Shown in pieces: positions 1 to 64,000 of a DNA stretch of 64,000 nt. Each line of letters begins with the position of its first letter. Position 1 is the first letter of the stretch. The stretch comes from Lineus longissimus. Taxonomy: Eukaryota; Nemertea; Pilidiophora; Heteronemertea; Lineidae. Below the pieces are notes generated by a model. That model made no database searches. It saw only the letters and a program-made list of their open reading frames with translations, and was not told where the DNA came from. Made by a program: the position numbers and the translations under genes. Location of the stretch: the NCBI RefSeq assembly GCF_910592395.1, contig NC_088310.1, positions 7,633,501 to 7,697,500 on the forward strand. Direction: 5' to 3'.

Positions 1-3000
1 GCCGTCTTCATCTCACTCCCTTTAGTGCCTGGAAAATGAATATTATAGGTCAACAGGGATGCTTGAATAACTGTCCTTGAGCAAGACACTTAACCAAACT
101 TGCTTCCCGAACTGCTTTATAGATGGGTACTCATTTGGAAGAGATTGTCCATGTGAGTCAATGTTTAGAGAGGAGCACTGGATGGAACTGGAATGTGATA
201 CTGAAGGTATACTCAGAGAATCAGCATACGTCTCTAAAAAAATATTTGGTTGAGAGCTGAGTCAACTGGGACATTATTCTCTCTACATGTATAAACAATA
301 TTCGGCGATTGTAATGTGAGTAGGAGGAAACCGGAGACTCCGAGGAAACATACGCTGTCAAAGAGAGTCGCCCTCTCCTTTGCATGAGTTTACCAGACTG
401 CAGACCTGGGATCTCAAGAGGTGACCGACGCTGATGTTTGCAATGAGCCACTCAGACAGCCCAACGTCCGCATACAAGACTTTGGTGAAGACAGGGACTA
501 AGAGGAGCTCTCAAAAACAAATGATAGGCCTACAATAACACATACCTATTACGATCAGAAATGGTTGTTCAGCAACTCGTCTCGCTGGTCCTAGATTTGA
601 AGGGCCTCTCTCATGTTTCAAATCATCAAGAATACAGAGCGTCCATTTTCCTGAAAGTATGCATAGGTCACTTTACAACAAGGACAAAGAATAGGTCAGA
701 TTGTGGAAATGACAAGTTGGAGACCAGAGACTGTGATTGAGAGATTTTCCTGTCTGTGTTTGCTGAGGGATGTTCCACTTCAAATTGCCCAATGCCATTG
801 ATAGCAGATACAACCCGAATGGGAATTGGCCACTTGCGACAAAAAGGGTTGAATAATCAATTCTTATGTCAACAATTAAACGAAAATCCATCTTACCCGA
901 CTTCAAACAGAATTCGTCAGTACCATCTGACTCGTGCCATTCAATATCTTGACCATCAATCGTAAGTTTGAGCTGTTTCCATGACAATGGTCGAACAGAC
1001 GAACCTCCAATAGAAAATCTGGCAACATTCGCTGTTTCCAAAGAAGCGTCATGAACCCTCAGAACACCCTGAAAGTATCAACGAGAAAAGTATTTGTATA
1101 TCCGAGTATCAACACAACGGCAATGTTGAAATTTGTAGTCAGTGCATGTTTACGTAATTTTCAAATTCAATCACAAATTTCAAATTGTTCCTGAATGGTG
1201 TAGGCCTTTTCGACTTGAGTGGAAAAGCCTCACCTTGATCGTACTAATCCGAAAGGGTGTTGTCTGCTGCAGTATCTTCAGTCCATTCAGACTGCCACCA
1301 AATGCTGGATTGATCACAGATAAAGTGAAAGACTTGTCCTCATTTGCTGCCTTTGAATATTTAGACTCAGTATCAAGTTTCTGATGCTCGCGATGAAGTC
1401 TGACAACGCCGAGGGTAAAGTCTCGCAACTTTGGGTCATTTACGGCACCACCGTCGTTCGTCTGCCTGAAGAAAAAGCGCCGTTTTAGATGGTCAGGGCC
1501 ATTTTGCTCACCTACCTCACAGATAGGTAATCGATTTTGATTTTAGCCACCTGGTGGCCAAACAGGGAATCAAAGTGGACTGAAGTCTCATTACATAGGG
1601 CTACCTATAAACCAAATTTCAAGTCGATAGCTCCAGTAGTTACAAAACGTGCCTAGGTCAATATACAAACGACAACAACACTGCCATTGACGAGCGCTAG
1701 ATAAGCTCACCTCTCAGAAAGGTGAGCTATAAAGCAGACGAGACAATGACCATCCTATTTCTTACCACGTGTCCCACCACCAATGCTCTTTCCCTGCCAG
1801 CTCAGTGTAGGTGACATTCACTTTGTATTCATTCAGTATGCGGTACATACGGCGAACAAAGTAGGGATGGACGGTCCTGTCCTTTGCTCCTATTCTTAAT
1901 AACACTGGAACATCCTGGAAGGGAAAATGTCAAATATCCAGTGGTCGAGTGATAACTTATATGATTATTCAGTTACTAACGGTTACTTCCAGCCCGGACC
2001 AATCTAATCGTCAAACATCTTTTCACTGAAGACCAAGATAGGTTTGTGTTAAAGCAATGTCAAGTCGGTGCTGCTGAATTGCTCAGAATGATGGCAAAAC
2101 AACTAAGGATGAACAAACTGTCAGTATCCACAATAGTAAAGGTGCCTGCAGGATCCTTGGGGCGTTACCTGTATGTTTGAGACATGTCTGTCCGCATCGT
2201 TTTCTGTAATACAAGCCTCCAGGATGGTCTTCACGGCTGGGTCGGTGTGGCTCGTGGCTATATCATGCCTATAATTAGATATTAACAGTAGAACCTCTCT
2301 ATTAAGGACATCCCTGGTACTGACAAAACACTATCTCCAATTAAGAGGTGTCTGATTACAGAAGTCAAATTCAATGGAAATGACCAATATGGGATCAAAC
2401 GCAGTGTCCTTAATGAAGAGGTTGTTCATTATAGAGAGGTATTCGCTCAGGCGGTTCCATTGCATTACATTTGTAAAAGTGGTTATATTGAAAAAAGTAC
2501 ACCAGACAAGCTAATAATGAGCAAAAGTAGCCTACAGATTATCATATTTTGACTTGGTCTTTCATACACAGAAGGTATATGCTCAAAGGGTTAATGTGGA
2601 ATCAATTGGTCATAATTGGGACCAGCTAAGAAAGCCAACAATCTGCACTACTACTTAAAGTAAATGCTATCAAGAAGGCAACATACATGAAAAATAGATT
2701 GCTGTCTCCATATTCCTCTTTCTTGATCCACCCAGCCAACGATATCAATCCTAGAGCTCTATCTGGAAAGTGTGTTCCGAGGTGCCAAGCCCCATGTCCT
2801 CCCATTGAATGTCCTGAAAAATGGTTACAATGGTCACAGAAAAAGTAAAAAATGCCATTGGCTTCTGATGCCAAAGGGCCAAACAGGATATATGTAGGAA
2901 AGTATTTTTCATTATCACCAGAAATCTTTATTTCTCCCAGAGGATTGCAACATCGTCATTAGCAAGCCATTCATACTAGAGAACACCTACCTGCAAATAT

Positions 3001-5782
3001 AACATGCTGAGCAGACGCCTTCTGTTTGATCCATGAAAGACTGTTGGTTAATGCAGCTAACTTTTCAAGGGCAGTCATGGCAGTCAGAGCACCTGGACCC
3101 TCCCAGTTGTGTGCCCCATGCCTGCAAAGGAAGGAATTCTTTAGTTTTAGAATACGTCATTGCTATGAAGTTACGTATGACACCAGGGAACAACCAAGTC
3201 ACAGATGTCCATCACAGCATTTGAACCTGATGATGTGGTTCTGACACCGTCCTTAAATATGCTAGAGGGGTATCTATACCACATGTTTGTCACAGGATCA
3301 ATGCCTCGTGTTTAGACAATGTAGTTGAACTTCCAATAGAGGACATCACTGTCAGCAGGACACACTCTCTATTAACGACAGCTTAATTTGGCCCAAAAAA
3401 GGTCATTTCTACACCTCTGACCTCTGCAATCAGGACACCTCTTGATTATGGAGAGTATTTGTTAGTCCAAGAGGTGTCCTGGATAGACAGATTCTACTCA
3501 AAGTGAGAATTATCACGTTACCAGTACCTTGTTGGGGCCAGCGTCCAAATTCCATCAAGACCAAACACATAGTTGCCATCCTTCATGTACTTGTAACTGT
3601 CTGCTTGATTCTGAGCTGGGACGCTCGTTCCGTGTAATGTGAGAAGTGTTGGACAGATGTCGCTATCACAGTCGGATGTCGGGTGAATCGCCGCGGCGTG
3701 CTGGACTGATCCGTCGTGATCAACAAACGTGAAAATAAACGACTGGTCTAGAGTACGACAACGGAGGGTCACTGAAATCAGTTTCTGTCCCAAAGATGTA
3801 ACCAGGTTTAGTTTTAGCTGAATATCTGAACAGGGGTTGATAATCTTGTCCACATTTGATAAGAGTCGAATAGAGATTGGTCTAACTTGTCCAGGGGCTA
3901 TTGAAAAATACTTCGCATCATCTAAAAGTTGTGCCTCAATGTCATTTCCTTGAGATTGGCTCAACACGGACACTCTAATCATCGACAACCATTTTTCCGG
4001 CGATAGGTTGACTATTTGCAACGAAAGGACATCACTGAATAAATGCCCATCGACTAGATCAGGGACGAGGAACTGATTTGGTATATTGAATTCATTTGCT
4101 GCTTGCTCGATGACACACTGGAATGCAATTTGAACTTTGGTCCGAAGCTTCACATAAATTGTATGAATACCTTTCGTGAGAGAGACAGAGTACCAATACA
4201 CTTCACGGCGATACACATCGCCCGTGACCGGTCGACTATCGATGTAAAATGTGTGCACGCCAAGGCACTGGAAGACTAAATTCAAATTGTTCTCGTTTAC
4301 GGCAAACTCACCGACTGCCCACCCCTGCCATTCGTAAATCGCTAACGAACCGATGGAATTCACCAAATCATTCCACTGCACTCCTTCAGGACTAATCTGT
4401 ACGTTTTCATTCTTGGCTCTCTGTTTGAGTACCGTCCATTTGACCTTTGCATTCGGAACTAACTCGGAATAAAATTTCTCTCCCTTCTTGTATTTCCTTT
4501 TTGCAACTTCTTGTATTCCTCCATAGAATTCTAAAGGATCGCCATCCAGTTCCATTTTACCTACTCCGAACGGACCAATGAAATGCCACTGTTGAACGAA
4601 CTCGGAAAATCGTCCGTGAAGTTTGCTCGCCTGCTTAAAACTGTTGTTGATAAGCGATGAGGCAGACCGCTGCTGTTTGTAGCATTGCGCCAGGACGCAC
4701 CACGCCCATCTGTCAGATGTTTTGTCTTCCAAATATTTTATCAGACATGGGATCATTTTGTCACACTGAAAATGAAGAACAGACGTGAGAAAGAAAGAAC
4801 TCAAGTATTAAAGGGGTAGGCCATTCATATTATTTTACTGTTGGGTCGGGAAAATAGAAATGCAGTTATACACAATGCTGTAGTGCAGTAGTCATTATTA
4901 TGCATAAGAATTCGCTGAACCTTGGTATTTATAATAGTTGTATATCTGTCTTCACCGACACTGCCAAAATTTATATTTAGTATGTATTTCCACAAAAATA
5001 AACATAACCTTTGAGTAATATTTGCATGAACGACATACCTTTCCTATAAGTCTATTATGATCGATGGTTTTCAATGATAAAGTGGTCAGGGCACAACGCA
5101 ATCCTTCCTTCTCCATCCTCTTTGACTCTTTCTCCAGCAGCTCCGTGGAGGATTTCTGAAACGAATTGAGGCCGGGATCAAGCGCAGGGCTAGGGACAAA
5201 CCCCCTTCGTACCCTTGACCTCATGCCCTCAATCATTTCTTTATATTTCTGGCCCTATTTGAAGTTGCCCTTAAATAGACTATGAGGCTCTTGACTTCGC
5301 GAAGTCAGAACAGAAACTGATTCCATCTCACTAGTTTGCCAATGCCAAGCTAAAATGGCATGGTTTGGTCTATGGGCGGGCAAACAACCAGAGACAATGT
5401 CACAATCAAGTCATGCCAACAAGTAGAGACAATGTCACAATCAACTTTCACTGGACAGCAAGGACGGACAGCTGTCTTCCACTTGTAGCTTTTCAAACAG
5501 GAGAAGAGAATGAGTCTTCAACCTGTCAGTCTCTGCTTTGTCACTTGGTGTCAGTTTTGAGTAGTTGTTTGGGATTTGGATATGGGGAATAGCAGTTTAC
5601 ACTGTAATACATTAAGTGTGTACACTACACATGCTACAGACTATACACAAAGTAGTTATTTCAAGGTGCCTTACCAGTATCTTACTTGACATTGATGCAC
5701 ATAAAGGATAGATAGTCATTAGGACTAGGATGCTATTAACTATGTGCACCAACTGTAACATCCTGAACCCAGTCATTTCCAT
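1..5782 (-). CDS. Alpha/beta hydrolase, prolyl oligopeptidase (S9)-like, secreted; 3' end outside window
   Basis: Exons in transcription order: 5782-5675, 5254-5039, 4765-3528, 3121-2991, 2813-2687, 2268-2169, 1914-1766, 1465-1234, 1068-897, 650-546 and 28-1 (continuing off the edge). All junctions are GT-AG and keep frame, giving about 868 codons so far. Exon 1 starts at an ATG in GCCATGG context and encodes a signal-peptide-like segment (hydrophobic LVHIVNSILVLMTIYPLCA). Residues about 110-520 form a large region with tryptophan-rich beta-sandwich character. The hydrolase core follows: GHSMGGHG nucleophile elbow (Ser about 567), the Asp in IGAKDRTVHP (about 652) and the His in GKEHWWWD (about 684). 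This triad order is typical of S9/esterase folds. The substrate is unknown. The acceptor of exon 2 (5255-5256) has a weak pyrimidine tract, so the signal-peptide exon is the least certain join; otherwise translation could begin at the ATG at 5236. Introns carry MITE relics and a repeat-element tail. Confidence 0.8.
71..150 (+). repeat. SINE-like conserved block
   Basis: The stretch reading cttgagcaagacacttaacc, then aaacttgcttcccg, resembles the central domain of V/Deu-type SINEs. A related block lies at 11340-11510 on the other strand. It sits in the last visible intron of the hydrolase gene. Neither end could be placed. Confidence 0.4.
1500..1730 (+). repeat. 3' fragment of a dispersed element ending in a hairpin
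   Basis: Lies in the intron between hydrolase exons 1914-1766 and 1465-1234. It ends with a perfect 9-bp hairpin (agctcacct at 1704-1712, aggtgagct at 1720-1728) followed by ataaag. The stretch before it (tcgatagctccagtagttac, then aaaacgtg) parallels the corresponding part of the element at 29.8-32.2 kb (ctctaggtcttacggttac, then aaaatgtg), so both appear to belong to one family. Confidence 0.45.
2286..2442. mobile_element. Degenerate TA-type MITE copy
   Basis: Begins cagtagaacctctctattaa and ends with attatagagaggt, matching the ends of the intact copy at 7577-7754 with many substitutions. Lies in a hydrolase intron. Confidence 0.5.
3320..3500. mobile_element. Degenerate TA-type MITE copy
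   Basis: Contains ccaatagaggacatcac, ctctctattaacgacag and a terminal attctactca, which correspond in order to the intact copies. Lies in the hydrolase intron 3122-3527. Confidence 0.45.
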
Positions 5783-7574
5783 GGCAACAGGCAAAGCTGC
5801 AGGGTGGCACTTTATTCAGTGGAGACACCTATGAGAAGGAAGTAGCACTGAAAATCACAGATATTTCAGGCTGGTGTTGAGCTCCCCTTGTGAGAGAGTC
5901 GAATTTAAATGGGCCACCTTATACAATTGGGCACATTGTAATAAATTTCAAGTCGTCTTCATAAACAGGGGGACATCTTACAGCAATCATCTGCAAGACA
6001 CTTCCTAACTCAAATGAACTTTTATGTCGCATCAACAAGAAAAAACTCAATTTACCAAATAATAATAATTTATTATCACCATATTAATGTGAAATAAAAA
6101 CAAAGTGAAAAATCAGTAGCTACATGTACATCACAAAGTCACAAAATGCATATTTTATAATTGGTCCATATATAGATAGTAAGGGCGCATGAAATTGCAC
6201 AGTTCCAGTCAAATAAAGTCACGATCTGGGGGCATCCGTTGATGATACGGCGTAAATGGTGGGCTAAACTCATAAAAGCCCGATACCCCTGGTTTCTCAA
6301 TATACTTTCTTAACAATAATGTTCACATTTGTTCGAATGTTCTCGCAACCATTGGGCAATACTGTTCAATTCACACTCACAAGTGGGCCACATAATATTG
6401 CCCGAGGAAGAACATGTTCAACTAAACACATGCACTACATTAGCAAACAAAATCCTCACTCAAAACTACATGTACCTTTACCTCTCTAGTTCAAGTGTCC
6501 ATGACACTGATTTGTAAATGACAGAATAAGTTAAAGGCCCTTCCCAACTACGTCACTTCTAAATTCATCAGTACCAGGTGTACAAGTATGCATCAAAACA
6601 ATTACATTGGACACCAAGTGGCCTCATAAAGAGTACAATGTGCGCAAGTGGCCTCAGGATTTGAAAACAAATGAGAGATTTAAATCACTTTTTTAAAATC
6701 ATTTTATCACAAAAAAATCCACATTTATCATTTTTCTAATTCAGTTGGTTGTGCGAACTTGATTAACTTAAATGACAAAACTACAATGTAGATATATGAT
6801 TGAAACTCGGTCATCAAAATACTACTGTGGGCATTGTTATCAAAATGCATTAATATGCATTAGTTAACTAATAACTATGCTTTGTTTTTCATTAGCACCA
6901 CGCTGAAAAAAAATTAACAAACAAAAGTTAAAAGCCTATTAGAATTGTGCAAATTATACATATTCATGTAAAAAGATTGGAATATAAATTAGCACACTTC
7001 GTTGCATACTAATAATTTCAACAAAGATCTCATCATTTGGCAGAATAAGATAAAGTGCCGCTAGAAAATGGACTGTATACCGCAAAATCTTGCGTCTTCT
7101 TTTTCATGAATTGAAATTATTCATTATTAAAGGGGGACTATAGGCAGGAGCAGAGGGGCTAATTTGGCCATCTTCATGTGACTAACATACACAATAAGGG
7201 CCCTTGTTCATGTCAGACTCAGCACTAAGTGTATTCCTCGTACAAACGTGAATCATTTTGACATACTGTGAGCCTATTGGCGACTTCATGTACTTTATCT
7301 TGCCTGCCTAGCTGCTGCCTATATTATCCCTTTAAAGCCATGAAAATGAAACACCAGTATACATACAGTATTAGATTTGAGGCAAGATATGACATTCAAG
7401 AGAAAAGTAGGGAGCGTTAAAAGTCCAAGCGGAGGAGAGTTCAAAACATGTAGATCACACAAATATCATCTTTGAGGAGAGACAATTTTTCCCTTATACA
7501 TGAAAAAAATATAACAGCCACCTGGCACTCCATTATTTTTAAACTGAAGGAGAAAATACATTCAATTTCGCATG
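5783..7574. other. AT-rich intergenic DNA upstream of the hydrolase
   Basis: No coding exon with acceptable splice sites was seen on either strand. The 5' flank of the hydrolase gene is here, but no clear TATA or initiator element could be assigned. Confidence 0.4.
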
Positions 7575-7576
7575 TA

Positions 7577-7754
7577 CAGTGGAACCTCCCTTAGCGGACA
7601 CCTCTCTATAAAGGACAACCTCTCTATTAAGGACACTAGTTTTGGTCCCAAATTGGTTGTTTCCATTAATTTCGACCTCTCTTATCAGGACACCTCTCTA
7701 TTAAGGACAGCATTTGTCAGTCCCAAGGGTGTCGTTAATAGAGAGGTCCTACTG
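7577..7754. mobile_element. MITE with TA target duplication (mariner-type)
   Basis: A 178-bp unit flanked by TA on both sides (7575-7576, 7755-7756). It starts CAGTGGAACCTC and ends GAGGTCCTACTG, near-inverted termini of about 12 bp. The interior repeats cacctctctataaaggacaa and ctctctattaaggacac. The TA duplication and CAGT termini fit Tc1/mariner-derived MITEs. No coding capacity. Confidence 0.7.
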
Positions 7755-7756
7755 TA

Positions 7757-9626
7757 TTTAAAAATTGTATAACTGAGTGACTATACTGTCTCTCAGTGCA
7801 TCGAAGCATACCCAATCGAACCTCAATCTTGAATACATTCAGGCAACCCCGATGTCTCGATTGTCACTTCAAAGCGGTTGTTCTTTTCATTGATTTTTCT
7901 CACTAGGTCGATCAAGCCACGTCAAGGCCATCATGCAACCCAGTTTTAAAAGATTAACTGCCATTTTGTGCTGGCAAACGAATCTGGTATGTTGTCTCGA
8001 TACACCCTGTATAAACTCATAAGTTAAAATGTGCATTTTTTTACAAAGCAAACAATAAAATAGTCATTGTTCATATCATACTAAGCGGAGTTTTCTCTTA
8101 CACCTCACCATAACATTTCACTGAATGTATATATGTGCTTCAATGCATTCGGATTGATTAAACTTCTGAATGACTGTACATCTTGTGTATGCATTAAATC
8201 TGCTAGCATGCACCTGCTGCATCCATCAATAGTTGTGATTGTCTGTGAAAGTTACAAACGTACAGAAAATGAGGAATATTCTATTCGAATAATGACTATG
8301 TGATATCATGTGCCATTAAAAGTTGGAATTCTGACAAAGGATAATATCAATTGATCTTTAGTATGCTGTTGGCCAGGCCCCAAGAGTAAACTTGGCAGCG
8401 ATATTGATCAATATTTCTAGTAATAGCTTTCATTGAGTTACACATGTTGAAGCACTGTGAACTATATATACTATTGAACTAAATGCATTATTTTTAACTT
8501 TAAATTTGAACAACTTTTGGCTATGGAAATCTACACGACTAGAAAGAGGAAATGCTACTGTTGACCTTTAGGAGTTGACGACCACTGTATAAGGGTAAAT
8601 CAGCAAGCTGGTTTAGTAAACATTTCAGAAACCAATCACTTCAATTATTACTGGTGCAATCTTACACCAGGGATTTTTAATATTATTAGGTATTGCCCTG
8701 GCCCCAACTTAAAGGGGATCTGACGGTTTTGGGTTAAAACGGCCTTTCCTTAGCTTATTGTTCACATTATATTTATTAAAATACAAACACAAAAATCTTG
8801 GGGTGCTGGTTAATTTTACACTTTTTGGGTGTATTAAAGCAAGTTACACACATTTCAGAAGCTTAACATAATTGCAAATTTAAAACAGAAAGTAGCAGAC
8901 ATTGACCAGCAAAATAAAATAATACGTCTTTATGAAACATACATGTAAGACTTCTAGCAGTGAATTTTATCTTAAGTTTGTGCAAACACTGCTTCAGACT
9001 CAAAAATAAGCACACAATAATAATACTTTTAAGTGTATTTGTAGTGCCGAACTATGACACTTATCATTGCATCAGTACCCAGACTTTAGACTATAAATTT
9101 GGTAGCCAGCTGGAATTATACACCAAGGGATATATTGCACTCGATTTGCCTTAAAGGACAATCCTATTAACGCGTTATGTGCCATATACCAACATTTGAA
9201 GTTAACCATACCACAGCATTACCAACATTTGGGCCAAATGGAAAACTTAAATATTCAGTGTACCAAAAACCAGTCGCTCACTTCGTTACTTCTACATTCA
9301 TAATATGTTGCAATATTTCTGTAAAACAGAGTGCGGAATGCCCCAAGATCATGGAAAGTATAGTAGGCCAGTTACAGCAGAATCCCTTGAAAGATACTTC
9401 TTAGGCTGACAAATTTCGTCCTTGAGAAAAAGTAGTTTTGATTAGCGTTTAACGGCGCTGTGGAATTGAATGAAAATCACACTTAAATTACGACCAGATG
9501 CATGTCAGTTTTAGAGCAGACTTTAGTCTTTAACTACAGCGCACAAGTACAAATGGCAAAAACAGCTTCACTTGGAAGAACATGGCATGATGGAAATCAC
9601 CTTCAAAGATTCTTTGGCAATAAACA
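7757..9626. other. 3' flank of LPGAT1, no gene seen
   Basis: AT-rich sequence downstream of the LPGAT1 stop codon. It probably includes the 3' UTR. No conserved open frame, RNA gene or strong repeat was recognised. Confidence 0.35.
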
Positions 9627-12457
9627 TTAAAATATAAAAGAGAAAAAGTATCTAAATGCAGCATAGTGCACAGCAGACGAGAAGATGAACAAAAGATGTA
9701 GAGTGAATATCCATCGCTCATCTACTAGAACCTGCCGTGGACTTTCTAAAACTTTATTTTGTTCATGGCCCGGTGGAATTTTAGGATATTTTCCAGTATT
9801 ATAATACGCATCAAGAAGAGCCTCCTTTTCGACATAACGATCATACATCCACTTTGTGAGTCCTTCATTGTCGAGCGGAATTTCGTTAGCAGGGTAGACT
9901 CTGTAGTGTAATGCAAAGTCAATAGATCGCCCTGTTCCGATGGCAAAATCAGCAAAGTTCAAGGCTTTACCATTTGGGTAAGCAAACGTAAGATCAATGA
10001 TATACTTCAGGGAAGGTTTCATGGAATCTGCAAAGAATCAGATAGAAATGAAGAGAAGGATCTGATAGACTAGGAGAAGGAATTTATATTGTGAGTGTCC
10101 TTTAGTTTTTGAAAGCAATTCTGCCTCATAACCTGGTTTTTATAAATAGCATACGTTCAAACAACGAAGTTTAGCCATTTGTTTCATTAATTGCTGAAGC
10201 GATACTGCCAATTGACAGGTATAAGTGACTCCCCAACACGGTGATTCTGTCATTACAGTAGACATTAAAGCTACCCAAGACAAAATATCCCAATAGTTTT
10301 TCAGGAAAAATGACGAAAACTGACAAAAAATGGAGTAAAACTTACTTGACAGTTCAGGGTTAGGCCCTTTCCTGGTCTCTAAGTTTGGTGATAGCAAGTT
10401 AAGGAGGGTGTGCAGGCAGCCAACCCGCGGTAGAGTTACATGCTCCAGTACTGGCAGGTTACGCTCTTGTGCATATCTGAAAGAGGAGTGTCAATGTTTT
10501 TTTCTCAATTTATTTTAGGCTTAACAATTAGAAATTAACTTCCCATGCATAAAAGTCTAACACATGGTCGTTTCAGAGAAAACCTCATGATTTGGGTTCG
10601 TATACCAATCAAAGCTAAGTAACTTCTCAAGATGTAGCATCATAATATACTGCAAATCACTGCACAGGCATCTCACCCTACTTAAAGGGTAACTCGTGTC
10701 AAATTTCACCATATAATGTTTTAGCTGTTTTTGACAAATGACTACGTCACTTTCTCATAAATAGGTAAGGTTTTCGAATCGAAATGCACATTTTCTAGAA
10801 ATTGATGGTTTAATCCCGCCCGGACGGCTCGCTTCGATGCTGTTGAAATTGCGCTACGCCGACGACGTTTTCGTTGATGACGTCACAACATGAACATTTT
10901 CGCGGTCGCGGTGGTTTACATTCAGCGATTTTATAATGAATCTAATCAAAATTGGAAAATTTGAGCTTTATACATTTGTGATCAACAATTAAAAACGGAC
11001 GTATTTCAGCAAAGTTGTAAATCACATCATAGTATCACTTTAAGTCAAAAAGGAACAGCCTACCTCTGACTCCTAGCTCTTCTCTTGTACAGGAACCCTC
11101 CCTCTGGATACAATGTAATCCATTTCCTTTTCAGGGGCCAATAGTGATCCACGATGTGATCTGATAACTGTTTTGATTGGTCACCTCTGCTGTTTTTCTT
11201 ACCCTGAAATTAGACGGTTTCCAAAATAATTCGAACAAACTGAATGCTTCGAGTTTGAAAGTGAATGGTCATTCCTTCTTTGAGAAATCTGTTGACTGAC
11301 TCAAAGACAAGACAGAAACAAGATGTTAATTTTAAGTGACAATAGCTACATGTAGGTATCCGTTGGCTCCTGGGTGGAGAGAAGCAAGTAGGATTCAGTG
11401 CCTTGCTCAAGAACACAAAGACAAATTGGCAGTGATCCCTCAGAGAGGCTAACCCACGACCACCTTATTCTAAGCTGGCACTCTCATCACTATGCCACTG
11501 ATCTCCGAAACCCAACACAGGCAGCATGAAAAATGAAAACTGACCTGTGCAATGAAGAAATCTCGGTGACACTGAGAAATCCATCCGAAATTTGAATATT
11601 TGAAATCTCGGTCAATGATCCACAATTTATCATTGATGACCGACCCCTTGTCTATCAACGCATACATCAGTGCCGGGACATCACACGTACTCTGGTGATT
11701 CACTAGCATCAACGTCTCTCTGTCAAGACACTTCGTGATGTCGTCTCCGTACTCAATAACTGGAACGGAAGAAAAAACAACCTGTTATTTCAGCAGTCGA
11801 AAGTAGAATGTCGTATGTTATAGATGTTTTGTGATCTAAACATATTAATGGCTTTCACTCACGCAAAGTTAAATGAGAAATTTGTCAATATTCATGTATT
11901 TCACGAGAAAATGAAAAGAAGTAGATGTTTTCTTTTTAACGTCCGATATCATGACCTGAATTTTTGCTGCGTTCCTCGACCATGTCTAGTGCTGCACTCT
12001 TACACAGGAGTTCTTGCTATTCATCCATCTATCCATACTTGATCCGATTAAAGAAAGTCTGATCGGGGGTAACTATTTGATTCATCTATCATCATCCCAC
12101 ACTGATAACTGTTGTCTTGAGATCACAAAAGTCAACTCATTCTGTGATTTCAAATTTTGTTTGTAATTTCGAAAATTGCTGGAAGCAATATATCTAGTAA
12201 GTTGCAAAATGAAAGCAAAGCTGTATCCTAGTAAACCAATACTCACTTCTATGACCGCACATCCAACCCCAGTATCCGACCATCGTCAGCAGCCATTTAT
12301 ACATAGTGCCCTCTATTAGCCAATACAACGACGGCTGGAGATACCGTAGTGGTTGAAAGGTAAGGATCCATAGCATATATGTTGGAATGCAATAAAAGTT
12401 ATTGACAATGATGAACAGTACCCGCAGGATATAGATCATAATTTTTGGCAACTCCAT
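9627..12457 (-). CDS. LPGAT1: LPGAT1: lysophospholipid acyltransferase 1
   Basis: Coding exons 12457-12247, 11759-11545, 11203-11064, 10476-10346 and 10027-9627 give 365 residues in one frame; vertebrate LPGAT1 is about 370. The enzyme is an ER membrane acyltransferase that transfers acyl-CoA to lysophospholipids (first described with lysophosphatidylglycerol). Visible family features: an N-terminal hydrophobic segment followed by FQPLRYL and YWLIEGTMYKWLL; the PlsC motif I NHQSTCD (His 92, Asp 97); motif III YPEGGF (Glu about 176); and a C-terminal RVYPANEIPLDNE block followed by a hydrophobic tail. The exon with the ATG begins only two bases upstream at an AG (12460-12461), so the 5' UTR is split. 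A candidate non-coding first exon ends at 13597 (CCGCCG|GTGAGC), back-to-back with fumarase. Confidence 0.9.
11340..11510 (-). repeat. SINE-like repeat in LPGAT1 intron
   Basis: Read on the minus strand it has a tRNA-like head (cagtggcatagtgatgagag, later gtcgtgggttagcctc, a weak B box) followed by cttgagcaaggcactgaatc, the conserved core also seen at 71-150. It fits a tRNA-headed SINE with a V/Deu-like core. The 3' end was not found. Confidence 0.5.
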
Positions 12458-13596
12458 CCCTGAAAATAGACAAGACAAAAAGGTTAAAGGTGGAGTGTCT
12501 TGAGGAATATTTGGCCCCAATTATGGCCGTGGGAATAAGGTCAAGATTCTCACTGAACTTGATGAGCTGTCAATGTCATGAAAGGAATGTGGTGAGATAT
12601 CACAATCTGTGCAATCTATCTCATCGTACTTTTTTGGCACTGATTCACGTTCTTCGGAAGGGCCTATTTCACGAGCACGAAAATTTCTTCCGACTTTTTG
12701 TCCTCAATAGCCTGAATAGACCCTTACGCCTGTACCACCTAGGACTAGGTCATGTCATGTCACTTGTCAGTCAGGGCATGGCAATGAATGTGTACACAAC
12801 ACATGGTCATGGATGGTACAGGCTTGAATCAAATCGGGCTGCTTTCAACAAGAGCTTAGACATCATAATTAAACAAATTCAACACCATCAATAGTACCCT
12901 TCTGATAGCCAACCATGAAGTGGCGGATAATACCACGTTTTTCATTGTAACATGGACTTCGCCCAAGCACGAACAAAATCTCTGTTACACCAGTCAAATG
13001 AAGTGTGTGCCAAAAACAGCGAAACACTAAGGTTTTCTAAGAAACACTGGATCCAAACTCAGTTTCAATTGATCCATTACATAATATTGAATAAATTAAG
13101 CTACCTTATTTAGCAGAAAATAATGGCTTATTGGTTGAAATTGGGAATTATTTAGATTTTTTCCAGCCAAAATCGAAACCTATTCACAGGTCAAAGGTCA
13201 TCGATGAGTTTTAACGTTACCCGTGCGATTCGTATAAAATATGATGATAAAACTCGTAATGGTTTTCTCTTACAATTTTCTAATTAATTCTTTTAATGAT
13301 ATGCCTAAATAAAATTTCCTTATCAAGCGAGAACTATGACAAAAATAATCTCCAGCCCTCGATTCTAAAGTCAAGGCCAAAGTCCATGTATGTGGCAAAA
13401 ATTTTGCAAGTTAGCGAATAAATCTCAATATTTCAGACAGAGAGCAACTTTATCATTCGTTCAATATACTTAAAACGTATCATGGTATGTTATGAAATAT
13501 CATAAAAGAGTTGTCATCGCGAAAATCTTTCTGTATTGGCGAGGGAAGGCCAATGTTTTCATAAAAATGAACCCTAAATAGAAAAAATGAGCTCAC

Positions 13597-13688
13597 CGGC
13601 GGTTGGGTTCATGCTTAAATAATAAATGCGTGCGTTGTGGTTCTTATTTATTGTGGTGCAGTAGGGGTCAGCTTTGTGTTGTACAGTG
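13597..13688. promoter_or_regulatory. Putative divergent promoter LPGAT1 / fumarase
   Basis: Between a candidate LPGAT1 5' UTR donor (13591-13597 on the minus strand) and the fumarase ATG at 13689. The ATG is preceded in frame by a TAG. The two 5' ends would be about 90 bp apart, suggesting a shared promoter. No TATA box seen. Inferred from splice-site positions only. Confidence 0.35.
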
Positions 13689-16600
13689 ATGGAGGCTGGT
13701 AAAGCTGCGGTAATGGTGCTTAACTATATTGTCCCTGCCCCGTAAATGCAGCAGGTTGCGGTTGAGCTTGGAAATCCGCTATATGCCCTGCCATCTACTG
13801 GCTGATGGTCAACTAAAAAAAACCTGTATGTCGATCAGTCAATGAAGAAAAAATCGGACCCTTTGTTGAAGCCAGCTTGCATTGGTGGGCGCGCGGAGCA
13901 CATATTCCTTTCATTGACAACAGATACACACACAGCCCCTGGCCATTTCATTTTGGGATTTGGAAGAAGGTACGTCATTGCCTTGAATCGCCTTTTTATC
14001 ATTCATTTTTTCAGGAGCCAGCGAAGATGATCAAGTTGGATGAAAATGGTGTTCCAGCTGACGTAGACACTATGAAGTCTTGCCAATCGAGCACAACAGA
14101 GGTACTATACACTCTTACCTATTTTATTCCAGTCGATTTTCAGTCAAATTTACGGGGTAAAATGAAAAATATTCAATTTAGTATGCAACCAGCGAGTGTT
14201 CAACTTCCTTAAAACTAATGACTGCAATACTCGGACATGTGATAATAAGGTCAGTCATGATGTCCTGTCATACTTGGAGCTTACTAATAACTGATTAACC
14301 TACTGATGTCAGGAGTTGTGATGTCATAGTTGTGTTGAATATCCCAGCAGTTGTCCCACTTTCTTGAAAATGGCACTGGGATTAAAGTCCTCAGATAGCT
14401 GAAGATACTACTAATAGTATTGATCGGGGTCATTGTTCATCACACTTGGAATTTTGATTGTAAACTAAAAGATGGTTAAATCTTGCATTGATTTATCACT
14501 TCAGTGGTCATTTTTATTTTATGTAGATATAAAGTAGTAGATATCTATGACATTCCAATGTGGTTACAATTCCCTTTTTTCAGTTGAACTGAAATGTTTG
14601 GTTGGTAGCCACAGTGAATGTGCCTAGTAAATTCAAGGAGTTAATCAATCAAAATCCATAAATTACTTTACCTGTGTCTTGGCAGTAGTTTCCTCAAGAT
14701 ATTCCCCAATATTTCCGAGAAGCGAAAATATCAAGAAAATATTCCTAGACTCGACAACATGTAGCCAGTGGCACGCATGGTTTTATCATTATTGTCAAAT
14801 TATTCAAGGTGGAATGATTAATTCACCACCTGGCCTGGCTCAATGCCTGTGGTTATGAATAAGTGAGGTAAAATTGTGTAATCACTTCTCTGTGTTATTA
14901 AAATGTATGTATATATACAGTGGAACCCCCTTAGCCAACACCTTTCCATTAAGGACACCTCTCTATCAAGGACACTACTTTTTTGTCCCAAATTGGTTGT
15001 TTCAATTTGACCTCTCTAATCAGGACAGCCCTGAAATAAGTAAGGACAGCACATGTCAGTCTCGAGGGTGGCCTTTATAGAGAGGTTCTACTGTACTTGG
15101 TAGAATGTATGCATTAACGTGGCATGGGGTATTCTTAGTCTAGCCCTTATCGCAATGACCTCCAATAAATTGGTAGTCCTATTCTGAGTTCAACTGATAT
15201 AAAAGTGGTCAGTGCTGACCTTGTGGTTTGATTTAGTGTCTGCAAGACTGGCCAACTCAGCCCCCTGTAGCCTATTACTACTGGTGTGTGGCGTGTTTGG
15301 GGCTTTAAATGCAAAATGGATGGCAGAAAGCCAATCGTTCCTCTTATCTTCTTTGATGACTTTCAGGAAGCCCTTGATAGTGGGAAGGTAATTATTTACT
15401 GCGTTTTGATTGATTTGTTTGAAGGGATTGGGTCTTTTTTTCAATTTCACAAGTTGTAGCCCCTTGATTAACATGCATGGGTAACTGCAAGGTATGACAG
15501 TGAGGATAGTGTGGTAAAGCATCATGGTACATCGGTTGTGGGGGGGTTTGAATCCCAAACTATTTTTCCTTATCTTAACCAGCAGAATATTATAGGCAGT
15601 ATCAATATCCCTGAACCTACAGATCTGCTATGAGTAGCACTCTCTACCTGACCAGACATTCTATTTGTAAACCCCACTCTGTTGATCTAAGTGCATCTAG
15701 CAGCACTTACATAACCAAGTAGTGTCTACTTGATATGGAACCTGTTAGTTAAAGTTGATAGACGCAAAAATTCTTTAGTTTATTGTTACTAAAAAAAGGT
15801 TAAAGAGGCTCTTCTGTTTTTATTACTGAAGGAACTGGACAGTATGATGTAGCAGTTGCATGGCCCAAAAAAGAGATTTCAAGGAAGATTTTGCACGGTG
15901 GGATATTTTCACGTCAATCGATGATGACATGAGAATATTGAGATGATGACATTTATGTATGTTTACTTCCAGACTCGGACAGAGTATGACAGTTTTGGCG
16001 GGGTTGAAGTTCCAGCTGACAGATACTGGGGAGCTGTCACCGAAAGATCGATGCTGAATTTCCACATTGGACGCGAGAAAGAGAAGATTCCAGTAAGTAT
16101 GAAACTGGCAGGAAGACCTTGACGTTAGGCCAGTCACTTTACCTTGATTGCCTCAACATTTATCAATCAATGAAAAAGATTTTTTGTACCCTTATGTAAG
16201 GGAAAGTAAAATATCCACTTTAAGTGAACAGTAGTAGAGTCATGAGGCCATAACCCAATTGGCACCCAAACGTAGAGGAATGTAGCCCACTTTTCTCCCT
16301 CTTCATTTGGGTTACCTGTTGAATGTTAAGGTTGTATTCATTTTGCCCTTGAAGCACAGCCGATTCTCTTGCAGATCCTCTTCATCCAGTCCTATGGCAT
16401 TCTTAAACGTGCCGCTGCAGAGGTAAATCGAGATTTGAATGGTTTGGACCCAAAGTTGGCTGAATATATCATCAAAGCAGCTAAAGAGGTAAGTAATAGA
16501 CACTTCTCTAATATCTTGAGTTTTTTTGCAAAAAATACGCAAAAATGAATCCTTTTTGAAAAATTGGGAAGTTTATACTATTCTTTTGTTTTATGAATGT

Positions 16601-19600
16601 ATGAAGATATCTTATCATTTTGAAATAATGACAACCGTAGGATACACAATTAAAAAGCCAAATTGAAATTCATTTCAGTTCGTCAAGAGGTTAAACAAAA
16701 CTAGATGTTGACCCTTGGCTCCAATGCATGGTAGACTAGTAGTGTTACCCATCGGCATTAGGGGTGTAAGGCTTCTTGAGGGATGTGTGTTTTCAACTTA
16801 CTTTGTTCTCCAGGTGACCGCGGGTAAACTCAATGGCCATTTTCCACTGGTGATCTGGCAGACTGGCTCGGGGACGCAGACGAACATGAACCTGAATGAA
16901 GTGATCAGCAACCGCGCCATCGAGATGATGGGAGGAAAGATGGGTAGTAAGAGTCCTATACATCCAAACGACCATGTCAACATGAGTCAAGTAAGTCTCC
17001 CTCTTAACAGCTGCGCAAACAAGGGATTTTTGTCACTGCGACATGTGATTCAGAATGTAATCATTCGATGTGCAACAAAAAGTTTGTATCTCTTGTTTTC
17101 GTGTTAAACAAGTGATCGCCTGATTTGATATTGATGGCAAGGTTTCAAATGCATTTTCAAATAAATTTGTATATTCCAATTTATCTCAGTTTGGTATGAA
17201 ACTCTAGCTTACTTGCATCTTCAGCATATCTAATGGAAGTCGCATTTAAAGGCAGAAACACATCGTTCACATAATCAAATTTCTATACGGCAAACTTTTT
17301 CCAGAGTTCAAATGATACATTCCCGACAACGATGAAGATAGCGACGGCCATCAAGCTCCATGACGTGGTCATTCCAGGCCTGGAGATGTTACATGCTGCA
17401 CTCGCGGAGAAGGCAGAAGAATTCAAGGATATAGTCAAACTCGGACGTACCCACTGGCAGGTAATTGATATCAAGGATATTAAATTTCTGAATGATTGGA
17501 TAAAATCAGAGTGAAAATGCACAAGACTTCTATTCTGTTAGTATTGGTTCTAGTTCACAGTAGGTTAACCAATAATGACATCAAAATCTGAGGTGTTGTG
17601 CTCGATATCTTTGTGAATCTGCCATTGTGCTCTCAGCCTGTGTGAATCTGCCATCTGTGAATGTGGTATCTCCGAACAGACACTGAAACACATTCCGGAG
17701 GAATGTCCTCTGATTACTAACCGGGGGTGGCCTGACCGGAGTCCACGTCTCTCCTTGTGAAGCTATGAGGAACAGAGGCAGATTTGTGTCACACTGTCAC
17801 GTTCTTGAGGACAAGCAGTCTGAAAATTTGACCAATCGAACGCAAAGAAGAAGATCCTGGACAGTGTCTTCTGCAGAACCTGATGAAAGACTTTTTTAAC
17901 AGAATCTGTCTTGTTGTAAACATTTTCCCCCTCACAACTTCAGGATGCTACTCCCCTCACCCTCGGTCAGGAGTTCAGCAGCTACGCTAAACAAGTCGAA
18001 TATGGTATTGAGCGAGTTAAAACTACACTTCCTAGGCTTTATGAAATTCCCGTCGGTAAGTTGGCCTAATTGAGTCATCCGTTCGGCTTGGAGTAAATCA
18101 GCCAGTTTCTTTCCACGTGCATACCGTCGATGTGGTTTTGTATCAATTTTTCCAGTGCAGTTTGTTGGTCTTTTATCTTCTAAATCTGAGGGATTTTCTT
18201 TTCTTTTTCTCCTCAAGTTGATGTTTCACGACGGTCTTCATTCTAACATTGCAGGTGGCACTGCTGTTGGAACCGGTATCAACACAAAAGTTGGATATGC
18301 TGAGAAAATGGCTGCCAAAATCGCTGAAATTACGAGTAAGTGTCATCTCTCGTATTGAAACCTCACTTTTGTCTATTTGTGTGATGTCTACATTCAACAA
18401 GAGTTGTCATAGGACTTCCTGCCCGGAGTGATGTGCGATGGCCAACGACAGCATCAAACACCCAACCATCACTTGGGTGTTTTGATCCAGTTGATGACGC
18501 TGAATTGCTTAGTGTTATCAAACGGTCACCTAAGAAGTCGTGTGACCTTGACCCCATGCCAACTTGGTTGCTAGTATCCTCCATCTCAGCAGTCATTCCC
18601 ATCATCAAGGTGATCGTAAACAGATCCATGGCTGATGGAGTGGTGCCAGACTCGATGAAAGAAGCGTTGGTTTTTCCTCTGCTCAAAAAACCATCCCTAG
18701 ACCAGGAGATTATGAAAAACTATCGACCTGTCAGCAATCTGACTTTCCTCTCAAAGGTACTTGAACGAGTGGTCGCTGCGCGCCTCAAAGCGTACATGGA
18801 CATTCACGATCTCCATGACACTTTCCAGTCAGCATACAAGCAGGGTCACAGCACGGAGACTGCCCTGCTTAAGGTACAGAACGACATTCGATGCATGGTG
18901 GACGAACATGGAGCCGCGATTCTCGTTCTTCTTGATCTTAGTGCCGCGTTTGACACAGTTGACCACGAAATTCTCCTTGGTAGATTGGGTGATTTGTTGG
19001 GTGTATCTGGCACTGCCCTTGCATGGTTCCGCTCATACCTGACATGCCGTAGTCAGCGTGTGGTAATAAACGGGAACCTATCGACTGCGAAACCACTTTG
19101 CTTTGGTGTCCCTCAAGGATCGGTCCTTGGACCGATTCTTTTCCTCGTTTACATTCTACCACTCGGAGAACTGCTTAGAGGATGTGACATTCAAAGGCAT
19201 GGATTTGCGGATGACACACAGGTCTACAGGGCCATTACTGCCTTGCGCGACAGATCTGCTATCCCTCATCAGGTGAAGGAGCTGAGTGAGAAACTGGCAA
19301 TCATTCACCAGTGGCTTGCCGATAACAAGCTGAAAGGAAATCCAGATAAGACTGAAGTCCTCCTGTTTGGCACCCCGCAGTCGCTCAGGTCACTGGACAT
19401 GCATTCAATCGATGTCGCGGGAACTGGGATTAGTGTGTCAAATGTTCCTATTAGGAATCTAGGTGTGCTTTTTGACTCATCCCTCTCTATGGACGCCCAT
19501 GTGAGCAACATCGTCCGTGTGTGTTCTTATCACCTGCGCAACATTGGCAGAGTAAGAAAAGAGTTGACTGATGAAGCTGCTGGGTGCCTGACTCGGGCGA

Positions 19601-21364
19601 TGGTCCTTTCTCGCCTCGACTACTGTAATAGCAGCCTTGCTGGCTGCAGTCAGTCATCCGTGGCCAGACTTCAACTTGTCCAAAACCGTGCAGCCAGACT
19701 TGTTACCAGAACTAGGCGCTCTGATCACATCAGGCCTGTCCTGAAGGAATTGCACTGGCTGCCGGTGGAGCAAAGAATGATTTACAAGTTGTTGGTCCTG
19801 GTCTACGGAGCGATACATGGCACAGCCCCCGGGTACCTTTGCCGCCTCATCACTCCCTACGTGCCAACCCGGCCACTAAGATCAGGGTCGCAGGATATTA
19901 TAACTCAGCCAACATATAGACTCAAAACGTTTGGTGGGAGAGCATTCGAGATTCTTGCTCCCCAAATGTGGAACACTTTGGACGCCACACTGCGACAAGA
20001 GACCTCATTGGCCACATTCAAAAGTTCTCTAAAGACATTTCTATTTCGAGACTATTTCGGGGTGTGATTCAAACTAGGTGGGGAGCGCCACAGAACATTG
20101 CGACAGTGATATGGGGCGCTATAGAAATGCTAATTCTATCTATCTATCTATCTATCATATTTTCATTCAACAAGGAATCCAAATATTTGACTGAAATACA
20201 AATCATTGTATCCTCTAGGACACATAAATGCAAGACAAAACTTTAATCAAAATTGTTGCCAGTACTGGTATTTGATTTCATTTGTCATTTTCAGCCCTCC
20301 CATTCGTAACTGCGCCAAATAAATTTGAATCTCAGGCAAATCAAGACTCGATGGTAGAGGTTCATGGTGCCCTGAACACCGTCGCCTGCAGCCTCATGAA
20401 GATCGGGAACGATATACGCCTGCTCGGGGCAGGACCAAGATGCGGCATCGGTGAAATCCATCTGCCTGAGAACGAGCCTGGCAGCAGTATTATGCCTGGT
20501 AGGTGGCACAAGTAATTGATACCGAACTGGAGGTATTGGCTGTCGCACCAAAACCGCGAGGGTGGAGCTTAAATGTAGACCAAAACAGAAGCGGAGCCGA
20601 GTTGTGTCCAGGAAGCACCTCAGTTCAAAGCTGGTGTCATGCTCTAGCAGAGGTTTGCTAATTCCATTCAACTTGGCCCGAGTTGATTTGAGCATACGCC
20701 ACTGATGGGTTCATAGGCAGGGGCATAGCTACCGGGTCGGGGACAGGAGTGCCAAATACCCCCTCCCAAGGAGTCGCCCCCAAAATCTTTTGACGATGAC
20801 TTCGAATAAAAAATTTCATTGAGTGTTGTTTTGCCCCCCCCCCAGAGAGTCTTTCCCCAGACCAAGAAGCTAGGTACACCCCTGATAGGGTTAGTATCAC
20901 AATCCTCATGGTTGGGATTTTTCTTCATTTCAGGCAAGGTGAACCCTACCCAGTGCGAAGCTCTCACGATGGTCGCCGCTCAAGTCATGGGAAACCAGGT
21001 CGCGGTGTCGGTCGGAGGAAGCAGCGGCCATTTTGAATTAAACGTCTTCATGCCGATGATCATGGCTAACGTCTTGCGTTCGGGTCGCTTGATAGGTGAC
21101 GCCAGTGTCAGCTTTACGAAAAACTGCATAAAAGGCATCACGCCGAATAAACGGCGAATTGGTCGGTTCTTGAATGAGTCCCTGATGTTGGTGACTGCTC
21201 TGAATCCAAAGATCGGTTACGAAAACGGAGCAAAGATTGCAAAACATGCCCTTGAGCATCACATGACATTGAAGGAGGCTGCAACTCACTTGGGACTTGT
21301 TACTCCAGAACAGTTTGATGAGTGGGTGAGACCTGAGAATATGTTAGGACCGAAGGAGAATTGA
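13689..21364 (+). CDS. FH: Fumarate hydratase (class II fumarase)
   Basis: Exons 13689-13709, 14015-14101, 15973-16092, 16375-16488, 16814-16990, 17305-17460, 17944-18055, 18255-18335, 20295-20498 and 20934-21364; 1503 nt, 500 residues. It interconverts fumarate and L-malate as a homotetramer. Class II motifs are intact: [25 protein letters not shown] (174-181), GRTH (His 223) and the signature GSSIMPGKVNP (352-362), ending [15 protein letters not shown]. The position after GRTH is Trp, where human has Thr and E. coli FumC has Leu. The modelled N-terminus ([19 protein letters not shown]) is acidic and is not a mitochondrial presequence. Either this is the cytosolic form, or an alternative first exon supplies the targeting peptide. 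Intron 8 holds a LINE; intron 2 holds a TA-type MITE (14928-15093). Confidence 0.92.
14928..15093. mobile_element. MITE with TA target duplication, second intact copy
   Basis: 166 bp flanked by TA at 14926-14927 and 15094-15095. Starts CAGTGGAACCCC and ends GAGGTTCTACTG, same family and orientation as 7577-7754, about 12 bp shorter. Lies in fumarase intron 2. Confidence 0.7.
18402..20163 (+). mobile_element. 5'-truncated non-LTR retrotransposon (CR1/L2-like) in fumarase intron 8
   Basis: The 1.76-kb insertion is bounded by an 11-bp direct repeat, cattcaacaag, at 18391-18401 and 20164-20174, read as the target-site duplication. It ends in a short (TCTA)n tail (about 20136-20156) rather than poly(A), as in CR1/L2-type elements. 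The 5' half, including any endonuclease domain, is missing. It has the same orientation as the host gene. Confidence 0.8.
18433..20067 (+). CDS. LINE reverse transcriptase, C-terminal part of ORF2
   Basis: An uninterrupted 544-residue frame. Reverse-transcriptase features in order: [51 protein letters not shown], the [13 protein letters not shown] loop and the catalytic FADDTQ box. It ends in the [14 protein letters not shown] tail usual for this class. Translation as a separate protein from this Met is not implied; the frame simply opens after the 5' truncation. The lack of stops or frameshifts points to a young copy. Confidence 0.85.
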   Translation: MRWPTTASNTQPSLGCFDPVDDAELLSVIKRSPKKSCDLDPMPTWLLVSSISAVIPIIKVIVNRSMADGVVPDSMKEALVFPLLKKPSLDQEIMKNYRPVSNLTFLSKVLERVVAARLKAYMDIHDLHDTFQSAYKQGHSTETALLKVQNDIRCMVDEHGAAILVLLDLSAAFDTVDHEILLGRLGDLLGVSGTALAWFRSYLTCRSQRVVINGNLSTAKPLCFGVPQGSVLGPILFLVYILPLGELLRGCDIQRHGFADDTQVYRAITALRDRSAIPHQVKELSEKLAIIHQWLADNKLKGNPDKTEVLLFGTPQSLRSLDMHSIDVAGTGISVSNVPIRNLGVLFDSSLSMDAHVSNIVRVCSYHLRNIGRVRKELTDEAAGCLTRAMVLSRLDYCNSSLAGCSQSSVARLQLVQNRAARLVTRTRRSDHIRPVLKELHWLPVEQRMIYKLLVLVYGAIHGTAPGYLCRLITPYVPTRPLRSGSQDIITQPTYRLKTFGGRAFEILAPQMWNTLDATLRQETSLATFKSSLKTFLFRDYFGV

Positions 21365-22480
21365 GAACATTTGAGTTGAATTTATTGCCTAGTTGTGTAA
21401 TTTTAACACCCAAGGTGTTAATAATCTAAATTGTGACCAGTTCATAGTTGTTAAAAAACGAATTATTTATACTTTCTCAGGTGGTGAATTGGGGGGAAAA
21501 GCAGATGGTCAGACATGGTTATCAGGGAAAGGTTTCACCTAGTGGAATGATCTTTATTGGTGGTGGATTTTCAGTAATGCTGTCAACCAGTATGCTAATA
21601 TGCTAGCATGTATTACAATGCAAACATATTGTATGAGGAACATCCATCTGTTACATGTATTGTTATAGAATTGTTGTCATGTGTTTGAATGAAGAAAGAT
21701 CTGAAGGCAGCTGAATGATTAAAATCATTGGTTTATATCTGTTATTTGCGTTCAGTTATGGCAACGTCTCTATTAAGGAGACATCCTGTAGATGCCACAG
21801 ACCAGGTCAGTCGATGCAGTGAGTTTAATGTTGCATTCTGCAATGTTAATCGCATCACGCATGGTATCATTGCAGAGTGTATCTGATCTAATTTGAGCTC
21901 TTCCTTAGCCACAAATTTTTCTGATACATCTAGTAGTTTGCAAAATGATGTCAGTTACTCAGTGACGAAATCTTGAAAAGGGAGTGCGGTCCCATCCAGA
22001 TTGAACCGAAGGTGCGATCTTGGAAACGATGGTGGTCTGAGGGGCCCTCCCCAGTATGAAATATAAAATTCAATGAGCCAAATGTGATTTCCGGGCATCT
22101 GTGGATAAAAAAGGGGTTATTTGCTTCTTGGGGCGAGGCTCCATGAAAAATCATTGCTTTCCGAAGAAAAAGGGGGTTGGGTACCTCATGCGCCACCTCC
22201 TGAAACTGCCATTCTTATTTGTCCTATCAAGAAAGAAGGCAACATTATTATATTATAGTAGCTATTTAGTGTTACATTTTATATATAAGCACATTAGGTT
22301 CCAAATGCATAACATATTAATTTCAGCATTGCTGTTGTTTTGACGGATATACAAATACTATGAATACCAAGTTTCAGCAAATTCGTGTGCATCTCAAATG
22401 CAATATGGCATTGTCTATGACTGCATTGGTATTTTCCTTGACCACCAGTAGTTACGAACGGCGTACCCCTTTGAATAGTT
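21365..22480. other. Convergent 3' regions of fumarase and the LamG gene
   Basis: The fumarase stop (21362-21364) and the LamG-gene stop (minus strand, 22481-22483) face each other across 1.1 kb. An attaaa at about 21719 is a possible fumarase polyadenylation signal. No other gene seen. Confidence 0.45.
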
Positions 22481-25400
22481 TTATGACTGATTTTGCAATG
22501 TCAGCATTGCACCAACAATCAAGGCGAGGGTCATCATTGTTGCCAGCGGGAATCTTGATAGTCCTGCTGCTCTGCCTCCACCTGAACCCGGGCCTGAAAA
22601 GATAAAATACCACCGTAAACAATAACAGTTTATACATTAACAGTTTTTTAAACCCCGGACCCGCCTTGTGGGTTTTCAATAAAATTCCCTGCACACATTG
22701 GGCTCTGTGTGTGGTATATTCACCTCAAGGTAATGTGGCACAATCATGGCCGCTGTCAAAAGAGTCGGTTGCACTTTATCATCACTTTCTTCGACAGTTC
22801 CTGCTAAAATGAAGAACCCATGATAAAAGGCACAGAATATTACTCGGACATGTCAGATGGCCTGCCCTGTACTTACCAGTGGTTGCAGTTGATGTGCTGG
22901 TTGGACCTGGAAAGGGAATTCCCAATGCCGTTATGATATAGATATGATTCAGTTGGGGAAGTAGCCGTCTTCAACAAGATACTAGTTATTTACTTACACT
23001 TTTCCATCCGCAACGGAAAGCAATTTATTCCTGTATAGTTCCTGCCAAAATTGAGAACCCATGATAAAAGGCACAGAATATTACTCGGACATGTCAGAAG
23101 GCCTGCCCTGTATACTTACCAGTGGTTGCAGTTATTGTGCTGGTTGGACCTGGAAAGGGAATTACCAATGCCATTATGATATGATATGATTCAGTTGGAG
23201 AAGTAGCCGTCTTCAACAAGATACTAGTTATTTACTTTTTCGAAACAGAAAGCAGTTTATTCCTGTCTGGTTCCTGCCAAAATGGAGAACCCATGATAAA
23301 AGGCACAGAATATTACTCAGACATGACAGAAGGCCTGCCCTGCACTTACCAGTGGTTGCAGTTGATGTGCTGGTTGGACCTGGGAAGGGAATTACCAATG
23401 CCATTATGATATGATATGATTCAGTTGGAGAAGTAGCCGTCTTCACAAGATACTAGTTATTTACTTTTTCGAAATGGAAAGCAGTTTATTCCTGTCTGGT
23501 TCCTGCCAAAATGGAGAACCCATGATAAAAGGCACAGAATATTACTCAGACATGACAGAAGGCCTGCCCTGTACTTACCAGTGGTTGCAGTTATTGTGCT
23601 CGGACCTGGAAAGGGAATTACCAATGCCATTATCATATGATATGATTCAGTTGGAGAAGTAGCCGTCTTCAACAAGATACTAGTTATTTACTTTTTCGAA
23701 ACAGAAAGCAGTTTATTCCTGTCTGGTTCCTGCCAAAATGGAGAACCCATGATAAAAGGCACAGAATATTACTCAGACATGACAGAAGGCCTGCCCTGTA
23801 CTTACCAGTGGTTGCAGTTGATGTGCTGGTTGGACCTGGAAAGGGAATTACCAATGCCATTATGATATGATATGAGTCAGTTGGAGAAGTAGCCGTCTTC
23901 AACAAGTTACTAGTTGTTTACTTTTTCGAAATGGAAAGCAGTTTGTTCCTGTATGGTTCCTGCCAAAATAGAGAACCCATGATAAAAGGCACAGAATATT
24001 ACTCAGACATGTCAGAAGGCCTACCCTGTACTTACCAATGGTGGCAGTTGATGTGCTGGTTGGACCTGGGAAGGGAATTACCAATGCAATTATGATATGA
24101 TATGATTCAGTTGGGGAAGTAGCCGTCTTCAACAAGATACTAGTTATTTACTTTTTCGAAGCGGAAAGCAATTTATTCCTGTCTGGTTCCTGCTAAAATA
24201 GAGAACCCATGATAAAAGGCACAGAATATTACTCAGACATGTCAGAGGGCCTGCCGTGTATACTTACCAGTGGTTGCAGTTGATGTGCTGGTTGGACCTG
24301 GGAAGGGAATTACCAATGCCATTATGATATATGATATGATTCAGTTGGGGAAGTAGCTGTCTTCAACAAGATACTAGTTATTTACTTACACTTTTCCATC
24401 CGCAACGGAATGCAGTTGATCCCTTTATGGGTTCCTGCCAAAATGGAGAACCCATGATAAAAGGCACAGAATATTACTCGTACATGTCAGAAGGCCTACC
24501 CTGTACTTACCAGTGGTGGCAGTTGTGCTGGTTTGACCTGAAAAGGGAATTGCCAATATTCTTATGATATGATATGATTCAGTTGGAGGAGTAGCCATCT
24601 TCAACAAGATACTAGTTATTTACTTACACTTTTCCATCCGCAACGGAATGCAGTTTATCCCTTTATGGGTTCCTGCCAAAATGGAGAACCCATGATAAAA
24701 GGCACAGAATATTACTCGTACATGTCAGAAGGCCTACCCTGTACTTACCAATGGTGGCAGTTGTGCTGGTTTGACCTGAAAAGGGAATTGCCAATATTCT
24801 TATGATATGATATGATTCAGTTGGAGGAGTAGCCATCTTCAACAAGATATTAGTTATTTGCTTATTCTTTTCTTTTACGTAACTGAAAGAAGTCTATTCC
24901 TGTATGGTTCCTGCCAAAATGGAGAACCTATGATAAAAGGCACAGAATATTGCTCAGACATGTCAGAAGGCCTGCCCTGTACTTACCAATGGTGGCAGTT
25001 GTGCTGGTTTGACCTGGAAAGGAAATTGTTTATTCCAGTAAAATAGCAGACTCAAATAGGAACTGCCAATGCTGACATTTACATTAAGATAAACAATGAA
25101 TTGTGGTCACTTAACATTAACATACTCCCAGGTTTTAAATGGGCATTTACTTCATTTTGAACAAGTTCTAATTGCTTTAGGATTTCAAGTTCTAGCCAAA
25201 GTGGTGATACCTTTGGTCAACCCTTAATAGAGAGGTTCTACTAGCTGCATGCCCCTTAAATATGCCCAATGCATCTTTTTACTTACATGTTGGGGTAAGT
25301 GTTGAAAGAATATCAGCCTTGAATGTTTCGATCTGTGATGGTTCGATAGATCCTTCCATAACCGTCATACCAGCCAATTCAGTTCTTCGGAATGGGGCTA

Positions 25401-28269
25401 ACCTCTTAAAATACTTGCCAAATACAATGTCACTTTTCATCACGTCTTTATATATACTGTCGAATATGCTCTTTCTCGTCACAACGTCATCCACCCAACC
25501 CATCAATTTGTTCTCAGGCCCACTGGAATCCAAACTGAAACCCACAAATACCCAAGAGTTGACCTTGAGGCTTGAGCTATGGCGAAATGAGTAATAAGAT
25601 CTCGCATTTGGTTTTGCTCCAAATTGTGCCAGATACACGAGACCTGGGTGCCATAGTATCATAACCGGGATATCTTCATCTGAATTGCGATCGGTGTAGT
25701 AGTAGTAACCTCCGACAGTAAAACTCTTCCCCACAAAATCTAAACTCCCATCCTGTGAAAAATATATCCATCCACTTGTGAAGATCCAAGAGTTCAAGCA
25801 TCCATCTACGTTCCTGGTCTCGTTGATTGTGACGTTCGTCTCCTCCTTTATTGTGATGCCAGGGTGGTGGTTGCCAGGCTTAGTCTGTCCAAGTAAGATC
25901 CAGTACTTATTACCAAAGAATGGTCCTGAAATGTGATTTTCATTGAATTTTAAGACACAGCAGAGCAGCATTATAAATGTTTTGTGTGTAATAAATATTT
26001 TTGAAAAGAAACTTGATTGTCACACAGGAGTCCACAGGTCAGTACAACTAAAGTCAATTCAACCTGTCAGAAGGAAAGAGTTGAGTCCACAGGTCAGTAC
26101 AACTAAAGTCAATTCAACCTATCAGAAGGAAAGCGTTGAGTCCACAGGTCAGAACAACTAAAGTCAATTCAACCTATCAGAAGGAGAGAGTTGAGTCCAC
26201 AGGTCAGTACAATTAAAGTCAATTCAACCTATCAGAAGGAGAGAGTTGAGTCCACAGGTCAGTACAACTAAAGTCAATTCAACCTGTCAGAAGGAGAGAG
26301 TTGAGTCCACAGGTCAGTACAACTAAAGTCAATTCAACCTGTCAGAAGGAGAGAGTAGAGTCCACAGGTCAGTACAACTAAAGTCAATTCAACCTATCAG
26401 AAGGAGAGAGTTGAGTCCACAGGTCAGTACAACTAAAGTCAATTCAACCTGTCAGAAGGAGAGAGTTGAGTCCACAGGTCAGTACAACTAAAGTCAATTC
26501 AACCTATCAGAAGGAGAGAGTTGAGTCCACAGGTCAGTACAACTAAAGTCAATTCAACCTGTCAGAAGGAGAGAGTAGAGTCCACAGGTCAGTACAACTA
26601 AAGTCAATTCAACCTGTCAGAAGGAGAGAGTTGAGTCCACAGGTCAGTACAACTAAAGTCAATTCAACCTATCAGAAGGAGAGAGTTGAGTCCACAGGTC
26701 AGTACAACTAAAGTCAATTCGACCTGTCAGAAGGAGAGAGTTGAGTCCACAGGTCAGTACAACTAAAGTCAATTCAACCTGTCAGAAGGAGAGAGTTGAG
26801 TCCACAGGTCAGTACAACTAAAGTCAATTTAACCTGTCAGAAGGAGAGAGTTGAGTCCACAGGTCAGTACAACTAAAGTCAATTCAACCTGTCAGAAGGA
26901 GAGAGTTGAGTCCACAGGTCAGTACAATTAAAGTCAATTCAACCTATCAGAAGGAGAGAGTTGAGTCCACAGGTCAGTACAACTAAAGTCAATTCAACCT
27001 GTCAGAAGGAGAGAGTTGAGTCCACAGGTCAGTACAACTAAAGTCAATTCTACCTGTCAGAAGGAGAGAGTTGAGTCCACAGGTCAGTACAACTAAAGTC
27101 AATTCAACCTGTCAGAAGGAGAGAGTTGAGTCCACAGGTCAGTACAACTAAAGTCAATTTAACCTGTCAGAAGGAGAGAGTTGAGTCCACAGGTCAGTAC
27201 AGCCCAGAACAACCTAGTTCTCACCAAGAGTGGAAGAACACCACCAAAAGACAAAAGGAAGAACCAACTACATTGTGAAATCAATGAAGCGGTGGCCAAT
27301 AAAATGAGTAAAACATGCATAATGACTATAGTCTGCCAACTGTTCTGAAGTCAACCAAGTATAGGCTGTTAACTCATTTTTCTTCTTATAAAGAGTCGCC
27401 TATAAGCCAAAACACAAACAGTGAGGCTGATATTGTTGTATAATAGTTATCTGGTCTACATCTTACAAATTTGCGTAACCTCTCTAATGTGTATTTACCA
27501 ACTTTGCACTTTGTGATCTCCCGCCTTTTCTTGCTATTCTTGAACTTTTGTCATTGAGGCCATTGAGGTCGTTTCTATGACAACGCACGTGCACCATCCA
27601 TTCAATCATAATTTAATCAATTAATAGTTTGCCTTGTGATTGGCCAGGGACTACTTTCTTTCATAATTCACCAATCACAGAGTAGCTTGGTCACGTGGTG
27701 ACGCCCCACTTTTGAGGTGCGGGGCTTCTAAAATCACTTGCCTGGGACACAAGCGGATGGTAACAACTCGTTGATTTTCTGTGCTATCCTTCAGAGTTCC
27801 CCAAGTCAGGGGTTCGCTTTCTTGAACCTTTAGCCATGTCGTAAATCAAGTACTGGAACATTGATCCTCTGTATGCCAGCTGGCATACCCTAGACGATGT
27901 AACACGTAATGGAGAAATAAACGTATAAAAGACATATCTGTGTTCTGGTTCAACTGCTGGTCATCACGTGGATCTTCTAACAGACACTCGCTCTATGGAA
28001 TATAACAATATCCTTGCATGCTATCCTTCTGTCTTTGGCAGCCGGTCCAATAAAGTCTGAATTCTCGCCTGGGCCACACCCACCCTGGGATTTTTAGAAC
28101 TTCCAGTACAGTTTCCTCGGTCATCAAATTGCAGAAGCCGGTGCACCGTGAAAAGGAACTGGACTTAAAGCACCAGTAAAAAAGGAAAAAGTGGAATGAA
28201 CTCACCTGTCCCATTCGTAAAGAAAATCATGCACAGGATAAGGACCACCACAGCAACTATGCTTTTCAT
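22481..28269 (-). CDS. Secreted LamG-like protein with micro-exon-encoded Thr/Ser-rich stalk and hydrophobic tail (unnamed)
   Basis: I do not recognise this gene by name. Model: signal-peptide exon 28269-28206 (MKSIVAVVVLILCMIFF, TNGT); domain exon 25925-25287 (212 full codons); ten micro-exons between 25013 and 22877; last exon 22593-22481. Every intron is phase 1, total 1104 nt, 367 residues. The domain exon resembles a concanavalin A/LamG-type beta-sandwich (FTSGWIYFSQDGSLDF, VNSWVFVGFSLDSSG, KLMGWVDDV) and has sequons NVT and NET. The micro-exons add repeats such as PTSTSTATTG, a probable O-glycosylated stalk. The last exon encodes a small-residue stretch (GPGSGGGRAAG) and a hydrophobic tail (LATMMTLALIVGAMLTL) ending NQS, like a GPI signal or a C-terminal membrane anchor. 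It is probably a cell-surface protein; ligand unknown. Intron 1 carries a 55-bp minisatellite. Confidence 0.72.
22795..25050 (-). repeat. Tandem array of about 230-bp units, each carrying one micro-exon
   Basis: Ten units with spacing of 226-243 bp between exon starts. Micro-exons (minus strand): 25013-24987, 24775-24749, 24537-24511, 24297-24268, 24065-24036, 23835-23806, 23605-23579, 23379-23350, 23149-23120 and 22906-22877. Lengths are 27, 27, 27, 30, 30, 30, 27, 30, 30 and 30 nt. All are flanked by an acceptor of the type CCYTTYCAG and a donor GTAAGTAC or GTAAGTAT. All begin and end in phase 1, so any number can be included without a frameshift. The first three encode QTSTTAT(T/I)G; the rest encode PTST(S/I)TAT(T/I)G or PSTITATTG. 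Confidence 0.8.
25149..25243. repeat. Dispersed repeat arm joined to a MITE end
   Basis: cattttgaacaagttctaat, tgctttaggatttcaagttc and tagccaaagtggtgatacct match the arms of the foldback elements near 59.5 and 60.5 kb. It runs directly into aatagagaggttctacta, the 3' end of the TA-type MITE. Confidence 0.5.
26028..27200. repeat. 55-bp minisatellite, about 21 copies
   Basis: Unit reads gagtccacaggtcagtacaa, ctaaagtcaattcaacctgt, cagaaggagagagtt. Copies differ by only a few substitutions (for example cctgtcag/cctatcag, gagttgag/gagtagag) and keep a strict 55-bp period. Lies in intron 1 of the LamG gene. The period is not a multiple of three and there is no coding role. The homogeneity suggests recent expansion. 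Confidence 0.9.
27201..28205. other. Remainder of LamG-gene intron 1
   Basis: Includes two opposed CCAAT motifs (attggccaggg near 27640 and ccaatcaca near 27670) and a perfect palindrome atgccagctggcat near 27873. These could be a repeat or an internal promoter; not enough is visible to decide. Confidence 0.3.
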
Positions 28270-28880
28270 CTTGTCCAACTGTTTCCTCACTTCCTTATCC
28301 TCCTAGATATTCTGAGGAAGTGATAAGGCCTCTGTCAGTGTCAATATATTGCCAGCCTGGCCACCAACTTGACATATTGGAAGCGAATTCATTCTTAAGT
28401 GATGAAAAAATCAGTGGGACATTGAACAGGAAGTGCTATACAGGATTTTGTAACCTTAATTTGAACAATGCCAAGTGGAAATAACGTTATTTCCTCTTGA
28501 AAATGCCTATAATGAATTCGCAGACAATATCAGTCACAATAGTGCCAAACCAATCTGAGATTGGCAAAGAAATATAACGGGTTTGAACTTTTTTAATAAG
28601 ACCTACTGTTGCAGAGGTTTGTATCCCATTTCCCTTTTAGAGTCCCAATCATCATACACTAATTTGATGTTGTTGAAGCTCTAATTTGGTTAATGGATAA
28701 ATTGGATCACTATAAAGTGTGTCACAGAACATAAGAAAACTAACTAATTTTCTGCTAATGTATAGTGACCGTACTCCTATCTGCCAGCTAACAATTCGCC
28801 TCAAACCACCTCTGTTCAATACAAATATCCAGAAAGTCCTACTTTCCTTCCAATTCATAAAAAAACAAAAATAGCAGTAA

Positions 28881-29080
28881 AAGTAGGCGAAATGGCTAGT
28901 AGGCGAAAAGGCAAGTAGGCGAAATGGCTAGTAGGCGAATTGACAAGTAGGCGAAATGGCTATTAGGCGAAATGGGTAATAGGCAAAATGGTTATAGGTG
29001 AAATGGCTGTAGGCAAAATGGTTATAGGCGAAATGATTGTATGCAAATGGCTGTAGGCGAAATGATTGTAGGCGAAATGG
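28881..29080. repeat. Short-period degenerate repeat (gtaggcgaaatggcta)
   Basis: About 12 imperfect copies of a 16-bp motif based on taggcgaaatggct. Upstream of the LamG gene. Confidence 0.8.
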
Positions 29081-29783
29081 TGATACACCGCACCAAATAG
29101 CTGATTTGGTTGAGTTTCAAGAAATGAGGTAATGATGGTTACTTAAAATCTGAACACAGAGGAAGAAGATGGTTGGCATTGACTGTTAAAGAATATGATG
29201 CTATGAGCTAAACATCAAGTTAGGCATCTGTCATGTGTCCCACTCACTGGTGCAACCTGGGGCCGAACTCACAACCTGGGACTTGGCAGGTGACAACCCC
29301 AATTGTATTGTCAATCTCCTTTCAAAGTCAGCACTTTCCTTGTGTCTCCAGAGGCAGCAGGGGAAAGCAGATGGGTGTGACATTGTCTTCAGTTCCGTCT
29401 CCTCATTTCCCAGACAGGCCAAGACTGTGTCCTGGCACAACCTACTGTTAGCGTAAAAATGTTCGCAGCCATTTCATCTTGTGGTTGTGTGAAATTGCAA
29501 CTTTTTCAGCGTGATCTGCCATGATCAAGGCTAACTTTGTCGTCAATGACCATGATTTACAAGTCACCACTGCACCAGTCCGAGGCAAAGATTTATCATG
29601 TGAATGACAGTAAGGTGTTTTTGAACTACTCTGACGATTCTGATTGGCTCATTGTTGCTGCCTGTCACATTGGCAACATCTTCCACAGCAATATGGGAGG
29701 ATAAAAGTGTTCGGCCATGGAGAGATGAAGTGGCCAATCACAAGTACCAATATTTTGGTATTGGGAGTTAACATGTTAATTAA
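29081..29783. other. Intergenic DNA, possible tRNA-like SINE piece
   Basis: No gene seen. On the minus strand near 29240-29290, gtgagttcggcccc is a partial match to a Pol III B box, but no convincing A box or 3' end was found. Confidence 0.25.
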
Positions 29784-30817
29784 CAAGAGGCCCAAGGGCC
29801 TGGCGCTCAGCTGAGTTAATATCATTAATATCTTCCCGGTGTTTAGTTCATTATGCATGAAAATGGCATGCTCCATGGTATTTGATATCCTTTTGCGTTC
29901 ACTACGGTACCAATGTTTTTGGTTGACATAATTATGCCACTGTTCATTCCTCAATCCTGACCATAATTCGGGTGAAATCATCGTATGAAAATATTTACCG
30001 AAACATGAAGTTTATGCCATGAATGAGGATACTCATTGTCATAGCCTCGTTTACAAGTACGAAGTATTTTCCCGCGAATATTCAAAACTGCTTGGCTCCT
30101 TGCCAGTTAAATAACATGTGACTATACACAAAATAGAAAACTTTGATGGAAATTGTAAATCATTTTTTTATCTATCAGGGGAAACAAGCTGATGATGATC
30201 AAATAAATCATTCATGAGAAATCGTTTTGTTGCTGAAGCTTGCATGACGAAGTTAATGCTCAACCTTTTCTTGTGCTCTACTGCGCCACCGTAGTTTTCT
30301 ATTTAGACCAGCGATGACGTCATTTCTGGTGATTCCCTAGGTTGTCCAATGAGCGCTTTTTAAAATGTGCCATTTGGTATTGTACAGTATGCAGTGTATT
30401 TTTTCAGCGCTGCCAGTTGCCGAAGAAAATGCCGTAGCTCCCTCAATTTCCAATCAATTTTTATGGGAGTGACATTATTGTATTGCTTAGAATGTCTACT
30501 TTTTACTCATGAAAGAATCGTAGAACTAAAACATAGATAGGCGAACAGAATCATGCCGATTCACTGCACATACTGTGGGAATTCTCCACTTCAAAATACA
30601 TCGGCGATGTCATCGCGAACAGAGCATGCACTTCCGATATCGTTTTCACAGAAATGTCGCCAAATATTCAAGAACTAATTTCTGAATTTAGTCCCTAAAG
30701 ACCTTATGACTACCACTGAAACGAACTAGTGATAATATCGCCTACCAGACTACTTTTTAAGCAGAAAATTGGGTACTTGAGTGTCATTGAGCTCCAAGAT
30801 TATTGCACATAGCGTAA

Positions 30818-31534
30818 GGTCTCACTAGCCAGTGCAATGGCCGGGCCTACCTGGCTCCACAAATGGCGCGACGTCATTTCATGCATACCCCTGTTCAAGT
30901 GGCTGTCGACCTTGCAGTATATCACTCTCACACATAAACCTATACATTTCTGAATAGCTTGTCGCTTCTAGAATACTTCTGACCAGCTTTCATTGTTATC
31001 AAGTAATTCAGTCATGAGAACATGGGGGCAGCACAATACATGAGACACCCTGTACATCGATGAAAATTTTGAAAATTTCACCTTGCCGCCTTATAACTTG
31101 ACGATTAACATGGATGGTGAAATAATATTTTTATAAACTTCTACTTATCACCTTGAGAAAGCAAAATAATAACAATTTTAAATTTTGATACCAAAATAGG
31201 GTGTCGTTGCGGCTTTTCTTTGAGCATTTTGACCGCGAAGTCTCACCTTGAGAACATGTGCACTCTGACAGGAACCATTTCATGTCAACATCCGATTGAG
31301 CTATACATAGCATGCGAGGCCTGGTCACTGCGGACGTGCACAGAAGAAGCTGATATTTTCCTCAAATAATCGTCAGAGCTACCTCTTCACAAAATACCCA
31401 GGACACCGACATTTGAACATGCAGCAATAGCGATATGATAGGCTTATCTGTATCCATGGTAATCGCCTGAGATTGAAGAACTTTTTTTTTAAGGGGGACC
31501 AATGTTGACCTGATCACCACTGGCTAGTGAGACC
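30818..31534. mobile_element. 717-bp MITE with TAA target duplication (PIF/Harbinger-like)
   Basis: A perfect 17-bp terminal inverted repeat: GGTCTCACTAGCCAGTG at the left end and CACTGGCTAGTGAGACC at the right end. It is flanked by TAA at 30815-30817 and 31535-31537. A three-base TWA duplication fits the PIF/Harbinger superfamily. No transposase frame. Inserted inside the larger element. Confidence 0.7.
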
Positions 31535-32104
31535 TAAACAACATGCCGCCATTTTGTCTCCGCTTCGGTATTTCGTACGCCGCTTATAATGCACCTTCTC
31601 AATTAAAACCAACATAATAAGGCCTTACATCGTTGATTGAATAGGAACACCACACAAAACACAATAAAGTGGGGGTACAATCGATTACGAAGCTGAAGTG
31701 AACAGTGATTTATTCCTGGAGCTACTGCTTTTGTTGTGTAGCTGCCATGTTTTGAGAACTGGCAAATAGGAGACTTCATTGATGGCTGACGTCATCGGGC
31801 GGGAATTTGAATCGGCAGAAATAATTAAAAGGCAGGTAGCGCCCTCTCCTGTTAAAATTTTGAACTTTTTCTCAATAAAATAGATTTTCAATAATTTTAT
31901 CTTAATATTAGAGCATATTTCGACTAATTCGGCTGCTCCTAGGCCGATATAGGCCAGTTTCCTTCATGCACTCTCGCTCGCAGGAAGTAGGTCGAATGGC
32001 GACAAATTTTGTTTTGAAAGTAGAGTTTGACCAGAAGTATCCAGAAATGCAAAATTGAAGTCTCTAGGTCTTACGGTTACAAAATGTGCACCATGGGTTT
32101 AACG

Positions 32105-32158
32105 GACGGATGGATGGATGGATGGATGGATGGATGGATGGATGGATGGATGGATGGA
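32105..32158. repeat. (GGAT)n microsatellite
   Basis: About 12 uninterrupted tetranucleotides, part of the right end of the surrounding repeat element. Confidence 0.95.
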
Positions 32159-32283
32159 CAGACGGACGCCACTGAACAACTTATTTGACAAGCTCGGCTG
32201 ACTTAGTCAGCTGAGCTAAAAACACTGTTGGTTGATTTGTTTGGTTATTTGAGTTAAATCAGAAAAAGAACGACACACCTTTC

Positions 32284-32300
32284 TTTATTGATACTTTATT
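32284..32300 (-). terminator. Polyadenylation signals for PLD3
   Basis: Two AATAAA hexamers on the minus strand (32284-32289 and 32295-32300), 1.2 kb downstream of the PLD3 stop codon. They would define a 3' UTR of about 1.2 kb. Confidence 0.5.
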
Positions 32301-33487
32301 TGATAAACTTTTTTGCATTGAGTATAAAATATTCCTTGCATACATTGTGCGCAAACATGTATAATTGTATCTTGATACATTTGAGTTTATTTACATCACA
32401 TGATGAGCTTACTGAAAATTCCTTTATTTTCGTAGCCCAATATGTTCACAAAAATCGACTTAAGATTTTGCTTCCATTTATTTCTCCTATTGGCGCACTT
32501 TCCAATGATAAAACTATAAAGTTAAACCATTTTGTACCCCTAAGATTGGCAATTGTATCCCCTCTTGCGAAATTATTAGGCTCGTAAAAATAAAAGGATC
32601 TACAGTAATAAAACACATTGAATTGGGAATTAGCATAAGGAATGCATAAGCATCGGTCACAACCAGTCATCTGAAACACATAATTCACTCAAAAGATATT
32701 CTGAATACCCCAGTAAGATAAATTTTCTAGTATCATAAATCATAGAAATAAACGTGCCTTAGAACATGAAACAATTTAACGAAACACAAAAAATGAGTTG
32801 GAAAACCCTCTGAATAGGCCTAATAGAAGTTTAGCTCTATATTGGATGAGCACAACTTTCTTATATTTTTTCGAACAAATTTCAAACATTAAATCTTATA
32901 AACCAGTGAAGGAAGTTTTTTTGCCAACCATGATGAATTTTGTCCGAAGAATCCACAAAGCACAAAATGCACAATCTAAGTTGCCATCACTAAAACACCG
33001 TCCTCCCGCTGTCCACAGCTAGTTAAAACAAACTGCGCTACAACCAACTGCTACAGATGTTAACGAAATTAGTGATTTCAAAAAGTGTGACAATTGTGTT
33101 AGCCATTTCCCCCTCAAAGCCGTGCAGACGTATGCTGGGTTCTCCACAGGGTTTCCTCAAGGTACGGTGGTACCCTCGATATTCAAGAATTTTGACCAGT
33201 GTGCAACACAAGATGGGGTGGCCAATTCAGGGTCAGGTGGCCCTATAGAGACCCTTCACAACGATCTAGAGCAAAGTAGGGTGGCTTTTACAAGGTAGGG
33301 TGGTAAACGGCCAAGGTGGGGTTGACCCAGACAAATGGTCTTGTGAAGAACACTTATAGGATGTACACAATCCTTTGCATCAAAGTTTTCATCAGCTAGA
33401 CTCCAGAAACAGTTGAGACTAATCAGCCAAAGTGTTCGGTGTGACCAAGCTCCACGGCTTTCAGCGTTGTAGTAGAGTTTTCTCAGT

Positions 33488-36400
33488 TTATTTGGTAAAA
33501 TCTGTGATAGGTCGTGCATACGGCGAGTTCCAGTCCCGATCGAACACGTCTTTCAGCTGTTGCTCGATTGTTGATTGTGTGGACATCATAGGACCCCTCC
33601 TGATTGCGTCCGCATTCTGACTAAGGACAAACCCGATACCACCCGTGTTGACGAAATAGTCACCTGACCAATTGGAAGTTCCTGAAAGAACGATCAGATT
33701 TATGTTAATAGCAAAATTCAATTTCAAACTATCCTCCAAATATGTCTATAAATTGAGTCAAAAGTCCTCTTGACCTCAATTAATTTCTTCCTTCTCTGTG
33801 AATTCAAATTAGTTTATTTTAGTGATATCATGGGGTTTCTAGAAATTGTCTATTTTGAAATAGAGCTCTTCAAGTATAGGCACCGTAGTGCAGATGTATA
33901 ATAGTATACTGAGACTGAGATGATGTTATGGGGATGTTTAGAGAGAACATGATGAAGTAATCACTGGACAACATCTGGCCCCAACTGGGAAATCCAGGGG
34001 TACACACAAAAGCTTACCTATATAAGCCGTTTTATCTGTCACCATGTACTTATTATGGTTGACTCTTGCATAGGGAATCTTTGCCTGTTCAGGAGTGGCA
34101 GGCACTTCGAATAATTTCTGAAATTAAGACGAAATCTATTCAAGTTTTGCTCTTTGTGAAGAGGAACATTTTTGCTATGACTTAGGGATTATTAAGTAGG
34201 TACAAGGACACACTGTTGAAAGAATTCTATGAGTTTTGTTATTGTGTAATGACCAGAGTTATTTGCGTTTAACAAATTTAAAATGAATAAATAGGACTTG
34301 ACGTGAGTATGATTAGATATATATCTGTTTTCTTCACTCACGTTGAGGTCGGTTACTGTTTTTTTCTCCAAAAAAGCAGGGACATTTTTGTACAGCATTG
34401 TAGACCTTGCCTTGGAATTGCCCGGTATTCAGAACGCTACCGCTTGGCAAAAATACCAGTGTTTCTTTTGTCCTGTGCGAGGAAGGCCTTGCCTCTGATA
34501 ATTAACTCCGATTAACTGCTAATCAAGAGTAGGCATAGTGAATCAAAGCTACTTACCGTTTCAATGATGGTATGTCGATTCGTACCATTCAACGCCTGAA
34601 GAGACTGCAGGTACTTGATCATATCCTTATTAGAATGCTTCCACCAGCTGGCCAGGAGCCGTACACGTACTCGACGATTCAGTGCTGCTGCGCGGAGTGC
34701 ATCGTCTATTACTGGCCAGAATCTGAATGCAAATAGATCATAATGTGATGACAAAGTTCACTAGGTGACTAGAAAGCTTACTGGGGCATTTCCTTTGCCT
34801 GTTAACTGCAGATTGAACCAAAGCTAATAGTGGAACCTCCCTTAGCGGACACCTCTCTATCAAGGACAACCTCTGCATCAAAGACACTAGTTTTGGTCCC
34901 AAATGAGGAAGGTCACCATGAAATATTTTGAACTCACTTATTTGGCCATGAGAACACAATACTAGGGAAGTAGTCCATCACAGCTATATAAACGAATTCC
35001 CTCGACTGGTTAATGATGTTTAGGATTGCGTCGATGTCAACTGACCTTCCTGCTGGACAGAATTCTGGTGGTGAACTCTAGAATGACAAAATGAGACAGT
35101 TGGTTAATTCTTCTTCGTCTGCCTTCAGAATTTTTGAGATGCACAGTAGACAGTCTGTTTTTGGTAACGAGGTCGGCTGTCCTAGGGAGTTCCACCACTT
35201 GGCCTGAGAGCTTTGAGGTCAGGGTGGTGTCCTTTGGCCAGTTTTCCTCGCTATTCTTCATCAGGGAGCAGGTCTGAAGCCACAGAGCCCCAGAGCTTTG
35301 TGGTTAGGGTGGTGTCCTTTGGCCAGTAATCCTCACTATTCTTCATCAGGGAACAGGTCTGAAACCAGAGTGCCCCAGAGCTTTGTGGTTAGGGTGGTGT
35401 CCTTTGGCCAGTAATCCTCACTATTCTTCATCAGGGAGCAGGTCTGAGGCCACAGTGCCCCAGAGCTTTGTGGTCAGGGTGGTGTCCTTTGGCCAGCAAT
35501 CCTCACTACTCTTCAAAAGTAAGCAGATCTGAAGCACATGAGCAGGAGTCTAGTCTAGAAGTAGGAAAAATTGAAAATACTTACAGCTAAATATGTTTGC
35601 GTCTCAGTTCCATTCAAAGGCACCGACATAGGATTTGTTGCGTTATAGGCTGTGTTGTACTCTTTTGGCCAGACTGGTGGAATTGTCGAATTTGGAGCAC
35701 CCATGTACCAATAGGCGTCAAAGATCTTGCCAATATCTTGCGCAAGACAGCTACAGTTGTAGACGGCAGCACCTAGTTCTTTGACCTGAAAGCAGTGGAC
35801 ATGCATTGTAGCAAGAATTGACAAAGACTAAGAATTTGGAATTTCAGAAAAGCCAAAAGCGGTTACTAAACTCTGGCTGTTGTTTTTGATAACGTAATTC
35901 TAAGATGTAATCAAGACGAACAAAATGATACCTCATCTAGAGATGATACCAAAAACCACGGACAATATCACGTGACAAAGGGATCAGCAGATCAGCAGAT
36001 ATGTGTTCCAGTGCCAAATACCTGCGATTTTGCCACAAACTGTGCTTGATTACAACTTAGAATTACGTTGCAATTTTTGTTGCAAGATGAGCTCCAACTT
36101 TATCAAAACATGTTGTGCGCCAAAAATCACAGAGTGTGCGCCAGGCTTAAGTTGCATTTCATTACCTGTGTGAGTGAGCGCCAGTCCATGTTGGCGCTTC
36201 CAACAAAAAAATGTTTTCTGTCCACTATAAAAACTTTTGTGTGTAGGATGCCAGCTCCTTCGAATCTTTGGAAATCTAGACTACGAACTTCAGCACCACC
36301 TGGATAAAAGCAAGGGAAACATTTTTAAAATTCAGCCTTACTGTCTCGATATGAATATTAAAACCGGTTTGAGGAGAACCCAATTTACACCTTAGCACCT

Positions 36401-39400
36401 TAGGACGTGTTTATGCCTAAAAGTTCACCAACAATACCTCACAGAAGTGAGCGTAGAGTAAATAAGAATCTTCATCTCTCGCCCAAACACGTACCTGATT
36501 TAGCAAGATCAATGGTGTCTTGATCGTGTTGTGTTTTTGATGGCAGATTCTGGGCTATCCTAATCTTCACCTTTCCCGCACTTCCAATATCCATCAATCT
36601 CTTGAACACCTGCTCGCCCTGAAAAAACAAATTTTTACAAAATATGCATCTTTTTTATGCGTTTTTTCAAGGTTTCAGCTCTTAAATCTCATCAGATAGG
36701 GAGAGTAAATAAATCTTTTTTTATTAATTTTTTATTAAAACTTTACTGCAAAAATATAGGGTGAACATGAAAAGCAGGAAAAACCTATAAGAACAACATG
36801 TCACATAAGAAAGCAATATTACTAACACGGCCTGCAGAGGGGACATCTACAACAGGTGACCCAGCTGCAGGCTGATTCAAACATTAAAATCATTAATCTT
36901 ACGACTATAAAATTCTTTTAAACGTTTCTTGAATAAGTCATTATTTTCTAAAGCTCTAATGTCAAATGGTAAAACATTCTTTGATGGGGGAGAGGGACTG
37001 AAAACATTCTTGGGATCGCCATGTTTCCTACGGAAAAGACTAATTTTTACTTCAAACTGTCGGGATAATCTACCAAGTTCGCTTGGAACAACTGAGTAAT
37101 GGGCAACCCACGGTGAAGGATGAGAAATTCTTACCTGAGCAGCCGAAGGATCTTCAAAGTGAATATCTTCACCTCTGAGTGTAAAATAGAATGCCCCGAT
37201 CTCTATTGTTTCTTGTGCTAAGGAGATCAGCTGCATCCAGCTGTCAAATATGGAAGGCAGTTGAGGGGAACCTGCTGGGTACGTCAGGTTTACCGGAATG
37301 CTTTCAACTATAGTGACACTAGAAAGAAATAGACAAAGTGTATAAAATGAGCACTATTGAAAATCAACCAAATCTGTTTTGACAGTTGATATGTTAGGTA
37401 GCAGTGCTGCTGCAAAGATATTTTGTTAGGTTCAGCAGACGACACATTGGTGTGAGGGAATATGGAAGAGGGGGAAGAAATGGGTGAGATTGGTGAAGGA
37501 ATGGGGGAAGGAATGGGTGGGAGTGGGGAAGGAATTGGGGAAGAGGGGGAAGGAATGGGTGAGAGTGGGGAAGGAATGGGGGAAGGGGAGGTCACGAAAG
37601 AATGGGGGAGGGAGGGAAGGAATGGGCAGGGTGGGAAAGGAACAGGGAGAGTGGGGAAGGAATGGGGGAAATGAGGGAAGTAATGGGGTGAGAGGATGAA
37701 TCGGCACTAACCTGCATTGATCTGAACATGGCACTGGTGGATCCACAAACTCCTGACCCTGCCGCAATTTGATGCCATAGTTCATAATAAGAGGAAGTAC
37801 GACAACCAAACTCGTTATGATCACAATAATGCAGACAGGGAAAACGGCAGGACGCAAACATCGCGGTTGTTCATGGGCGTCCACTTTATCGACCACGAAA
37901 TCGACACGGATGGCAGAAAGGGGGCGTGACTCCTTGTAACAGCGCTGTGGCTTATTCTCTTCCTGAAAAGAGAAATATTCAGAAATACATGTAGTTATCA
38001 AATGATGTAAAATACCACTATCTTTGTGATTTTTAACAGGAAGATAGTCTACATCAGGTCTTCCTTGGTAATGCTCGCAAGCGGTCTGTTTATATTTTTT
38101 TGCTCCCAAATAGCATTTTGCCTCAAAGTTGACTCTCCTACAGGATATGGGAGAAGCTGCTCCAACTGCTAACAATTCCACATCAGGGACTGGCTCCAAC
38201 GATCTTGTGTTATCCTCTCAATGTTTGACTTGACTGCCGTGCTAAGTTTAGTTTGAAAACCATACACAAGAATGGGCAAATAATATGTTGCTATCATCAT
38301 TTCTGCAAAAAGACATTCCACAATTGCTATGATCAGAAGTTGGCAGTGTTGATAAAAACTGGCAAATTTATTTGACGGTCACTGAATGGATCAATTGACA
38401 CACATCAAGTTTACCCTAATATCCCAGGTGATTATCATGGTGGCATGTTTAAAGCTATTACCTTATCGATCTGTGTGACGTTACCGATTGAAGCGCCCCA
38501 CTAATGGGTCCTTAATCAAAGAATCGGTCCTCTTGGTAGCACTTCCCGCTGAGTTTTATGGTGTTTATCTATCATTTGCTATCAAATATGCCACTAGAGC
38601 TATGAATAATATCAGACCTGGTTTCGAGTCAGCTGGACAGATTAGTCAGATATTACCAGAAATCTACACTGACTTTGGTACAATATGGAAATAATATGGA
38701 GATAATCAAATCAAGGCTACTCTAAATGATTGATTTGGATCTGTGGTCACGACAATATGCCACCTGATATATTGTTGTATAAAAACCGATCAGAAATACA
38801 TTGCCTTATCACTACTGTTGACAATATGATTCTAGAAGACGGAACAGCTTGTCAGATCATGACCACCGGCAATCAGTCACACCCACAATGGAATATGATG
38901 ATGATGATGGTGAAAGCAATGCCGAGGACTGATTGTATGGGAGTAGAAGGATGTCCATTGGGATTCAGCTCAGGTATAAGGTACCTGGTTTCGAAGGATG
39001 AATAAAAAGTGCAATTCACTAAAACACTTCTCATGACCAAGAACCCTGTTTCATTGTGCAGCCATGGCCATGCTCTTCAAGTTCAAGAAGTGGTGGCAAA
39101 AAATTTGAAGGTTTTTTTAGGGGCAGCCAAAAATGAGCCAGGTGGGGACAAGAAGCAAGCGTTAATTTCTTCTTGCCCTGTAAACATAGGGCACACTTTC
39201 CAATATTCGCAAATTGAATACCTCATCCATAAAATCTGTAAACATCCCGTTGCTTGGTGACTTCACATCTTCAAATCCATTTGCACCGCGAATCAAAGTT
39301 AGCCAAAAGCCAATGCTGCTATCAGTGTCAACAATGGCGAATATGTATCTTTAACCCATTACATATAGGTCTGTACACTTTTGATGAATTTGAAATTTCC

Positions 39401-42400
39401 ATCCATTTTTAAACCAGATTTTTCCGGCTTTTTGGGCAAAGCCAATTTGTATCATGTAAAAACAAAATGTGCATTCGACAGCTCCTTAGAACAACAAGAT
39501 TTCTGCAACATTAACACAAATGTGTCAGAAAATGGTAATAATCATACTCACATAGAAGTCTTTCTCATACACATACTCCCCCATATCCAGCTAACTTGTC
39601 TGAACATGTCAAACTTATATCCATCAGTGTTTTAGAGCCAATCACAGAATCACAGAAACAGCGGAGAAAACATTAACAAAGATGTCACGAATTGATCATC
39701 ACAGGGTTAAAACCATTCGAATTTCGTTCTGGTTATATTACTCCACCAGTACAGTACAGGGATTCTTCCTCATAACACGTATTGCAACCTGAAAATATTT
39801 CCCGACACTTCGGATATTCTTTCAGTCACAATATGGCTCAATCATCTATTTCTTGCATGAAGTTTTATTCCGCAGAGCTCGTTAGAAATAACAAACATGT
39901 TGATATCGCATCCAGAAAAAACTTTGGTACTGCCAACTCCCCTACATAGCCGACAGCTCTGAAGCAATCATGGAACCTGGCTGGCCTCCAAGGTTCTGCC
40001 TTTATATTGATCATGAGTTGAGTTATGCTTGGTTTCAATATTCTGCTCCAGCCTCTGTTGACTGATGCGTGACTCTAACATTATCAGATTGACACCTAAT
40101 TTTGGTAACAGCTTTTACTTCAGAAGTTCTGATTGAAGTTATCATTCAAATCATCCCCAAATTCTGGCCTTCTTCACTCATCATACATGTAGCTTGAAAT
40201 ATGTGAGAGGAGGGATTGTCATGAAAAGGCTACTACAAGGATGCGAGGATTCATTCAGATGGTCTGACACTGCAATAGCTTAGGGACAGCACACAGGACT
40301 TGATCGGCCCATCAAATTGAAAAAAGCTTCCCCTTCAAAGGGAAATTAAAACATTGCCCATTTGCATTTAAGATATTTGGGACAAGAAAGTCCTGTTCTT
40401 TGTCAACGTGGACAGTCAGATATTTGAAGAACTAACTTTTTCCGACGGGGGACAATTCTGACCTCATTTCTACTGGTAAATGTCACATAAACCTGGTGCC
40501 ATCATACCAGATTTTTTGCACCTTTTTTTCTTGGGTTTACCCCTCTGTTGTGACCTAGTAGCCACCAAAAATCCAGGACTGGTTCAAATTTTTTCTACAC
40601 TTGATGCAAAAGCAAGACAACAACTTGGGATTCCGGAAGAACGTTTCATCCTAGATAAACTGATTTAAAACTGGAGTGATGCATTATGATAAATGACTGG
40701 ACAAAATCTGGTTACAAATGCCAAGGGAAAATAATCCATCAGTGATCTAATCTGATTTATTTGATCGATACCGGTGTAAGGTGCAAACTGAGAAGAAACA
40801 TTTCCATAATGAAACACTATTGGAAAAATTGCTCTAAAGTCACCATTATAAGACCACTTCTATCATGTCTATGCGTTTTCTCAAAGGGAAGAAAAGTGGA
40901 AATGTTCAAGTGACTGAAGTCTATTATTCATGACGTAGTGAAGTGATGTTTCCATTCAGACCAAACTTTCATCTGACATACATAGATCAGAGCGACTTCA
41001 TGATATCACCCACGTAGCTGTTCTTATAGATGTGATTCTAGAGTATTTGAGAAAGCATGTTGTCTTTTTGGGCCTGAATTTTGACCTAGATCCTTGACCT
41101 TCATCCAAAGTCGGAAGGCCACGGGTCTGACTCTTGACATAGTTTGGCTGATGGGAAGTATCGCAATCAGATATAAGCTTTTGCTGCTTGAAACTGTTTC
41201 AGCCTGAAAAAAATGCCTGATGCCTAAACCACATCACAAAATCAAAAATCACATCCACAATATCGCGCTCACTGTTTAAAGTGCTTGCTAAAAATATCCT
41301 CAACTTCAAGCCTTTGTTTAAAAATTCAATCCCAAAAATTGAGAACAAATGGAATTTTTTTCCATAACACACCATACATTTTGATACAACAGCGAAGAGT
41401 AAAACAACTTTCGATAGGAAATGTATTGATAATCCCCAGTCTACATTGTACATTGCGAATACAATAACTATCGGAATGCCCCAGGGACATTTCCTTGGTG
41501 ATGAAAAGCTTATCCTGGATATATCCATAACTGGGTATAGCAGCTATCGCTTAGCAATGTGTGATAGCTCACTAGCTGTGCAAGCTCGCAACTGATATAG
41601 TGACATTACATACAAGCATTGAGGAGTACTCGCGGGACGAATCAATGGGTAGCTGAAGTGACCACGACAATATCTGCCCTTGGGATTCTCCGCCATATTT
41701 GAGACACGATTTCAGCATTGATTATCTTTTCATGTGACGGAATCTTAGGTAAGTAAATACAGTCAACTGGCTATTGTATATACGTGTAGTATTATAACGG
41801 TAGTGTTGTTAACATTGGTCAAGATAAGCAATAAGTCTGGCGTTGTCAGTGTGATGCAGTCATTAGACCGATGTTCGTAATTACAAGTATGTAACTTCAG
41901 CGTCTGTCACCTCTGAGGAAATGAGTTGGAGAGGGTAACTTTCTCCTGCACTGACAAAAGTGAAAGCATAGATTTCCACCGAGTCTCCGGTTTCTTCCTA
42001 CATCTCCGTCCACTGTGAGTGACGGAGTGTAAAAAATTGATGAAAATTTGTGAAAATTAAGAATATGTTTTTACCTTTTCCTCCTGAGGTAGGTGGATGT
42101 AAACATGGCCCCTCTGTTGCCGTGGAAACCATGGGATGTAACTCATCAAGCTCTCCATGGCGTGAGGTAGTGGCGGACCTGCCTCCTGCAGATAAAAAGG
42201 GCGATGGAAACGTTAAAAAAAAAAATCATTTTACAACATTTTCATGGAATTTTCTTTGCAGTACGATACACAAAATCATATACAACATATTTGGTATCAA
42301 GTGGCTGCCATCATTTCAGCCCTCACCTGAGCTAGACCAGTGCAGGGCAAAGTGGCAACCAGACCACAGTTCGAACCCACTGACCCTTGGATTCCAAGTT

Positions 42401-44761
42401 GGACAACTTGACCAGTATGCCACCACGTATACCTTTAAAATTGAACATTCCGCCACCACTTCATTATGTTTAGTCCACCCATGCTCACTTCCGTTTAATG
42501 AGTTCAATTTATGATTATATCAATCATGATTCGGGGGACTTCATTCATTCTTATCTTGTCTAGTGCAGACGTACATATTGAAATGTGTCAACAACGTCTT
42601 CTACTACCAGTATCTTCACTTCGATATTCAGAGCACTGGGCAGAAATCATGTCGTGTCAACACTGATTGAGTAGTTCAGGGCCAATGAAAATTAAAACAT
42701 GGCCCGGACCCTAATTTCAAATTTTATCGGGCCTAAGACAGTGCATTGAATCAGTAGTTCATGAATATGAAGAGAGCATCCAGTGACCATGATCAGAGAC
42801 CTAATTAGCAATGAGTTTGAATTGTTGAGAGATAATAATTACATTCATGGGATTTAGACAAAAAAATCATTTTACAACATTTTCATGGAATTTTCTTTGC
42901 AGTACGATACACAAAATCATATACAACATATTTGGTATCAAGTGGCTGCCATCATTTCAGCCCTCACCTGAGCTAGACCAGTGCAGGGCAAAGTGGCAAC
43001 CAGACCACAGTTCGAACCCACTGACCCTTGGATTCCAAGTTGGACACCTTGACCAGTATGCCACCACGTATACCTTTAAAATTGAACATTCCGCCACCAC
43101 TTCATTATGTTTAGTCCACCCATGCTCACTTCCGTTTAATGAGTTCAATTTATGATTATATAAATCATGATTTGGGGGACTTCATTTATTCTTATCTTGT
43201 CTAGTGCGGACGCACATATTGAAATGTGTCAACAACGTCTTCTACTACCAGTTTCTTCACTTCGATATTCAGAGCACTGGGCAGAAATCATGTTGTGTCA
43301 ACACTGATTGAGTAGTTCAGGGCCAATGAAAATTAAAACATGGCCCGGACCCTAATTTCAAATTTTATCGGGACTTAGACAGTGCATTGAATCAGTAGTT
43401 CATGAATAATATGAAGATAGCATCCAGTGACCATGATCAGAGACCTAATTAGCAATGAGTTTGAATTGTTGAGAGATAATAATTACATTCATGGGATTTA
43501 GTCAATTGACCTCAGCAATTACAAGTACAAATTTAGTCATCACATGATTCACACAAAGATGTACATTGATCACGCATATTGAGAGTGTAACTGTAACCGA
43601 TTGCAACCCCAGAGAAAGTATGCTCTCCATAGTTTGAACCAGTCAAAGTCATCGCAATAAAACAAGGACAATATTCTCTTCTTGATGGAGGAAAAGGAGA
43701 AATTTGCTCTTATGACAGAGAGGCTGCATGATTGATTCATGTCATTTTAACTCATTGGTAAAGTCAATGTTAAGATTTTCCTGATGTCCATGTATGTCTG
43801 CAAGTGTCTGCAACACTCCACTCAAGAATGCCAGAATGGGAACCCAGAAATGACAAGGCCTAGGTCTATTCTAGTGACGAGCACCATCCTGAAGTTCTCT
43901 TTTAAAATTGTACACTTTTCACTACAATGTAAATATCCCTATAATACGAACAGATATCTGCTGTTTTCTGAATCTTCTTGTTAACTCATTTCACTACAAT
44001 GCTAAAACCTTACACTTACATGGCTAATAATGCCACGGAAGGCCTCTGCCAAGATATTTTGTAACTACCGGTATGTATAACTTGTGTAATTTAAACTGAT
44101 AAAAATCTAAACTGGACCAGGCCATGACTAAATGTATCATGAAGTGGCATCTTTATCTCAATCAGAGTGCACGCCTTAGCTTTCAAGTGCTAAAGGTGCA
44201 GACATCTTGATTGTTGTAGTGAGGAATTGGTGTATAGTAAAATCCAAGTATAGGCTACTGCAGCCGAATGGCAGAAGTTGATCAAAAAGATCATTGAAAT
44301 TAACTGCAACGCGGATACGGTCACGTACGGTACTGGGAATGCCGCAATGTCTTTCACGACTTTATACGGCAAGACTCAATCTCAAGCGCCCAACTGCCAG
44401 CGTGACTGTGATCTCTGTAGTGATGGTGCTTGATGCCAGTTATTGCACTGTTAAAGGTCAAAGACTAATGACCAGGGGTAAAGAAGCAGCAAACTGTCAA
44501 CTGCAACTCAACTCACAACACTCACTGACTCAGTCAGTGACTCACACTGACTGAATTTTCAGACAAGAAAAGATCAGTTTATTCCTTTATTGGACCCGTT
44601 CTACATATTTCACATTCTTGACATGAACACTGGATGACATCTACATTACGAGCATATAAAAACAAGCGATAAAATAAACAAAATTGGAAAATATGTTGAA
44701 ATAAATGACAACTTCTTACCTGAAAAAGCAGATTTTTTTTTTGATCGAGTGCATCCGCCAT
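33488..44761 (-). CDS. PLD3: Phospholipase D3-type protein (PLD3/PLD4 family)
   Basis: Exons 44761-44720, 37962-37712, 37318-37135, 36618-36495, 36299-36166, 35785-35585, 35077-34938, 34722-34557, 34117-34018 and 33681-33488; 1536 nt, 511 residues (human PLD3 is 490). Known family role: type II membrane glycoprotein of the lysosome with 5' exonuclease activity on single-stranded nucleic acid. Both HxKx4D motifs are intact: HTKVFIVD (220-227), followed by GSANMDWRS, and HNKYMVTD (435-442), followed by [11 protein letters not shown] membrane anchor lies at about residues 53-74, followed by a luminal Cys pair (PVPCSDQCS). [18 protein letters not shown] matches PLD3 closely. Exon 1 ([14 protein letters not shown]) was chosen for its ATG context, strong donor and matching phase 0 across a 6.8-kb intron; it is the least certain exon. 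Confidence 0.9.
34827..34905. mobile_element. Truncated TA-type MITE
   Basis: Left half only: agtggaacctcccttagcgg, then acacctctctatcaaggaca and actagttttggtcccaaat. Lies in the PLD3 intron 34723-34937. Confidence 0.6.
35207..35532. repeat. 85-bp tandem repeat, about 3.8 copies
   Basis: Unit contains agagctttgtggttagggtg, gtgtcctttggccagtaatc and ttcatcagggagcaggtctg. Lies in the PLD3 intron 35078-35584. Confidence 0.85.
36712..37120 (-). mobile_element. LINE 3' end fragment with A-rich tail in a PLD3 intron
   Basis: On the minus strand, translation just beyond the PLD3 donor at 37134 reads [18 protein letters not shown], then [20 protein letters not shown] and a stop at 36877-36879. The [19 protein letters not shown] pattern is typical of LINE reverse-transcriptase C-termini. 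It is followed by about 150 bp of 3' UTR-like sequence and an AATAAA-rich tail. Same orientation as PLD3. Confidence 0.5.
37455..37690 (+). repeat. G-rich purine tract (ggaatgggggaa)n
   Basis: An almost pure purine stretch on the plus strand with many GGG and GGGG runs, starting about 20 bp inside the intron from the PLD3 donor at 37711. The PLD3 pre-mRNA carries the C/T-rich complement. The open frames through it (GEGMGEG or [12 protein letters not shown] patterns) are repeat artefacts. Confidence 0.85.
38200..42200. other. PLD3 intron 1, distal part
   Basis: No convincing coding exon on either strand. A donor-like site (cttag|gtaagtaaat at about 41750) after a short GC-richer stretch (41630-41700) could be a 5' UTR exon on the plus strand, perhaps an alternative first exon of the consortin-like gene. 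Not supported further. Confidence 0.3.
42222..43502. repeat. Two direct copies of a 641-bp segment
   Basis: Copies at about 42222-42862 and 42863-43502 differ at only a few positions, so this is a recent tandem duplication. Each copy contains, on the minus strand, a tRNA-like Pol III promoter: A box TGGTCAAGTTG (plus strand 42404-42414) and B-box-like GGTTCGAACTG (42367-42377). This suggests a tRNA-derived SINE inside the duplicated unit. Lies in PLD3 intron 1. Confidence 0.75.
43503..44719. other. PLD3 intron 1, proximal part
   Basis: No exon, RNA gene or strong repeat recognised. Confidence 0.3.
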
Positions 44762-45310
44762 GTTTTCAAAACAATTGGCACATGATTGTCATGTGATCAA
44801 TTAAGAAATGTTTTCACAACTTTGGAAAATTCTTTTAATAGATTTAGCCAATTTCTGCCAACCAAATAACAACTGCAAGTAAAGAATATTACTTGGGTTA
44901 TAAGTATAACTAAAAAGTGTTTAAATTAAGCTAAATTATACTTTTTCTCTACTTGTGTGTTAATGGATTTCTTTAGTACACTGTCAGAAAATGCCCGGAT
45001 GTTTTCATTGGATTCCAGAAAATTTCTGATATCAAATTCTTGAAATGTCGCACTAGTTTATGCTGTTTTCCTGGGCAATCGACCATTTCCTATACTTTTT
45101 GCTGGCCAAGGTAGATAGCAAATTATTCTGTCGTAATGAACATGCTGATTTGGGGCTATCTTCTTGACTTTTGTTAGCCTAAACCTATCTGGACTGCATA
45201 GGCATGTGACTATTCACTATACATGTATTCAATATTGTTGTTGTACATAGAACATGTTACCATTTCACCTGCCATGTCATTTCAGATTCTTATTGTAAGA
45301 AGTCGTAACT
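44762..45310. promoter_or_regulatory. Divergent upstream region of PLD3 and the consortin-like gene
   Basis: The two start codons are 550 bp apart and point away from each other. An acceptor (tcatttcag, ending near 45285) just before the consortin-like ATG implies a split 5' UTR. The region is AT-rich, with no TATA box assigned. Confidence 0.35.
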
Positions 45311-48300
45311 ATGGAAAATTCCACCATTAAAGGTTCGGAGGAGCTAGACCCTTGGGATGCTGAGTTTGAGGTCGAAGATACTTCACCTGCTGAAGATTTA
45401 AAAGATGAAAAGATGAAAGATGAAGAAGACGAGGTCAAAGAGGCTGATGAAGGATCACCTTCAACAGAAGTCCTCAATAAACAGGAAAATTATCCAGTTG
45501 ATAGCCCTGATATTGCAGTGTCAAGATCACCAAAGCCCAAGAAACCCAAGAAGGACAAAAAGAAAAAGAATGCAAAGAAGAAAGATATTGAGACCTTGAA
45601 CGGTGAAATGGAGAATTTGGAGATGGGTGGCATTGGGGAGGATGGTGGGAATGATGAGGAAGATGAGGAGCTTGAAAAAGGTACGTTGGGTGCAGATTAT
45701 AAAGAGGTTAAGATATTGATCCGAGGACTAGAACGAGGACGAGGTGAATCACTCATTGGAAGCTTGTTGTTCTTGCTGGTTACTGCTCTGATAAATTCGC
45801 CTGCATCATTTTAACTAAGCATTTTAACCGTTGCCTTTTACTAGAGATCCAGATGACTGCCCCTGATGCCGACGGACAAACCAGGAACAGCTTATTCGAG
45901 AAGGGGGTGCAGCTGGACAGGAAGAAGAAGAAAGATCTGGCTCTAAAGTGTTATCTACGCTGTTTGAATGGTCTCCGAGATGATACAGGATTTACATATG
46001 TCCCCCAGTGTTTGCACAATGTAAGTGATGTTTCCACTTTGAGTCGACCCTGCTGGCATCTTTGCCTTGATTTCACTAGACTTGCATTTTAACATATTGA
46101 TGGGTTCCACTTCCGACGAAGTAAAGTACGCTAATTGAGATGAATGCCAGGGTAAAACCAGTTTAGTTTCTTCAGATGTGCTGTCTTAGTTTGTGGGATA
46201 TACCTTACTCTTCGCATGCATCTTTACTTTGAAGTTGCTACCAATGGTTTTATGGCTGCATGATTCGGACTCCATGAACACATATAATGCTGCAAAATAA
46301 TGTAAGTTTCATTTCTTATCATATATTTTCAGATTGCCGATATCTATTATGGAAAAGAGGAATGTATCCTTTGCAAATGTTGAAGAAACAAATTACTCTT
46401 TAAGAAACAGAATCAGAGAATGTTATTCAGAAAATTTGGTCAGAGTTAATTTGGTGGTTTCTCACAGGTAAACAGTATTTCGAACAGTTTTAAATGCAAT
46501 CTACTGACTCAAGTCGTTTTAAAAGTGGTATTGTTACAAGTTTTAAGTCAGTAGTCTGGACTTTGCTTCCCAGGTCAATATGTGTGCTAAGAAAGTGTGT
46601 TCTGAGTTCTTAACTCATGACAGTTGACAAGGCTGTCCAATTCATACAAGCAGAGAAGATGTACTATGAAACTGCTTTGATTGATACATCAGAACTTCAG
46701 AAAAAGTTGGGTAAGTACATTGTATTATAGAAGTCTTCCCATTCCTGTAGCGATGTCATTAATTGGAGTGAAATATGGCTACCGGAAAATGTTCTGAATT
46801 TGGTCAGAAATAGTTCAGTAGGAGAAACAGTTAAGTCGTAAGAGAGAGTTAGAGCGGGTGCTTCTGGAATGAATCATTGACAAAAATATTTTACAACCTA
46901 AGATGCCATTCATAGTTGAAGATTTCATCATGTTCATTGAATAATCTTGCATTGACCTTATCCTTTTTGTGATTTCAGAGGAAAAGCAGAAGGAGATTGT
47001 AGAAGAGGGTGATGATGATGATGATCCTTTGGCATCAACATCTGAAGCCCTGCGGGCCACAGAATACCACCACCTGGCTCAGCTCTGCTTAGACAAGAAG
47101 CAGTAAGTGTCAACGGGTTGAAAAAAAGTTTATATTTTCACGAAACAGATAGAATATTTTTGCCTTGACGTTTCATGACTGCTCATGTCATTTCCTCAGA
47201 GACCTTGGCTAGAGCGGACAGCGTGTTCGCTGTTGCTTGATTTTACTCTGTGGTTTACGTTGATAATGTACTAGTTCTAATGGTACATCTTATAAGGCTT
47301 GAGTTATACTGTTGGACTTTCATTTGTTTCAGACCACAGCTTGCCCTGGAATACTGTGGAAAGGTAACTATCTTTCTCAAATTTTCCTTGTTGTTTCTGC
47401 ATTCGAAAGGCTTGCTTTACCAATCTATCTCTCGATGCATCTGTCTGTTTTGGAAGGAGTCGGAAAGAGCTTAAATCACGTTTCACACAGTAAATATGAC
47501 CCGGAATCCAGATACCCCATTATTATCCAATCCTTTATATTTTCTTGCGACAGGATCTTACCCCTGATGATATCAGGCTACCACGCCCATCTCAGAAAAA
47601 ACTGTGACTTTGTAAAGCATTGATCTCATCTGCTCTCCAGGTTATTGATTGTTCAGTGGAAGGCAATTTGGGGTAAAGTGAGCCCTGGTGTAATTTGAGC
47701 CCCTGTCTAAGTTTTGGAGACTCAAAACTTAGACAGGGGCTCAAATTACCCCAGGCTCACTTTACTCCCAAATGACCTCATTCAATGTATATCCCTGGTG
47801 TTGTAACATTGTAAACAAATCCATAAAAATAGGTTGTGATAATTTTGCAGCGGCCTTAGATGCAGTTATTTCATGATTGAATTAAATTTGCTGAATGAAT
47901 GTAGGTGCACTAAGAACTGGGTTTTGCTACTGAATATTAGCCGCTTGGTTAATTTACTTCAATAGAAATGTCCCAACACTTGACCAACTAGATTTGTAGG
48001 TGTTTCTCTGTAGGCTCTTCTGTATGTGTGCCCCATATTCTGTTGTTTTTCTCTACTTGTTAAAAAAGGTCCTGTTTCATCTTCTTTAGTTTGATGTTAC
48101 TGTAAACCGAGAATATTCGTGTAACAACGGCCGGTGATATTCTTGCCGTGGTGGACGAACCTTTGTACCAAAAACTCAATGCATGCTTGTCTCGCCTGCA
48201 TGTTGATCATTCCTTGTCATGCAGTATTTCAGCGTTAGCTCTCAGGCTAACAACAACCTTTGAAATCGATAAGTTGAAATGTATTGGAATGAGTCGAGTA

Positions 48301-49969
48301 CCCGTTTCTAAAACCTGTTAAAAATCTTCCATGTTTTCTGGTTGCCATTAGAATGTTCCTGATACAAAGAATGATTTCAGAGTAATTTCTAGGCCAGAGA
48401 GTATTTTTCTCTGAAGGATGACTTTATACTTGTTACAGTAATGAGTGTCTTCTGAATTATCAAAAGCATATGCTTTTCTCTTCAAGGCGACAAAGTTGCG
48501 GCAGCAGGTATATGGGGAAAACCACCCAATTTCTTTGAAGACTTTGGATTTCTTTACTATTGTTTATGCAGAGGCAGGAAAACAGCAATATTCTGGTAAG
48601 TCCAGTGTCTCCGACTTAGAGACCATCTCAAAGTACATTGAATCTGATAAATCTCTCCTTTGACCCCCCTTCCTGCTCCTGAAAGACTAAACAGAGGTGG
48701 CTTTTGCCTCAATTTGAAGCCCTAGAAACCTTAATGTACTAAATTTCTGTACCTGACAACTGTTTTTGCTTTAAATCGCAGTCATCTTTGCCACAAACAA
48801 AAAAATGTCCCCTGCAATTCGACAACATCTTGTCACCTAGATTTCATGTTGCTGTGTTGTGTATTTTTCATTCACTGCACAAAACATGATAGTAATCAGA
48901 CAAGATAGTTGTTGCATGACTAGAATTGCTTGTTTACACCGGCAAAAGGAAGATGTTTACGTCTGCTCTCCTGTTTTCCAGATTCAATGAAGAAGTTCAC
49001 AGAAGAAGATCTCGTAAACTTGACGGACTTGAGGCTATCGGGCGGGGACGTTGACGGCCTGAGGAAGCGTCTGAATCGAACAACCAACAAAAGTGTCAAT
49101 AAATCAGAAGGTCTGTAAAAGCCTTTGATCTAATTTGGATTACAATTGATATTTGGCAGTTTCTTTAGCAATAACTTTGAAATGGTGTCATTGTGACCCC
49201 ATCTTTGTCCGGTTTGAACATTTGACTGCCTCTTTGCCGGGTTTGCGCTGATTAAGAATTTGGTTTTTCATTTTCTAGATAAGAAAGTTCACTTTGAAGA
49301 GCCAGCCGTCCAATTCAAGCCTGATGGTAAGTTAAGTGGCTACTTTGTAGCATTTAAAGTACCCAGGAACCAGTGATTGGCGATATGCTATCAGAATGGA
49401 ACAGTTATGCTGAAAACTATTCCAAAAAACATTGTATGATAATAATGCCCCAATATTATTGCAAATTATTCTTGTTATTGTTGTAGGCAAGAGTAAGGAT
49501 CTTTTAAGCGGGTCTCTTAAAGGGACAGTAGAGGAGATAATGCTGGACTAATACTAGTGCAAAATTGAGAGTCCCAGTTTAGATATGTGTTTGCAGCAGT
49601 TGAGAAACGCTTCTCTAGTATGTCTATTGACATTTTCTGATGGATCTCAAAACAGTGCCTGCCAAACGAGTGAAGCTTTATAAGTATCGATCTTGCTCTA
49701 CTCCTCCTTTAAGAGAGTTCATTCAGAATCGCTACAGATAATCACTACCGTATTTTTTTCCAGAGGAGCAAATGTCTCGGACGCTGCTGTGGATCTTCTT
49801 CTTAATCTCGACTGCCGTTTTAGCCGTTCTCGGCATCTACCTTTACTGCCGCCTGAACCATCGATCACCGTCATGCCACAACTTTGGAACTACCCTGTCC
49901 TATTACTACGCGCGGATGAAGTACTTTTATTATTACTACACTTCGTCTGATACAGACACGTATGGCTAG
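45311..49969 (+). CDS. CNST: Consortin-like single-pass membrane protein
   Basis: Exons 45311-45680, 45845-46020, 46333-46363, 46624-46710, 46979-47102, 47333-47363, 48487-48595, 48982-49110, 49279-49326 and 49764-49969; 1311 nt, 436 residues. The N-terminal 124 residues are acidic with a lysine-rich patch (KPKKPKKDKKKKNAKKKD). A TPR-like helical region follows; LPLCLHQIAESYFQEEDYEK and KAMKFIQLERLYHEQLL of vertebrate consortin correspond to VPQCLHNIADIYYGKEEFDK and KAVQFIQAEKMYYETAL here. A short basic/acidic motif (KKVHFEEP) precedes the membrane segment at about 376-396 (LLWIFFLISTAVLAVLGIYLY), and a Tyr-rich tail ends in SSDTDTYG, parallel to consortin's C-terminus. Vertebrate consortin is a trans-Golgi receptor that sorts connexins. 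The donor of exon 8 (GTCTGT) is weak. Confidence 0.8.
47666..47773. repeat. Long near-perfect hairpin in a CNST intron
   Basis: Arms of about 51 nt (47666-47716 and 47723-47773) separated by six bases. The left arm runs gtaaagtgagccctggtgta, atttgagcccctgtctaagt, tttg; the right arm is its reverse complement with a few mismatches. Probably a foldback MITE. It could also fold as an intronic RNA hairpin. Confidence 0.85.
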
Positions 49970-51820
49970 ATCAATAGAAAGTAATTTTAGATCAGCTTTG
50001 TTTATGCAATGCCTTAAATGCCTTTAGCGAGAGATAAAATTAATCGTTGGGAATGCTGATGTATGGCAAATATGCAAGAGGTCTTGTAAATTCTAAGGCC
50101 AAGTTCGATGAAAGTCCACTCTAAAATGGAATATTTACAGAAAAGTCATTGTAATGTTTGATCAGGTATGCAAAATGTGTATATCGGCTGAATTCTTGGT
50201 TGAAACTCTATGCCTGTTTTAGCAACATGTTGCAAGCGTTTCTTAAAGAAAGCTTGTTCATTTCATGTTTACATATCAGTATGTCATATTTAAAAGAAAT
50301 GTACTTGTTATTGTGGTATTTATAGATTACTGCTGATGTTAAACTGCTGTTACGAATCTCACACCTAGTTATTGTTGTGTATAGGGAAGGTATATTGTCA
50401 CATATAGATCATGTGGTTGATAGAAATGGCATTTCTGTATCTGTGTCTGTTCTTTGTCAACATTGATAATTTGTGATAGATTTTTCAAGGGCATTTGTAT
50501 GAAGGTGCTCTGTGCACACTTTACTCTCCATATCAAAGAATGGTGGAAATTAATTTTCTGTTGGCATAACTTTGTGGGATACCGGAGTAGTTTGTACAAA
50601 TACATGTATGAATGATATTTGTTATACTTATATTAGAGTTCTACTTTGGCAGAAGGCTTAATCGGCTTATGCAAAACTAGAGTCCGTTTATTGTTATCTT
50701 GATAGTCACTGTTGCACATTCCATGTCTGTATAAACTGTTACACTGCTGATTATTTTGCACTAGTCGTAGCCAATGATCGAAGGAACTGACCCATTGTCC
50801 AAAACTAGCAAGAACTTGAAAGTGGTACGGTGTCGGTTTTTTTCGTCTCGAGAAAGTTGGCAAATACCACAATGAGGTTGATGCATAATTAACTGCACTA
50901 GGGCAGTGTATATTTGAGGCACTAGTAAATACAATGAGCGCGAACGACGTATCCTTTAAAACTAAATATTCCTTTTTGTCCCGCCAATGGTTCCAAACCA
51001 CTATTCTGATGATCTCGTGTTGTATATGGATGCAACCTAGGTTTGTAAAGAACCATGTAATATGACCTAGCAGCTGGTCTGCACTTTGGTCCAAGTTAAT
51101 ACTAAGATTAGCTGTTATTCAAAACTGCCAAATAACATTATTAAGGTAATGATTCTCTGCCACTTTTCAAATGATTGCCACTTTAAAAGGGTGGCTGAGT
51201 AATGCAGAAGTGACAGAAGTCATCAACTGTAAGAAAGAAAGATGTCCACCATATATTTTTGGAAGGACTCTCGTAACTTTTAACGTCCTTCAAGTTCAAA
51301 GTTAAACAATCACTATTTAATGAAATAACTAACATATTTTTCACTTGTGTATAGAGAGAAAGTCAAAATGATGTGACAGTTGACCTGCTGAATACAGGGT
51401 GGTCCAAGAAAGTCTACATTTGCTCATATTTGGATTGAACTGCTCAGAATTTGACTGCGGAGGATTAGCCAAATTTTATGGCCTCATTTGGATTGATTGT
51501 AGTTGGATTTTGTTGGACACATCTTATCTGGCAGTAAATGAAATTGTTGAAAAAAGTATGGACATTTAAATAGAAACAATATACATTTGACAAAATAAAT
51601 AATTTGGTTTCAAAACAGAAAAATGGCTGCTACTTTTTTGGACCACCCTATAAATAAGCTAGATGCACTTGTATTGATGTATATTGAATGTGATCATAAT
51701 TGTTTTGGATGTCTATGAATATTTTATAAAACCCTATTGGGTTCTAGTAAGCCTAAGTCATGTTTGTTGCTGGTCGAAATAGACTGTTAATGTCTTACAA
51801 ATAAAGCTAGTCTTATCTAT
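49970..51820 (+). terminator. Probable CNST 3' UTR and polyadenylation signal
   Basis: 1.8 kb without another gene on the plus strand, ending at AATAAA (51800-51805) followed by a T/G-rich stretch (tattatgttgtttgttgttg). This would be a long 3' UTR. Minus-strand frames here look accidental. Confidence 0.5.
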
Positions 51821-51904
51821 TATGTTGTTTGTTGTTGTAGCCATGACAACCTCAAGATTTCAAAGGTCACTAGGTCAGCGATGGGAACTAGGTGACCAGC
51901 TGAG

Positions 51905-52290
51905 CACGCTCCTTCTCCATGCATGTCCCCTTCTTTTTATCAAACACACTCTTTGCCAATCACACTCCTTCTCCATGTATGTTCCCTTCTTTTTATCAAA
52001 CAAACTCTTTGCCAATCACACTCCTTCTCCATGCATGTCCCCTTCTTTTTATCAAACACACTCTTTGCCAATCACACGCCTTCTCCATGCATGTTCCCTA
52101 CTTTTTATCAAACACACTCTCTTTGCCAATCACATTCCTTCTCCATGCATGTTCCCTTCTTTTTATCGAACACACTCTCTTTGCCAATCACACTCCTTCT
52201 CCATGCATGTTCCCTTCTTTTTATCAAACACACTCTCTTTGCCAATCACACTCCTTCTCCATGCATGTCCCCTTCTTTTTGTCAAACAGT
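51905..52290. repeat. 56-58-bp tandem repeat, about 6.6 copies
   Basis: Unit reads ctccttctccatgcatgtcc, ccttctttttatcaaacaca, ctctttgccaatcaca. Later copies have an extra ct. Each contains a CCAAT motif and an atgcat palindrome. Open in three plus-strand frames only because the unit lacks stops. Confidence 0.9.
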
Positions 52291-52292
52291 GA

Positions 52293-53745
52293 GTTGAGAC
52301 AGCCAGAACCTGCCTGATTAGGGTAAGTGTCTTGAGACAGCCAGAACAAATCAGGCTTGGCTAACTCCTCAATGTGTTAGTTGAGACAGCAAGCACCAGA
52401 CCAAATCGGGATAGTTGAACCACAATGAGTGAGACAGCCATAATTAGACCGAATCGGGCTTGGCACCTCCTCAATGAATCAGTTGAGACAGAAAGTACCA
52501 GACCAAATCGGGATAGCACAATCACAATAAGTGAGACAGCCATAATTGGACCGAATCAGGCTTGGCACCTCCTCAATGAATAGGTTGAGACAGCCAGGAC
52601 CAGTCAAATCGGACCAGCACAACCACAATAAGTGAGTTAAGACAGCCATAATTAGACCGAATCAGGCATGGCACCACCACAATGATTGAATGGAGACAGC
52701 CAGAACTAGACCATATCGGGCTTGGCACCTCCTCAATGAGCGAGTTGAGACAGCTAGAGCCAGAGCACAACCACAACGAGTGAGTTGCGACACCCAGTAT
52801 CAGACCGAATCGGGCTAGCACAACCACAATGATTGAATGGAGACAGCAAGAACTAGACCATATCAGGCTTGGCACCTCCTCAACGAGCGAGTTGAGAAAG
52901 CCAGAACCAGTCAAATCGGGCTAGCACAACCACAATGAGTGAGCTGAGACAGCCAGAATCGCCATCGTGTGTTGCCAACCAATAAGTTGAGACAGAAAGA
53001 TTCGGGCTTGCCCCACCATAATGAGTGAGTCGAGACAGCCGGAAACAGAACGAATCAGGCTTGGCACCTCCACAATGAGTGAGTTGAGACAGCCATAATC
53101 AGACCGAATAAGGCCTGACATCTCCACCGTAAGTAAGTGAGACAGCAAGCACCAGGCCGAATCTAAGTGAGTGTGTTGAGACAGCCATAACAAGAGTGAA
53201 ACGGGCTTTGCACCTCAACAATGAGTGAGTTGAGACAGCCAGACCGAATCGGTCAAGCACCGACACAACGAGTGAGTTGTGACAGCCAGAATCAGTTCAA
53301 ATCGGGCTTGCACAACCACGACGAGTGAGTTGAGAGAGCCGGAATCAGACCGAATCGGGCTTGGCACCTCCTTCTGGCTCTCTCAGCTCATTCATTGTGG
53401 TTGTGCTAGCCCGATTTGACTGGTCTTGGCTGTCTCAGCTCGCTCATTGAGAAGGTGCCAAGCCCGATATGGTCTAGTTCTGGCTGTCTCCATTCAATCA
53501 TTGTGGCGGTGCTAACCCGATTCGGTCTGATACTGGGTGTTGCAACTCACTCGTTGTGGTTGTGCTCTGGCTCTGGAGGTCTCAACTCGCTCATTGAGGA
53601 GGTGCCAAGCCCGATATGACCTAGTTCTGGCTGTCTCCATTCAATCATTGTGGCGGTGCTAACCCGATTCGGTCTGATACTGGGTGTCGCAACTCACTCG
53701 TTGTGGTTGTGCTCTGGCTCTGGCTGTCTCAACCTACTCATTGAG
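52293..53745. repeat. Dimeric satellite arranged as a large inverted repeat
   Basis: About 1.1 kb of alternating 50-57-bp units built on gagttgagacagccagaacc, agaccgaatcgggcttggca, cctcctcaatga or agcacaaccacaatga. The sequence flips at about 53371. The block 53380-53745 is the reverse complement of about 52567-52960, leaving a roughly 0.4-kb spacer. Arm similarity is high by eye. Confidence 0.8.
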
Positions 53746-53766
53746 GAGCATGTCTTCGGCCGTTCC

Positions 53767-53868
53767 TCACACCTTCGTCTTCAGCGACTCCGGCCAAAAG
53801 TCCTGTCTTATTCTCACCTGGGGACATTCCTGCAGAGTGTTTCTAAGCGTTCGGTCGCCGAGTCCGCA
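53767..53868 (-). pseudogene. LINE C-terminal zinc-knuckle-like fragment
   Basis: Reads CGLGDRTLRNTLQECP, then RQDFWPESLKTKV and a stop. A stop replaces the residue between the first two expected cysteines. The CxCGxxxxxxxHxLxxCP pattern is typical of the C-terminal region of several LINE reverse transcriptases. Confidence 0.55.
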
Positions 53869-54289
53869 TTAGCAGGGAGCAGTTGAGTGGAGCCCGAGTC
53901 CCTTCAGGTGCTGGTGGGCTCGGCACTGACCTCGCCATCGGTTGGTTTGGAGTTACTGACAAAGACGGCCTATATCGTGCGGACAGGGAGTCGGTCAGCA
54001 GGACGAGGGACGTTGTCTCCTACATTTTGTCGGTGAGAAATATACCGGCTGTTCATGACCATGCATGAGACAGACGTTCTCAAAGTAGTTTTTTAGCGAA
54101 ATAACGCTTGTCTTTAGTATGCCCGTTGTCTTTTAATCAGATGGTTGTCTTCTCCCCCCCCGTTGTTGTCAGATTTTCTATTGTCTTTTTTCGTTCTCGG
54201 TGCTTTACATTTAGATTCATACGATTCGAAATGTACCGGGGAGACGCGGTTTGGTCACCCGCAGATGTATGAAAAGAGGATGGCTCTAT

Positions 54290-54415
54290 ACAACTGCTTC
54301 CTGCGAATGTGGACTTGGCGACCAAATGCCTGGGCACATTCTGCAGGATTGTCCCCTGATGAAAAGAAGACAAGACTTTCGGCCGGAGCCAAAATCACTG
54401 AAGACTAAGCTGTAG
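54290..54415 (+). pseudogene. LINE C-terminal zinc-knuckle-like fragment, opposite orientation
   Basis: Reads TTASCECGLGDQMPGHILQD, then CPLMKRRQDFRPEPKSLKTK, then a Leu and a stop. Same family as 53767-53868 but on the plus strand and with the Cys/His pattern complete. Confidence 0.6.
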
Positions 54416-56900
54416 GAAACCGCCGGCGAAGAGCTCCAGCGAACAGCCGTTTTGTCGCGGCACACTACCTAAGGATGTACAAAGGTTACGTAACGTCTGA
54501 ACGCAGTAGAAGAAGGATGGCCAAGCTAATGGGCATATTTCGCAACCCCACAAATTTCAGCGTAGTAGCTATTAGACGTATATTATCAAACAGTAACGAC
54601 AGCTATTAAGAAACTGGGAATTTCCTATATACTCTATTGGTTTTCCGTAGCTTCAGTCTGTCAGAGGGCACGCGGGGTGGTCGCCCCGACCCGAGGTGAC
54701 AGACGAGGCGCAGCAGAGTCCAGGGACTCTGAGCCCACCGATCCTACACTTAGGATGACGCAATGCCCCGAGCGTCTAGCCGATCGAAAAAATGACAAAA
54801 GTTATATTTTCCATTTGTCTTTTATTGCTTCGTGGAAACGATGCCATTGCAATATCACCACTAGGTACATTGTATACAAACTTCAAAACATTGTCTTGTA
54901 CAAATAGAAACAACGAATAAAAGCTTTCACCATTAGTACAAATATACAGTAAAGACATATTTCACAATGCATTGAAATTTATACATGATAATTCACTAAA
55001 CACAATTGAAGTGTAATGTCCAGTGTCTACTGACCCATCTGGACCATCAAGGTTCTTGCCTCATCCCGGCTACGTTTAAAAGGAGAAGGCCCCTATAAAG
55101 ACCATGAGGTGCAGGCTGGTGTCTACCCAAAAGGGTACGCTGGCTCACAGTGGGTGTTGGTACTCATAAAAAGAAAGGTTTTTGAGCTTTTGAAAAATCT
55201 TTAACGGTTTTTCGGCCAATACTGATATGCACCCAGTAGCTCAAAAACCTTTAGTTTTAAGAGTGTGGATGAATTTGGCCTTCGCGATGACTTATGCATC
55301 ACATTATATAAAGTTCATCTTTATTCACTTGATCAAATGGTAACTGTTTTTCCAGTCTTTGTCAGGCCAAAGTTCAGCGGTGAAAGAAAACTCCTGACGT
55401 CAACGTTCTTCTCAAAGAGGTATGACCATCATATATCCAGATATGCACATCCGGGCTTCTCCTCAACCAGGGCCTCCTTTTGGAAAGACTAACATTTCAG
55501 TTGGCCTTCTATCGTTCACAGAAAGAAAATGGTACCGAGACTATGATATCCGGAAACGGCCCGATATCCGGCCCTGTCTTTATTTCAAAAGCAATTCAAA
55601 CCCATCAGCGTGCAGCAGATTACGCTCGAAATGAGGCTCTGGTTGACAAAAAGCCCGACGTACATGTATGTTCGGAGGAGAGGAATTTGGTAATCAATTG
55701 TCTTGGCGTATACCTAATTGTCGAAACCAACAGTCTCAAGGAAAGATACCGTGCACTGATACGGGGAAAATCTAGCTCTATTATAATTATGTTTACAGAT
55801 GGACAATTTGCCTATAAACTACAGATTATTTGATTGAGCACCTTAAACTTTTATGTAAAAGCTGATAACAGATACAGTGATAAATTAACAAAGAACACAG
55901 TGCACTGACGTGTTTCAGAATTTGCGCTTTTAACTTTTGTCATCTTCAAACACCTATATAGTCGTTGGATCTGTGTCCCCGATTTAATCGGGTGAATTCG
56001 CCTTTCGGTTTCAAGGCTCGATAAGTAGACACGTGCTGTTACCATCACCAATCATACCTCCTGTTGATATTTTGAAGGCGCAAACTTTTTTCATTGGCAA
56101 ATCTCAAGGATGCTTTTCATCACGCCTTATGAGGGAATCAGGGGTATGATGTTCGCTTCTCCGGCCCTGTTTGTACATTAACCCCTGATTTCCTCATGAT
56201 GCTCGCCCTTTAACAATCGCCGATTTCAAGTAACTTGTGTGTCTATTTGGTTTTTTCTTTCCGTTAGCAGTTGCGCAAGTCGGCATCAAATGAAGTTTAT
56301 CATGAAATGTAATGGATTGTTTAAGCTCATTGTTTTCATAGCATGAAATAGAGATGACAATGAACGAATACGTGATGGAGATGCAATGTGAAGAAAACCA
56401 CAATTTAATCAGAGCGATGAATATAGGTTATTTTCTCTTACTGAAGTGGTTTCCTCTAGTGAAGATGGGGTGATTCGCAAGGATGGATTGGTGATAAAAA
56501 TGAATGAGATAACGGATAGTGACGTTTGATTGATAAGATTTAAATGGAATGGATAGGGAAGTCATGTGAACGAATTTCCAAAATGTGATGCTGATGACAA
56601 GTGTAATACCATACACATTCTTGAGAAAACGTCCAGAGAACACGTGCAGTATCTTTTAAATGTGATTCTGATTTGCAGAGCCATACACCTTCTTGAGAAA
56701 ACGTCCACAGAACACAATTCTACAGTATGTTTACCATGTAACTGTGATGTGCAGAGTCTTGCACCTTCTTGAGGGAACACTATATGCAGTATCTTCAAAA
56801 TGTGATTCTGATGTCTAAAGTTATTCAAGCGTGAATTGCTTTGATGTACTCTGAGATAGGAGAGACCCCTATCGGTGACTTCGTGTAACTTCATCTGACC
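54416..56900. other. Non-genic stretch with GC-richer patch
   Basis: 54650-54780 is GC-richer (ggcacgcggggtggtcgccc) and may be more of the decayed LINE. An open frame at 55480-55833 (117 codons) has no recognised domain and no splice context. I see no supported gene. Confidence 0.3.
55174..55252. repeat. Small inverted-repeat element
   Basis: A perfect 15-bp inverted repeat, aaaggtttttgagct (55174-55188) and agctcaaaaaccttt (55238-55252), with a 49-bp loop. Probably a tiny MITE or a remnant. Confidence 0.7.
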
Positions 56901-56949
56901 AACATGCCTCCTGGCTATTGACTCCATCGCAAAATGATAAAATTCCGAA

Positions 56950-58920
56950 TACCTCCTATACGGACGGTAAGTCTACTTCATCGGAATGACATCTTAATTC
57001 CAAATTGTAATGAAGGAAATGAAATGAAATATGAAAATGAAATGAAAATGGAAAATGACTGTGAAGGATGAAATGAATATGAATTGAATTATAGGACTTG
57101 GAAGAGTAATGGTAAGCATCAGGATGGTCAAGTGGCTACATGGACACTGGATGTGGATAGAAAATGGAGTAGTGTAATGAGCTGAATTTAATGAAATCGA
57201 CTAATGAGGACGAGAATATGATTTTATACCCGAATGGTGTGAACTGTGACGAAGTGAATGACTTTCAAGAGGAAATATGAATGGACGAGATGGACAGATC
57301 GTTATGATTGCTAAATGAACGGTATAAGTGAGTGATGTAGGTCATTTGGATATTTCAAGAGATGATAGCTAGGCAAAGGATAATGATCATACTATGGGAT
57401 GATGATGAGAATGTGTCTAGAAGATGATAGCAACATGGATGTGGCGATCAAAAATGTTTTCATCAAGATGGTGGTATAACAAAACTAGAAAGATATGATG
57501 CTTGAATAATGAGATGTAAAAATGTCACTTTCATTGGAAAGAAAAAAGCTTTTATTGATATTTGATGTTGAGAGACTGTACTTGTACGTAGATTGTACAT
57601 GTACATGTACAGGTAAAATCTAAAAGAAAAGATGAATAGAAAGATATAAGATGAATAGCTAGCTATGAAGTAAAGGTGGACGATTGCCGTCGTGATTCAT
57701 CGTGTTTCGCATGGGAGCCAGGGCATTCAGAGTTTTGCGGGTGACACATCGGTCAGCGTTTTCCATATTTCAGTGTTTCCCTTGCTGTTTCCCTATATAC
57801 ATGGAATAAGGAGACAAGTGACCCAACAGGAACCACTCGACGTTGATGTCTTGCAGGGGAGACACTCACACTTAGAGCACTCCACATATACTACACCAGG
57901 CCGGACTAGAGTTCGTTGGGTAAATCTTTCGGAAATCTTATAACAATAATCCCCGATGAAAAAAACAATGAATGACTACAGAATTTAGTAGAAGGTGCAG
58001 ATGAAGGGCAGATTAAAATAAGGAGTGCATTCAAAGCAGAATGTGAATTAGATGATAATGCAGAATGAATCAAAATAAAGTATAGGGTAACGCTTAATCG
58101 TGATTAGGTAGTAAAGATGATTGAGATTTTGATGATACATTAGTGGAATGTAGGCTAGCTTAGATGATTGAAGAAAAAAATGAAGGTTACATGTAGCTTA
58201 GATGATTGAAGTAAAGAATGTGGGTTAGCTATAGGTGATCGAAGTGAAGAATGTAGGTTAGCTTAGATGATTGAAGTAAAGAATGTCACGTAAGCTCAGA
58301 TGATTGAACTAAAGATATGAGAATGGATAAATGTAGATGATTTGGCAGAATTCTTATGAATACTTTATAATAGATTTAAAAATAAGAATAAATGTAGATG
58401 ATATGGCCGAATTAGAATGAAGGTTGGGACGATGAATACGATTATTAAGCAAAATAGAATAATGATCTATGATTATAAAGGATAAGAAGATGATTTCAGT
58501 TAAGAAGATGAAGAAGATGAAAGAATATGATACGGTCAAGATATGGCAAATGATGAAAAGCTGAGAGCAGATAAGAGGATACGGAAGGAAGACGAATGTA
58601 ACAATGAGTTGAATTAAATGGATGTTAAGAGTATATTGTTAAGGTCCATAAACTTAGCTTAATGACCTAATTCCCCAAACGAAATAAAACGGGAAGAGCG
58701 GAAACAAAATTGCTGCTATATTATGCGTATATCATGTAACTTGGATGAATGAATAAAGAAATAAAAGACAAAAAGATATGGTAAATTGATTTGGTGATGC
58801 TGGAAGAAATGTGACTAATGGGAAATACCAATTAGAAATTAAGTATGCTTAGTGTAACGAATCGTCAAGCTGGAATGAGTATGATGAAGAGTGCCCGTCT
58901 GACATCATGAAATGACGGTG
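56950..58920. other. Purine-skewed A/G-rich region (gatga/gaatga-rich)
   Basis: Nearly 2 kb in which the plus strand is dominated by A and G, in motifs such as gatgat, aatgaa and gatgaatg. Few C residues and no coding potential. It looks like a decayed simple-sequence expansion. Confidence 0.6.
58151..58317. repeat. About 32-bp tandem repeat, five copies
   Basis: Unit reads tagcttagatgattgaagta, aagaatgtgggt, with substitutions. Embedded in the purine-skewed region. Confidence 0.8.
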
Positions 58921-59487
58921 AAGTTGTCAGAAAATGTGATACTGTCGCCAGGGGAGGACAATATGGGTGAACATAATTGGCGAGATGAAATATGTTTCGA
59001 GAATAGTACTTGTGCTCATACATTCGAGTTGGGTATTTCTCCCTCTAATTTCCTTTCTCCCAATTCTCCGATCCGCTTCTGATACAATTTGAACAAGCGC
59101 GTGTACCGTGCCCATCAGCATACATGTATGCGCCAATACGGATGGAAATTCTCCCATACATGGATTGTGCCCATATGGATGGTATGGTTTGTTACTGCTG
59201 ATAATAATGAATGAAGTGATGGTTAAATCATGAATATGTGATGAATGAAATGCAAGGCCGCCATGCCATCTGTCCACAGTGAATGACAAAACGAACAACA
59301 CCAACGTTATTTATGATTGAATGTATTTCAGAAATGAGATACATCACAGTTATAATGATAACTTGTGAAAATGATAGCTGAATGATAACTTGTGAAAATG
59401 ATAGTTGAGTGATCTTATGAATGAGATGATTTGCTGATGATGTTCAGACTTCGAATTTTTGAACTATGGCGATTTAACTGTGAAGAC

Positions 59488-59765
59488 TTGACCATAGGTA
59501 CCACCATTTTGGTTAGAATTTGAAATCATAAAGCAATTAGAACGAAGTTAATGCCAATTTCAAGGCTCGTGGCCTGTTCTTTGATTTCCAGAGGACTATA
59601 CTGAACGTCCAGCGGTATTGCCTCTTGACGCGCGTTGTCTGGAAGCAGAGGAATGTCAATACATTGGGGATCAAGATGCCAGAGATTTAATTGGGCATTC
59701 ACTTTGTTTTAAAGGAGCTCTAATTGCAAGTTCTAGCCAAAATGGTGGTACCTATGGTAAACCCT
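59488..59765. mobile_element. Foldback element copy A
   Basis: The left arm (ccataggtaccaccattttg, gttagaatttgaaatcataa, agcaattagaac) is inverted at the right (gctctaattgcaagttctag, ccaaaatggtggtacctatg). Same family as copy B at 60398-60620 and the single arm at 25149. Confidence 0.6.
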
Positions 59766-60397
59766 TAACTAACCTCGCGAGATCAGGGCATTGAAAACAC
59801 ATGGAAAAAAGCTTTGACGAACGGACATCGCCAAAATGAGATCTTTCAGAGTGTTGACTTTGATGCACGCTTTCGTGCGAAAAGAAAAAGTGACCCTAAG
59901 CAATTCAAAGTATCCGATGACGGAGAGAACAAATGATTTTTCTATTGATGAGGCGATCCTGATGGATGATGCATGACACTGTGAATAACTTTAGATGATA
60001 CCGGCTTAAGAATTATAGGTGAGGTGAACAGGTCTTGTAGCAAATTATGATAAAATTTCATTTGCTGACCGACCCTCATTGGAGTATTGTTTTCCAGATA
60101 TCTAGCCAATAAAATGTTGCATTTTGATAACTGACTACGTAGGCGATGGGCAAATGATTCATGCACATGTATTGTTAATACTCTGTTCTATTCGAAATAT
60201 ACTAAAATGGTAAATAGATTCGATACAAATGGCGTGAAAATGTCACATTTTTTATTAAGTTTCCATACAGCAACATCAAGAGGCGTTCAGAAGTTTACTT
60301 CTCTTGTATGTGTCGCACAAAAAAATGTCATTCCCTACCGCAGAACTGCAGTAAGCACGCTTACCTTGTATGCACGCCGGCCTGAGGCTGCTTTTAA

Positions 60398-60620
60398 GGA
60401 TGACCATTGTGGCTGGAACTTGAAATCCTAAAGAAATTAGAACTCCTTCAAAATGAAGTGAATGCTGATTTTGAGTTGGGGTGTCTGTTTTCTGATAAAC
60501 AAAAAGAAACTGACTCCCACCCATGAAATTGGATTCGCTTCATTTTGAAAGTGTTCCAGTTGCTTTAGGATTTGAATTTCCGGCCAAAATGGTGGTGCCT
60601 AGGTGAAGGTCAACCCTTTA
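60398..60620. mobile_element. Foldback element copy B
   Basis: Left arm gtggctggaacttgaaatcc, taaagaaattagaactcctt, caaaatgaag. The right arm is cttcattttgaaagtgttcc, agttgctttaggatttgaat, ttccggccaaaatggtggtg. Arms of about 70 bp around a roughly 70-bp centre. Confidence 0.65.
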
Positions 60621-61782
60621 AATCTGGACGTAGTTTATGGCTTCACATTTGACGTACACATATACTAATGTTCGACCAAGGTTTAGCACGTGGTATAGAC
60701 GTACATTCGACAGGTGTGGCATAATATTGACGTAACAGACAATTGTTGTATTCGATTTCTCTCGACAACTAGGAATTTCTAGGGTTATTTAACACAATTC
60801 GTTATAACTATGATGGAAAAACGGCAGCAAAACTCAAAAGGATACAATATATGGCCTTCAATTATATTAACAAGGGAAACTCAACATCACAGTGCAAGTA
60901 TGAAATAGTTCTCAAATTGACTGACAAATTCCTGATATCTTCTGAAACAAACTTATTCCTTCCTATAAATCAGCTCTTCGTACTTCGTCGATTTTCGTAT
61001 GCGGTGAGGGCTACGTAATCCTGCATTGCTTACTACAAGACAAAAAGGGGGAATTACTTAGCAGACAACGAGAGGGGTACAGTCAAGAGTAAAATGCTTT
61101 TTAGATACCTCCGAAAATCCTTTCAAATTCTTCACAAGAAAGTTTGGTTCCAAATCGAGCTAATGCATTTCCCACAATTTGACGGATTTTTGTTGTTGCA
61201 AGATACCAGTATTGCATGTCTCATTAGTTCAATATTTTGTTCAAGCTTCGTGGCCAAGAGAAATAAAACGAAATAAGAACTACACTGTAATGCCATATCT
61301 AGCGTATTTTGCACTATCTCAAAAACGTCAAAACGATATCTCGTTTTAGAATCAAATTCTTAATTCATATCACAAGTATCATATTCATAAACAAAGGCAC
61401 CTGACCGTCTCAGGAATGGCATCACGACGAAATAAGACGATCATGATCGATCGTCCTATTTTCCCTCAGTACTGCCATCTATGAGACGACCGGGTCCCAA
61501 TCTAATCACCAGTACCGAACACAATGGGCGGGAAATATCAAACGATGAACCAACACTAACAATATTCACACAAGATCAAATAACTTGCATAAAAATCTGG
61601 CTTTGCAAAAAAACTGCCTGCCCTCCCTCCCGCCCACCAAAACCAACTCCTCCACCACTGCTCATTGGGAGCAGCGGGCCAAAATGAGCGATTCCAAATC
61701 CCCGTGACGGTAAAAACTGCAAACTTTGGCAGAATTCTCAAATATAAAATCTTAACCCGGCTTGGTTAACTTTGCACCAGTT
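60621..61782. other. Downstream flank of the muscarinic receptor
   Basis: Probably includes its 3' UTR (minus strand). A C-rich patch at 61615-61665 has no supported coding role. Confidence 0.3.
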
Positions 61783-64000
61783 TCACCTGGTGGCGAAAGA
61801 ACTTCCTGTTACCCGGTTGAACTGTCTGCTTCGCCGTTTCCTTTGACACGTGAGTAGCCTATAAAATGTTCGCCGGAAGTTGACATTGCATAACGCATAG
61901 CAAATGGGATTCACTGTACTGTTGATGTAACATAACCAATAACCTGAAAATGGAACGAAAATATTAGAAAAGGGGTGAAGAAAAAAACCACGCACCTCCC
62001 GGCGAGAGCTCGACGATATTTGGGTTGCCAATCGCTTCCGATGGTAGGTGACAATGACGAAGCAATTCTCATAGAATTGGTTTGGTGTCAATATTGTGTC
62101 AGGTTTGAAGATATTCTGAGTTTTACAAAAAACCGAAGATGACAAGATTTCTTGACTCCCCAACACGAGGAACAGAGAGAGATCTCACTGATCACGTGTT
62201 AGCCAATCAGAAGCCCCAATCCTGCTTTTCCGGGACATCCTTCAGAATTCAACCAGTCATAAATTAGTATTTTGGTAAGAGTCACGGTCAAATAAGCTTT
62301 CGGAAAAGCTTTTCGGACGAATGCCAAAGATCGTCAGCAAAATGCCATACATGGTAAAGTGTCATTGCCCAAAGCAACGAAGGAAGGATGGACGATCATT
62401 GAAACGGTGATGATTCCAATCTCTGTTCTGAAGCCACGTGAAATCTTTTGATCGTCTCTTTGTTAATGATAGCAATGACAGGCATGGCCTGAGGGCTGAA
62501 ATAATCGACTTCATCAATTTGGAATTTGATAACACCACTCCGGATCGATTTCAGAACCATACTGAGATTACGAAATAGAATTGAAATAGAAGCGCATGTT
62601 AAAAATAATTCGTATTCTAATATCTTTCTAACAAAAGAATTTCAAAGAATTTTTCGCTAAGGCTACCGACATCATCTTAATTAAAAGGATCGTCTCACTA
62701 TTCGTATCATTGATCAAATGGAGGATTTTGTATTATAATGAGAAAAGATCCTTTTCGGAAAATGATGACCCAGTTCATTCAGTGCTAAAACAGACATCTC
62801 ATTAGATTTCGGGTCTTTTCCTTTTAAAAGAGTAATATTTTCTAACAACCAACACGACTGAATAATTGCTCGGTGAGTTGTTGGCTGGATGCAGAATTTA
62901 GAACTGTCAGAATCTTACCAGGATTATAACAGTCAGAATCTTAACAGAATCTTAACTGTAAGAATCTTAACAGGATTATAACAGTAAGAATCTTTTAATC
63001 ATCTTAACAATAAGAATCTTAACAGAATCTTAGAATAATTTAAAACAAAAAATATCATGTGATGTTCTTTCCCAGTCACCGTACCACTCTCAACATTCCG
63101 TCTTGGAAAAAGCCCTTTTGTTAAGTTAGATTTATGATCAAGAGATTTGAATTCAGTGTAAGATGCTGAGCCGTGCCGCTGCATTGACTTATCAGGCGCA
63201 AGACCATGAAGCAATTTGATATATCTGATAACAGCTTACATTGACGTGATCGTATGGGAATAGACAAATACGCACATGTTTCGCTATAATTTTCGTGTTT
63301 TCTTTAATGACTATCTAAAACTTTCTCAATCGTTTTTGTGCGAGGCAAGGGTAATCTTGAATATAAGCTCTTAGAATATATAAAAAACGACTGCAAATTA
63401 TGGAACTTAAATTGGAATGTGACTTCCATTTAAATCCTGCTGGATTGATATCTCTCATCAGGACGGCACTTTCTTGTTTGTTTGGTCCAGATATTAGTAT
63501 AAAATAGGATGTTGATCCACCCACAGTCTTCACACTTTTAAGTGTAAATATTTCACTTACCTATAGCATAAAGTGTATCTCCTATGCAGTCGGGACAAAA
63601 GGCTTTTATCACAGTGAATATATTATATGGTGTCCAGGTGATGATGAATGCGAATAAGATGGCACTGAGAGTCTTGGCAGCTTTCTTCTCCTGTTTTTGC
63701 TCTTTCCGTCTCCGCCGGGCGCGCTGACTTTTCATTTTTTGTGCAAACTTGGTGGCCATTTTGGCCTGCATTGCCACGCGTATTGCATCACTGTTCTGAT
63801 TAAGGCGCCGCGTGGCTGAGTTCGATGCGGAGATGGTACCACTAGAACAAGGTCTTGATATGGGATTACTGCTAGTACTAGAAGCACCCTCTTTGGCTCT
63901 CGCCCTAACCCCAGACTCTGACGACTCTTCTTTGATCTCCGTAATCTCGTCATCTTCCTCGCTCTCTGATAGCATACGAATCATGGGTTTATTGTCATCA
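61783..64000 (-). CDS. Muscarinic acetylcholine receptor, C-terminal part; 5' part outside window
   Basis: Two exons, 64000-63561 (open at the window edge) and 61943-61783, joined in phase 1. This is a class A GPCR of the plasma membrane. The first exon holds the end of intracellular loop 3 (acidic, Ser-rich EESSESG, then a basic [20 protein letters not shown]) and transmembrane helix 6 with the signature [20 protein letters not shown], followed by KAFCPDC. The second exon holds helix 7 with the NPxxY-type motif ([20 protein letters not shown]) and a short tail ([20 protein letters not shown]), ending in [14 protein letters not shown] and FCPDC are strongly muscarinic. The intron falls in extracellular loop 3, just before helix 7. 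G-protein class cannot be called from this part. Confidence 0.92.
62905..63035. repeat. Degenerate short repeat (cagaatcttaacaggattataa)
   Basis: Several imperfect copies of agaatcttaaca in the intron of the muscarinic receptor. Confidence 0.7.

Follow-up and report, generated by a model that had tools for sequence, protein, structure and literature searches.

The system closest in layout to the locus described here is SmPoMuc of Schistosoma mansoni, for which a 27-bp exon 2 is reported to be repeated together with its flanking introns in tandem genomic units of about 1 kb, present in up to 20 copies and encoding 9-residue repeats, with intron parts that are more than 94% identical (PMC2576457). 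Repeats made up of exon plus intron are also noted there for spider silk genes (PMC2576457). Micro-exon genes (MEGs) of S. mansoni are described as having 10 to 20 very short exons, which can contribute as much as 75% of the coding sequence; the introns between them range from 100 bp to nearly 5000 bp (PMC10526429, PMC4015677).

The window analysed here, a stretch of 64 kb, was placed by genome search on chromosome 3 (contig C3, 7633501-7697500) of Lineus longissimus. In this nemertean, a free-living worm, the window carries a minus-strand gene, for which a protein search returned two isoform clusters, X17 with 1 member sequence and X6 with 23 (24 in all), under the NCBI name uncharacterized protein LOC135485637. 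The gene model runs from 28269 to 22481 and comprises 13 coding exons that join into a CDS of 1104 nt, encoding 367 residues with a single, terminal stop. All exon junctions are phase 1, each splitting a codon between its first and second base. The features of the locus are as follows:

28206..28269, minus strand: coding exon 1, 64 coding nt; holds the start codon, encodes the signal peptide and closes in phase 1
26028..27201, minus strand: minisatellite in intron 1, 55 bp x 21.3
25287..25925, minus strand: coding exon 2, 639 nt, phase 1-1; predicted LamG/ConA-like head
22797..25027, minus strand: tandem array of ten units of about 230 bp, each with acceptor, micro-exon, donor and intron; last unit truncated
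24987..25013, minus strand: micro-exon 1, 27 nt
24749..24775, minus strand: micro-exon 2, 27 nt; DNA identical to micro-exon 1
24511..24537, minus strand: micro-exon 3, 27 nt; missing from X17
24268..24297, minus strand: micro-exon 4, 30 nt; DNA identical to micro-exons 6, 8 and 10
24036..24065, minus strand: micro-exon 5, 30 nt; missing from X6 and X17
23806..23835, minus strand: micro-exon 6, 30 nt
23579..23605, minus strand: micro-exon 7, 27 nt; missing from X17
23350..23379, minus strand: micro-exon 8, 30 nt
23120..23149, minus strand: micro-exon 9, 30 nt; missing from X17
22877..22906, minus strand: micro-exon 10, 30 nt
22481..22593, minus strand: last coding exon, 113 nt; Gly/Ser/Ala-rich linker, then a hydrophobic stretch; GPI-signal-like

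On re-reading the gene model, the coordinates of the original prediction proved exact to the base, and its description of a head followed by a micro-exon stalk and a hydrophobic tail, with phase 1 kept from signal peptide to tail and a frame that closes, agrees with the model throughout. The observation is real and was correctly read, and it is less novel than its author thought: the original prediction knew of no named family with this layout, and SmPoMuc, as reported, has it (PMC2576457). In both genes a short repeat exon is part of a tandemly repeated genomic unit that includes the flanking introns, and the likeness extends to the signal peptide, the 9-residue repeats containing S, T and P, and the splice variants (PMC2576457). 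There are also clear differences, in that the SmPoMuc unit measures about 1 kb, with imperfect GA microsatellites between units, and belongs to a multigene family with repeats placed directly after the signal peptide, whereas in Lineus ten copies of a unit of about 230 bp lie at one locus and a lectin-like head precedes the stalk (PMC2576457). Furthermore, SmPoMuc is contrasted in that paper with GPI-anchored mucins, whereas the Lineus tail is GPI-like, and it is reported with an intron-coded hammerhead ribozyme, a mark that the Lineus gene lacks (PMC2576457). No Rfam match reached the gathering score in the 64-kb window. By analogy, the Lineus gene may work like SmPoMuc, the likeness being one of layout; most likely, LOC135485637 is a separate, compact case of this layout, carried by a GPI-tailed lectin-like protein of a free-living worm.

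With MEGs the gene shares a signal peptide and ten or more very short symmetric exons that can be skipped in frame (PMC10526429, PMC4015677). It has ten micro-exons beside three larger coding exons, the skipping being seen through annotated isoforms. The micro-exons add up to 288 of the 1104 coding nt, or 26%, as against the up to 75% (an upper figure only) reported for MEGs, and its array introns of 199-213 nt lie inside one homogeneous array, as opposed to MEG introns that extend to almost 5 kb (PMC10526429, PMC4015677). Outwardly, LOC135485637 is structured like a micro-exon gene.

More distant parallels share single elements of this layout. The P exons of avian fast troponin T are small and of tandem origin. 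Up to seven of them are described, with repeating motifs and with splicing that lengthens the segment, but they encode a His/Glu-rich part of a muscle protein (PMC7581897). The 90-bp-exon genes of Tetrahymena likewise consist of tandem exon-plus-intron units of a few hundred bp (about 347 bp in T. thermophila) in constant phase, but the exons are 90 bp long, in phase 2, and encode leucine-rich repeats of a large ciliate family (PMC6564038). The Macrobrachium lectin Rlec has 1 to 9 coding repeats of 30/33 bp, but these are all reported to lie within one exon, which is the coding-minisatellite layout (PMC7536079). The Lineus gene stands apart by its unit of 230 bp, its confinement to one locus, its lectin-like head, its GPI-like tail and its occurrence in a nemertean. 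A literature search by gene name found no paper naming LOC135485637, and no title on it appeared among the matches listed in searches on nemerteans, mucins, laminin G and micro-exons.

Coding status of the micro-exon array

The claim of ten exons of 27 or 30 nt, set in repeats of about 230 bp with conserved acceptor and donor, holds for all ten units. Micro-exons of 27 nt are found in units 1, 2, 3 and 7 and those of 30 nt in units 4, 5, 6, 8, 9 and 10; each is preceded by a pyrimidine-rich stretch ending in CAG (10/10) and followed by GTAAGT (10/10), with an acceptor-to-acceptor period of 226-243 bp. A whole-assembly search, in which very common words were skipped, gave 10 matches for the array unit, all at its own locus. 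Given the 79-fold PacBio long-read coverage reported for the Lineus longissimus genome (PMC8593623), a collapse of the 2.2-kb array in the assembly appears unlikely.

We considered the alternative that the array is non-coding satellite DNA in which open segments occur by chance, the true transcript joining the head exon directly to the tail. A control set was made of all AG...GT pairs lying 15-99 columns apart in the first 148 columns of the ten aligned units. The transcribed strand had 14 pairs common to all ten units and the opposite strand had 8, and only the proposed micro-exon had a length that was a multiple of 3 in each of them (1/14 and 0/8, respectively); that a single one of these 22 pairs is symmetric throughout, and that it is the micro-exon, argues against a satellite, as does the uniform GTAAGT donor. 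Among the nine full units, both of the indels inside the micro-exon (2/2) are of 3 nt, which again speaks for coding, while the intron indels measure 2, 1, 1, 10 and 1 nt. In favour of a satellite is the similar divergence between these nine units of the micro-exon DNA (8.7%) and the downstream intron (8.2%); the micro-exon DNA shows no greater conservation across units than that intron. The 40 nt upstream of the micro-exon diverge by 18.3%, a value that derives in part from the non-repeat flank of unit 1. Since exon and intron diverge about equally, the case for coding rests on frame, splice sites and annotated isoforms, and the array is homogenised as a whole. The isoforms bear on this to the extent that annotation allows, as in-frame micro-exons are present in both of those examined, and neither jumps from 25287 to 22593, the junction that had been set beforehand as the test of micro-exon use. 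We therefore regard a non-coding satellite as highly improbable and treat the micro-exons as coding below.

Each unit also has a second acceptor-like site, which we considered as the start of another exon and rejected; it is unused in either isoform examined and, by our own count, the segment from it to the next GTGAAT in the last unit would break phase. As a separate observation, the 21 copies of the intron 1 minisatellite each contain a pyrimidine tract followed by AG|GT (14 CAG|GT, 7 TAG|GT), so that a row of acceptor-like or recursive-splice-like sites stands just ahead of the head exon on the transcribed strand.

Head, stalk and tail of the predicted protein

The original prediction of a LamG-like head is supported indirectly, through the paralogues and a structural model, though not by a Pfam match of the head itself. 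The head matched no Pfam family at E<=10 and nothing in NCBIfam, and sequence searches found no PDB sequence better than E 0.073; the isoform entry P0003 gave two weak, unrelated Pfam matches (E 0.083 and 0.33). Protein searches seeded with words of the head sequence found nothing but the two isoform clusters of this same gene. Its paralogues in the Lineus longissimus genome, at 23-28% identity, include one (L020) that matches Laminin_G_3 (PF13385) with 29.4 bits, above the cutoff of 27.6, and give three matches below it (L021 with 27.3 bits, L022 with 22.1 and 17.0); there was no Laminin_G_3 match in 2 of the 6 paralogues scanned. A structure model from the single sequence reached a pLDDT of 34 and was discarded before any fold search, and a model from the paralogue alignment, of middling confidence, reached a pTM of 0.76 and a pLDDT of 68, with 26 of 212 residues below 50. 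Both Foldseek and VIA-align matched the latter to lectin-like domains of the ConA-like beta-sandwich fold, the top matches being phage tailspike, sialidases, arabinanase and clostridial-toxin binding domains; Foldseek TM-scores to query length were 0.39-0.61 among the matches listed. These similarities would point to a shared lectin-like fold only, not to function. From the profile matches of its paralogues and the paralogue-based model, the head is predicted to adopt a divergent LamG/ConA-like fold, and we infer that it might bind glycans.

The stalk slice has 62 Ser or Thr among its 98 residues (63%), along with seven Pro, a composition from which O-glycosylation of the stalk is to be expected. 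Three N-x-S/T motifs occur ahead of it, at residue 19, where the signal peptide ends, and at residues 52 and 56. The N-terminus and the C-terminus are each identical in the two annotated isoforms examined. In the tail, the best hydrophobic stretch spans 17 residues with a mean hydropathy of 2.14 and ends four residues before the stop. GPI signals usually consist of a hydrophobic C-terminal stretch that follows small residues and has nothing charged beyond it. A stretch of this length and hydropathy could suit a transmembrane anchor that crosses the membrane once and leaves four residues in the cytoplasm; however, only QNQS, without a basic residue, follows the stretch, and the preceding linker has small residues, and we hold a transmembrane anchor to be unlikely. 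Going by composition and the usual make-up of such signals, the protein is most likely GPI-anchored. The tail exon gave 1 match, at its own locus, in the whole-assembly search with very common words skipped.

Isoforms, exon skipping and copy number

Full enumeration showed that each of the 1024 possible micro-exon subsets remains in frame without an inner stop (1024/1024), giving 492 different proteins. The isoform sequences examined, X6 and X17, are 2 of the 24 member sequences and represent annotation rather than reads or cDNA. Isoforms labelled 'X' are computed models supported by RNA-seq. X6 fits only one of the 1024 subsets, namely all units but 5, and X17 also fits only one, namely units 1, 2, 4, 6, 8 and 10.

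The placement of these skips is complicated by the identity of several micro-exons at the DNA level (4 = 6 = 8 = 10 and 1 = 2): because four share one sequence and two another, short reads cannot place the skips. Those junctions of X6 and X17 that are not in the full-length mRNA can each be formed from six or eight genomic pairs, and could also be obtained from an allele with fewer units. X17 retains exactly the exons of repeated sequence, and its exon set could also arise from the chaining of ambiguous reads or from a shorter allele. These ambiguities would suit a situation in which each allele has one fixed splicing pattern and the isoforms are alleles differing in unit number or products of short-read chaining. 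The most alike units, 6 and 8 (99.1%) and 2 and 3 (97.5%), show a near-identity as expected after recent unequal exchange, and such a recent change in copy number would suit it too. Two different subsets are annotated, however, and the 24 member sequences are more than two alleles would yield, if the remaining members differ in the stalk, unless the sequencing of several animals raised the number of alleles; on balance, fixed splicing per allele seems to us rather unlikely. It is plausible that stalk length varies both with the number of units in the DNA and through alternative splicing, and the isoforms examined fit either.

We consider it probable that LOC135485637 encodes a secreted, GPI-anchored surface glycoprotein with an O-glycosylated stalk built of splicing modules, the length of which is set by skipping and by allelic copy number. 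Each unit of about 230 bp would be a self-contained splicing module, with a phase 1-1 micro-exon, an intron and the splice sites. Inclusion or skipping of micro-exons would set the stalk length in steps of 9 or 10 residues, and gain or loss of units by unequal exchange would alter it between alleles; since all junctions are phase 1, head and anchor would be left untouched by any set of units. In this proposal both regulated skipping and allelic change in copy number are things that we infer.

A 22-nt intronic block, AATATTCTGTGCCTTTTATCAT, is invariant in all ten units (10/10) on the minus strand of the array (22797-25027), lying 36-57 nt past the micro-exon and 38-59 nt past it in units 4 and 9. 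Its length was reached in 42 of 10000 column shuffles, and in 23 of 10000 when one mismatch was allowed, with the reservation for both counts that the block was picked post hoc and that the columns are not independent. This hints that the block might serve splicing. A wider reading, which we offer tentatively and regard as somewhat doubtful, is that the locus represents a compact, splice-tuned mucin stalk that arose in a free-living spiralian independently of that of schistosomes, as a 230-bp coding satellite whose units are full splicing modules with a shared 22-nt control element, by which the reach of a GPI-anchored, lectin-like receptor varies among the transcripts of a single animal and among alleles.

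If the isoforms hold, this would be a small system confined to one locus, where the number of copies of a splicing module spells out the length of the protein and where stalk variation by DNA copy number is separable from variation by splicing. It would also suggest that the SmPoMuc layout is not limited to parasites exposed to pressure from a host.

Paralogous loci and genomic surroundings

LOC135485637 belongs to a lectin-like family with members on several chromosomes of the genome. When its tail, signal peptide, stalk and unit DNA were compared with 27 other loci, nothing better than E 0.7 emerged, and a tandem-repeat scan of 20 paralogue loci (L009-L028) revealed no array of micro-exons like that of this gene. 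Two short arrays with a similar period were set aside: that in L012 (264 bp x 2.0) is an exact duplication of an EGF-like exon and its intron, and that in L015 (255 bp x 2.3) has no CAG...GTRAG pair on either strand. Larger repeat units, of 1.2-1.96 kb, cover head exons in L012, L018, L020 and L026. No close copy of the gene was found in its genome.

Several minor features were noted in the window. Near the gene, a plus-strand open frame of 560 residues (18385-20064) contains an RVT_1 reverse transcriptase domain (E 1.4e-30). A scan of ten frames further detected, on the minus strand, an acyltransferase C-terminus at 9630-10037 (PF16076, E 1.8e-14) and a partial rhodopsin-family receptor at 63556-63999 (7tm_1, E 7.2e-11). 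Upstream of exon 1 lies a 16-bp repeat with 12.9 copies (28882-29080), and repeats with TAGGCGAAA, as in this one, were seen by eye near the C6 paralogues and in L023.

Elsewhere in the genome, many copies of the head domain lie on C15 and in the first 1.4 Mb of C17 (L014-L020 and L023-L028), some in repeats of about 1.9 kb (L018, L020, L026) and several adjoining satellites of about 32 bp. In a paralogous region on C7 (L011 and L012; C7:19437980-19447188), eight head-domain exons stand in tandem about 1.1-1.5 kb apart, larger exons being arrayed there in the manner of the LOC135485637 micro-exons.
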